From Actinomycetota bacterium (GTDB lineage: Bacteria > Actinomycetota > Actinomycetes > Nanopelagicales > Nanopelagicaceae), in assembly GCA_016870365.1 (NCBI GenBank), contig VGBW01000009.1, positions 1 through 43,357 of the forward strand: DNA of 43,357 nucleotides. The letters run 5' to 3'. A program made the translations under genes and the position numbers. A model generated the notes under the pieces. The model was not told the DNA's origin, did not search any database, and saw only the letters and a program-made list of their open reading frames with translations. Below, one piece after another: positions 1 through 43,357 of this stretch (position 1 is the first letter of the stretch; each line of letters starts with the position of its first letter).

Positions 1-942
1 ACCTTCTGCATAGTTCCCGCTCTTCGCGGCCGCGAGAAAGATCGAAGCGCTGATGAAATATTAAGCGAGATAAGAGCTCTGGTGGCAGATGGAGTTATTG
101 AGATAACTCTTCTGGGCCAGAACGTAAATGCATATGGCGTTGACTTTGGAGATAGGAGGGCCTTTGCCAAATTACTTAGAGCCTGTGGCCAGATTGAGGG
201 GCTAGAGCGAGTTCGCTTTATGTCGCCTCATCCAAGAGATTTCACCGATGATGTAATTGATGCTATGGCTGAGACAAAGAATGTCATGCCTCATCTTCAT
301 ATGCCGCTGCAATCTGGATCTGATCAGATATTGGCAGCGATGCGACGCTCATATCGAGTTGATCGCTATCGCTCCATTATTAGCAAAGTTCGCAACGCAA
401 TTCCACAAGCAAGTATTACCACCGATGTAATTGTGGGATTCCCTGGAGAGAGTGAAGCAGATTTTCAAGCAACGCTAGATATTTGCAGCGAGGTCGGCTT
501 TCTTGCCGCCTATAGCTTCAAATACTCCAAGCGGCCTGGCACCCCAGCTGCTGAAATGGAAAATCAGATTCCAGGGCAAATCGTTGCAGAGCGCTATGAG
601 CGATTGCATGAGCACTTGAATCAGATTTCAAAGAGGGATAATTGCCAATTACTTGGCAAAGGAGTTGAGGTTTTGATCACCGATATTGACGGCAGGAGCG
701 CTTCAGGCAAGAGTAGAGATTTTCGCCTAGTTCACTTCGCAGCCCCAGACGAAGCTAGGTCTGGAGATTTTGCCGAGCTAACTATCAAAGAGGCACAGGC
801 TCACTTCCTTATTGGAGATAGCCAGAGCGTAAATATCCGCCCCACTAGAGGAGGAGATGCTTTTAGCGCTAGAAAATCAGAGGCTGAATCAAATGGAGTA
901 ATGCTGGGAATGCCAACTTTAAAGAGCGTTCATCCTAGATGA
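1..942 (+). CDS. miaB: tRNA-2-methylthio-N6-dimethylallyladenosine synthase MiaB, 3' part
   Basis: Radical-SAM methylthiotransferase that adds a methylthio group to i6A37 of tRNAs reading UNN codons. The reading frame is open from base 1, so the gene is cut by the window edge. The first codons read [15 protein letters not shown], which is the end of the CxxxCxxC cluster motif; only the third cysteine is inside the window. [11 protein letters not shown] and the radical-SAM barrel ([17 protein letters not shown]) follow. The last ~65 residues form the TRAM domain ([13 protein letters not shown] and after). The N-terminal UPF0004 domain lies outside. The stop overlaps the miaA start (ATGA), so the two successive modifiers of tRNA position 37 are translationally coupled. 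Family assignment is secure; the gene is partial only because of the window. Confidence 0.96.
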
Positions 943-1850
943 CAGTAATTGTAATCTGCGGGGCCACGGCAACTGGAAAAAGTGAGCTAGCTCTTTTACT
1001 CGCAGAAGCTATGGGAGGTGAGATAGTCAATGCCGACTCGATGCAGCTCTATAAAGGGATGGATATTGGAACGGCCAAACTCTCACTTCAGGAGAGGCGA
1101 GGAATCCCACATCACTTACTAGATATCTTAGAAGTTAATCAAGAAGCTTCAGTTGCTCAATATCAAATTGATGCTAGAAACACTATTGATCAATTACTTG
1201 CTCTAAATAAACCAGTAATTGTGGTTGGCGGAACCGGGCTCTATATCAAGGCAATTTTGGATGACCTTGATTTTCCAGATACTGATCCAGTTCTGCGTGA
1301 GAAAATAGCTAAGCAGGCAGAGGAGCTTGGCCAAGACCTGATGCATCAAAGACTTGCTAGGTTAGACCCAGCAGCCGCTGCGGCAATTCCCAAGGAGAAT
1401 TCACGAAGAGTGGTAAGAGCCCTGGAGGTAATTGAATTAACGGGCCTGCCCTACACCGCAAATCTGCCAAGAGTGGGAAGCAGTAGGTATCCAGAGGCGA
1501 AGCAATTTGGCCTATTTATGGAGCGCTCAAGTCTTGCATCGCGAATTGATGCTCGCGTTGAGAAGATGTGGGAAAAGGGGCTAGTAGATGAGGTAAAAGG
1601 CCTTATTTCTCACGGTCTGTTGGAGGCAAGAACTGCTCAGGCTGGCCTTGGATATGCCCAGGTAATTAAGTTTGCCAGGGGCCAGCTAAGTGAGGCTGAA
1701 GCCAAAGAGGAGACTAAGCGGGCCACCAGGAAATATGCCAGAAGACAGGAGACCTGGTTTTCAAGAGATGAGAGAATCACTTGGATCAAAGGTAGTTCCG
1801 GGCCACAACTCCTAGAAGAAATCATCTCCTCTATTATTGGTCTTGGATGA
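939..1850 (+). CDS. miaA: tRNA dimethylallyltransferase MiaA
   Basis: Transfers dimethylallyl from DMAPP to N6 of A37 in tRNA, producing the substrate of MiaB encoded just upstream. The P-loop GATATGKS is at residues ~8-15, followed by the [15 protein letters not shown] motif and [10 protein letters not shown], all typical of the family. Its 303 residues match the usual ~300. The C-terminal part has [10 protein letters not shown], the expected tRNA-binding end. The start ATG overlaps the miaB stop by 4 bp and its own stop overlaps dapF in the same way, so no separate ribosome-binding site is needed. Confidence 0.97.
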
Positions 1851-2653
1851 AAGCCCCACTTACTGGCACCTATGGCCATGGCTCTGAGAATGATTTCATA
1901 ATCTTTTTTGACCCAGATGATCAGAACAATCTCTCATCAAATCAGACTGCTGCAGTATGCAATAGGCAAAGTGGCATTGGGGCAGATGGTCTAATAAGAA
2001 TTACCAAACCAGATGGTAAGTGGTTTATGGATTATCGAAACGCTGATGGATCTCTAGCTGAGATGTGTGGCAATGGAATCAGAGTGATGGCGAGGTATTT
2101 AGTAGAAAGAGGACATCAAGCGGCGGGAATATTCTCCATACTCACGCGCGACGGTGCTAAGTATTTAAGCGCTGATGTCGCCGGTGATATCAGCGTGAAC
2201 ATGGGACAAGTTGAGATTATCGATGGCCCAGTTACTGCTACAAATAATGGCAAAGCCTGGAGTGGATATCACTTAAGCATGGGAAACCCCCATGCGGTGG
2301 TCTTTGTGGATTCACTTGATGATATCGGCGATCTGAAGGATCCTCCCGTAGTTCGCCCAAAAGAGGATTACCCAGAGGGTGTTAACGTTGAATTCGTTCA
2401 ATTCTTGGCAAACGGCGAACTTGCCATGAGAGTTCATGAACGAGGAAGTGGCGAGACTAGGTCATGTGGTACTGGCACCTGCGCAGTAGCTCTTGCTGCC
2501 ACGGTGAAAAAAGGCCTGAAGCTGCCGGCTAAATGGGTAATTAATCCTCCTGGAGGAAGATTGATAGTTGAGCTAGATCTTCATTCCAATGCCACTCTAA
2601 CTGGCCCTGCAGTATTAATTAGTGATCATGATCTGGAGCCTTATCTTGGCTAA
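1847..2653 (+). CDS. dapF: Diaminopimelate epimerase DapF
   Basis: Converts LL-diaminopimelate to meso-diaminopimelate, the precursor of lysine and of the peptidoglycan cross-link residue. The two catalytic cysteines are visible in EMCGNGIR and in RSCGTGTCA, and the N-terminal GSENDFIIF replaces the usual GNDF(V/L). Its 268 residues are normal length. It starts with an ATGA overlap on miaA and overlaps hflX. The order miaB-miaA-dapF-hflX is a conserved actinobacterial arrangement. A short SD-like GGAG for hflX lies inside its last codons. Confidence 0.97.
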   Translation: MKAPLTGTYGHGSENDFIIFFDPDDQNNLSSNQTAAVCNRQSGIGADGLIRITKPDGKWFMDYRNADGSLAEMCGNGIRVMARYLVERGHQAAGIFSILTRDGAKYLSADVAGDISVNMGQVEIIDGPVTATNNGKAWSGYHLSMGNPHAVVFVDSLDDIGDLKDPPVVRPKEDYPEGVNVEFVQFLANGELAMRVHERGSGETRSCGTGTCAVALAATVKKGLKLPAKWVINPPGGRLIVELDLHSNATLTGPAVLISDHDLEPYLG

Positions 2654-4091
2654 GGAAAAAGAGCTGCCAGAGATAGAGGACTTAATCTCTGAGAGCCGGC
2701 AAGTGGCAGCAGCGTTTGATTCTGAGATTCCTATTCCCGACTCATTTCATTCAACGCAGCAAGATTTGAGTGATCGCCAAGCTCTACGGAGAGTCACCGG
2801 CCTCTCCACAGAGCTAAGTGATATCTCCGAGGCCGAGTATCGCCAGTTAAGACTTGAGCGAGTTATCTTGGTAGGTGTCTGGACTGAGGGAAGCGATAAA
2901 GATGCAGAAAACTCCATGGAGGAGCTGGCAGCCCTAGCTCAGACTGCAGGATCAACCGTCTTAGATGCGCTCATTCAACGCCGTGATAAGCCAGATCCTG
3001 CAACATTTGTCGGCTCTGGAAAAGTGAGCGAGCTTAAAGGCATCGTGAAGTCCACAGGTGCAGATACCGTGGTCTGTGATGGAGAGTTAAGCCCCTCTCA
3101 ACTAAGGAATCTGGAAGATAAGGTAAAGGTAAAAGTAGTTGATCGCACCGCACTGATTTTGGATATTTTTGCCCAACATGCCAAGAGCAAAGAGGGTAAA
3201 GCCCAAGTTGAATTAGCCCAGATGAGCTATATGTTGCCGAGACTTCGTGGTTGGGGTGATTCACTCTCGCGCCAAGCAGGTGGAATTGGTGGACGCGGTC
3301 CTGGCGAAACCAAGATAGAGGTAGATCGCCGCCGTATCCGCGACAAGATGTCCAAGCTGCGCAGGGAAATTGGCGATATGAAAGTTGCTCGAGATACCAA
3401 GAGGCAAGAACGTAGGAGAAACTCCATTCCCTCTGTTGCAATAGCGGGCTATACCAACGCTGGAAAGTCATCGCTACTAAATCGCTTAACCAATGCTGGA
3501 GTGCTAGTGCAGAATGCGCTTTTTGCCACCTTGGATCCAACTGTTAGACGCTCAGAGACCAGCGATGGCCGGATCTACACCCTGAGCGATACGGTGGGAT
3601 TTGTTAAGCACCTACCGCACGATCTAATTGATGCCTTCAAATCAACCCTTGAGGAGGTCTCAGGGGCTGATGTAATCGTTCATGTAGTAGATGGCTCACA
3701 CTCAGATCCCTTGGGCCAGATCAAGGCAGTTAGAGCGGTAATCGCCGAAATTGGTGGAGCGAAAATCCCGGAAATCGTCGCCTTGAATAAGGTAGATATC
3801 GCAGATCCTGAGGTGATTGCTCAAGTATTAAGGCAAGAGCCGGATTCTTATCTAATCTCAGTTCATAGCGGGTCAGGTATTGAAAAACTCATTCGGGCCA
3901 TTGAGACCTCACTGCCACAGCCAAGAGTTGAAGTTAGAACTGTGCTTCCTTATGATCGAGGAGATCTAGTGAGTCAGATCCATGAACATGGGGAGATACT
4001 AAGTCAAGAGTATCTGCCTCAAGGAACATCGCTTCATGCCCTGGTTGATGGCTCACTAGCTCATGCTCTAGAGAAGTACCTTGTTAAATGA
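2646..4091 (+). CDS. hflX: GTPase HflX
   Basis: Ribosome-associated GTPase that splits stalled or hibernating 70S/50S particles. The N-terminal HflX domain (GSGKVSELKG, then GGIGGRGPGETKIEVDRRR) is followed by the G domain with G1 GYTNAGKSS at about residue 267, G3 DTVGF and G4 NKVD. I prefer the TTG at 2646 because GGAG at 2635-2638 lies 7 nt upstream and the residues before it look unlike a family N terminus; GTG 2622 or ATG 2628 are alternatives. It overlaps dapF by 8 bp. The stop is 3 bp from the stop of the convergent lexA, so there is no room for a separate terminator. Confidence 0.93.
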   Translation: MAKEKELPEIEDLISESRQVAAAFDSEIPIPDSFHSTQQDLSDRQALRRVTGLSTELSDISEAEYRQLRLERVILVGVWTEGSDKDAENSMEELAALAQTAGSTVLDALIQRRDKPDPATFVGSGKVSELKGIVKSTGADTVVCDGELSPSQLRNLEDKVKVKVVDRTALILDIFAQHAKSKEGKAQVELAQMSYMLPRLRGWGDSLSRQAGGIGGRGPGETKIEVDRRRIRDKMSKLRREIGDMKVARDTKRQERRRNSIPSVAIAGYTNAGKSSLLNRLTNAGVLVQNALFATLDPTVRRSETSDGRIYTLSDTVGFVKHLPHDLIDAFKSTLEEVSGADVIVHVVDGSHSDPLGQIKAVRAVIAEIGGAKIPEIVALNKVDIADPEVIAQVLRQEPDSYLISVHSGSGIEKLIRAIETSLPQPRVEVRTVLPYDRGDLVSQIHEHGEILSQEYLPQGTSLHALVDGSLAHALEKYLVK

Positions 4092-4094
4092 AAC

Positions 4095-4766
4095 TTAAAG
4101 CGAGCGAAGAACGGCAGTTACCACGCCAAGAATCTCTGCCTGAGATCCATCCATTGGCTGGTACTCATCATTTGCCGGCATTAGCCAGATCTGGCCATTC
4201 TTTCTAGTAAAGGTCTTAACTGTTGCCTCACCATCAATCATCGCTGCAACAATTTCACCCTTATCTGCATCCTTCTGGGAGCGAATTACAACAAAGTCGC
4301 CATCACAGATCGCAGCATTGATCATGGAATCACCAACGACTTTCAACATGAAGAGATCGCCCTCGCCAACTAATGATGCTGGAAGCGGGAAGAGCCCTTC
4401 AACATTTTGTTCTGCAAGAATTGGACCACCGGCTGCAATGCGACCTACTAATGGAACGTTATGGACCTTCTCCGGCTTGATATCTTCAAATCTCTCATCA
4501 CCTGGGGTTAGTACCTCTAAAGCTCGACCACGCGATGGGTCACGTCGGATCCAACCTTTCTGCTCAAGAGCTTCTAGTTGATACTTAACACTTGATGGGG
4601 AGGCGAGCCCTGCTGCTTCACCGATCTCACGCATGGAAGGGGGGTAGCCATGGGCCTGCATAGCCTCTTTGATCGCTACAAGGATCTTGGTCTGACGAGG
4701 GGTGAGGCCATTCTCATCAACTGGGCCATCGGGCAGTTCGGTCAGATTTGCAGGTCTCTTGCTCAT
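4095..4766 (-). CDS. lexA: SOS repressor LexA
   Basis: Repressor and self-cleaving serine protease of the SOS response. The N-terminal winged helix ([16 protein letters not shown]... [17 protein letters not shown]) is followed by the S24 peptidase domain. The cleavage site is Ala112-Gly113 in GRIAAGGPI, the nucleophile is Ser147 in VVGDSM and the general base is Lys184 in ATVKTF. Its 223 residues are normal for actinobacteria. The ATG has no Shine-Dalgarno; a -10 TAAACT ends exactly 6 nt before it, so the mRNA is probably leaderless. An imperfect SOS box overlaps the -35, consistent with autoregulation. It is divergent from a LysM gene, the same arrangement as lexA/chiZ (divS, yneA) elsewhere. 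Confidence 0.98.
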
Positions 4767-4772
4767 GATCGG

Positions 4773-4811
4773 AGTTTAGAACAAAGTTGCGAAATAATCA
4801 AACAAATGTTC
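4773..4811 (-). promoter_or_regulatory. lexA promoter with overlapping imperfect SOS box
   Basis: On the minus strand, -35 TTGATT (4796-4801) and -10 TAAACT (4773-4778) are separated by 17 bp, and 6 nt separate the -10 from the lexA ATG. The sequence GAACATTTGTTT (4800-4811 read on the minus strand) matches the GAAC-N4-GTTC actinobacterial SOS box except for the last base, and it shares two bases with the -35. A repressor bound here would block the promoter, which fits LexA autoregulation. Confidence 0.6.
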
Positions 4812-4820
4812 TAAAAAGAC

Positions 4821-4869
4821 TTGTCGATGTCGGCGGCGGGGTGTATCTTTTCTCTTAGAACAGACGTTC
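4821..4869 (+). promoter_or_regulatory. SOS-controlled promoter of the LysM division-suppressor gene
   Basis: -35 TTGTCG (4821-4826), a 17-bp spacer and -10 TATCTT (4844-4849) are followed by a perfect actinobacterial SOS box, GAACAGACGTTC (4858-4869), just after the expected start of transcription. Placement immediately downstream of the -10 suits LexA repression. The box matches GAAC-N4-GTTC at all eight fixed bases. Confidence 0.75.
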
Positions 4870-4923
4870 GAAGAGTATCCCCACTTCTCGCCGATCTGAT
4901 CTAGAAGTATCTGGAGAGAGAAG

Positions 4924-5307
4924 ATGACGACAATCGCCATCAATCCCTGCCTTACTAAGGATGCTAGGCGCGTGAAATCCCCTATAAATCAAGGTCCAGC
5001 AGCGCTTCGACCAACCCCGCATGGTCGAGGGCTGACAAGGTTGGCAGTCATCTCTTCACTCTCCATCCTGCTTCTCTCAGGCTTTGCCGCCTTTGATGGC
5101 GCCACGGCGGGATCAAAGAGCCAATCCATCTCTAGCCCTTATATGAAGATCAGCGTAAGGCCAGGGGACACCCTCTGGTCGATTGCTGAGGGAATCTCCC
5201 CCGAGGCAGATAGGCGAGCCCTGGTGGCAGATATTTTGGAAGTTAATGATTTGAAATCCCCGAACCTCCAAGCCGGTCAGAAGATCTATATCCCGACACG
5301 CCCATAG
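4924..5307 (+). CDS. LysM membrane protein, ChiZ/DivS/YneA-like SOS cell-division suppressor
   Basis: 127 residues: a basic cytoplasmic tail (~1-39), one membrane segment (~40-62, LAVISSLSILLLSGF), a short linker and a C-terminal LysM domain (~77-125; ISVRPGDTLWSIAEG ... NLQAGQKIYIP). LysM binds peptidoglycan. The same architecture, divergent from lexA and SOS-induced, is known for YneA (Bacillus), DivS (Corynebacterium) and ChiZ (Mycobacterium), which delay division after DNA damage. The perfect SOS box upstream and the position beside lexA support this role. RBS GGAGAG (4913-4918) precedes the ATG. Function is by context and architecture, not by close sequence identity, which is low in these families. 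Confidence 0.85.
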   Translation: MTTIAINPCLTKDARRVKSPINQGPAALRPTPHGRGLTRLAVISSLSILLLSGFAAFDGATAGSKSQSISSPYMKISVRPGDTLWSIAEGISPEADRRALVADILEVNDLKSPNLQAGQKIYIPTRP

Positions 5308-5358
5308 GGTCTCAGTCTCTTTACCTATTGCAAACACTAAACCCTTGCTTTACTCTTA

Positions 5359-5443
5359 CCCCTAGATATTGGGGTTGCTCTGCGATATGCTTCCATAAGT
5401 AGTGATTGGTCGCTAAGGCTCCATTACACCCAATATCGAGGAA
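5359..5443 (+). promoter_or_regulatory. Two NrdR boxes upstream of nrdR
   Basis: The known NrdR-box core is CwAtATaTwG. Box 1 at 5362-5371 reads CTAGATATTG (9 of 10) inside an 18-bp palindrome, ACCCC...GGGGT (5358-5375). Box 2 at 5431-5440 reads CAATATCGAG (8 of 10). Centres are 69 bp apart. A possible -10 TATGCT at 5386-5391 would put box 1 over the -35. This implies NrdR represses its own gene and probably nrdJ downstream. Confidence 0.6.
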
Positions 5444-5470
5444 TTCCCAGGATTGAGAGGACGACACGCC

Positions 5471-5971
5471 GTGAACTGCCCCTTCTGCCGATATGAGGAT
5501 TCCAGAGTCATCGACTCGCGTCCTAGTGATGAAGGAAGTTCAATTCGTCGCAGAAGAGAGTGCGCTCAATGCGGCTCTCGTTTTTCAACCTCAGAGACTG
5601 CAGTTCTCTCCATCATCAAGCGTAGCGGGGCTACTGAGCCCTTCAATCGCGAGAAGGTCATCAATGGCGTGCGCAAGGCCTGCCAGAACCGACCAGTAAA
5701 TGATGATGATTTAGCCCTGCTGGCAATGAGAGTGGAGGACACCCTTCGCTCCACAGGACAGACCGAGATCGAAGCTCAAGAGGTGGGCATGGCAATCTTG
5801 CCGCCACTTCGAGAATTAGATGAGGTCGCCTACCTGCGATATGCCTCGGTATACCGTAACTTCTCTTCCCTTGAAGATTTCGAAGGCGAGATCGCTCTTC
5901 TCCGGGCCCTGCCGATCGAAAAGTTAGAGATAGAGAGCGAATCTCAAGTTGCCTCCCCGCAACTCAAATAA
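5471..5971 (+). CDS. nrdR: Transcriptional repressor NrdR
   Basis: Nucleotide-sensing repressor of ribonucleotide reductase genes. The zinc ribbon has CPFC at residues 3-6 and CAQCG near residue 31, followed by the arginine-rich stretch SSIRRRREC and the ATP-cone ([24 protein letters not shown]-type segment, residues ~46-135). I chose the GTG at 5471 because the family begins M-x-C-P-F-C and GAGAGGA (5455-5461) is a good RBS 9 nt upstream; an in-frame TTG at 5453 lies at that RBS and is less likely. Length is then 166 residues. It sits directly upstream of nrdJ, its expected target. Confidence 0.95.
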
Positions 5972-6070
5972 AAAAGTCCGATAAGTAGATGAGAGAAAAA
6001 CTAAATAGAAATTAAGAAAAGTCAAGAAAACCAAAATTAAAAATTCAAGAAAAAACTGGAGAAAGAAGAA
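5972..6070 (+). other. A-rich purine leader between nrdR and nrdJ
   Basis: This 99-bp spacer is strikingly A-rich, with runs of 4-6 A and almost no capacity for base pairing, unlike any other spacer in the window. It ends in an RBS (GGAG, about 10 nt before the nrdJ ATG). I see no NrdR box, cobalamin riboswitch or terminator in it. It may be an unstructured translation-enhancing leader or contain a promoter. Confidence 0.5.
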
Positions 6071-8863
6071 ATGTCGGACACGGTAATCAATCGCCCATCG
6101 GAGAAAGCCAAGATGGATAAAGGCTTGAAAATGGAGCGGGTCTATACAACAGCTGGCGAGCACCCATATGAGAAAGTCAATTGGGAGAGGCGCGATGTGG
6201 TGCAGACCAATTGGAAGAGCGGAGAAGTGGTCTTTGAACAACGCGGTGTTGAGTTTCCGGATTTCTGGTCGGTAAATGCCTCAACCATTGTTTCCACTAA
6301 ATATTTCCGTGGCGCGCTAGGTCATGAGAGTCGAGAGCATTCACTCAAGCAAGTTATTGATCGTGTGGTGCTTACCTATACCAAAGCTGGAAAAGAGCAT
6401 GGTTATTTTGCAACGCCTGCTGATGCAGAAATCTTTGAACATGAGTTAACGTATATGCTGCTACATCAGATATTTTCCTTTAATTCACCAGTTTGGTTTA
6501 ACGTGGGAACTTCAGCTCCGCAGCAAGTCTCTGCCTGTTTCATCCTCTCAGTTGATGACACAATGGAATCGATCCTTAACTGGTATCGCGAAGAGGGTAT
6601 GATCTTCAAAGGTGGATCGGGGGCGGGCTTAAATCTCTCTCGTCTTCGCTCATCCAAAGAGCTCTTAAAATCAGGGGGCACTGCCTCAGGTCCGGTTTCA
6701 TTTATGCGTGGCGCTGATTCCTCCGCCGGAACCATCAAATCAGGAGGAGCCACAAGAAGAGCTGCCAAGATGGTGGTTCTTGATGTCGATCATCCAGATA
6801 TCGAAGAATTTATTGAGACTAAGGTAAAGGAAGAAAACAAGATTCGCGCGCTTCGCGATGCTGGTTTTGATATGGATCTTGGCGGCAAAGACATCATCTC
6901 GGTGCAATATCAGAATGCCAATAACTCAGTTCGAGTAAGCGATGAATTTATGCGCGCCTATGAAAATAACGCAAAGTTTGGTCTAACGGCCCGCTCAACT
7001 GGTGAGGTAATGGAAGAGGTTGATTCCCGTCAACTCTTTCGCAAGATGGCAGAGGCTGCTTGGGCCTGTGCCGACCCTGGAATCCAATATGACACCACCA
7101 TCAATGATTGGCATACCAACTCTGAGACTGGGCGAATCAATGCCTCCAATCCTTGCTCGGAATATATGTCACTTGATAACTCCTCATGCAACCTAGCCTC
7201 TTTGAACCTAATGAAGTTTTTGAAAAGCGATGGTTCATTTGATGTCAAGAGCTTTGTTAAAGCAGTTGAGATGATTATTACTGCAATGGATATCTCAATT
7301 TGTTTTGCAGATTTTCCAACCGAGGCAATACGAGTAACCACTAGGGCTTATCGTCAACTAGGAATTGGGTATGCAAACCTTGGCGCGCTTCTTATGGCTT
7401 CAGGCCTTGCCTATGATTCAGAGGGCGGTCGCGCACTTGCTGGAGCAATCACCTCTTTAATGACTGGAACTTCATACCGCCGCTCAGCTGAGATGGCAGG
7501 AATTGTTGGTCCCTATGAAGGCTATGCCAGAAATGTAGCTCCACATACTCGAGTAATAAAGAAGCACCAGGCAGCCTCACTTTCGGTCAAATCTATCTCA
7601 ACTCTTGATAGAGATGTTCTAGCTGAGGCTAATAAGCAATGGGATAGCTGCATTGCCCTGGGTGAGAAAAATGGCTGGAGAAATGCTCAAGCCTCAGTCC
7701 TTGCCCCAACTGGAACGATTGGGCTAATGATGGATTGCGATACCACTGGTATTGAGCCAGATTTCTCCCTCGTTAAGTTTAAGAAGATGGTTGGTGGGGG
7801 TTCTCTCCAGATCGTTAACCAGACCGTGCCACAAGCGCTAAAGAAATTGGGTTATGCCGAGGAAACTATCGAAGCCATTGTGGAATACATCGCAGCTAAT
7901 GGCCATGTCGTTGATTCACCTGGGCTGAAGGTGGAGCATTACGATGTCTTTGATTGCGCTCTTGGAGCTAGATCGATTGCTCCCATGGGACATGTAAGAA
8001 TGATGGCGGCCTGTCAGCCATTTCTTTCAGGGGCTATCTCAAAGACAGTAAATCTGCCTGCAGATGCCAGCGTTGAAGATGTGGAAGAGGTTTATTATGA
8101 GGGATGGAAGCTGGGGCTAAAAGCGCTCGCTGTCTATCGCGATAGTTGTAAAGTTGGTCAGCCGCTCTCTGATGCAAAATCTAAGAACAATGGCAAAGAT
8201 GATCAGGTAAATACAGCTCCTGCTCCGGCAACTCGCAAGCGCCTACCAAAGTCTCGTCCTTCAAGAACCACCTCATTTTCCGTGGGTGGCGCTGAAGGTT
8301 ATATGAACGCTGGGACTTATGAGGATGGTCAATTAGGCGAGATCTTCTTAAAACTTGGCAAGCAGGGTTCAACTCTGGCAGGTGTTATGGATGCCTTCTC
8401 AATTGCAGTTTCGATTGGCCTGCAATACGGAGTGCCACTAGAGACCTATGTATCTAAGTTCACCAACTCTCGCTTTGAACCAGCAGGAATTACCGATGAT
8501 CCAGATATTCGTATGGCCCAATCCATGATGGATTACATCTTCCGCCGGCTAGCACTTGATTACCTGAGGTATGAAGAGAGAGCTGCCTTCGGGGTCTATA
8601 CCGCAGCAGAGAGAGCAGCTGCCCTTGAAACCGCTGAGTATGCTCAAGTTGTCGAGGCTGAGGGTGAGGTAATCGAGGAAAGGAGTGATCCAGTAACACC
8701 CGATACTTCGCCAATACAGATAGGTTCTTCAACCGAGCTGCTAGAGAAGATCGCAGGGGTTAGATCCGATGCACCTCTTTGTGTTAGCTGTGGAGTAAAG
8801 ATGCGCACCTCGGGTGCCTGCTATGTCTGTGAAGGTTGCGGCAATACTTCAGGATGTAGTTAA
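6071..8863 (+). CDS. nrdJ: Adenosylcobalamin-dependent (class II) ribonucleotide reductase NrdJ
   Basis: Reduces ribonucleotides to deoxyribonucleotides using a radical generated from coenzyme B12, without oxygen. 930 residues, close to the long actinobacterial NrdJ. Visible are the N-terminal substrate-binding part (SACF... and FKGGSGAGLNLSRLRSS), the loop cysteine in NASNPCSEY, SCNLASLNL, and ASVLAPTGTIGLMMDCDTTG. The C-terminal ~30 residues carry CVSCGVKMRTSGACYVC and GCGN, the redox-active cysteine tail. It follows nrdR and is probably under NrdR control. No other nrd gene is in the window. Dependence on B12 is an inference from the class. Confidence 0.97.
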   Translation: MSDTVINRPSEKAKMDKGLKMERVYTTAGEHPYEKVNWERRDVVQTNWKSGEVVFEQRGVEFPDFWSVNASTIVSTKYFRGALGHESREHSLKQVIDRVVLTYTKAGKEHGYFATPADAEIFEHELTYMLLHQIFSFNSPVWFNVGTSAPQQVSACFILSVDDTMESILNWYREEGMIFKGGSGAGLNLSRLRSSKELLKSGGTASGPVSFMRGADSSAGTIKSGGATRRAAKMVVLDVDHPDIEEFIETKVKEENKIRALRDAGFDMDLGGKDIISVQYQNANNSVRVSDEFMRAYENNAKFGLTARSTGEVMEEVDSRQLFRKMAEAAWACADPGIQYDTTINDWHTNSETGRINASNPCSEYMSLDNSSCNLASLNLMKFLKSDGSFDVKSFVKAVEMIITAMDISICFADFPTEAIRVTTRAYRQLGIGYANLGALLMASGLAYDSEGGRALAGAITSLMTGTSYRRSAEMAGIVGPYEGYARNVAPHTRVIKKHQAASLSVKSISTLDRDVLAEANKQWDSCIALGEKNGWRNAQASVLAPTGTIGLMMDCDTTGIEPDFSLVKFKKMVGGGSLQIVNQTVPQALKKLGYAEETIEAIVEYIAANGHVVDSPGLKVEHYDVFDCALGARSIAPMGHVRMMAACQPFLSGAISKTVNLPADASVEDVEEVYYEGWKLGLKALAVYRDSCKVGQPLSDAKSKNNGKDDQVNTAPAPATRKRLPKSRPSRTTSFSVGGAEGYMNAGTYEDGQLGEIFLKLGKQGSTLAGVMDAFSIAVSIGLQYGVPLETYVSKFTNSRFEPAGITDDPDIRMAQSMMDYIFRRLALDYLRYEERAAFGVYTAAERAAALETAEYAQVVEAEGEVIEERSDPVTPDTSPIQIGSSTELLEKIAGVRSDAPLCVSCGVKMRTSGACYVCEGCGNTSGCS

Positions 8864-8892
8864 GAGATAAGAGGTTAGAGCAGATCTAAAAG

Positions 8893-8915
8893 AATCGAGA
8901 TTAAATCGCTCGATT
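8893..8915. terminator. Possible bidirectional hairpin after nrdJ
   Basis: AATCGAG (8893-8899) and CTCGATT (8909-8915) form a perfect 7-bp stem with a 9-nt loop. Read on the minus strand it is followed by CTTTTA, so it could end the small minus-strand ORF as well as nrdJ. The T tract is short and on one side only. Confidence 0.45.
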
Positions 8916-9080
8916 GTTTAGGTTCGTCTTGATGATATTTCTGTTCTCCTTGAATGCGGCGCGAACTAATTGGGCAGCTGTGGGCTTTTGGATAACTATT
9001 ACTGGGGCAGGATCTGGCGCTCCTTGAGCATCCACTCCGGCAAGAGCCGCTGCGTACATAGCCATACATCCGATGCACAT
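8901..9080 (-). CDS. Small hypothetical protein, 59 residues
   Basis: An unrecognised short ORF beginning MCIGCMAMYAAALAGVDAQG and ending LNNRAI. It has a CxxC at residues 2-5, a short hydrophobic Ala-rich stretch, a Pro-containing middle and a basic C terminus. Support comes from context: a -10-like TAGCCT lies exactly 6 nt before the ATG, the same geometry as at lexA and other genes here, and a hairpin with a minus-strand T tract surrounds its stop. A longer ORF in another frame of the same strand (8875-9198) is Arg/Ser/Cys-rich and looks like noise. It is convergent to nrdJ. No function can be given. Confidence 0.4.
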   Translation of the reverse strand: MCIGCMAMYAAALAGVDAQGAPDPAPVIVIQKPTAAQLVRAAFKENRNIIKTNLNNRAI

Positions 9081-9233
9081 AGAGCAAGGCTAGAGGCTTA
9101 GTCTTAGAAAGTGCCAGAGGCGGGCAGAGCACTCTCTTGGGCCATCTGGCTATAAGCCCGCACAGGGCTGTGATTTCCCCAAAATCTATCCATGCCAAGG
9201 TGAGCAGAATCTTCGCGCCGGCATCATCTTGCG

Positions 9234-9944
9234 GTGCGCAAAACCCTTCTGACTACCGTGCTTCTAGTGGCTTTTCTAAACCCCGCTCATGGCGCTTGTG
9301 AGAATGAGACATGTATTGATGTTAAGGCCGATCAAGACAGCAACGAGGTGGTGATTACAGTGAAGAAGGGAAAGGTGGGGCATGAGGAGAGAACTTCACC
9401 AAAACCGAGGCCCACCTCAACTACCAAGCGCACCTGGATTCCATGGCTGCCAAAGCCAGTCACTGCTGTAAGACCGGCCTCTCAAGGACCAAGACCTTCA
9501 CCAAAGCCAAGAGTAAAGCGAATTTCAGGTTCGCAGATAAGTGATCAAGTTAAGAGTTTGATTCCAAGGGGCGTAATCATCACTCAACCTTTAGATAACA
9601 TCTTGGTAAACCAGAGCGTTAATTTTCTAACTAATACTCCAGCGCATTTCACTGCCGTTATTGTGGTTCTTGGCACCCCCATAACCATTCACTTGACTCC
9701 AGAGTTCTCCTGGGATTTTGGAGATGGCAATGACTTCGCCACGCGGCTGCCTGGAGCCCCATATCCCTTAATGCTCATTGAGAACACCTATAAAAGCTCT
9801 GGCCAAAAGAGAGTTGAACTGACCACCACTTGGAGCGGTTTTTGGCGAGCAGGGGCACTTAGCGCCCCAATTGATGGAGCCATTGTTCAAAAGGTGAGTA
9901 GGGATCTAGACATTAGGCCGGCCCGGGGTATCTACAGAGGCTAG
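9234..9944 (+). CDS. Secreted PKD-domain protein of unknown function
   Basis: 236 residues starting at GTG with a clear signal peptide (RKTLLTTVLLVAFLNPAHGA; cleavage probably after AHG-A or nearby). The mature part begins acidic with two cysteines (CENETC), continues with a Pro/Lys/Arg-rich linker (~55-105), then a ~110-residue region with the PKD signature FSWDFGDG around residue 163. PKD folds usually mediate extracellular protein or sugar contacts. No catalytic motif is seen. An in-frame TGA at 9201 limits the start to this GTG; no RBS is apparent. It stands alone between nrdJ and the DUF4192 gene. It is exported, with unknown partner. Confidence 0.75.
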   Translation: MRKTLLTTVLLVAFLNPAHGACENETCIDVKADQDSNEVVITVKKGKVGHEERTSPKPRPTSTTKRTWIPWLPKPVTAVRPASQGPRPSPKPRVKRISGSQISDQVKSLIPRGVIITQPLDNILVNQSVNFLTNTPAHFTAVIVVLGTPITIHLTPEFSWDFGDGNDFATRLPGAPYPLMLIENTYKSSGQKRVELTTTWSGFWRAGALSAPIDGAIVQKVSRDLDIRPARGIYRG

Positions 9945-10004
9945 TTATCAACATTTCTATCAACTTCAATATTTTAGGGTTTTACCTCCCCAGATGCTTG
10001 GCCC

Positions 10005-11000
10005 ATGAGCACACTTACAACACCAAAAGATCTACTTTCCGCAGTTCCATTCTTGATCGGATTTAATCCGCAGGATTCCATAGTTCTATTGAGCCTTAAA
10101 AATGCCGCCATAGCTATGGCAATCCGTATTGATTTTCCCACTCAGATCTCAGGTGATGAGCTAAGAGTTCTCACCTCGCATTTATCAAGAGATAACGCTG
10201 AATCTGCTATCGCTATCTTCTATAAGAGCCCAATCGGTGAGAGTCAGAAGGAGGTCATCTCAGCAGTTCTTGCAGCCATTAGTGACTATGGACTTAGCCT
10301 GCGCGAGGTGATAACCGTTGAGCAAAACCGTTATCGCTCTCTGATTTGTGAAGATCAAGTCTGTTGCCCCGAAGAGGGAAATGAGCTGCCTGAGTTGATT
10401 GAATCAAGGGTTGCTGCAGAACAGGTTGCCGAGGGCAGGCCAATTCCTTATGCCACGCTGGAGCAATTAATTGAATCTATCTCAGCACTTGATGGTGATA
10501 AGGAACTAGTTGAATTGGTCAGAAAAGTAGATCAAATTGATTATGACCAGAATCTGCTACTGTCGCAGAGGCAAGGAGCCAGAGCGGTAAATGACTTTAT
10601 AAAGGAGTTTGAAGAGCACGGTTTAGTGAAAGATAAGGAGCTAATTGCTCTGCTCTTAGTTCGTCTTAAGGACTTGCAGGTCAGAGATTACGCTTTGGGA
10701 AGTGTAGGTGCTGCAAGCCTAGATACTTGTTTCACTGCTTGGCGATTCTTACTTCGCCTTGCCCCAAAAGGCTATATCGCCCCGGTCGCTAATTTATTTG
10801 CAGCCGTTGCCTATGAACGTGGCGATGGTGCACTTGCCCAAAGGGCGTTAGATAGAGCAGAGCAAGATGATCCAACATATTCGATGAGCAAATTGCTCAG
10901 GCAAGTCTTCAGCTCGGGATGGGCCCCTAACTCATTTGCCCAGATGCGAAGTGAGCTACACCCCAAAATCTGTAGTGAGCTCTTCTCGGGTACTATCTAG
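10005..11000 (+). CDS. DUF4192 domain protein
   Basis: 331 residues, beginning with the family hallmark LTTPKDLLSAVPFLIGFNPQDSIVLLSL. DUF4192 proteins are widespread in actinobacteria and have no established function. There is no signal peptide or membrane segment, so it should be cytoplasmic. The C-terminal ~90 residues are helical with an Ala-rich pattern (LFAAVAYERGDGALAQRALDRA) that resembles a TPR-like helix pair. Two bases separate its stop from the ald ATG, so the two may be co-transcribed, although no functional link is known. Confidence 0.85.
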   Translation: MSTLTTPKDLLSAVPFLIGFNPQDSIVLLSLKNAAIAMAIRIDFPTQISGDELRVLTSHLSRDNAESAIAIFYKSPIGESQKEVISAVLAAISDYGLSLREVITVEQNRYRSLICEDQVCCPEEGNELPELIESRVAAEQVAEGRPIPYATLEQLIESISALDGDKELVELVRKVDQIDYDQNLLLSQRQGARAVNDFIKEFEEHGLVKDKELIALLLVRLKDLQVRDYALGSVGAASLDTCFTAWRFLLRLAPKGYIAPVANLFAAVAYERGDGALAQRALDRAEQDDPTYSMSKLLRQVFSSGWAPNSFAQMRSELHPKICSELFSGTI

Positions 11001-11002
11001 AG

Positions 11003-12112
11003 ATGATCATCGGCATTCCCAAAGAGATAAAGAACCATGAGTATAGAGTTGCCCTAACTCCTGCCGGGGCTCGAGAGTTTATTCGCGCAGGGCACGAAGT
11101 CCTGATTGAAAGCTCAGCCGGCCTTGGCTGCGCCATTTCAGATGATGATTACAAAAGCCTTGGAGCAACAATACTCTCCTCTGCAGATCAACTTTGGGCT
11201 GAATCTGAGTTAGTTCTAAAGGTTAAGGAGCCAGTTGCCGACGAGTATCACCGAATGAGAGAAGGACAAGTTCTCTTCACCTATCTTCATCTTGCGGCAT
11301 CAAAGGAGTGTACGCAGGCGTTAATTGATAGCGGTATCACAGCAATTGCTTACGAGACAGTGGAGCTAGATGGCGCGCTTCCACTATTGGCCCCCATGAG
11401 TGAGGTGGCAGGTCGTATGGCTCCGCAAGTTGGGGCTGCAGCCCTACAAGCAAGTGCTGGAGGGCGGGGAGTATTACTTGGGGGAGTGCCTGGGGTAAGG
11501 CCTGGAAAAGTTTTGATTCTTGGTGGAGGAACTGCAGGTCTTGCTGCAGCCACTATTGCCCTTGGCATGAGAGCCGATGTGACTGTTATTGATTTGAACC
11601 AGAGCAGACTTGCACAAATTGATCAGATTTTTAATGGCGCTATTAAGACTCTAGTTTCCAATACCCATGAAATTGAACAAGAGGCTCTCATCTCAGATCT
11701 GATAATTGGAGCAGTTCTAATCCATGGCGCAAAGGCTCCAAAGCTGATTAGTAATGAGTTGGTCTCTAAATCAAAGAAGGGCTCAGTTCTAGTTGATATT
11801 GCAATAGATCAAGGTGGTTGCTTCCAAGATTCCCGGCCCACCACTCACGCCGAGCCAACATACAAGGTCCATGAGAGCATCTTCTATTGTGTGGCAAATA
11901 TGCCAGGAGCACTTCCCTTCACCTCAACCTATGCCCTTTCAAATGCCACCTTGCCTTACGGACTAGCCCTTGCTAATAAAGGCTGGAAGACAGCCCTTTC
12001 GCAAAACCCTGGCCTTGCTAAGGGATTAAATGTTCACAAGGGCCAGATCTATTACCAGGCTGTGGCAGATGCCCACGGCATGCCTAGCTCTGATATGGAC
12101 TTTTCACTTTGA
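11003..12112 (+). CDS. ald: Alanine dehydrogenase
   Basis: NAD-dependent oxidation of L-alanine to pyruvate and ammonia. The start MIIGIPKEIKNHEYRVALTP is diagnostic, with Arg15 and the active-site Lys/His region (VLKVKEP, FTYLHLA). The Rossmann motif is VLILGGGTAGLAA. 369 residues are normal length. It uses an ATG 2 bp after the DUF4192 stop. The promoter of the following riboswitch lies in its last codons and just after them. Confidence 0.95.
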   Translation: MIIGIPKEIKNHEYRVALTPAGAREFIRAGHEVLIESSAGLGCAISDDDYKSLGATILSSADQLWAESELVLKVKEPVADEYHRMREGQVLFTYLHLAASKECTQALIDSGITAIAYETVELDGALPLLAPMSEVAGRMAPQVGAAALQASAGGRGVLLGGVPGVRPGKVLILGGGTAGLAAATIALGMRADVTVIDLNQSRLAQIDQIFNGAIKTLVSNTHEIEQEALISDLIIGAVLIHGAKAPKLISNELVSKSKKGSVLVDIAIDQGGCFQDSRPTTHAEPTYKVHESIFYCVANMPGALPFTSTYALSNATLPYGLALANKGWKTALSQNPGLAKGLNVHKGQIYYQAVADAHGMPSSDMDFSL

Positions 12113-12124
12113 TTTTTCTAATAT
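12096..12124 (+). promoter_or_regulatory. Promoter of the first SAM-IV riboswitch transcript
   Basis: -35 TGGACT (12096-12101), 17 bp, -10 TAATAT (12119-12124). Transcription would begin around 12131, exactly where the riboswitch starts. The second riboswitch has the same -35 hexamer. Confidence 0.5.
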
Positions 12125-12130
12125 CCGCCC

Positions 12131-12250
12131 TAGGTCAAGAGTTCCAGCATTAAGCCCCGGCTAACTGGACGGCAACCCTCCACCGCGGTGGGGTGCTCCG
12201 GGTGAGGACCTGGTCGATAGCAAGGCGCCATCGGCAAGTGCGGGTCTGAC
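12131..12250 (+). ncRNA. SAM-IV riboswitch 1 (ABC transporter operon)
   Basis: The segment from GGTCAAGAG (12133) through AGCCCCGGCTAACTG, GGCAACCCTCC, CCGCGGTGGGGTGC and CTCCGGGTGAGGACC to GCGGGTCTG (12248) matches the actinobacterial SAM-IV riboswitch as I recall its consensus. These RNAs bind S-adenosylmethionine and switch off methionine genes. Downstream, GCCTT (12263-12267) can pair with AAGGC (12285-12289), which would hide the RBS of the binding-protein gene. It shares 92 of 96 bases with the second copy at 14904-14999. Confidence 0.9.
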
Positions 12251-12298
12251 AATTGTTGGCAGGCCTTAGGCTCCAAATTTGCGAAAGGCAGGGAAAAA

Positions 12299-13150
12299 GT
12301 GAAAAGACTCCTTAGATTCATCCCATTACTTCTCACCGCTCTAGTGATCACAGCCTGTTCTTCATCAAGTGATGAGAGTTCCTCAGGTGAATCAACAACA
12401 TGCACGCCAGAATCTCTTGCAACCGTTGAAGCAGGCGTTCTGACAATTGCCACCGGTGAGCCTGCCTACTATCCATGGGTCATCGATGATGCCCCAGAAT
12501 CAGGCGAGGGCTTTGAAGCAGCAGTGGCCTATGCAGTAGCAAGCGAGCTTGGCTATGACCAATCAGCAGTCAAGTGGGTTCGCACCAGCTTTGACGCTGC
12601 AATTGCCCCAGGACCAAAGGCTTTTGACTTCAATCTCCAGCAATACTCAATTACCGATGAGCGCAAGCAGGTAGTTGACTTCTCATCTCCTTATTACAAG
12701 TCAAATCAAGCAATTGTCTCTTTCAAGGGAAGCAAGATTGATGGAGTCACTACTTTGCAAGGCCTGGCCGATGCTAAGGCCAAGTTAGGTGCGGCAGTTT
12801 CAACTACCTCACTTGATGTAATTGAGTCTCAATTGGGGCTAAAGGCCTCGGTATTTAACGATAACGCCGCCGCTGTTACTGCTTTGAAGAATAAGCAGAT
12901 TGATGGCCTAGTTGTAGATCTTCCAACGGCTTTCTATCTCTCAGCCGTTGAAGTTCCAAATGGAATCATCGTTGGACAGATTGATGGCAGCGATTCAGGA
13001 GATCAAGGATTTGGTCTCTTGCTATCGAAGGATAATTCCATCACCTCATGCGTTTCAGGCGCAGTTGATTCCATTACCAATAATGGAACACTTCAAGCCA
13101 TTATCGATAAATGGTTGACATCATCTGCAGGAGCTCCAGTACTTGGATAG
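12299..13150 (+). CDS. Amino-acid ABC transporter substrate-binding lipoprotein
   Basis: 283 residues, family-3 extracellular solute-binding protein. It begins with GTG and has a lipoprotein signal (MKRLLRFIPLLLTALVITAC), so Cys20 is the lipid anchor; a Ser-rich linker follows. The two-lobed domain includes GEPAYYPWVID, FDFNLQQYSITDERKQVVDFS and PYYKSN, typical of polar amino-acid binders. The SAM-IV riboswitch directly upstream implies methionine or a related sulfur compound as ligand; this is inference from regulation. RBS AAAGG/GGCAGG lies just before the start. A hairpin and 34-nt gap separate it from the permease. Confidence 0.88.
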   Translation: MKRLLRFIPLLLTALVITACSSSSDESSSGESTTCTPESLATVEAGVLTIATGEPAYYPWVIDDAPESGEGFEAAVAYAVASELGYDQSAVKWVRTSFDAAIAPGPKAFDFNLQQYSITDERKQVVDFSSPYYKSNQAIVSFKGSKIDGVTTLQGLADAKAKLGAAVSTTSLDVIESQLGLKASVFNDNAAAVTALKNKQIDGLVVDLPTAFYLSAVEVPNGIIVGQIDGSDSGDQGFGLLLSKDNSITSCVSGAVDSITNNGTLQAIIDKWLTSSAGAPVLG

Positions 13151-13181
13151 TTGCCAAGAAAGGGCAAGCTTCTAAGCTTCT
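13151..13181 (+). other. Intercistronic hairpin and tandem octamer
   Basis: TTGCC (13151-13155) can pair with GGCAA (13163-13167), and AAGCTTCT occurs twice in tandem (13166-13181) just before the permease ATG, which has no RBS. Such hairpins between binding-protein and permease genes often keep binding-protein mRNA more abundant. Weak and short. Confidence 0.3.
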
Positions 13182-13184
13182 CTG

Positions 13185-14093
13185 ATGGCTAAGAAATCGG
13201 GGCGTGGCTCTAACAGAGCTACGCCCTCCTCTTATGACTTTGGAGGCTCTTGGAGCCCAAGTGAGATCGAACTTACCAGGCGAACGGCAAGGAAGGCACG
13301 AAATCGAAAGAGTGCGCTCATTGCAGTTCTTTCAAGCTTCTTAGTTCTTGGAACTCTCGGTCTAGTCTTAGTTACCTCCCCTGGATGGGAAACCCTTAGA
13401 AATACTTTCTTCAAATGGGCCTATGGCGTTGAGATTCTGCCGAAAATACTTCTTGGTTTCACTACCAATGCCACTCTAACTGTCATCGCAGGAACTTCTG
13501 TAGCGCTAATTGGCTTAGCGATTGCACTCCTTAGAACCTCTAGATCTCCGGCTTTAACGCCATTTAGGCTGCTGGCCACAGTTTATGTCGATGTATTTCG
13601 TGGCATTCCCATGTTGCTGGTTATCCTTCTGGTTGGTTTTGGGGTTCCAGCTCTAGAGATAAAGGGTTTGACCAATAATGTCTTGATCTTGGGAACCCTT
13701 GCGGTGATCATCACTTACTCGGCTTATGTGGCCGAGGTTATTCGCTCAGGAATTCTTACCGTCCATCCCAGCCAGAGGGCTGCGGCCCGCTCTCTGGGAT
13801 TAAGTAATTTTCAGACGCTTCGCCATGTAGTTCTTCCTCAAGCCCTAAAACGAGTCACTCCACCACTTCTCAATGATTTAGTGGCTCTCATCAAAGATAC
13901 TGGTCTGGTTTCAATTCTGGGAGTTACTGATGCAGTAAGGGCGGCTCAGATTCAAACTGCAAAGACCTTTAATTACACCCCGTATGTGATGGCGGCAATC
14001 ATCTTTCTTCTGGTGACAATTCCCTTGACTCGCTGGACTGACCGCATGCTTAGGAATTCATATGAGCGAGAAAATGCTGTAGGGCAAGCATGA
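13185..14093 (+). CDS. Amino-acid ABC transporter permease (HisM type)
   Basis: 302 residues. An unusual ~45-residue basic, Ser-rich cytoplasmic N-terminal tail precedes the first membrane helix (SALIAVLSSFLVLGTLGLVLV). About five further helices follow, with the EAA loop RAAARSLGLSNFQTLRHVVL near residues 201-220 that docks on the ATPase. The TTNATLTVIAGTS stretch and DVFRGIPMLLVI are typical of the polar amino-acid uptake family. As only one permease gene is present, it should work as a homodimer. It ends in an ATGA overlap with the ATPase gene. Confidence 0.92.
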   Translation: MAKKSGRGSNRATPSSYDFGGSWSPSEIELTRRTARKARNRKSALIAVLSSFLVLGTLGLVLVTSPGWETLRNTFFKWAYGVEILPKILLGFTTNATLTVIAGTSVALIGLAIALLRTSRSPALTPFRLLATVYVDVFRGIPMLLVILLVGFGVPALEIKGLTNNVLILGTLAVIITYSAYVAEVIRSGILTVHPSQRAAARSLGLSNFQTLRHVVLPQALKRVTPPLLNDLVALIKDTGLVSILGVTDAVRAAQIQTAKTFNYTPYVMAAIIFLLVTIPLTRWTDRMLRNSYERENAVGQA

Positions 14094-14839
14094 GTCATCC
14101 AGTACTACAACTAGACAAGGTTCGTAAGAGTTTTGGAAGTGAGGTTGTTCTAGAAGATATCTCTTTTACAGTTCTTGAGCATAAAGCCACAGTCTTTATC
14201 GGTGCCTCTGGTAGTGGTAAATCAACACTACTGCGTTGTATTAACTTACTTGATCAAATAGATGATGGTCAGATTCTTCTTGATGGAGCAGATATTTCTG
14301 CAGTTGATATCAGTCCTGATCAGGTAAGAGAGAAGCTGGGGATGGTATTTCAATCCTTTAACCTCTTTCCGCATATGACAGTGCTTGAAAATGTGATACT
14401 AGCTCCCACTAAGGTGCAGAAGGTGGCAAAAGATAAAGCGATAGATGAAGCTTTAGAGTTATTGAAGAAATTTGGTTTGAATGAAAAAGCTGATCAATAT
14501 CCAGATCGACTGAGCGGGGGACAGCAGCAGAGAGTGGCAATTATCCGCTCCCTTGCCAGACATCCTCGCCTTCTCTTACTTGATGAAATTACTAGCGCCC
14601 TAGATCCAGTCTTAGTCAATGAAGTCTTAAGCACCGTTAGAGATCTAAAGAGTGAAGGAATGACGATGGTGCTTGCCACTCATGAGATGGGTTTTGCAAA
14701 ACAAGTTGCCGATGAGCTCTGCTACTTGCATCAGGGACGAATTCTGGAGTCGGGAGAGCCGAAGAAAATCTTAGAAAGCCCTAAGAAGAGCCAAACGAGG
14801 GAGTTCTTGCGCCGCCTCCATCAGGCCGGCCGATTGTAA
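14090..14839 (+). CDS. Amino-acid ABC transporter ATP-binding protein (GlnQ/HisP type)
   Basis: 249 residues, the energising subunit. Walker A GASGSGKST, Q-loop VFQSFNLFPHMTV, signature LSGGQQQRVAI, Walker B LLLLDEITSALDP and the switch His in ATHEMGFA are all intact. The family is the polar amino-acid uptake type rather than MetN, which lacks this length and carries an extra C-terminal sensing domain. It is last in the riboswitch-controlled operon. Its stop codon lies in the loop of a terminator-like hairpin. Confidence 0.95.
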   Translation: MSHPVLQLDKVRKSFGSEVVLEDISFTVLEHKATVFIGASGSGKSTLLRCINLLDQIDDGQILLDGADISAVDISPDQVREKLGMVFQSFNLFPHMTVLENVILAPTKVQKVAKDKAIDEALELLKKFGLNEKADQYPDRLSGGQQQRVAIIRSLARHPRLLLLDEITSALDPVLVNEVLSTVRDLKSEGMTMVLATHEMGFAKQVADELCYLHQGRILESGEPKKILESPKKSQTREFLRRLHQAGRL

Positions 14840-14855
14840 ATAGGCTGGACTTTTT
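14826..14855 (+). terminator. Intrinsic terminator of the ABC transporter operon
   Basis: CCGGCC (14826-14831) pairs with GGCTGG (14843-14848), a 6-bp stem with one G-U, followed by AC and TTTTT (14851-14855). The gene's stop codon is in the loop. The -35 of the next promoter (TGGACT, 14846-14851) overlaps the 3' arm. Confidence 0.6.
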
Positions 14856-14875
14856 CCTAATTCTTGCTCTAGAGT
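14846..14875 (+). promoter_or_regulatory. Promoter of the second SAM-IV riboswitch transcript
   Basis: -35 TGGACT (14846-14851), 18 bp, -10 TAGAGT (14870-14875). The expected start near 14882 coincides with the 5' end of the riboswitch. The -35 is the same hexamer as at the first riboswitch. Confidence 0.5.
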
Positions 14876-14881
14876 AAGCCC

Positions 14882-15001
14882 CGGGTCACGAGTCTTAGTT
14901 CATAGCCCCGGCTAACTGAGCGGCAACCCTCCACCGCGGTGGGGTGCTCCGGGTGAGGACCTGGTCGATAGCAAGGCGCCATCGACAAGCGCGGGTCTGC
15001 A
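14882..15001 (+). ncRNA. SAM-IV riboswitch 2 (metY-metX)
   Basis: From GGTCACGAG (14884) to GCGGGTCTG (14999), with AGCCCCGGCTAACTG and CCGCGGTGGGGTGC as in the first copy. Four substitutions separate the two 96-base cores. After the core, CCCT (15018-15021) can pair with AGGG (15027-15030), sequestering the metY RBS AGGGAGG (15027-15033); this suggests SAM-dependent control of translation. Confidence 0.92.
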
Positions 15002-15041
15002 TCACAGTTGCCAGGCCCCTTAGTTTAGGGAGGTTTAACTC

Positions 15042-16364
15042 GTGTCATCTTTTTCCGTAACCGATTCTCACTTTGAAACTCGTCAAGTCCATGCTGGACA
15101 AGTTCCGGACCCAACTACCGGAGCAAGGGCGCTGCCTCTCTATCAGACCACCGCATATCAATTCCGCGACACTAAACATGCTGCGGATTTATTTGGTCTG
15201 GCAGAGCTCGGCAATATCTATACCCGCATCATGAATCCCACCCAAGATGCAGTGGAGCAGAGAATCGCATCTCTAGAAGGTGGAGTGGCAGCTCTGCTTC
15301 TGGCCTCAGGGTCGGCAGCGACAACATTTGCAGTTCTTAACGTTGCCCAAGCCGGAGACCACATAGTCTCATCGCCATCGCTATATGGCGGTACCTACAA
15401 TCTCTTTCATTACACATTGCCAAAGTTCGGCATCGAGGTCACCTTCGTTGATAATCCTGAGGATCCCGAGAGCTGGAAGAAGGAGATACGCCCAAATACC
15501 AAGGCTTTCTTCGGTGAGACGATAGCTAATCCGAAGAACGATATCCTAGACATTCAAGCCGTATCTGATGTCGCTCATAGAGCCGGAGTGCCGCTAATTG
15601 TTGATAACACCGTTGCCACCCCATTTCTGATTCGCCCCATCGAACATGGCGCAGATGTTGTGGTTCACTCAGCAACGAAGTTTCTCTCAGGCCATGGAAA
15701 TGTAGTGGTTGGAGCAATCGTTGATGCTGGAAAGTTTGATTATGCAAAATATCCAGAGCGCTTCAAGGATTTCAACCAGCCAGACCCAAGCTATCACGGC
15801 ATCGTTTATGCCCAAGCACTTGGAGTGGGTTCTGCTTTTGGAGCGAATCTGGCATATATCTTTAAGATTCGCCTGACCTTGCTTCGTGACATCGGAGCAG
15901 CTGTTGCGCCATTTAATGCTTGGCTCTTGGCTCAAGGCCTTGAGACGCTCTCAATCAGACTCGAGCGCCATGTCGACAACGCCTTAGCAACTGCTAAGTG
16001 GCTGGAGACCCATCCTCAGGTATTAGAGGTTAACTATGCCTCACTGGAATCATCTCCTTGGAATAAGTTAGCTAAGAAATATGCTCCCAGGGGCAGTGGA
16101 TCAGTTCTCTCCTTTGAAATAAAGGGTGGAATTGAAGCTGGCAGGAAGTTCATCGATTCCTTAGATATCTTCTCTCATGTGGCAAATATCGGTGATGTCA
16201 GATCTCTTGCCATCCATCCAGCATCAACTACTCATTCTCAGTTAAGTCCAGAAGAGCAGCTAAGCGCTGGAGTTACTCCAGGCCTGGTTCGCCTCTCCCT
16301 GGGGATTGAAAATATCGCAGATATCAAAAAAGATCTTGAAAAAGCTTTCGCTGCGGCGAAGTAA
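15042..16364 (+). CDS. metY: O-acetylhomoserine sulfhydrylase MetY
   Basis: PLP enzyme that makes homocysteine from O-acetylhomoserine and sulfide (direct sulfhydrylation). 440 residues, the long form typical of MetY as opposed to ~390 for MetB/MetC. The PLP lysine is Lys213 in HSATKFLSGHGN; the N-terminal ETRQVHAGQ..PTTGARALPLYQTTAY and SGSAATTFA are characteristic. Starts at GTG 8 nt after RBS AGGGAGG. Preceded by a SAM-IV riboswitch and followed by metX, whose product is its substrate. Confidence 0.96.
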   Translation: MSSFSVTDSHFETRQVHAGQVPDPTTGARALPLYQTTAYQFRDTKHAADLFGLAELGNIYTRIMNPTQDAVEQRIASLEGGVAALLLASGSAATTFAVLNVAQAGDHIVSSPSLYGGTYNLFHYTLPKFGIEVTFVDNPEDPESWKKEIRPNTKAFFGETIANPKNDILDIQAVSDVAHRAGVPLIVDNTVATPFLIRPIEHGADVVVHSATKFLSGHGNVVVGAIVDAGKFDYAKYPERFKDFNQPDPSYHGIVYAQALGVGSAFGANLAYIFKIRLTLLRDIGAAVAPFNAWLLAQGLETLSIRLERHVDNALATAKWLETHPQVLEVNYASLESSPWNKLAKKYAPRGSGSVLSFEIKGGIEAGRKFIDSLDIFSHVANIGDVRSLAIHPASTTHSQLSPEEQLSAGVTPGLVRLSLGIENIADIKKDLEKAFAAAK

Positions 16365-16382
16365 TTCCTAGAACTCAATAAA

Positions 16383-17474
16383 ATGGCGATTACCGAGGCC
16401 ATCACTGGAGCATGGCTAGAGTTCCATGATCCGGGGCAGCGCCGTTTTCATGAACTGGGTGATCTCCAATTGGAGTCAGGTGAAGTATTGCCTGATATCA
16501 CAATTGCTTATCAAACTTGGGGCGAGCTAAATAGTGATAGGTCAAACGCGATCCTAATCAATCATGCGTTAACTGGATGGTCTGATGTCACCGCTTGGTG
16601 GCCACAGATGGTTGGCGCAGGCTTGCCCTTTGATAGCGAGAAATACTTCATCATCTGTCCCAATGTCATTGGGGGATGTCAAGGAAGTACTGGAGCTTCA
16701 TCGCTTGCACCCGATGGCAAGCGATGGGGTTCAAGGTTTCCATACCTAACAGTTCGCGACCTGGTACGGGCTGAAGTTGAGTTATCGAATCAATTAGAAA
16801 TCCCTGGCTATGTATTGGCAGTTGGGCCATCATTAGGGGGGATGCGCTCGCTTGAATGGGCGATTGAATACCCAGATCGCATCGGAGCCATTTGCACTAT
16901 TGGATCTTCTGCAGTGGCCACCGGTGATCAGATTGGAACTTGGAGCACCGAGATTCACGCGATCAAAGCTGACCCATATTTCAACGGCGGGGATTACTAT
17001 GAACAGGCAATTGGCCCTGTTGAGGGAATGGGCATAGCTCGCAAGATCGCTCATCTCTCCTATCGAACCGAATATGAGATGGATACTCGATTTGGACGGG
17101 ACCTACAAGGAGATGACACAGGTCGCTTTGCGGTGACCTCCTATCTCGACCATCAGGCCCTCAAGTTGCAACGCAGATTTGATGCCAATACCTATATAAC
17201 ACTGGAGTCGGCGATGATTTCCCACGATATTGGTCGCGATCGGGGAGGAGTCGCAGCAGCTTTGGCCGCTGCCCAAGTTCCGATCGTCGTTGTCTCTATC
17301 GACACAGACCGGCTCTTTCCGCCCCGCTTGCAGGAGGAAATTGTGGAACTCACCCCCACTGCCCGACCCTTGAGGCGAATTTCCTCACCCTTTGGACATG
17401 ATGGATTCCTGATTGAGGTTGAGAGCGTAGGCCAGATAATCCGTGAATCTCTCCAATTAGCCCACGCGGAGTAA
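16383..17474 (+). CDS. metX: Homoserine O-acetyltransferase MetX
   Basis: Alpha/beta-hydrolase-fold enzyme that acetylates homoserine with acetyl-CoA, the first committed step to methionine. 363 residues. The nucleophile is Ser150 in GPSLGGM, where most family members have G-G-S-M-G-G, so Gly-to-Pro and Met-to-Leu changes flank it. The other catalytic residues are in SIDTDRLFPP (Asp) and GHDGFL (His). NHALTGWSDVTAWW is the family's N-terminal signature. It follows metY by 18 bp with no evident RBS and must share its riboswitch control. The acyl donor (acetyl rather than succinyl) is inferred from the metY partner. Confidence 0.94.
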   Translation: MAITEAITGAWLEFHDPGQRRFHELGDLQLESGEVLPDITIAYQTWGELNSDRSNAILINHALTGWSDVTAWWPQMVGAGLPFDSEKYFIICPNVIGGCQGSTGASSLAPDGKRWGSRFPYLTVRDLVRAEVELSNQLEIPGYVLAVGPSLGGMRSLEWAIEYPDRIGAICTIGSSAVATGDQIGTWSTEIHAIKADPYFNGGDYYEQAIGPVEGMGIARKIAHLSYRTEYEMDTRFGRDLQGDDTGRFAVTSYLDHQALKLQRRFDANTYITLESAMISHDIGRDRGGVAAALAAAQVPIVVVSIDTDRLFPPRLQEEIVELTPTARPLRRISSPFGHDGFLIEVESVGQIIRESLQLAHAE

Positions 17475-17517
17475 GGAATAAAGTGGTTCGGATGTGCATT
17501 TACCTCTGTGGACAATT

Positions 17518-17523
17518 TATAAT
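17518..17523 (+). promoter_or_regulatory. -10 element upstream of sigA
   Basis: A consensus TATAAT in the spacer after metX. No good -35 is visible 16-18 bp upstream. The leader to the sigA GTG would be about 74 nt. Confidence 0.45.
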
Positions 17524-17603
17524 ATAGCCATAGCCAAATCCCCTAAAGGCTAGAAGCAAATGAAGTTCTGGCAGTTCGTCAACTTAAAGCAAAGGACTAA
17601 TTC

Positions 17604-19016
17604 GTGGCTCTATCTAGGGCGCCCAAAAATGCAACTAAGAAGAAGAGCGCTGCAAGAAAGAGCATGAAGAGCGCCGTTAAGAGTTCGCATAAGAAAGGTA
17701 AGAAGGGCGCTAAATCAAAAGGCCCCAGGTTATTCCCCACTAAAGCAGAGCTAGAGGCGATGAGGCTTGCAAGAGAGGCTCAAGCAAAGCCAGCCGAGAA
17801 GAAAGGTCGTCGTCTCTTTCCAACCAAGGCAGAGATAGAGGCGGCAAAGGCTGCAGCTGCTGGAATTGGCAAACCAGTAGGAAAGAAAGTCATTACAAGA
17901 ATTGATGGAGAAGATGTTGAGCTAGAAGATGTTGAGCTAGCAGATCTTGAGAAGTTGGTTGCCGAGACTGGCGAAGAGGCGGCTGAAGGTGCAAGTGATG
18001 TTCGCGTAGTTATTCTAACTGAAGAAGCGAAGAAAGAGGAAGGTGAGTTCACCCTTAAGGATTCTGAGGAAGATGATGCGCCACCGCAGACAGTTCTCAC
18101 AGCTGGCGCCACCGCAGATCCAGTTAAAGATTATCTAAAGCAGATTGGTCGAGTAGCCCTGCTAAATGCCGAACTTGAAGTTGAACTTGCGATGAGAATT
18201 GAAGCTGGTCTATTTGCTGAAGCAAAATTAAGTTCAGGCGAGAAGATGGAGCGCTCGTATAAGCGCGAGCTTGAATGGATTGCAGAAGATGGCAAGCAGG
18301 CTAAGAACCATCTACTTGAAGCTAACTTGCGCCTGGTAGTCTCTCTTGCCAAGCGCTACACGGGACGAGGCATGCTATTTCTTGATCTAATTCAAGAGGG
18401 GAATCTTGGTCTAATTCGAGCAGTAGAGAAATTCGATTACACAAAGGGCTATAAGTTCTCGACCTATGCCACCTGGTGGATCCGCCAGGCAATTACTAGA
18501 GCAATGGCCGATCAAGCAAGAACGATCCGTATCCCAGTCCACATGGTTGAAGTCATTAACAAACTTGCCCGCGTCCAGCGACAGATGCTCCAAGATCTAG
18601 GTCGCGAACCGACCCCAGAAGAGTTGGCTAGAGAACTAGATATGACACCAGAGAAAGTCGTCGAAGTCCAAAAGTATGGCCGCGAACCAATCTCACTTCA
18701 CACCCCACTTGGCGAAGAGGGAGATTCAGAGTTCGGCGATCTAATCGAAGACTCCGAAGCAATCGTCCCGGCCGATGCGGTCTCATTCACACTTCTTCAA
18801 GAACAACTCCACTCAGTTCTCGACACACTCTCAGAGCGCGAAGCCGGCGTTGTTGCGATGCGCTTCGGCCTAACTGATGGGCAACCAAAGACCCTCGATG
18901 AAATCGGCAAGGTCTATGGCGTAACCCGCGAACGTATCCGCCAGATCGAATCCAAGACGATGTCCAAGCTGCGCCACCCATCTCGTTCGCAAGTCCTTCG
19001 CGATTACCTAGATTAG
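17604..19016 (+). CDS. sigA: Primary sigma factor SigA (RpoD/HrdB)
   Basis: Housekeeping sigma-70, 470 residues. It has a long basic, Lys-rich N terminus (~1-40), in which [11 protein letters not shown] and [11 protein letters not shown] occur as two copies about 30 residues apart, then an acidic stretch. Region 1.2 starts at [11 protein letters not shown] (~172), region 2 contains [20 protein letters not shown] and [10 protein letters not shown] (-10 recognition), region 3 follows, and region 4 is [20 protein letters not shown] (-35 recognition). GTG start with RBS AAAGGA (17591-17596) 7 nt before it. The surrounding sigA / small zinc-finger gene / parE order is typical of actinobacteria. 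Confidence 0.97.
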
Positions 19017-19019
19017 AAT
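19014..19019 (+). promoter_or_regulatory. Candidate leaderless -10 of the CDGSH gene
   Basis: TAGAAT, overlapping the sigA stop codon and ending 6 nt before the ATG at 19026. No RBS is present, so a leaderless internal transcript is plausible. Confidence 0.35.
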
Positions 19020-19025
19020 TATCGA

Positions 19026-19214
19026 ATGGAAGAGCGCCCGAAGATCTTCGTAAAGCCAAATGGCTCAATCCGAGTAACTGGCGCTGTCGACTTCGTCGAT
19101 GCCGATGGAAATGTCATAGAAACTAAGGAGAACTTTTCGCTCTGCCGCTGCGGCCACTCAGAGGAGAAGCCATTCTGCGATGGATCACATCGAGAGGTTG
19201 GGTTTCAGGGTTAA
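19026..19214 (+). CDS. CDGSH iron-sulfur domain protein
   Basis: 62 residues. CRCGHSEEKPFCDGSH carries the three cysteines and one histidine that hold a 2Fe-2S cluster in CDGSH (mitoNEET-like) proteins. The N-terminal half (IFVKPNGSIRVTGAVDF) is the usual short beta extension in bacterial single-domain members. There is no membrane anchor. Likely a small redox or cluster-transfer protein; the partner is unknown. It lies 9 bp downstream of sigA without an RBS. Confidence 0.93.
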   Translation: MEERPKIFVKPNGSIRVTGAVDFVDADGNVIETKENFSLCRCGHSEEKPFCDGSHREVGFQG

Positions 19215-19280
19215 TTAGACCCATATCAAAATTCGAGAGAGGAGCCCATCCTTAGTCCTCGCTATGTATCAAGGTGTAAA

Positions 19281-19304
19281 CCTCCACAAGCTTGTCTTTG
19301 GAGG
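19281..19304 (+). other. Hairpin in the spacer before the DUF218 gene
   Basis: CCTCCA (19281-19286) and TGGAGG (19299-19304) form a 6-bp stem over a 12-nt loop that itself contains the palindrome CAAGCTTG. There is no T tract. The rest of the 134-bp spacer shows nothing I recognise. Confidence 0.3.
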
Positions 19305-19348
19305 ATAGTCCTTGCCCTAAAAGTTGTCTCGAGTGGGAGAATGGCTAA

Positions 19349-20137
19349 GTGTTTGAGTTCATCGAGTGGATACTTCGCTTCGCCACCGATCCTCTGACTA
19401 TTTGGACTATCACTCTAGCTCTATCAATCTTTCTTTTCCGCCGAAGAAATTCAAAGTTTAGGAGATCAGTCTTAGTTGCTTTCCTATTCTTTTCAATCCT
19501 TCTAAGCAGTCCTTTTGCGTTGTATGTTGCAAGCCGGCCGCTGGAGAATTTTGCCCTCAATCAATTCAGATTCGCCGATGCCAGCTTGCGAGATCATATT
19601 CCGTGCAGCGAATATGAGGGAGTGATTGCACTTGGTGGCGTCATTCTAAATGCTGATTTCGATGAAGTAACTGGGATTCAACTAACGGCGGGGGCAGAGC
19701 GGGTAACTGAGCCAGTTCGCCTCTTAAAGCTATGTCCTGAATTTAGGCTGGTTTATACCTCCTTTGGTAAGGAGATTGAAGATGGAGTTGGGGAGAGTGA
19801 GCTGGCGAGAGATCTATGGGTGGGGCTGGGTGTTCCAAAGTCAAAAATAATCATTGAAAATGGCTCGACCAACACTAGAGAAAATGCAATTGAGACTAAG
19901 AAGCTACTCGAGGTAGAGCGAAAGTGGTTACTAGTTTCATCGGCTACTCATCTCAAGCGAGCCTATGCAACTTTCACAAAAGCTGGCGTGAAGGTAGACC
20001 CGATTGCTGTTGATTACATCTTCTCGCAGCGCCCTCCAATTTGGTCATTTGCGCCGCTATCCACTATTCCCGGTTGGCAAGGCGTTGTGCACGAATATGT
20101 AGGTAGGATCTATTACTCGCTTAGAGATTGGACTTGA
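19349..20137 (+). CDS. DUF218 (YdcF/SanA/ElyC-like) membrane protein
   Basis: 262 residues. Two N-terminal membrane helices (~14-31 and ~40-62) are followed by a DUF218 domain with the family motifs VIALGGVI near residue 91, ENGSTNTRENAIET and LLVSSATHLKRA. E. coli relatives ElyC and SanA act at the cell envelope, but the biochemical activity of DUF218 is not settled. GTG start, RBS GGGAGA (19335-19340) 8 nt upstream. It overlaps the following oxidoreductase frame at its 3' end. Confidence 0.85.
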   Translation: MFEFIEWILRFATDPLTIWTITLALSIFLFRRRNSKFRRSVLVAFLFFSILLSSPFALYVASRPLENFALNQFRFADASLRDHIPCSEYEGVIALGGVILNADFDEVTGIQLTAGAERVTEPVRLLKLCPEFRLVYTSFGKEIEDGVGESELARDLWVGLGVPKSKIIIENGSTNTRENAIETKKLLEVERKWLLVSSATHLKRAYATFTKAGVKVDPIAVDYIFSQRPPIWSFAPLSTIPGWQGVVHEYVGRIYYSLRDWT

Positions 20138-21447
20138 GAGTGGTGAATAGTGGGGTGCTTTGGCAAGCGTATGCGATAAGGATTGAGAGTACTGAGCCGA
20201 AGTCTGAATACGATGTTTGCATCATCGGCGGCGGGTTTAGCGGGTTATGGAGCGCGCATCATCTCCTTGCGCTCGATCCAACTCTAAGGATTGCCATCTT
20301 TGAGGCGTATGAATTTGGATTCGGTGCAAGTGGTCGAAATGGTGGTTGGGCATCGAGTGAGTATCCGGTCTATAGGAGGTCATTGATTGCAAGGATTGGC
20401 GAGGCAAGAACCAATCAATTATTTGAAGCTCTAGATTCAGCGATCGATGAAATTGGGGGATTTGCTGATGAAAGCGTTGGGTTCACAAAGTCTGGAAGCC
20501 TTTACTTTGCGCGAAATGATGCGCAAGTATCGCGTTTAAGAGAGCGCGTTGATTCAAGTCATTTGTGGCTATCAGCGAGTGAAGCTAAGGCGAAGTTGAA
20601 TGTTGATGGAATCAAGGGAGCGCTCTTCAATCCGAACTGTGCGACCATCAATCCTTTCAATCTCGTTAGCTTGTTGATTAGGGATGTAGCGAAGCGTGGG
20701 GCTGAACTTTTCGAAAGTTCTTTCGCGACCGCTGTAGGGGGCGGGGTCTTGGTCAATAACGCCCACATCGCCGCCCCAGTTGTAATCCAGGCGACCGAGG
20801 CCTTGGGCAGCGCAGACCGGGAGTTCATACCGCTGTATTCTTTGATGGTTGCGACTGAGCCTTTAAGTGGTTCGATTTGGAGTGAGCTTGGTAATTCATC
20901 GAGGATTACCTTTGCTGAGGCTTTGCATATGGTCAATTACGCCCAGCGCACTTTGGATAACCGAATCGCAATCGGCGGCCGGGGCGCTACTTATCCCTTT
21001 GGATCAAAGTTAAGTGTTGCCAAGGAGAAGACCGAAAAGGTGCACGCGACAATTCGCTCGCTATTAATTTCATGGTTTCCCATTTTGAAAGATGTGAAGT
21101 TCACACATGCTTGGGGTGGGGCAGTAGCAATTACTCGAAATTGGGAGCCTTATCTGCAATTTGATAAATCATCTGGCTACGGCCGTCTTGGTGGCTATGC
21201 TGGAGATGGCGTAACTATGAGTTATTTGGCCAGCAAAATATTGGCTCAACTAATTGCTGGCAAGGAGAGTGATTTGACTAATCTGCACTTTGTTAACCAG
21301 AGGATCAGAAAGTGGGAGCTGGAGCCACTTCGTTACTTAGCAGTTAACTCTCTAGTTAAGTTAAGCGGCGTTTCAGATAGAGAGGAAGCTAGAACTGGTA
21401 GACCAAGCCTGGTATCAAAGATTATCTCGCCGCTAATTCTGCGCTAA
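20128..21447 (+). CDS. FAD-dependent oxidoreductase (DAO/glycine oxidase-like)
   Basis: 439 residues. Dinucleotide-binding motif YDVCIIGGGFSGLWSAHHLL near residue 28, followed by GFGASGRNGGW, which marks the DAO family that oxidises amines or amino acids (gamma-glutamylputrescine oxidoreductase-like members have this sequence). The C-terminal FAD contact is GYAGDGVTMSY. The substrate cannot be assigned. The start is uncertain: TTG 20128 gives the longest form, while GTG 20140 or 20143 gives a start near VNSGVLW that resembles relatives. Its last 26 bp overlap the convergent small zinc-finger gene. Confidence 0.85.
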   Translation: MDLRVVNSGVLWQAYAIRIESTEPKSEYDVCIIGGGFSGLWSAHHLLALDPTLRIAIFEAYEFGFGASGRNGGWASSEYPVYRRSLIARIGEARTNQLFEALDSAIDEIGGFADESVGFTKSGSLYFARNDAQVSRLRERVDSSHLWLSASEAKAKLNVDGIKGALFNPNCATINPFNLVSLLIRDVAKRGAELFESSFATAVGGGVLVNNAHIAAPVVIQATEALGSADREFIPLYSLMVATEPLSGSIWSELGNSSRITFAEALHMVNYAQRTLDNRIAIGGRGATYPFGSKLSVAKEKTEKVHATIRSLLISWFPILKDVKFTHAWGGAVAITRNWEPYLQFDKSSGYGRLGGYAGDGVTMSYLASKILAQLIAGKESDLTNLHFVNQRIRKWELEPLRYLAVNSLVKLSGVSDREEARTGRPSLVSKIISPLILR

Positions 21448-21640
21448 GACGCTCTGTCTCATCATCGATGCGAGCAGCAGCGCTTGCTAGGCCATCTTGG
21501 TATTTCTTGGCATGGTGAGCACAGAAGAGTAATTCAAATCCATTAGACATGACCGCACGAACATAAGCCTGAGCACCACAGCGGTCACAGCGATCAAGGG
21601 CGTTAAGGGGCGTTGAGGTAAGCAATAGATTCTCGGTCAT
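21422..21640 (-). CDS. Small actinobacterial zinc-finger-like protein (DUF7455 type)
   Basis: 72 residues with CDRCGAQAYV near residue 18 and LLFCAHHAKKY near residue 39, giving a CxxC...CxxH pattern likely to bind zinc. Such proteins are commonly found next to sigA and parE in actinobacteria and have no known function. It starts with an ATGA overlap on an upstream minus-strand ORF and is convergent with the FAD oxidoreductase. Confidence 0.85.
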   Translation of the reverse strand: MTENLLLTSTPLNALDRCDRCGAQAYVRAVMSNGFELLFCAHHAKKYQDGLASAAARIDDETERLSAELAAR

Positions 21641-21855
21641 TTCTGGCTCATCTTTCCTAACTCGTTTCGTCCTAGAGGAACATCAAACCACCCTGGCTTA
21701 TTCCCCGCAGGTCGAAATCGGTATTTCTTCTCACAATTAATGACTCTCTTCGCTGGAAAAATGAAATTCTCACCCTTTTCGGCGCGTATTGACAGCCGCT
21801 TTTGATCTCGTAGATACCCTTGCCCATCGTGGTAGAGACTCAAGGCGCGGAACAA
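21637..21855 (-). CDS. Possible small hypothetical protein upstream of the zinc-finger gene
   Basis: Up to 72 residues, basic, with PAKRVINCEKKYRFRPAGNK and PGWFDVPLGRNELGK. I do not recognise it. In favour: its stop overlaps the next gene's ATG in the ATGA pattern used throughout this window, and its composition is protein-like. Against: its 5' end lies over the parE promoter and start, so a shorter start (or no gene) is possible. If it is not real, the ~190 bp here hold only the parE promoter. Confidence 0.4.
   Translation of the reverse strand: MFRALSLYHDGQGYLRDQKRLSIRAEKGENFIFPAKRVINCEKKYRFRPAGNKPGWFDVPLGRNELGKMSQK
21789..21816 (+). promoter_or_regulatory. parE promoter
   Basis: Perfect -35 TTGACA (21789-21794), 16 bp, -10 TAGATA (21811-21816). 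Transcription would start near 21823. This rules out the TTG at 21820 and favours GTG 21829 (very short leader) or GTG 21856 (weak AAGG upstream) as the parE start. Confidence 0.6.
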
Positions 21856-23916
21856 GTGCGTAGTGTAGAGAAGTCTTACTCGGCCAAAGATCTCTCAGTA
21901 TTAGAAGGTCTTGATGCGGTTAGAAAACGGCCCGGGATGTATATCGGTTCAACCGATGGTCGCGGCCTTATGCACTGCCTCTGGGAGATTATTGATAACG
22001 CCGTTGATGAGTCCTTGGCAGGATATTGCAAGAAGATTGAGATCAATTTAGAGAAAGATGGATCAATTGAAGTCCATGATGATGGACGGGGAATTCCGGT
22101 TGATAAGGAACCAAAGACTGGGCTTACTGGCGTCGAAGTTGTGATGACCAAACTGCATGCAGGTGGAAAATTTGGCACTAGTTCATATTCGGCAACCGGT
22201 GGCCTTCATGGAGTTGGAGCATCTGTGGTAAATGCCCTGGCATCACGTCTTGATGTTGAAGTAGATCGTGATGGAAAGATTTATTGGATGTCATTCAAGC
22301 GGGGAGTTGCTGGAATATTTGATGGAGATGGACCAAATGCTCAATTCGAACCTGAATCAGGGCTTCGCATCATCGGAAAGGTTTCATCGAAGATAACTGG
22401 GACTCGAATTAAGTGGTGGTCAGATAAACAGATATTCATAAAGGATGCCCAACATGATCTAGAGGAGATCTACACTAGAGCCCGTCAAACCTCTTATCTA
22501 GTACCAGGCCTTACTCTGCTTGTTAATGATAATCGCACTAGTAAAGAGAGCTCAGAAACCTTCTTTCACAAGGGCGGGATCTCTGAGTATTGCCACTTCA
22601 TTCAGCCAGATCAGGCAGTGGGTGATGTAATCCGCTTGACTGGTCAGGGTCATTACCAAGAGAGGGTTCCAGTATTAGATGAGAAGGGCCATCTTGAGCC
22701 ACAAGAAGTTGAGCGAGATATGGACGTTGATATCGCCATCAAATGGGGAGATGGCTATGAGAGCACCCTTCGCTCCTTTGTAAATATCATCGCGACTGCG
22801 AAGGGTGGAACCCACGTTCAAGGCTTCGAGAGGGCATTGGTAAAGACCTTCAATGAATTCCTGCGCGTAAAAGGGGCATTAAGGAAGAATGAGCCCGATG
22901 TCATCAAGGAAGATATCCTCGAAGGCCTAACCGCGGTTATAACGGTGCGGATGCAGGAGCCACAGTTTGAAGGTCAAACTAAAGAGGTTCTAGGAACTCC
23001 TGCAGTAACAAGAATTGTTACTCAAGTAGTATCAGAGGAACTTAAGAAGTTCTTTACTTCCACCAAGCGAATTGATAAGGCCAATGGGTCTTTAGTATTG
23101 GAGAAAGTTGCTAACGCTGCAAGGACTCGTATTTCATCCAGGGCCCATAAGGAGTTGCAAAGACGAAAGAGCGCCCTTGAGAGCTCATCACTTCCAGCCA
23201 AACTATCTGATTGTCGTTCAGGAGATGTCTCACGCACCGAGCTCTTTATTGTTGAAGGCGAGTCAGCACTTGGCACCACTAAGGCTGCCAGAAACTCTGA
23301 ATTCCAAGCAATCTTGCCCCTAAAGGGGAAGATATTAAATGTGCAGAAAGCATCGCTATCTCAGATGCTAGATAACGCGGAGTGCGCAGCAATCATCCAA
23401 GTAATCGGCGCAGGATCTGGGAAGTCGTTCACTCTCGAAGATGCTAGATATGGAAGAGTTATTCTGATGTCAGATGCTGACGTTGACGGAGCTCACATCA
23501 GATGCTTGATGCTTACCCTGCTCTATCGCTATATGAAGCCCTTGATCGATGATGGACGAGTATTTGCTGCGATTCCACCACTTTATCGCATTGAAGCAAT
23601 TGGCGGGGGAGGCAAGAAGGCAGAGGTTCATTACACCTACTCCGATGATGAGATGAAGAAGTTATTAGCAGACTTGAAGAAACAAGGAAAGCGATGGAAG
23701 GAGCCACTGCAGCGCTATAAAGGCCTAGGTGAGATGGATGCCGATCAGCTCCGTGAGACAACTATGGATCCTGATAGGCGCACACTTAGAAGAATTACCA
23801 TAAAGGATGCTGCCGCTGCCGAGAAGGTGTTTGAGCTTTTGATGGGTAATGAAGTAGCCCCGAGGAAAGAATTTATCGCAACTAGTGATATTGATCGCGA
23901 GAGAATCGACGCTTAA
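21829..23916 (+). CDS. parE: DNA topoisomerase IV subunit B (ParE; gyrase-B-like)
   Basis: ATPase subunit of a type IIA topoisomerase, ~695 residues. GHKL ATPase motifs: [22 protein letters not shown], and [14 protein letters not shown]. The TOPRIM domain has [14 protein letters not shown] and [13 protein letters not shown]; the C-terminal [13 protein letters not shown] is the end motif. Actinobacteria usually have a separate gyrBA near dnaA, so this sigA-linked copy is best called topoisomerase IV, as in Streptomyces. Start chosen from the promoter. Its stop overlaps the stop of parC on the other strand by 4 bp. Confidence 0.93.
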
Positions 23917-25430
23917 GCAATTAGCGTGCGCCGGGCTGTGGCGTATTTAGCGCTCACTTCACTTAGCTCATCTGATACTTGACTTCTTAGGGCCTCCTCA
24001 CTCTTTAGTAGCGCTGTGAGCTTGGAGATGGTGGCTTTTAGCTCTCTAGCTTCGGCATCCAATTCAATTTTTGACATCTTAGTCAACCTTCTAAGTGGCA
24101 TATCCAATATGTAGGTGGCTTGTTCATCGCTTAACTTCAAGCCCTTAATCAGAGCTTCCTTTGCCTCATTGCCATCATCGCTACCTCTAATAATCTTTAC
24201 TACCCTATCGATATCGATAATGGCCTTCAACAAACCTTCAACGAGACCTAATCGAGCAGAAGCTTTGGCCTTTCGAAAGTTTGATCTCCTGGTTACCACC
24301 TGAATGCGGTGATCGATAAATACTTGAAGCAGTTCCTTCAAGCCCAGAGTCCGTGGCTTGCCATTTACTAGCGCAACTGCGTTGATGGAGAAGGCATCCT
24401 CAAGGGGGGTGAGTTTATAAAGGTTTTCTAACACCGCCTCTGGCTCAAAGCCATTCTTAACTTCAACAACCACCTTAGTTCCCGATTGACCATCGCTTAG
24501 ATCGACGATGTCTGAGATGCCTTGAATCTTCTTGGACTTGACTAGCTCGCTGATACGCTCAACAACTTTTTCAGGTCCGATGTTAAACGGCAGTTCAGTG
24601 ATGGTTATTCCAGATTTGCGGGCGCTAACTTTGCCAACTTCAGCCTTAGCGCGAACCTTAAATGCCCCCTTGCCACTTTGGTAGGCCTCACGTATGCCCT
24701 CTTTACCAATGATTCTTCCCCCCGTTGGAAAATCCGGAGCAGGGATGAACTTCATTACCTGCGCAAGGGTGGCGCTGGGGTTTTCAATGAGATGCTTAGT
24801 GGCCCTAATTACTTCACCTAAATTATGTGGCGCCATATTTGTTGCCATTCCAACAGCGATACCAGTTGCGCCATTTACTAAGAGATTAGGAAAAGCTGCA
24901 GGTAGTACCAATGGTTCTAAAATCTGACCATCATAATTCGCGCCAAAATCGACAGTATCTTCATCAGCTTCCTCAACCATCATTAGGGCAGCACTTGCCA
25001 GTCGTGCTTCGGTATAGCGCATTGCAGCAGGGCCAGCATCAAGGGAGCCGAAGTTTCCATGGCCGTCAACTAATGGCAGACGCATCGAAAAATTCTGTGC
25101 CATGCGAACTAGCGCATCATAAATCGCTCCATCACCATGGGGATGTAACTTACCCATCACCTCACCAACAACTCGCGCGCTCTTAACATGCCCTTTATCT
25201 GGTCGAAGTCCCATCTCAGACATCTGATGGAGGATTCTGCGATGAACTGGCTTTAATCCATCACGGGCATCAGGAAGAGCTCTGGAGTAAATAACAGAGT
25301 AGGCATATTCAAGAAATGAATCAGACATCTCAGATGAGACATCGATATCAAGAATTTTTCCTGGAAACTCTCCAGGTTTGGCGGATGCAATCTTCTTGCT
25401 TGAGCCCTTGCTTGAACCTGTTTTAGCCAT
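23913..25430 (-). CDS. parC: DNA topoisomerase IV subunit A (ParC), short form lacking the C-terminal domain
   Basis: Breakage-reunion subunit, 505 residues from ATG 25430 (GTG 25436 is an alternative). The winged-helix part has [19 protein letters not shown] and [19 protein letters not shown]; the catalytic tyrosine is Tyr139 in [10 protein letters not shown]. The tower and coiled-coil gate follow, with [16 protein letters not shown] near residue 455. The protein then stops at [11 protein letters not shown], just where GyrA and ParC normally enter the six-bladed DNA-wrapping domain of ~300 residues. No GyrA box is present. A minimal ParC of similar size is known in Chlamydia. The N terminus has a Lys/Ser-rich tail of ~20 residues. 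Confidence 0.92.
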
Positions 25431-25459
25431 GGGCACGATTCTGCCAAGTAAAGTATGGA

Positions 25460-26350
25460 TTACTCGGGATTGACGCTCGGCCTAGCTCCGATAGTTGCGA
25501 CACACCCACTGGCTAGTGAATTACCAGCCCTTAGAGATGATTCTAAATCCTTAGATTCAATCCATCTTCCAATAAACCCAGCAGCAAATGCATCTCCTGC
25601 TCCTGTGGAATCGATTGCAGTAATTGGCTTAATTGGCGAATCTATTATTTCCTGGCCTCTTAACCTACCCATCGCCCCTTTCCTGTTGGCTGTTATGACC
25701 ACTGTTTCAACATCTTGTGAGAGCTGCTCAAGAGCGGATTTAGTATCACTTTGGCCAGTTAGAAACTCTGCCTCAGCCTCGTTCATAATCAATAGATCCA
25801 TCAATTGGGTCCTGGCCCGACATATTTCTGGTCCCAGATTACTCATTACTCCGACTGATCCGGGATTGAAAAAGATCTTTACATTCGCCTTCCGTATCTG
25901 GTCAATCATTCTAAGGACCCCATCTTGAGAGAGGGGATTGAAGAGGGAATAGCCTGAGAGAAAAACGGCATCAAATCTAGATAAGTCAGGCAGATCTATT
26001 TCGCTAAGACCTGAATTTGCTCCTCGATCGGGAAACATTGAGCGTTCTCCATTTTGATCAACTAGGACCACGACAATCCCAGTTCTATGTCCACTTAAGA
26101 ATTCTCGCTTGAATTCAATATTCCAAGTATCAAGTTGATTGGCGATCACTTGCCCTGCAGCATCATCTCCAAGCCGACAGACATAAAAGACGCTATGGCT
26201 AGTAGATGCCAGCCATGTGGCAGTATTTGCCGCAGCTCCGCCTGCATGGGTTGAGATTTGAGAAATAGTGTCACTACCTAAATACATTGGCCCCTGCATT
26301 CTTACTATTACATCAAGCATGGCATCGCCGATACAAAGGATTCGAGCCAT
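25460..26350 (-). CDS. psuK: Pseudouridine kinase-like PfkB sugar kinase
   Basis: 296 residues, ribokinase/PfkB fold. [13 protein letters not shown] at the N terminus, [12 protein letters not shown] (substrate loop), and the C-terminal anion hole and catalytic Asp in [13 protein letters not shown]. Specificity cannot be read from PfkB sequence alone. It follows psuG by 2 bp, and psuG acts on pseudouridine 5'-phosphate, so the partner kinase is expected to phosphorylate pseudouridine. The pair turns pseudouridine into uracil and ribose 5-phosphate. Confidence 0.85.
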
Positions 26351-26352
26351 GA

Positions 26353-27246
26353 TTAACTCATTGCTACTGCAATCTGAGCTGCTAGAGCAGCATTTGCTTT
26401 GATTATCTCAATGTTCACCCTTAAAGATTCGCCCTTAGAGTTGGCATGAAAATATTCCAGGAGGAATGGGGTAACATCTTTTCCAATTACTCCATCAGCT
26501 TTCGCCCTAGCAAGACCATCTTGCAGCAGTTGATCGTGAAGTGATTTCTCCATCTCTTTACTAACAGGATTTGCCACGATCAGAGCGCTCTGATTTGTTG
26601 CCACATCCCCTCGCGCTCTCCAAATTTGGGCAATCTCTTGAGCAGAATCTGCCCTGTATTCTAGCTCAAAGCCAGAGTCAGTGAGATAAAAGCCCGGGAA
26701 TCTATTTGTTTTGTAACCAAGAATTGGTACCGATAGCGTTTCAAGTCTTTCTAAAGTGGCGCTCACATCAAGTATTGATTTAGCTCCAGCGCAAACGATT
26801 ACGACCGGCGTATTTGCCAAGGCAAGTAGGTCTGCTGATTCATCCCAGCTCTGCCAAGCCTCACGATGAACACCGCCTAGCCCTCCTGTGGCAAAGAGTG
26901 AGATACCAGCCAAGTGAGCAATATGGGATGTGGCAGCAACTGTAGTTGCTGCGCTCTTCTTCTTACTAGTAATTATCGCCAAGTCTCTTATTGAAGCCTT
27001 AACGATATTCTCATCACTTGCTACGCGCTCTAATTGATCATGCTCAAGGCCTACATGAATTTGCCCGTCAAGGATTGCGATGGTTGCTGAGGTTGCACCA
27101 GATTCGGTCACAATCCTTTCTACCTCCAAGGCGATCTCAAGATTCCTAGGTCTGGGCAGGCCATGACTGATAATTGTCGACTCCAGAGCTACTATTGGGC
27201 TCTTATCTTTAAGGGCATTAACTACTGTTTCCGAGTATTTGATCAT
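26353..27246 (-). CDS. psuG: Pseudouridine-5'-phosphate glycosidase PsuG
   Basis: Cleaves (reversibly) the C-C glycosidic bond of pseudouridine 5'-phosphate to uracil and ribose 5-phosphate. 297 residues. Family markers: VALESTIISHGLPRPRN at the N terminus, KKKSAATTVAAT, FATGGLGGVHR, and NRFPGFYLTDSG. First gene of a two-gene operon with the PfkB kinase. It starts at ATG 27246, only 31 bp from the GTG of the divergent phosphodiesterase, so the two promoters must overlap. Confidence 0.95.
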   Translation of the reverse strand: MIKYSETVVNALKDKSPIVALESTIISHGLPRPRNLEIALEVERIVTESGATSATIAILDGQIHVGLEHDQLERVASDENIVKASIRDLAIITSKKKSAATTVAATSHIAHLAGISLFATGGLGGVHREAWQSWDESADLLALANTPVVIVCAGAKSILDVSATLERLETLSVPILGYKTNRFPGFYLTDSGFELEYRADSAQEIAQIWRARGDVATNQSALIVANPVSKEMEKSLHDQLLQDGLARAKADGVIGKDVTPFLLEYFHANSKGESLRVNIEIIKANAALAAQIAVAMS

Positions 27247-27277
27247 TAGAGGTCAAGGTTACTGGAAAGATAGGCGT

Positions 27278-28378
27278 GTGGCCTACCTGCTTTCAGATCT
27301 ATCACAATCTATCTTTGCAACACTTGGGGTTTCCAAGTGTGTTAACTCTCTCGGGATTACTAAGAATGAGGGTCAAAGAGAGTGTCTACTTTTAGTAGAT
27401 GGCATGGGAATTAATGCTCTGGAGCTTGTAAGAAAAGATTTGCCAGTATTTTCGCAATTAAGAGGCTTTGACCAATTACAAGCAACTTTTCCTTCAACGA
27501 CTTCGGCAAGTTTGACCTCCCTTGGTACCGGTTGTGCTGTTGGAGTTCATGGAATGGTTGGCTACACCATGAGAATTCCTAATAGTGGCAGCCCCGATCG
27601 TTTATTGAATGCTCTCAAGTGGGATGAACGAGTAGATCCTTATATATGGCAATCAGAGGCGACTCTATTTGAGCGGGCAAAGAAGGAGGGAATCAAAGTC
27701 TCTCACATTGCAGCAAAGCGATATCAAGAGACTGGCTTTACAAGAGCTGCCCTTCGTGGCGCTGATTACTATGGGGTTAATCAAGTAGATGAGATGGTAG
27801 ATCAAGCAAAGAGTGCGCTAAGTACTTACAAATCATTTGCTTATCTCTATATTGATGATGTTGATAGTGCCTCACATCGTGATGGCATGGGCTCTGAGAA
27901 ATTTCACTTTGCCATGTCGAAGAGCGCAGAATTGGTATTGAAACTTGTAGAGAACCTGCCTAAGGGAACACGGCTCTGGGTTACATCAGACCATGGAATG
28001 ATCAATCGGGATGACTTTGTAGTTCTGGGCAAGGAAAATGATTTACTTAGGAATGTGGCCTTGCTTGGGGGCGAACCTAGAGTGCGCTATCTCTATCTGA
28101 AGCCAGGCTCCCTAGATGAAACCAAGTCACAATGGCAGGAGTTCTTTGGAGAGAGAGTAACTCTCTATACCCGTGCGGAGGCAACTGCCCTGAATCTCTT
28201 TGGCCCCCAGGTGCTAGTAAAGAACCTGGATCGAATTGGTGATTTGATTGCTATTGCCAATTCTGAGTTCATCATGGTCGAGCCCGATCGCGAAGAACTG
28301 CAACTATCTATGGTCGGACACCATGGGGGAATTACTCAAGCCGAGTTAGCAATACCTCTATTAAGCGCTGATATCTAA
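27278..28378 (+). CDS. Type I phosphodiesterase / nucleotide pyrophosphatase-like protein
   Basis: 366 residues of the alkaline-phosphatase superfamily. LLLVDGMGINALELV supplies the first metal Asp; TFPSTTSASLTSLGTG has the nucleophile Thr/Ser; YIDDVDSASHRDG, WVTSDHGMI and GHHGG supply the remaining metal ligands. There is no signal peptide. Substrate unknown; family members hydrolyse nucleotide or sugar phosphodiesters. Start GTG 27278 is chosen because GGAAAGA (27264-27270) lies 7 nt upstream and the upstream frame would run through the psuG start. Its stop overlaps the convergent sepH stop by 4 bp. Confidence 0.85.
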   Translation: MAYLLSDLSQSIFATLGVSKCVNSLGITKNEGQRECLLLVDGMGINALELVRKDLPVFSQLRGFDQLQATFPSTTSASLTSLGTGCAVGVHGMVGYTMRIPNSGSPDRLLNALKWDERVDPYIWQSEATLFERAKKEGIKVSHIAAKRYQETGFTRAALRGADYYGVNQVDEMVDQAKSALSTYKSFAYLYIDDVDSASHRDGMGSEKFHFAMSKSAELVLKLVENLPKGTRLWVTSDHGMINRDDFVVLGKENDLLRNVALLGGEPRVRYLYLKPGSLDETKSQWQEFFGERVTLYTRAEATALNLFGPQVLVKNLDRIGDLIAIANSEFIMVEPDREELQLSMVGHHGGITQAELAIPLLSADI

Positions 28379-29181
28379 CGCTCCTCCTCTTCTTCATCCT
28401 TCTTCCTTCCTCGACCAAACATAATGTCATCCCAGGATGGAATTGAAATCCTCTTAGTTACTCCATCCTTCTTAGCATCAGGAGCGATTTCTTGTGGATC
28501 ATTTGGCTCATCACGAAGGTTTGGATTAGTCCTGACCGCAACTAAGCGTGGTGGTTTGGGAGACTCTCCATCCATAGGGAATAAAACGCCGTGATCACTT
28601 AGTCGATCACTTCTAGAGTTAGCCTTTTGGAAAGTTTCTTCGCCGTTTATCCATCTGGCGCCATCATCTCTTGAATGCAGAGTTCGCTTACTTGCATCAA
28701 AGATCCAAGTTGCCTCTGATTGTCCATCTCTTGAAGGATAGGTAAGCACTAGATGCCAAGTTCCATCATCTAGTCTCCAGGTTCTCCAAGAGATCTGATT
28801 CATATTGACCCCACGAGGAGCCAGACGTTGAATTACCAACTCAGAGAGTCGGAGTGCTGTGCCTTTTGGTGAGGCTTTCTCCGCCAACTCAATTATCCAT
28901 CCACGCTCTTGCAAGATAGGACTGGCATAGCGCTCAACTTTCTCAATTGAAAGACCTGAGATGCGAGCAACTTCAGCAAAACTCTCACCAGCTCTAAGTC
29001 GAGATTGTATCTCTTTGATGGAAAACTGTGGAGCGCTATCAACTACGCTAGCTAAACGACGCTCATTGATTGCAGCGCGCAGAGTATCGCTAACTCGTAG
29101 CGAGAAATGATTTCCCTCACCGTCACTTAGCTCTAGATGCTCTCCATCTTGCGAGCGAGCGATAAAGCGCAAGTCAGTCAT
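28375..29181 (-). CDS. sepH: Septation protein SepH (DUF3071)
   Basis: 268 residues. The N-terminal DUF3071 region starts MTDLRFIARSQDGEHLEL and contains a helix-turn-helix (~residues 54-85: IQSRLRAGESFAEVARISGL). In Streptomyces and Mycobacterium SepH binds FtsZ and promotes Z-ring assembly. The C-terminal ~100 residues are low-complexity and charged, ending DEEEEER, as expected for the disordered half. I place the start at ATG 29181; an upstream ATG would add six residues not found in the family. Confidence 0.92.
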   Translation of the reverse strand: MTDLRFIARSQDGEHLELSDGEGNHFSLRVSDTLRAAINERRLASVVDSAPQFSIKEIQSRLRAGESFAEVARISGLSIEKVERYASPILQERGWIIELAEKASPKGTALRLSELVIQRLAPRGVNMNQISWRTWRLDDGTWHLVLTYPSRDGQSEATWIFDASKRTLHSRDDGARWINGEETFQKANSRSDRLSDHGVLFPMDGESPKPPRLVAVRTNPNLRDEPNDPQEIAPDAKKDGVTKRISIPSWDDIMFGRGRKKDEEEEER

Positions 29182-29227
29182 AGGCAAAGATTGCCACAAG
29201 ATTAGTGAAATCTATGGGAAATTAGGC

Positions 29228-30442
29228 TTAGAGTTGAATTACTTTGGCCTTCCAGAGCCTAAGAAATGGCAGAAGAGATAGCAGGGCAATCAAAATACAG
29301 GCAACTGGCACTACGAATGCTACAGTTGAGCCGTATGTGTCAATGATGTATCCAGTAATTGCTGTAGGAATGGCCCCGCCCAGGTTCAGCGCAGAGATTG
29401 ACCACGCCAGAACTTCGGTAGTGCGCTTGGGACCAACTGAGCGCTCAGCGACAGTAAAACCTGCTGTTAGCAGCGGAGCGATTGCCAGCCCATTGACGAA
29501 TAGCGCCATAGCCATAATTGTTAAGTCGCCCGTAAATATTTGTGCAGCCATCAATATAGGAGCAGTCAGCAGAGCCAGAGCAAAGATCGAGATGATGAAT
29601 CTGCGTGCTTCATTTATCTTCCAATGTATTGATCCGCTAACGAATGCCGATATTCCAGAGCTAAAAGACCAGATCGCGACGAAGAATCCGCTATGTTCGC
29701 GAACTCCAAATTCATCAAGATAAGCCACGATTACTAACCCAGTTCCCCCAAAGAATGCTCCGCACATCATCATGGGAATAAATAGCGCTTGAACAAAACG
29801 ATCCCTAATGAGCAAGGGGTGATCATCACCTAATTGACGCGGATGAGCCGGGGGTTGTGTACCTCTTTGAGTCAGAAAAAGCAGTGCTCCAACAGCAACA
29901 AAGCCCATAGCAGTGAATATCGCAGCCTCTGGGAAGAAGTAGGAGGCGGTGATAGCAGTCAGTGCAGGTCCGCTTGTGTAAATAACTTCATCAACTAAGG
30001 CCTCAAAGGAGTATGCGGTGTCAATTAACTTCCTATCATCACCGATGACATGAATCCAACGGCGTCTGACCATCTGACCTGAGCCTATGACAAAGCCCTC
30101 AAAGATTATCGCCGAGGTAAACCAACTCCAGTTTGGGGCATCGCTTTTTACTAGATAGACAAACAAGCCTAGAAAAAATAAATGAACTGGTGCGGTTATA
30201 GCAAGGACTCTATTTTGACCAAATTGATCTGCTGCCCTGGACCAAAGCGGTGTCGCTACTGATAGGACCAGCGATGCCACCATCGATAGCCCCCCTGCCA
30301 ATGAGTATGAGCCGGTTTCAGCAACCACGAAGAGGACGATTGCGATGTAGAGCATGGAGATGGGCATACGCAAGATAAAGCCTGCTAGAGAAAAGTTCCA
30401 ACCTCCGGGCACAGCAAATAATCTCTTATAGGAGGTGAGCAT
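29228..30442 (-). CDS. Major facilitator superfamily transporter
   Basis: 404 residues with about 12 hydrophobic helices, an intracellular loop WSRAADQFGQNR between helices 2 and 3 (the MFS D-R/K-x-G-[RK]-R-like motif), and a short N-terminal tail. Substrate cannot be assigned; drug or metabolite export is common in this group. A -10-like TAGACT ends 7 nt before the ATG on the minus strand and no RBS is seen. It is divergent from the inositol-monophosphatase gene, 47 bp apart. Confidence 0.88.
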   Translation of the reverse strand: MLTSYKRLFAVPGGWNFSLAGFILRMPISMLYIAIVLFVVAETGSYSLAGGLSMVASLVLSVATPLWSRAADQFGQNRVLAITAPVHLFFLGLFVYLVKSDAPNWSWFTSAIIFEGFVIGSGQMVRRRWIHVIGDDRKLIDTAYSFEALVDEVIYTSGPALTAITASYFFPEAAIFTAMGFVAVGALLFLTQRGTQPPAHPRQLGDDHPLLIRDRFVQALFIPMMMCGAFFGGTGLVIVAYLDEFGVREHSGFFVAIWSFSSGISAFVSGSIHWKINEARRFIISIFALALLTAPILMAAQIFTGDLTIMAMALFVNGLAIAPLLTAGFTVAERSVGPKRTTEVLAWSISALNLGGAIPTAITGYIIDTYGSTVAFVVPVACILIALLSLLPFLRLWKAKVIQL

Positions 30443-30449
30443 GATGGGC

Positions 30450-30455
30450 AGTCTA
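30450..30455 (-). promoter_or_regulatory. Candidate leaderless -10 of the MFS gene
   Basis: TAGACT on the minus strand, 7 nt before the ATG at 30442. It fits the TANNNT-N6/7-start pattern seen at several genes here. Confidence 0.35.
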
Positions 30456-30489
30456 CTTGGTGGTTATCAAACTATGATTAGATTGGTTG

Positions 30490-31266
30490 ATGGCGCTAAA
30501 CCTTGAGTTATTGGCCCTAGCTGAGCAAGTAGCCAAGAATGCCGGCGAATTACTCTCAGATCGACCAAGCAAATTTGAATTAGACCAAAAAAGCGGTGCG
30601 CTTGATTTTGCCACCCAAAAAGATCATCAGAGTGAAGCTTTAATAGCAGGCCAAATTCTTGCTCAAAGGCCAGGGGACGGGTTAATAGGCGAGGAGGGAG
30701 CAAACAAGAAAAGCGACACTGGAATCACCTGGGTGATTGATCCAATCGATGGAACCGTTAACTATCTCTATGACCTACCTGGCTGGTGTATTAGTATCGC
30801 AGCAAAGAACGGAAAAGAAGTTATAGCAGGAGTGGTCTATTCACCGACAAGTAATTCATTATGGAAAGCCTCAAAGTCAGATGGCGCTTTTCTAAATAAT
30901 CTGCCAATTAAGTGTAATGATCCAGTTGCTCTAGATCGCGCTCTACTAGGCACCGGATTTGCCTATGACATCAAGAATCGCAGAGTTCAAGCCAAGATAA
31001 TTCAAGACTTACTTCCTAAGGTTAGAGATTTAAGAAGACTTGGTGCATGCGCCGTTGATATCTGTCATGTTGCAAGTGGCTCACTTGATGCTTTCTTCGA
31101 AGAGGGAGTAAATGAATGGGATTATGCTGCAGCATCACTTATCGCCCAAGAAGCAGGAGCAACTTTTTCAGTTGCTAAGGCTCGAGACGGTTCTGCAAGT
31201 AGCGCGGTAATAGTTGCTGGCCCTTTTCTGCATGCGACCCTCAGCGCCCAACTCCGGGGGCAATAG
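30490..31266 (+). CDS. Inositol monophosphatase family protein
   Basis: 258 residues from ATG 30490. Metal-binding motifs are intact: LIGEEG (first metal site), WVIDPIDGTVNY (the diagnostic DPxDGT) and EWDYAAASLI near the C terminus. Members hydrolyse inositol phosphate, fructose-1,6-bisphosphate, histidinol phosphate or PAP; the sequence alone does not decide. In mycobacteria a suhB-like gene lies near sigA, so this may be that gene. A -10-like TATGAT (30473-30478) lies upstream. Confidence 0.88.
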   Translation: MALNLELLALAEQVAKNAGELLSDRPSKFELDQKSGALDFATQKDHQSEALIAGQILAQRPGDGLIGEEGANKKSDTGITWVIDPIDGTVNYLYDLPGWCISIAAKNGKEVIAGVVYSPTSNSLWKASKSDGAFLNNLPIKCNDPVALDRALLGTGFAYDIKNRRVQAKIIQDLLPKVRDLRRLGACAVDICHVASGSLDAFFEEGVNEWDYAAASLIAQEAGATFSVAKARDGSASSAVIVAGPFLHATLSAQLRGQ

Positions 31267-31277
31267 CTCACTCTCTG

Positions 31278-31294
31278 CCGGCCCTTTTTGGGGA
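31278..31294 (+). terminator. Weak terminator-like sequence after the inositol monophosphatase gene
   Basis: GGCCCTTTTTGGGG can form a short hairpin with a T-rich loop. There is no clear T tract after it. The remaining ~100 bp before rplS should contain the rplS promoter and leader, but I see no convincing -35/-10 pair. Confidence 0.25.
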
Positions 31295-31397
31295 TTTAGC
31301 GCTTAGCCTAGAGATATGGCAAGATACGCCAAGTTCTTAGGCCGATTCCTTGGATAAGCCTGCAGTGAAAAAAGAGACTAATTGTGAGGACAACATA

Positions 31398-31922
31398 ATG
31401 AACGTGCTCGATGCCCTAGATGCCTCCTCTCTCCGAAAGGACCTTCCGAACTTTCGTCCAGGTGATGAGATAAAAGTTCATGTCCGAGTTATCGAAGGCA
31501 GCAAGAGCCGTATTCAGGTTTTTCAAGGACTAGTAATTGCACGTCAAGGATCTGGAGTTCGCGAGACCTTTACTGTTCGCAAGATCTCCTATGGAGTTGG
31601 TGTTGAGAGAATTTTCCCAGTTCATGCACCGGTTATTGAAAAGATTGAATTAGTAAGAAAAGGCGAGGTTCGTCGTTCCAAACTCTTCTATCTCCGTGAT
31701 CTTCGTGGCAAAGCTGCCAAGATTCGTGAGCGTCGTGCAGCAGATGACCTAGAGGTCATATATTCAACTTCCAAAACTGATCCGGCAGAAGAAATTGCTG
31801 AAGTTGTGGTAGTAGCGGAGGAAGTTGCACCTGAGGCAGTAGTTAAAGCTAGCGTTACTCCGGAGAGCGCTCAAGTAACAGAGGAAGCAACTCCTACTGA
31901 AGCTGAACCCACTAAGTCCTAA
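31398..31922 (+). CDS. rplS: 50S ribosomal protein L19 with a long acidic C-terminal tail
   Basis: 174 residues. The first ~115 are ordinary L19 ([65 protein letters not shown]). L19 lies at the 30S-50S interface. The last ~58 residues are an added low-complexity tail rich in Glu, Ala, Val, Thr and Pro (for example [13 protein letters not shown]). ATG 31398 follows RBS GTGAGGA; a longer frame from 31350 would add 16 residues absent from the family. Next to lepB and rnhB as in most actinobacteria. Confidence 0.95.
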
Positions 31923-31933
31923 AGTAAAGACAA

Positions 31934-32614
31934 ATGTCGCCTAAAGCGAGGGGAAGTAGCCTTCGCGAACTTCCCATCTTGGTAATCTCGGCTTTAGTAC
32001 TTTCGATAATCGTTAAAACTTTTTTCGTCCAATTCTTCTATATCCCATCCGGCTCTATGGAGAACACCCTTTTGGTTGATGATCGAGTGGGAGTTAATAA
32101 GTTCGGAGCGCTTTTTGGTGATGTCAAGCGAGGCGAAGTTGTCGTATTTCGAGATCCGGCCAATTGGCTATCACCAAGTTATGATGATGCATCAGGAGTA
32201 CGTAAGGCAATAAAGAATTCCCTAGTTTTCGTTGGCGTTCTTCCAGACCCCTCTAAGCAGTATTTGATCAAGAGAGTTATTGGAGTTGGCGGAGATAGAG
32301 TTCGCTGCTGCGCAAAAGATGGAGAAATTGAAGTTAATGGCATTAGCATCAACGAGCCTTATATTTATGCAGGCGACAAGCCCAGTGATTCAGAATTTGA
32401 AGTTGAAGTGCCTGAAGGATTTATCTGGGTGATGGGTGATCACCGTGGGGCTAGCGCTGATTCTCGTTTTCACACCGATGATCCCAACAAGGGAATGGTC
32501 CCCCTAGATAAAGTCACAGGCCGGGCTGTATTTATCATCTGGCCCCTTTCAAAGCTTGGAGTTCTTGAAAAAGGCGAAGATCTTTCAAAGATTCCAGTAA
32601 GAAACCCTAAGTAG
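31934..32614 (+). CDS. lepB: Signal peptidase I
   Basis: Cleaves signal peptides of exported proteins at the outer face of the membrane. 226 residues: one N-terminal membrane helix (~14-33, LPILVISALVLSIIVKTFF), then the catalytic domain with Ser41 in PSGSMENTL, Lys113 in LIKRVIGVGGD and the box MGDHRGASADSR. Follows rplS by 11 bp. Confidence 0.96.
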   Translation: MSPKARGSSLRELPILVISALVLSIIVKTFFVQFFYIPSGSMENTLLVDDRVGVNKFGALFGDVKRGEVVVFRDPANWLSPSYDDASGVRKAIKNSLVFVGVLPDPSKQYLIKRVIGVGGDRVRCCAKDGEIEVNGISINEPYIYAGDKPSDSEFEVEVPEGFIWVMGDHRGASADSRFHTDDPNKGMVPLDKVTGRAVFIIWPLSKLGVLEKGEDLSKIPVRNPK

Positions 32615-32627
32615 GGATTCTCGATTC

Positions 32628-33230
32628 ATGATTGAATCTAGACTTCTGGAATCGGGGATCACAAAGATTGCAGGAGTTGATGAGGCAGGCAGAGGTGCCT
32701 GTGCAGGACCATTAGTTGTAGCGGCAGTAATGCTAAGAGATATTCATGAGGTGAAGTTAGAACAAGTACGGGATTCAAAAGAGCTCACACCAACTACACG
32801 CGAAGAGCTATTCGAAGTAATTACCCAGCAGGCTTTAGAGTATTCAATAATTGAAATTCCAGCATCAGAGATAGATGAAATCGGCTTACATAATGCTAAT
32901 CTGGAAGGAATGCGCCGAGCTATAAGCGCTCTGGCAATAGAGCCCGAATATGTCCTGACCGATGGGTATCAGATTCCAGGACTGCGCTGTGAATCCCTTG
33001 CTATCTGGAAGGGAGATCAAGTTGCTATTTCAATATCTGCAGCATCAATTCTTGCCAAGGTCTATCGTGATCGAATCATGATCAAGGTAGATACCCTGTA
33101 TCCCGGCTATCACTTTGCTCAACACAAAGGATATGTAACCAGGGATCATGAGAGGTCTCTAATTGAACTAGGGGTTACTCAGATACATAGAAAGTCATAT
33201 GCAAATATCTCAGCTCTAATTAACAAGTAG
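32628..33230 (+). CDS. rnhB: Ribonuclease HII
   Basis: Removes RNA from RNA-DNA hybrids, including single misincorporated ribonucleotides. 200 residues. Catalytic acids are in GVDEAGRGACAGP (Asp-Glu) and LTDGYQIP, with DSKELTP and AASILAKVYRD as further family motifs. It lies 13 bp after lepB. No yraN or comM follows; dprA is next. Confidence 0.96.
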   Translation: MIESRLLESGITKIAGVDEAGRGACAGPLVVAAVMLRDIHEVKLEQVRDSKELTPTTREELFEVITQQALEYSIIEIPASEIDEIGLHNANLEGMRRAISALAIEPEYVLTDGYQIPGLRCESLAIWKGDQVAISISAASILAKVYRDRIMIKVDTLYPGYHFAQHKGYVTRDHERSLIELGVTQIHRKSYANISALINK

Positions 33231-33280
33231 GGTTATTCACATCTGAGCAAGATCCAAAGACTACTAATGCTCTCTACTTT

Positions 33281-33286
33281 TACCCT
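33281..33286 (+). promoter_or_regulatory. Candidate leaderless -10 of dprA
   Basis: TACCCT ends 6 nt before the dprA ATG (33293). There is no RBS. Confidence 0.35.
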
Positions 33287-33292
33287 CCTGCA

Positions 33293-34219
33293 ATGGCAGA
33301 GATCGAAAAGCAGATAAATGAAGATTTGGATATTCAAGCACGCTTAAAGCTCTTCAACGTCATTGAGCCAGGAAGTATCCCTTGGTCAGTTGAGTTGAAG
33401 CGATATGGCGCCGTTGAGTTGGTGGAGCGAATTACCGATGGAGCATATGAGCAGGTAAATAGAGTGTCTGGAGAGATTCGACAGGCCCTTATCGGTGCTT
33501 CTGTTCAAGAGCTCTGGGAAGAGATAGAGGCAGCCGATGCGAGATTTATCACTCCAGCGTCAAAGTGTTGGCCTACTGCTCTTCATGACTTACGCAATCC
33601 ACCGATTGGTTTAGTTATTAAGGGCGCTAATTTGCAAGCGCAGTGTGTTTCCATTGTTGGGACAAGAAAACCGACTCTTTATGGAGCAAGAGTTGCTAGT
33701 GAATTTGCAAGCGGTTTTGCAGATCGCAATTGGGCAGTAGTAAGTGGGGGAGCATATGGAATAGATACCCATGCCCATCGTGGCTGCCTGGCTGCTGAAG
33801 GTTCCACTTTTGCAGTTCTCGCATCTGGAGTTTCGGTTAGTTACCCTGCCGGAAATAGCAAAATCTTCTCTGAACTACAGGAAAGCGGAGCTCTGGTATC
33901 TGAAGTGATGCCTAAAGTAGGAGCAAGAGCAGAGAGATTTCTAACTAGAAACAGATTGATTGCAGCTCTCTCAAGAGGGACCATAGTAGTCGAGGCAGCC
34001 TTTAGAAGTGGATCACTAAGAACCGCTCGTGATGCTGCCGAGATCATGCGCCCAGTCATGGCAGTTCCAGGACCGATCACCTCACCTACTAGCGATGGCT
34101 GTCACCGCTTAATTGGTGAGCGCTTGGCTGAGATAGTTAGCTCAGTTCCAGATGCACTTGAATTGATGGTGCCAATCAGTGGGCAAATTACGGGTACCCT
34201 TAGCGATGATGAAATATAA
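33293..34219 (+). CDS. dprA: DNA-processing protein DprA (Smf)
   Basis: Loads RecA on incoming single-stranded DNA during natural transformation. 308 residues with a Rossmann-like core: SIVGTRKPTLYGARVA, VVSGGAYGIDTHAHRGCL, VLASGVSVSYPAGN, RNRLIAALSRG and AVPGPI. The N-terminal ~100 residues are the helical lead-in; a C-terminal winged helix is not evident. Its 3' end overlaps the era start by 11 bp. No comEA/comEC is in the window, so a role in transformation cannot be judged from here. Confidence 0.94.
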   Translation: MAEIEKQINEDLDIQARLKLFNVIEPGSIPWSVELKRYGAVELVERITDGAYEQVNRVSGEIRQALIGASVQELWEEIEAADARFITPASKCWPTALHDLRNPPIGLVIKGANLQAQCVSIVGTRKPTLYGARVASEFASGFADRNWAVVSGGAYGIDTHAHRGCLAAEGSTFAVLASGVSVSYPAGNSKIFSELQESGALVSEVMPKVGARAERFLTRNRLIAALSRGTIVVEAAFRSGSLRTARDAAEIMRPVMAVPGPITSPTSDGCHRLIGERLAEIVSSVPDALELMVPISGQITGTLSDDEI

Positions 34220-35132
34220 AGCTGCCTTTGTTGCAATTGTGGGCAGGCCCAATACTGGTAAATCAACTCTTGTTAACGCTCTAGTTGGCCAGAAAGTAGT
34301 TATTACCTCTCATCATCCAAATACCACTAGAAATGCGATACGAGGAATTGTCACACGCCCTGATTTTCAACTAGTTGTTGTCGACACCCCCGGAGTTCAT
34401 AAGCCAAAGACGCTGCTGGGTGGAGCGCTAAATTCTGTTGTGAATGAGAGCATGGAATCCGTTGATGCCATTGTGCTCTGCATTCCCTCTGTTGAAGCAA
34501 TTGGAGCAGGGGATCTCTTCATAGCCAAAGAGATGGCACGTCATCAAAGAGCAAAGAAAATTTGTGCCCTAACTATGATCGATATGGCCAAGAAGGCTCT
34601 GATGCCAGAGCAATTAATTGCGGCAAGTAAATTAGCAAAAGATGCTGGCTTTGCCTGGGATGACGTGGTGCCTTTATCGGCCAAAACTGATGATCAAGTG
34701 CAATTGCTGATGGATCTGCTAGCCAAATACGCTCCAGAATCACCACCTTTCTATCCAGCCGATATGAGCTCTGATCAAGAGCTCACTACCCAGATCGCTG
34801 ATCTGATTAGAGAGGCTGCTATCGAAGATGTCTTTGAAGAGGTTCCTCACTCAATTGCCGTCTTGATTGATGAGATCTCAGAGCGTGAAAGAAAACAAGA
34901 AGGCGATGCTGCTTTCTTTGATATTCATGCATCGATCATTGTCGAGCGCGATAGCCAGAAGGCAATAATCATTGGCCATAAAGGTGAGAAGCTAAAGCGA
35001 GTTGGCACTATGGCGAGAGCTGAGATTGAAAAGAAATTAAAGGCCCGAGTATTTCTTGGACTTTATGTAAAGGTCTTGGCCAATTGGCAAAGTGATCCCA
35101 AAGCTCTATTCAAGCTGGGGTTTACCCAGTAA
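34209..35132 (+). CDS. era: GTPase Era
   Basis: Ribosome-assembly GTPase that binds the 3' end of 16S rRNA. 307 residues from ATG 34209 (MKYKAAFVAIVGRPNTGKS). G1 GRPNTGKST, G2 TTRNAIRG, G3 DTPGVHKP; the KH domain is near the C terminus (IIIGHKGEKLKRVGTMAR). The G4 position reads T-M-I-D (ALTMIDMAKK) where NKxD, or TKxD in many actinobacteria, is expected, so the guanine-contacting Lys is Met. It overlaps dprA and its stop overlaps the convergent EamA gene by 11 bp. ybeY and recO, frequent neighbours, are absent. Confidence 0.95.
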   Translation: MKYKAAFVAIVGRPNTGKSTLVNALVGQKVVITSHHPNTTRNAIRGIVTRPDFQLVVVDTPGVHKPKTLLGGALNSVVNESMESVDAIVLCIPSVEAIGAGDLFIAKEMARHQRAKKICALTMIDMAKKALMPEQLIAASKLAKDAGFAWDDVVPLSAKTDDQVQLLMDLLAKYAPESPPFYPADMSSDQELTTQIADLIREAAIEDVFEEVPHSIAVLIDEISERERKQEGDAAFFDIHASIIVERDSQKAIIIGHKGEKLKRVGTMARAEIEKKLKARVFLGLYVKVLANWQSDPKALFKLGFTQ

Positions 35133-36000
35133 CAACTGGCGTGTCAGACTTCTTGCTTGCAAGGTAAGACCCAATCAAAACCAATGGAAGCCCAATAGCA
35201 ATTGCTAGCGTTAACTTCTCATCAAGAATTATGATTCCAAGAACTACTGCAACCGCAGTGTTCGGATAGACCACCAACGATGCTCTGGCAGGTCCAATTT
35301 CTCTTAGGACGATAAAGAAAATCCAGAAGGCAAGGCCCGTTGAAAAGAATCCTAGAGCTACAGTGGCGCCGATTGCCTCCATCGAGGGGCTCTGAGTTGG
35401 AAGGTTTATTGCGGCGAAGGGAGCAAAGAAAACCAAAGCCATTGCCATCGATAAGCCATTGATTGCCACCCCAGAAATCTCAGGACCCAGCCTGGTTATC
35501 ATATTTAGTGCCCAGGCATAAGAAATGGATGCAATCAAGACCATCATTATGGCAATTGCACTTTCAAAGTCATTTAAGGACTCAATTCCAACCAGAAGTG
35601 CCACACCTAATAACCCTGTGGCAATTCCAAAGATTCTAGTGCGATGAGCTGCTGTGCTATCACCGCCATGATGAGCAAATAGAGTGGCCCATATGGGAAC
35701 AGTTGAAACTAATAGTGCTACTAATCCTGATGAGAGATCCTTTTGCGCGGTGGTGATCAAATACCAAGGAATCACCATCTCAAGAACGGAGTAATACATG
35801 ATGTAGGGCCAGTACTTAAGGGCTGGGCGGATAGATTTTTCATAGAGCGCCACTGGAATCAAGAGAAGTGAGCCGATAGCCAGGCGCGAGAAGACAATGA
35901 CAGGGGTAGATAGTTCTTCAACGGCGACTTTCATGAATAGGTACGGAACGCCCCACAGCAGACCTACCAGGGCAAAAAGCGCCCAACCTTTCTTAGACAT
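35122..36000 (-). CDS. EamA-family (DMT) transporter
   Basis: 292 residues, about ten membrane helices in two EamA repeats of five (repeat 1 begins KGWALFALVGLLWGVPYLFMKVAV; repeat 2 near residue 150). Substrate unknown; exporters of amino acids and metabolites are common. Its ATG directly follows the glgM stop codon with no gap, so it is co-transcribed with glgM. Confidence 0.88.
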   Translation of the reverse strand: MSKKGWALFALVGLLWGVPYLFMKVAVEELSTPVIVFSRLAIGSLLLIPVALYEKSIRPALKYWPYIMYYSVLEMVIPWYLITTAQKDLSSGLVALLVSTVPIWATLFAHHGGDSTAAHRTRIFGIATGLLGVALLVGIESLNDFESAIAIMMVLIASISYAWALNMITRLGPEISGVAINGLSMAMALVFFAPFAAINLPTQSPSMEAIGATVALGFFSTGLAFWIFFIVLREIGPARASLVVYPNTAVAVVLGIIILDEKLTLAIAIGLPLVLIGSYLASKKSDTPVVTG

Positions 36001-37167
36001 TTACTTTATCAAACTCCGATATAACTCGACGGTAGCTTGGGCGACCCTATCCCATCCAAAGTGCTCAGTGGCACGTTTTCTGCCTAATTGACCGTATCTT
36101 ATGGAAAGTGATTTATCTGACATCACATTATTTATAGCCAAAGCTAATGACTCTTCAAATTCTGAAGGGTTAGCTGAGTAATCAACTAATACCCCAGTTT
36201 CATTATCAATTACCACTTCAGGGATACCGCCCACTCTTGAGGCTATGACTGCTGTTTGGCAGGCCATAGCCTCTAGGTTAACAATTCCTAAGGGTTCATA
36301 GATTGAAGGACAGAGAAATACTTGGGCTCCAGTGAGAAGCGCAGTTAACTCTTCTCGATTCAGCATCTGCTTAATCCAGATGACACGTCCACGCTGATGT
36401 GCCAGCTCTGAAATCAGTTGTTCAACTTCAGCACTGACGGCTGGTTCATCAGGAGATCCTGCAGCAAGAACTAAGCAGTATTCTTCGGAGACCTTCTGCC
36501 AGGCACGAAGGAGATGAGCTAGTCCCTTCTGCCTCGTGATTCTTCCAACAAATAAGCCAAAGGGCTGGCTAACTCCAAACTTCTTTAAAACCGCAAGATT
36601 TGGATTGGGGGCAAAAGCTTTGGTGTCTATCCCACTTCTTATCGTTACTACCTTGTTGGGATCAACCTCTGGGTAGGCCTTTAAGACATCCTCTCTCATG
36701 CCTTCGCTAACTGCGATGATGGCAGATGCGCTCTCATATGAAATTTTCTCAGCCCATGATGAAATCTGATAACCGCCAGCTAATTGCTCAGCCTTCCACG
36801 GGCGCAGAGGCTCTAATGAATGGGAGGTGATCACATGAGGAATTTCAAATATCTTCATAGCTAAATATCCGGATAGGTTTGCATACCAGGTATGGGAATG
36901 AGCGATATCCATTCCTTTAAGGTTCTTGGCAATATCACTATCAATTAGCAGGGCTTGAAGCGCAGGATTAATCGAGGATAACTCGCTAGGTAATTGATAA
37001 TTTGAGGCATCACCTCTTGGTCCTCCAAAGCAGTGCACAAAACTTTCGATCTCACCGCTTTCATTAAGGGCAGAGACTAGGTTCGAGATATGAACCCCTG
37101 CTCCACCATATATTTCAGGAGGCCACTCTCTAGTAATCATGGCTACTTTTACCTTAGCGCGGCTCAC
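36001..37167 (-). CDS. glgM: Glycogen-pathway glycosyltransferase GlgM (glycogen synthase, GT4)
   Basis: 388 residues. The N-terminal [25 protein letters not shown] and the C-terminal [24 protein letters not shown] are typical of the actinobacterial GT4 enzyme that makes maltose-1-phosphate from ADP-glucose and glucose-1-phosphate (Rv1212c type), formerly called GlgA. GTG start at 37167, with TACTCT ending 6 nt upstream. Divergent from glgC, whose product ADP-glucose is its donor. The choice between maltose-1-phosphate synthase and classical synthase is by orthology. Confidence 0.9.
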
Positions 37168-37190
37168 CTGCCAAGAGTATCGTTAGGTCT
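37168..37190. promoter_or_regulatory. Bidirectional glgM/glgC promoter with overlapping -10 elements
   Basis: Only 23 bp separate the two start codons. Plus-strand TATCGT (37178-37183) is 7 nt from the glgC ATG; minus-strand TACTCT (37174-37179) is 6 nt from the glgM GTG. The two hexamers share 2 bp, and each gene's -35 would lie inside the other's coding sequence. Neither gene has an RBS. Confidence 0.55.
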
Positions 37191-38414
37191 ATGCCTCGCT
37201 TAGATCTTCCATTAGGAATAGTTCTTGCCGGTGGTGAGGGTAAGCGTTTGATGCCGCTGACAGCAGATAGAGCTAAGCCGGCAGTTCCTTTTGGTGGCTC
37301 ATATCGTTTAGTTGATTTTGTTCTCTCAAATCTTGTCAATGCAGGTTTCCTAAGAATTGCAGTTCTTACTCAATACAAATCTCATTCGCTCGATAGGCAT
37401 ATAACTACTACTTGGAGAATGTCTACTCTTCTAGGTAACTACATAACTCCAGTTCCCGCCCAGCAGAGACTCGGTCCACGCTGGTATACCGGAAGTGCTG
37501 ATGCGATCTTGCAGAATTTCAATCTAATCCACGATGAGAATCCAAAACATGTAATTGTCTTTGGAGCCGACCATGTCTACCGCATGGATACAAATGCGAT
37601 GTATTTAAGTCACTTGCAAAGTGGAGCAGGGGTAACAGTTGCTGCAATTAGAGTCAAGAGATCAGAGGCTTCAGATTTTGGCGTTATAGAACTCGATAGC
37701 GATGGAGTTTCCATAAAGGCATTCCACGAAAAAACTAAAGATCCACCAGCTATGCCAGGTCATCCTGATCTCTGTCTAGTTTCCATGGGTAACTACATTT
37801 TCCGCCGTGATGCCATGGAGGAAGCGCTAATCCTAGACTCTGAAGATGTTGATTCCAGGCATGACTTGGGCGCCAACATTATTCCGGCTATGACTAGAGC
37901 TGGCCTTGCCAAGGTTTATGATTTTGCTAATAACGTTGTGCCAGGTGAGACAGAGCGCGATAAAAGTTATTGGCGTGATGTGGGAAGTATTGACAATTAT
38001 TTTGATGCTCACATGGATCTAGTCTCACCGCTTCCGGTATTTAATCTATATAACCGAAAGTGGCCGATCCTTACCAATCCACCATCACTTCCGCCTGCAA
38101 AATTCTCCGAGCGGGGAATTGCCTTCGATTCCGTGGTCGGAGCGGGCTCGATTATTTCTGGCGGGGAGCTACGCAGAACCGTGGCCTCCTATGATGTGCA
38201 TGCCGGTCGTGACTGCGTCGTTGAAAGCTCGGTGCTTATGCCAGCCGTGCGAATAGGAGATGGAGCCAGGGTTAAGAATGCAATACTGGATAAGAGCGTA
38301 GTAGTTGAATCTGGAGCCAGTATTGGATTTGATTTGGAGAGAGATCGCCAGCGCTTCACCGTCTCACCTGGCGGAATAGTTGTAGTCGGAAAAGGCATTG
38401 TAGTTACGCGTTAA
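37191..38414 (+). CDS. glgC: Glucose-1-phosphate adenylyltransferase GlgC
   Basis: Makes ADP-glucose from glucose-1-phosphate and ATP, the committed step to glycogen. 407 residues. Nucleotide-binding [28 protein letters not shown] at the N terminus, [10 protein letters not shown] in the core, and a C-terminal left-handed beta-helix. Starts 23 bp from divergent glgM, probably leaderless. Confidence 0.96.
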
Positions 38415-38497
38415 TTTCCTCGATAGTTTTGTGATGCGCTAGAATCTCCCACTTGAGTCAGAGCAGACTCAAATCCCTTTAGCCAATCGGAGTTTAT

Positions 38498-39523
38498 ATG
38501 CGTTTCGGTGTGCTTACAGGCGGTGGAGATTGCCCAGGGCTCAATGCTGTCATAAGGGCAGTGGTTCGCAAGGGCGAGAAAGAATATGGCTATGAGTTCA
38601 TCGGATTTCGTGATGGATGGAGAGGTCCTCTAGAGGGTCTTACGATGCCGCTTAATATGAGGGCGACTCGTGGCATCTTGCCAAGGGGTGGAACAATTCT
38701 CGGTTCATCTCGCACCAATCCATTTAAGATTGAAAATGGTGTAAAAAAGATCAAAGAGAATCTTGCAAAAGTGAATGTTGACGCTCTGATTGTAATCGGC
38801 GGCGAGGACACCTTGGGAGTGGCAACGAAATTAGGTGGCCTAGGGGTCAAGGTAATTGGCGTTCCAAAGACCATTGATAACGATTTAAGTAATACTGACT
38901 ACACCTTTGGTTTTGATACAGCAGTAAATATCGCAGTTGAAGCAATTGATCGTCTTCATACCACCGCTGAATCTCATCATCGCGCATTAATTGTCGAGGT
39001 TATGGGAAGACATGCTGGTTGGATTGCGCTGCACTCAGGTCTTGCAGGCGGTGCTTCATGCATTCTTATCCCTGAAGTGCCATTCGATATTGAAAAAGTC
39101 TGTTCATATGTGAAGTCTAGATTTGAGCAATCCTATGCCCCTATCTTGGTAGTTGCCGAGGGCGCACTTCCAAAAGATGGCGATTTAATTACCAAAGATT
39201 CCACCAAAGATGCCTTTGGTCATGTAAAGCTCTCAGGCATTGGTGAGTGGCTGGCAACAGAGATTGAAAAACGTACTGGGGCTGAGGCTCGCACCTCCAT
39301 CCTTGGACACATTCAACGCGGTGGAACGCCAACGGCATTTGATCGTGTTCTGGCTACCCGCTTTGGCCTACATGCAATAACTGCGGCTCATGAAGGCGAC
39401 TGGGGCAAGATGGTTGCCCTCCATGGAACGGCAATTAAGCGAGTTCCTCTGGCAACGGCCACTGCGAAGTTAAAGACAGTAGATCCCTCGCTATTGAAAG
39501 AGGCAGAGGTCTTCTTCGGATAA
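38498..39523 (+). CDS. pfkA: 6-phosphofructokinase, predicted PPi-dependent type
   Basis: Phosphorylates fructose-6-phosphate. 341 residues, group III fold. GGGDCPGLNAVIRAV at the N terminus, catalytic VPKTIDND, and VMGRHAGWIAL. Positions 104 and 124 (same as E. coli numbering) are Asp (in GGEDT) and Lys (in VPKTID). E. coli ATP-PFK has Gly at both; Asp104 and Lys124 are hallmarks of PPi-using enzymes such as that of Amycolatopsis methanolica. ATG follows GGAG (cGGAGTTTAT). A stop-overlapping hairpin follows. Confidence 0.95.
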   Translation: MRFGVLTGGGDCPGLNAVIRAVVRKGEKEYGYEFIGFRDGWRGPLEGLTMPLNMRATRGILPRGGTILGSSRTNPFKIENGVKKIKENLAKVNVDALIVIGGEDTLGVATKLGGLGVKVIGVPKTIDNDLSNTDYTFGFDTAVNIAVEAIDRLHTTAESHHRALIVEVMGRHAGWIALHSGLAGGASCILIPEVPFDIEKVCSYVKSRFEQSYAPILVVAEGALPKDGDLITKDSTKDAFGHVKLSGIGEWLATEIEKRTGAEARTSILGHIQRGGTPTAFDRVLATRFGLHAITAAHEGDWGKMVALHGTAIKRVPLATATAKLKTVDPSLLKEAEVFFG

Positions 39524-39539
39524 TCGGCAAGCGCCGATT
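39522..39539 (+). terminator. Perfect hairpin overlapping the pfkA stop
   Basis: AATCGGC (39522-39528), loop AAGC, GCCGATT (39533-39539): a perfect 7-bp stem beginning in the stop codon. No T tract follows, so it may act as an mRNA 3'-end stabiliser or a weak terminator. Confidence 0.45.
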
Positions 39540-39552
39540 GCCCTAAGTTGCC

Positions 39553-39558
39553 TACTCT
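39553..39558 (+). promoter_or_regulatory. Candidate leaderless -10 of aroG
   Basis: TACTCT ends 6 nt before ATG 39565. This also favours that ATG over the in-frame TTG at 39559. Confidence 0.4.
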
Positions 39559-39564
39559 TTGACC

Positions 39565-40899
39565 ATGTCAATCGAGTCTCTCTTTGACCCAGCCCTTGAG
39601 GCATCGCAACAGCCTAATTGGCCAGATCGCTCTGAATTAGAGCGGGCAGTTAAAGAGCTAAAGTCACTACCACCTTTAGTTTTTGCTGGCGAATGCGACA
39701 ACTTGAAAGAGAAAATTGCGCAGGCAGCAGATGGTAAGGCCTTCATGCTCCAGGGCGGTGATTGCGCAGAGACTTTTGCCGCAGCGACTGCCGATTCCAT
39801 CCGCAATCGTATAAAGACTATCTTGCAGATGGCTGCAGTTCTTCAATACGGGGCTAGTTTGCCCGTAATCAAAGTAGGTCGAATGGCTGGGCAATTTGCT
39901 AAGCCAAGAAGTAATGATTTGGAGACCCGAGGAGAAATATCTCTGCCTGCATATCGCGGAGATGCCGTTAATGATTTGGAATTTAGCCAAGCTGCTCGCC
40001 GTCCAAATCCTGCTCGCCTAGTCAAGGTCTATCACACCTCATCTGCAACTCTCAATCTAGTTCGTGCTTTTACCCAAGGCGGATTCGCGGACCTACGTTT
40101 AGTGCATGAGTGGAATAAGGGATTTGTTAAGGATTCTCGCATTGGCACTCGTTATGAAGCTATGGCTAATGAGATTGGCAGAGCTCTTGATTTCATGCGA
40201 TCTGCCGGGATTAACCCTGCGGAGTTCAAGACTGTTGATTTCTATTCAAGCCATGAAGCTTTGATTCTTGAGTATGAAAAGGCCCTAACGAGAATCGATT
40301 CAAGAACTGGTAATGCTTATGATGTATCAGCACACTTTCTCTGGATTGGTGATCGCACCCGACAGTTGGACGGAGCTCATATTGATTTTGCAAAGAAGAT
40401 CAGAAATCCTATTGGGGTAAAACTCGGACCAAAAACAAGCCCTGAGAACGCCCTGGAGGTCATCAAAGCTCTCAATCCAAATGATGAGCCAGGAAGACTG
40501 ACCTTTATCACCCGAATGGGCGCAGCAAATGTGCGCGGAGCCCTTCCTGGAATTATTGAGGCGGCGAGCAAGTCTGGAGCCAAAGTTCTCTGGGTATGTG
40601 ATCCTATGCATGGCAATACTTATGAAGCGCCCAGTGGATATAAGACCCGTAAATTCGATGATGTTCTAGATGAGGTAAGGGGATTCTTTGAAGTCCATCA
40701 AGAACTTGGAACTCATCCTGGTGGAATCCATATCGAGTTAACCGGCGATGATGTCACCGAGTGTGTTGGTGGAGGGGAGGCGATTTCACATGAGGATCTT
40801 GCTACCCGCTATGAGAGCGCCTGTGATCCAAGGCTTAATCACACCCAATCTCTCGAACTTGCTTTTCTTGTTGCAGAGATGCTTCGCGATCGTTCTTAG
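39565..40899 (+). CDS. aroG: Class II DAHP synthase
   Basis: Condenses phosphoenolpyruvate and erythrose-4-phosphate, the first step of the shikimate pathway. 444 residues, the class II (plant-like, mycobacterial AroG) length. Markers: FMLQGGDCAETFA, KVGRMAGQFAKPRS, GDRTRQLDGAHI and WVCDPMHGNT (metal ligands). The start is ATG 39565; a TTG two codons earlier is less likely. Preceded by a -10-like element at 6 nt; no RBS. Confidence 0.95.
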   Translation: MSIESLFDPALEASQQPNWPDRSELERAVKELKSLPPLVFAGECDNLKEKIAQAADGKAFMLQGGDCAETFAAATADSIRNRIKTILQMAAVLQYGASLPVIKVGRMAGQFAKPRSNDLETRGEISLPAYRGDAVNDLEFSQAARRPNPARLVKVYHTSSATLNLVRAFTQGGFADLRLVHEWNKGFVKDSRIGTRYEAMANEIGRALDFMRSAGINPAEFKTVDFYSSHEALILEYEKALTRIDSRTGNAYDVSAHFLWIGDRTRQLDGAHIDFAKKIRNPIGVKLGPKTSPENALEVIKALNPNDEPGRLTFITRMGAANVRGALPGIIEAASKSGAKVLWVCDPMHGNTYEAPSGYKTRKFDDVLDEVRGFFEVHQELGTHPGGIHIELTGDDVTECVGGGEAISHEDLATRYESACDPRLNHTQSLELAFLVAEMLRDRS

Positions 40900-40924
40900 T
40901 CTTTACCTCAATCAGCCCTGGCAT

Positions 40925-40930
40925 TAGTCT
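40925..40930 (+). promoter_or_regulatory. Candidate leaderless -10 of the methyltransferase gene
   Basis: TAGTCT ends 6 nt before GTG 40937. There is no RBS. Confidence 0.35.
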
Positions 40931-40936
40931 TTTCCC

Positions 40937-41428
40937 GTGTTGCTTGGAACTTCTCTTAAGACTCCAGTTGGGGTGCTATCTCTTATTTCTCGCGAACATG
41001 TCCTCATCGCCGCAGGTTTTACCACCCAAGAAGATCTTCTCTCCACAATTTCAAGAAAGGAGAGGAACTTAGAAGTTAAGAGAGTCAATGAAATTCCCAT
41101 AGTCTCAGTGCTTATTAACGATTACTTTGACGGGGATTTATTTGCACTTGATGGTATTAGCGTTGATCAAGAAGGTGAGAAGTTTTCGCAAACGGTATGG
41201 AGAGTCATGAGAAAAGTATCTCCGGGCAAGACTCTCTCCTATGCCGATCTTGCCAGACGTGCAGGTTCTGCTGATGCAGTGAGAGCTGCAGGAAGTGCTT
41301 GTGCCCGAAATTCAATTGCCTTAGTAGTTCCTTGCCATCGAATTGTCAAATCATCCGGAGCTCTAGGAAATTATGCTTATGGATTGAAATATAAACAGTG
41401 GCTACTCAACCATGAAGGCGCCATTTAG
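40937..41428 (+). CDS. ogt: Methylated-DNA-protein-cysteine methyltransferase
   Basis: Suicidal repair of O6-alkylguanine. 163 residues. The acceptor cysteine is in VPCHRIV near residue 137, with the helix-turn-helix [18 protein letters not shown] just before it. The N-terminal ~70 residues are the usual Ogt-like domain. GTG start. The 3' end overlaps the convergent threonine aldolase gene by 27 bp. Confidence 0.93.
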
Positions 41429-42466
41429 AAGTTCCTGCAAGATAAAGCAGGCGCGATCATTTGCTTCATCAGAGATATCCATATGTGTAACTAATCTGAC
41501 ATAGTTCTCTCCAAGAGCGCTCACCCATAGGCCCTTCTGTCTTGCTGCCGAGGCAAATTCAATTGCAGACATCTTTGCTTCAGAGAGGTCAAGGCCAATG
41601 ATGTTTGTCTCAACAGAATCTGGATTAATCGTAGTGGGCGCAGCGCCGGCACAGGCATGGGCTAGCTTCTTGGCCTTTAAGTGATCTTCAGCTATTCGGG
41701 CGATATTGTTGTCAAGAGCGAAGTGACCAGCTGCTGCCAAAATGCCAACCTGTCTCATCCCAGCGCCATATCTCTTGCGCCAAACCCTAGAGGAGGCAAT
41801 GCGCTCTTTACTTGATATCATCAATGATCCAACTGGAGCTCCAAGGCCTTTTGATAGGCAGACGCTTATAGTTTCAAAATATTTACCATACTCTGATAAT
41901 GGAATTCCAGATGCCACGTGCGCATTCCAAATTCTCGCTCCATCTAGGTGAAGATAGAGCCCTAATTCTTCTGCCTGCTTACTAAGCAGAGCGATTTGAT
42001 CCATGGGCTGAACACTTCCACCGCCAAAATTATGGGTATTCTCAATTGCAATAGCCGTTGTTGAAACAAGGTAAGGACCAGAATCAGGTCTTGCCAACTC
42101 TAGAACCTGTGTGGCATTTAATAACCCACGCTCTGCCAGCCAAGTCCGAGTAGTAATTCCACTAAATACCGCCCCAGCTCCCAACTCTGCTCGTGCAATA
42201 TGTGAATTTGTCTCACAAATGAGCTCATCTCCTGGGGAAACCAAAGATCTAATTGCTAATTGATTAGCAAGGGAGCCACTTGGAGTAAACAGGGCTGCCT
42301 CTTTTCCAAATAGCTCTGCAACTCTTTCTTCTAGGGAATTTACGGTTGGATCATCTGAGTAGACATCATCGCCAACTTCTGCGTTAGCCATGGCAGCACG
42401 CATCCCTACTGAAGGTTTGGTTACGGTATCAGACCTTAGATCTATGACATTTGAGCCAGTTATCAT
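41402..42466 (-). CDS. Low-specificity L-threonine aldolase
   Basis: PLP enzyme splitting threonine (or allo-threonine) to glycine and acetaldehyde. 354 residues, aspartate-aminotransferase fold. [19 protein letters not shown] at the N terminus is diagnostic, as are [13 protein letters not shown] and [10 protein letters not shown]; the PLP lysine is in [13 protein letters not shown]. It starts 12 bp after the stop of the EamA gene and probably shares its transcript. Its stop overlaps ogt. Confidence 0.92.
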
Positions 42467-42478
42467 TGCCCTATTATC

Positions 42479-43339
42479 TCAACTAGATCGTGTAGAAGAA
42501 AAGCGTGGCTGCACTATCGCAAGCATGGCAATAAGCATCAAAGTTCCACCGGTTGCTAATCGAAGAGTAAAAGGCTCCATTCCATAGGCAAAAGAGAATA
42601 GAGCGGCAAAGACCACTTCCATCGTGAGTATCACCGCTACTTTAGTGGTTGAGATTCGAGCCTGGGACCAGGTTTGAATCACAAAAGCAAGAGCTGTTGC
42701 AAAGACGGCCGTAAAGATTACAACTGCCCAAACTTTAGTCTCTGGGGGAGGCGTGAATCCATTAATCCCTGCTGGAATTGCCGACAAAAGGGCGCAACCG
42801 ATTAACTGCACCACCGTTAAGGCGTAGGCATCAAAATTCTTGCTCCAAGCACCAAGCATGATGATGTGAATCGCAAACAAGATCGCTGAGATGAATACCA
42901 GGAGCTCTCCAAATCCAACACTCCAACCTTTAACAGAGAGAACTGCAAGACCCGCCATAGCAAGGAAGATAAAGCCCCACATCGCTAGGGTTACTCGCTC
43001 CTTGAGCAGTAATCCTGCTATTAGAGGCGTGATTACTACATAAAGACCAGTAATAAAACCGGTGATTGCAGGAGTAGTTCGATCAAGACCTAGGGTTTGA
43101 AAGACATATCCAGAGCCTAGAGCTGAACCAATAATGAATCCTTTAGTGACAAGTTCCTTGGTAAAGAGCCTTAATACCTTTGGCTTGATGATAATCATTG
43201 ACACAGCTGCAAAGATAAATCTTGATGTTAGAAAGCTATAGACATCCTGCTCATCTAGAATGTCCTTCATCCAGACAAATGAGATGCCCCACATGGCAGC
43301 TACCCCAAGGAGAGCCCAGGGGGCTAATCTAAGTTGCAC
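42479..43339 (-). CDS. EamA-family (DMT) transporter
   Basis: 286 residues, ten predicted membrane helices in two EamA repeats (WALLGVAAMWGISFVWMKDI at the start; GELLVFISAILFAIHIIML near residue 150). GTG start with GAGGGA as RBS on the minus strand, so the gene is complete within the window. It is not closely similar to the EamA protein at 35122. Linked to the threonine aldolase gene, but the substrate is unknown. Confidence 0.88.
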   Translation of the reverse strand: MQLRLAPWALLGVAAMWGISFVWMKDILDEQDVYSFLTSRFIFAAVSMIIIKPKVLRLFTKELVTKGFIIGSALGSGYVFQTLGLDRTTPAITGFITGLYVVITPLIAGLLLKERVTLAMWGFIFLAMAGLAVLSVKGWSVGFGELLVFISAILFAIHIIMLGAWSKNFDAYALTVVQLIGCALLSAIPAGINGFTPPPETKVWAVVIFTAVFATALAFVIQTWSQARISTTKVAVILTMEVVFAALFSFAYGMEPFTLRLATGGTLMLIAMLAIVQPRFSSTRSS

Positions 43340-43357
43340 TATTTATCCCTCATTTTC

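Follow-up and report, generated by a model that had tools for sequence, protein, structure and literature searches.

The 23 bp between the divergent glycogen genes glgM and glgC very probably constitute a minimal bidirectional promoter of the housekeeping-sigma type, in which one symmetric core serves two leaderless mRNAs; the start sites, the use in both directions and the sigma factor are predicted. The position, geometry and conservation of this arrangement, the genome-wide leaderless signature and the recurrence at other gene pairs are established. The window (the whole stretch of DNA analysed, 43,357 nt) belongs to an actinobacterial assembly of 1.29 Mb with 47 % G+C, and the host is a small-genome, streamlined freshwater actinobacterium. 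The features of the locus are as follows.

36001–37167, minus strand: glgM, GTG start at 37167; actinobacterial glycogen synthase family, TIGR02149
37191–38414, plus strand: glgC, ATG start at 37191; glucose-1-phosphate adenylyltransferase
37168–37190, no strand: intergenic spacer of 23 bp, CTGCCAAGAGTATCGTTAGGTCT; apparently a two-way promoter and nothing else
37178–37183, plus strand: glgC -10 element, TATCGT, followed by 7 nt and then the ATG at 37191
37174–37179, minus strand (read from 37179 to 37174): glgM -10 element, TACTCT, followed by 6 nt and then the GTG at 37167
37178–37179, no strand: TA common to both -10 elements; T-12/A-11 of each and the centre of ANNNTANNNT
37173–37184, no strand: invariant block AAGAGTATCGTT, 12 bp in 20 aligned loci, extending to 37186 in the first six
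37191, plus strand: predicted glgC transcription start, coinciding with the ATG and placed from the -10 element (37190 if the distance from -10 to start is one shorter)
37167, minus strand: predicted glgM transcription start, coinciding with the GTG and placed from the -10 element; 24 bp from the predicted glgC start

The glgC protein scored 612.4 bits against NF002023, above the cut-off of 458, and fell narrowly below the cut-off for TIGR02091 (424.2, cut-off 424.9), while the glgM protein scored well above the cut-off for TIGR02149, 'glgA_Coryne' (510.2 bits, cut-off 302.4). An ORF resembling an EamA transporter by eye (35122–36003 of the window, start 36000) lies immediately past the glgM stop. 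Since its start adjoins that stop, this ORF and glgM are probably transcribed together from the shared promoter of the spacer. At the thresholds used, glgC was without a match in 60 of 121 genomes of the order, including complete genomes of about 1.2–1.5 Mb, and the glycogen pathway therefore seems to be patchy across the order.

A single -10 core between two genes

The original prediction of a 23-bp spacer with overlapping divergent -10 elements can be read directly from the sequence, with a 2-bp overlap and gaps of 7 and 6 nt to the two start codons. The overlap is the self-complementary TA, which joins the hexamers into ANNNTANNNT (AGAGTATCGT), a near-symmetric core of 10 bases with one -10 element on each strand. 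By our own geometric calculation, sharing of T-12/A-11 with each -10 element at -12 to -7 places the two starts 23 bp apart. This is the separation predicted in sister species with a 6-nt glgC gap, whereas it is 24 bp here because the glgC gap is 7 nt, if glgC starts on its ATG; a separation of 24 bp is at the edge of the 7–25 bp definition used for bidirectional promoters. It is very unlikely that the arrangement of the glgM and glgC -10 elements is due to chance.

In the proposed mechanism, polymerase would bind ANNNTANNNT in either orientation, melting the same few base pairs, and transcription would begin at, or immediately beside, the glgC (plus strand) or glgM (minus strand) start codon, giving two mRNAs without Shine-Dalgarno leaders. 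Because both mRNAs are predicted to be leaderless, the start codons would mark the edges of the spacer, with nothing else inside it.

Leaderless signature and -35 regions

Numbers of leaderless-type starts and of divergent pairs were obtained from ORF-based gene calls, with starts picked by rule and no annotation pipeline. In a 391,591-bp sample of the host genome, TANNNT was located exactly 6 nt before the 5'-most start of 48 of 316 ORFs; for gaps of 10–44 nt the background was about 4 of 316 at each position. The motif was also raised at gaps of 7, 8 and 9 nt (11, 12 and 14 ORFs, respectively), and both glgM (gap of 6 nt) and glgC (gap of 7 nt) match this pattern. Reading of the aligned spacers of the genus detected no conserved Shine-Dalgarno sequence before either gene; the 6–7 nt before the glgC start varied between loci (TTAGGTCT, TTAGGACA, TTCGCTCA), as did those before the glgM start (TTGGCAG, TTGGTTG, TTGCTTC). 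These sequence features are best read as indicating leaderless mRNAs for glgM as well as glgC. Their earlier description as apparently leaderless is backed by the conservation of the hexamers and by the genome-wide TANNNT peak, the starts themselves being predicted from the -10 positions. A comparable TANNNT signal was interpreted as leaderless by Zheng et al. (2011; PMC3160421), and TANNNT without a -35 element was mapped in M. tuberculosis by Cortes et al. (2013; PMC3898074).

The -35 regions had been expected to lie in coding sequence. The zones do fall there, but no -35-like hexamer was found in them, near the spacer, in either direction. The best match over 20 loci of the genus was 3/6 in the forward and 2/6 in the reverse direction in all of them; among 5,000 random positions, 3/6 was likewise the score that occurred most often. 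The -35 candidates of glgM and glgC were thus no better than random and were rejected. With no evident -35 element either way, recognition would rest on the -10 core.

Directional competition and known systems

Because the two -10 elements have bases in common, polymerase would be able to use only one direction in any single event, as had been proposed; this follows from the shared bases together with the statement in PMC12825309 that opposed polymerases at a bidirectional promoter exclude each other sterically. The further claim that expression of glgM and glgC is mutually exclusive in function and yet balanced overall was left unsupported, and mutual exclusion as the main role of the overlap is weakened by published work. 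Warman et al. (2026; PMC12825309) observed no competition at basal activity for five E. coli bidirectional promoters, which fired too weakly for it; weakening of one direction had little effect on its opposite, whereas strengthening of one was required before any competition was seen. Neither direction of the glgM/glgC spacer has a -35 score above the random level, so the better default would be weak firing with little competition. The two directions could physically compete, probably only to a slight extent at low firing.

The founding paper on bidirectional prokaryotic promoters is reportedly that of Warman et al. in 2021. As described in PMC12825309 and in a Salmonella plasmid study (PMC10268837), such promoters have two divergent starts and a common near-symmetric -10 region in which the -10 elements on opposite strands overlap. 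The glgM/glgC elements also overlap, with a shared TA throughout the genus. The preferred separations of divergent starts are 10, 18 and 23 bp (PMC12825309), and sharing of T-12/A-11 corresponds to the 23-bp class by our own geometry, with starts that are predicted here. The promoters in these two papers have measured starts and activity and serve leadered genes, whereas glgM and glgC are predicted to be leaderless. In the latter respect they resemble leaderless actinobacterial genes (PMC3898074, PMC3160421 and, for C. glutamicum, PMC3890552), with TANNNT about 6–7 nt before AUG or GUG and no -35 consensus. In M. tuberculosis, divergent promoters often lie in close juxtaposition, and PrpD (Rv1130) and Rv1129c form a divergent pair in which both genes are leaderless (Cortes et al.; PMC3898074). 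The accessible parts of PMC3898074, PMC3160421 and PMC3890552 contain no statement on two leaderless genes that share -10 bases in a 17–24 bp spacer, and no paper dealing with bidirectional promoters of the leaderless kind in either Actinobacteria or Nanopelagicales was recognized among the matches listed from titles and abstracts of the open-licence literature. The bidirectional promoters of Pyrococcus furiosus (PMC6640164) likewise have one symmetric element that acts on both strands, as shown in vitro, but this is an archaeal TATA element with starts 49 bp apart, mainly in sense/antisense arrangement. One symmetric core for two leaderless mRNAs looks like the new component, whereas the 23-bp class of bidirectional promoter is known.

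Conservation of the core in the genus

Of 24 genomes searched in the genus, 22 had glgC; its 5' end was present in 21, and AAGAGTATCGTT was unbroken in all 21. Conservation of the spacer had been put forward as a check on the original prediction, and the block proved to be the only long invariant one amid divergence, with both hexamers kept in 21 of 21 genomes rather than poorly conserved in relatives. Gaps were measured in 20 loci, while the 21st, L324, was assessed by eye, its glgM having been missed by the motif. In each of these 20 loci, despite differing N-termini, a gap of exactly 6 nt separated TACTCT from the glgM start (GTG or ATG), and the glgC start was 6 nt from TATCGT in 13 loci and 7 nt in the other seven. 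The 12-bp block was unbroken in these 20 loci, in comparison with 7 of 100 glgC third codon positions that were invariant. Spacer length was 22 or 23 bp in the six loci of this genus that belong to the order set described below. In the first six loci, aligned over 300 bp on each side, the sole invariant run of at least 12 bp was that at 37173–37186.

The NNN positions of both hexamers were also invariant in the genus, which exceeds what TANNNT alone needs or explains and is beyond the needs of sigma recognition; the core is, moreover, near-symmetric, as many operators are. These two features would fit an invariant block that is the operator of a glycogen-gene regulator, with its likeness to -10 elements being secondary. 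Such an operator is unlikely, as the gaps to both start codons are fixed at 6–7 nt, which promoters need and operators do not, and equally tight conservation is seen at divergent pairs that are unrelated and have cores of their own. In addition, 791,591 bp of the host genome contain a single copy of the block, and its only one-mismatch copy is 917 bp from the nearest called start. With a single copy in 61 % of the genome, no regulon is seen there, and a glycogen regulon with a common block was rejected for this sampled portion. The shared-core promoter arrangement, as judged from these alignments, is under clear selection.

Evolutionary history of the shared core

Across the order, 61 loci were found and 59 were analysed, with L013 (no glgC motif) and L031 (no glgM, contig end) being left out. 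All 59 loci had a glgC -10 element, TANNNT 6–8 nt before an in-frame start, whereas a -10 element of leaderless type for glgM was found in 20 and the compact shared form in nine (six from this genus, two from g7 and one from g2). Spacers with a shared TA between glgM and glgC are present in other Nanopelagicaceae as well. Four changes are needed for the compact shared form on the order tree, in which many branches are weak. The difference between the first two counts is in favour of a reading in which glgC alone has a genuine promoter in the spacer, with TACTCT being incidental and transcription of glgM being driven from another site. This reading is highly improbable. Any upstream glgM promoter would fall inside the glgC coding sequence, and the glgM start keeps its 6-nt distance from TACTCT in 20 of 20 genus loci while the N-terminal codons change. 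Furthermore, the A that completes the reverse -10 element was present in 48 of the 59 order loci but in only 17 of 72 other leaderless-type promoters of the host genome.

The reverse -10 half was detected within the glgC core in 38 of 39 loci without their own leaderless glgM -10 element and in none of 11 with one. Covariation between this half and loss of the separate glgM -10 element (9/9, 38/39 vs 0/11) was rejected as a finding and retained as a lead, as it comprises two to three independent contrasts and is not significant on the tree (sign test, P=0.5). From the motifs, the glgC core could also drive a leadered glgM where glgM is without a leaderless -10 element. Predicted glgM leaders were about 21–28 nt in the g2, g3, g5 and g9 order loci without their own leaderless glgM -10 element, and G-rich, Shine-Dalgarno-like runs occurred in most g2 loci.

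The class-level dataset consisted of 56 loci, of which 46 had a located divergent glgM; the set includes at least one duplicated spacer (L101/L344) and one duplicated record (L106/L371). A located divergent pair was lacking for 48 of 80 loci, mostly from Streptomyces and Amycolatopsis, and these were excluded from the set except for L107 and L116. Outside the family, 39 of the 46 located pairs were double-leaderless, with separate -10 elements in most, and a shared TA was detected in three of the 46 actinobacterial pairs (Fodinicola L110, L345 and L354). No geometry between -13 and 9 other than the shared TA was found among the 46 pairs. The distribution suggests a repeated collapse of an old double-leaderless glgM/glgC pair onto one core. 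The compact form would have arisen by compaction of an older divergent pair, both genes of which often have separate leaderless -10 elements, with the gap shrinking to 22–24 bp because sharing of the TA permits it. The spacer of L354 (family code f19) is a perfect 22-bp palindrome, GAAGCCACCCTAGGGTGGCTTC, located between CAC and ATG, and is a candidate for a fully symmetric two-way promoter on the basis of its sequence.

Recurrence at other divergent pairs

The 791,591 bp examined in the host genome contained 106 divergent ORF pairs, of which 26 had TANNNT 6–8 nt before both starts. Six of these 26 double-leaderless-type pairs had a common TA, three were of the TANNNTA 18-bp type and one had abutting elements; -10 bases were shared in nine of the 106 pairs. 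The 18-bp class is the commonest in E. coli and Salmonella, whereas the shared-TA type outnumbers it among the overlaps in the host. A control motif gave double matches in one of 106 pairs and control distances in none. A second small genome (G001), sampled over 400 kb, had 15 matching pairs among 56, including three with a shared TA and one with another overlap; the control motif matched one of the 56, and this was a pair with a short spacer. A relative with a 2.2-Mb genome (G007), also sampled over 400 kb, had 9 matching pairs among 56, with no overlap, and the control motif again matched one of 56. Overlap or abutment (d<=1) was therefore present in 14 of 162 pairs from the two smaller genomes and in 0 of 56 from the larger (P=0.023, Fisher's exact test, in a comparison of three genomes only).

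This last difference is as predicted by compaction, and spacers of 17–30 bp are common (12 of the 26 double-leaderless host pairs). Both observations, and the lack of competition at basal activity reported by Warman et al. (PMC12825309), favour two separate one-way promoters that overlap through genome compactness, each working as it would alone and the overlap having no regulatory role. The probability of this alternative is evenly balanced. What speaks against it is that it differs from the shared-core promoter mainly by function and not by anatomy, and that six of the nine overlaps share exactly the TA, which is the cheapest geometry, so that 'separate' elements are hard to define when the same bases are used by both.

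With regard to the shared-core promoter, we lean slightly towards a wider reading, in which a double-leaderless bidirectional promoter of this kind is a standard join between divergent genes in streamlined Nanopelagicaceae and the glgM/glgC state arose several times in Actinobacteria, the symmetry of polymerase coupling the two committed steps of glycogen synthesis. The smallest spacers would be 17–18 and 22–24 bp because at these lengths two TANNNT motifs share bases with 6–8 nt before each start. If this is true, few complete regulatory regions that serve a pair of genes are smaller than these spacers of 17–24 bp, with no leader, no -35 element and one -10 core; they also provide a natural series on how -10 symmetry sets direction and on interference between opposed polymerases, and genome streamlining is able to act on promoters. 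The presence of TANNNT 6–8 nt before both starts is a rule with which start-codon assignments can be corrected in actinobacteria that have not been cultured.

Four other host pairs were traced through the genus, and the geometry was kept in 18 of 18, 22 of 22, 3 of 15 and 8 of 16 loci. For the pair at C3:8409, both halves were kept in the three of 15 loci, while one of the eight of 16 loci for another pair, L255, may be a chance match. The pair kept in 18 of 18 loci (L170:7534–7556; G000 C1:167534–167556) has a 23-bp spacer with the common core AGCCTACGAT; an in-frame ATG that overlaps the -10 element makes its start on the plus strand ambiguous. The pair kept in 22 of 22 loci, for which one further locus ran off its contig, has a 17-bp spacer (L168:15181–15197; G000 C1:135181–135197) with the 18-bp-type core TAGGTTA. 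This spacer is flanked by ORFs of 501 aa (minus strand) and 366 aa (plus strand), which by eye we take to be an M17 leucyl aminopeptidase and GcvT, respectively.
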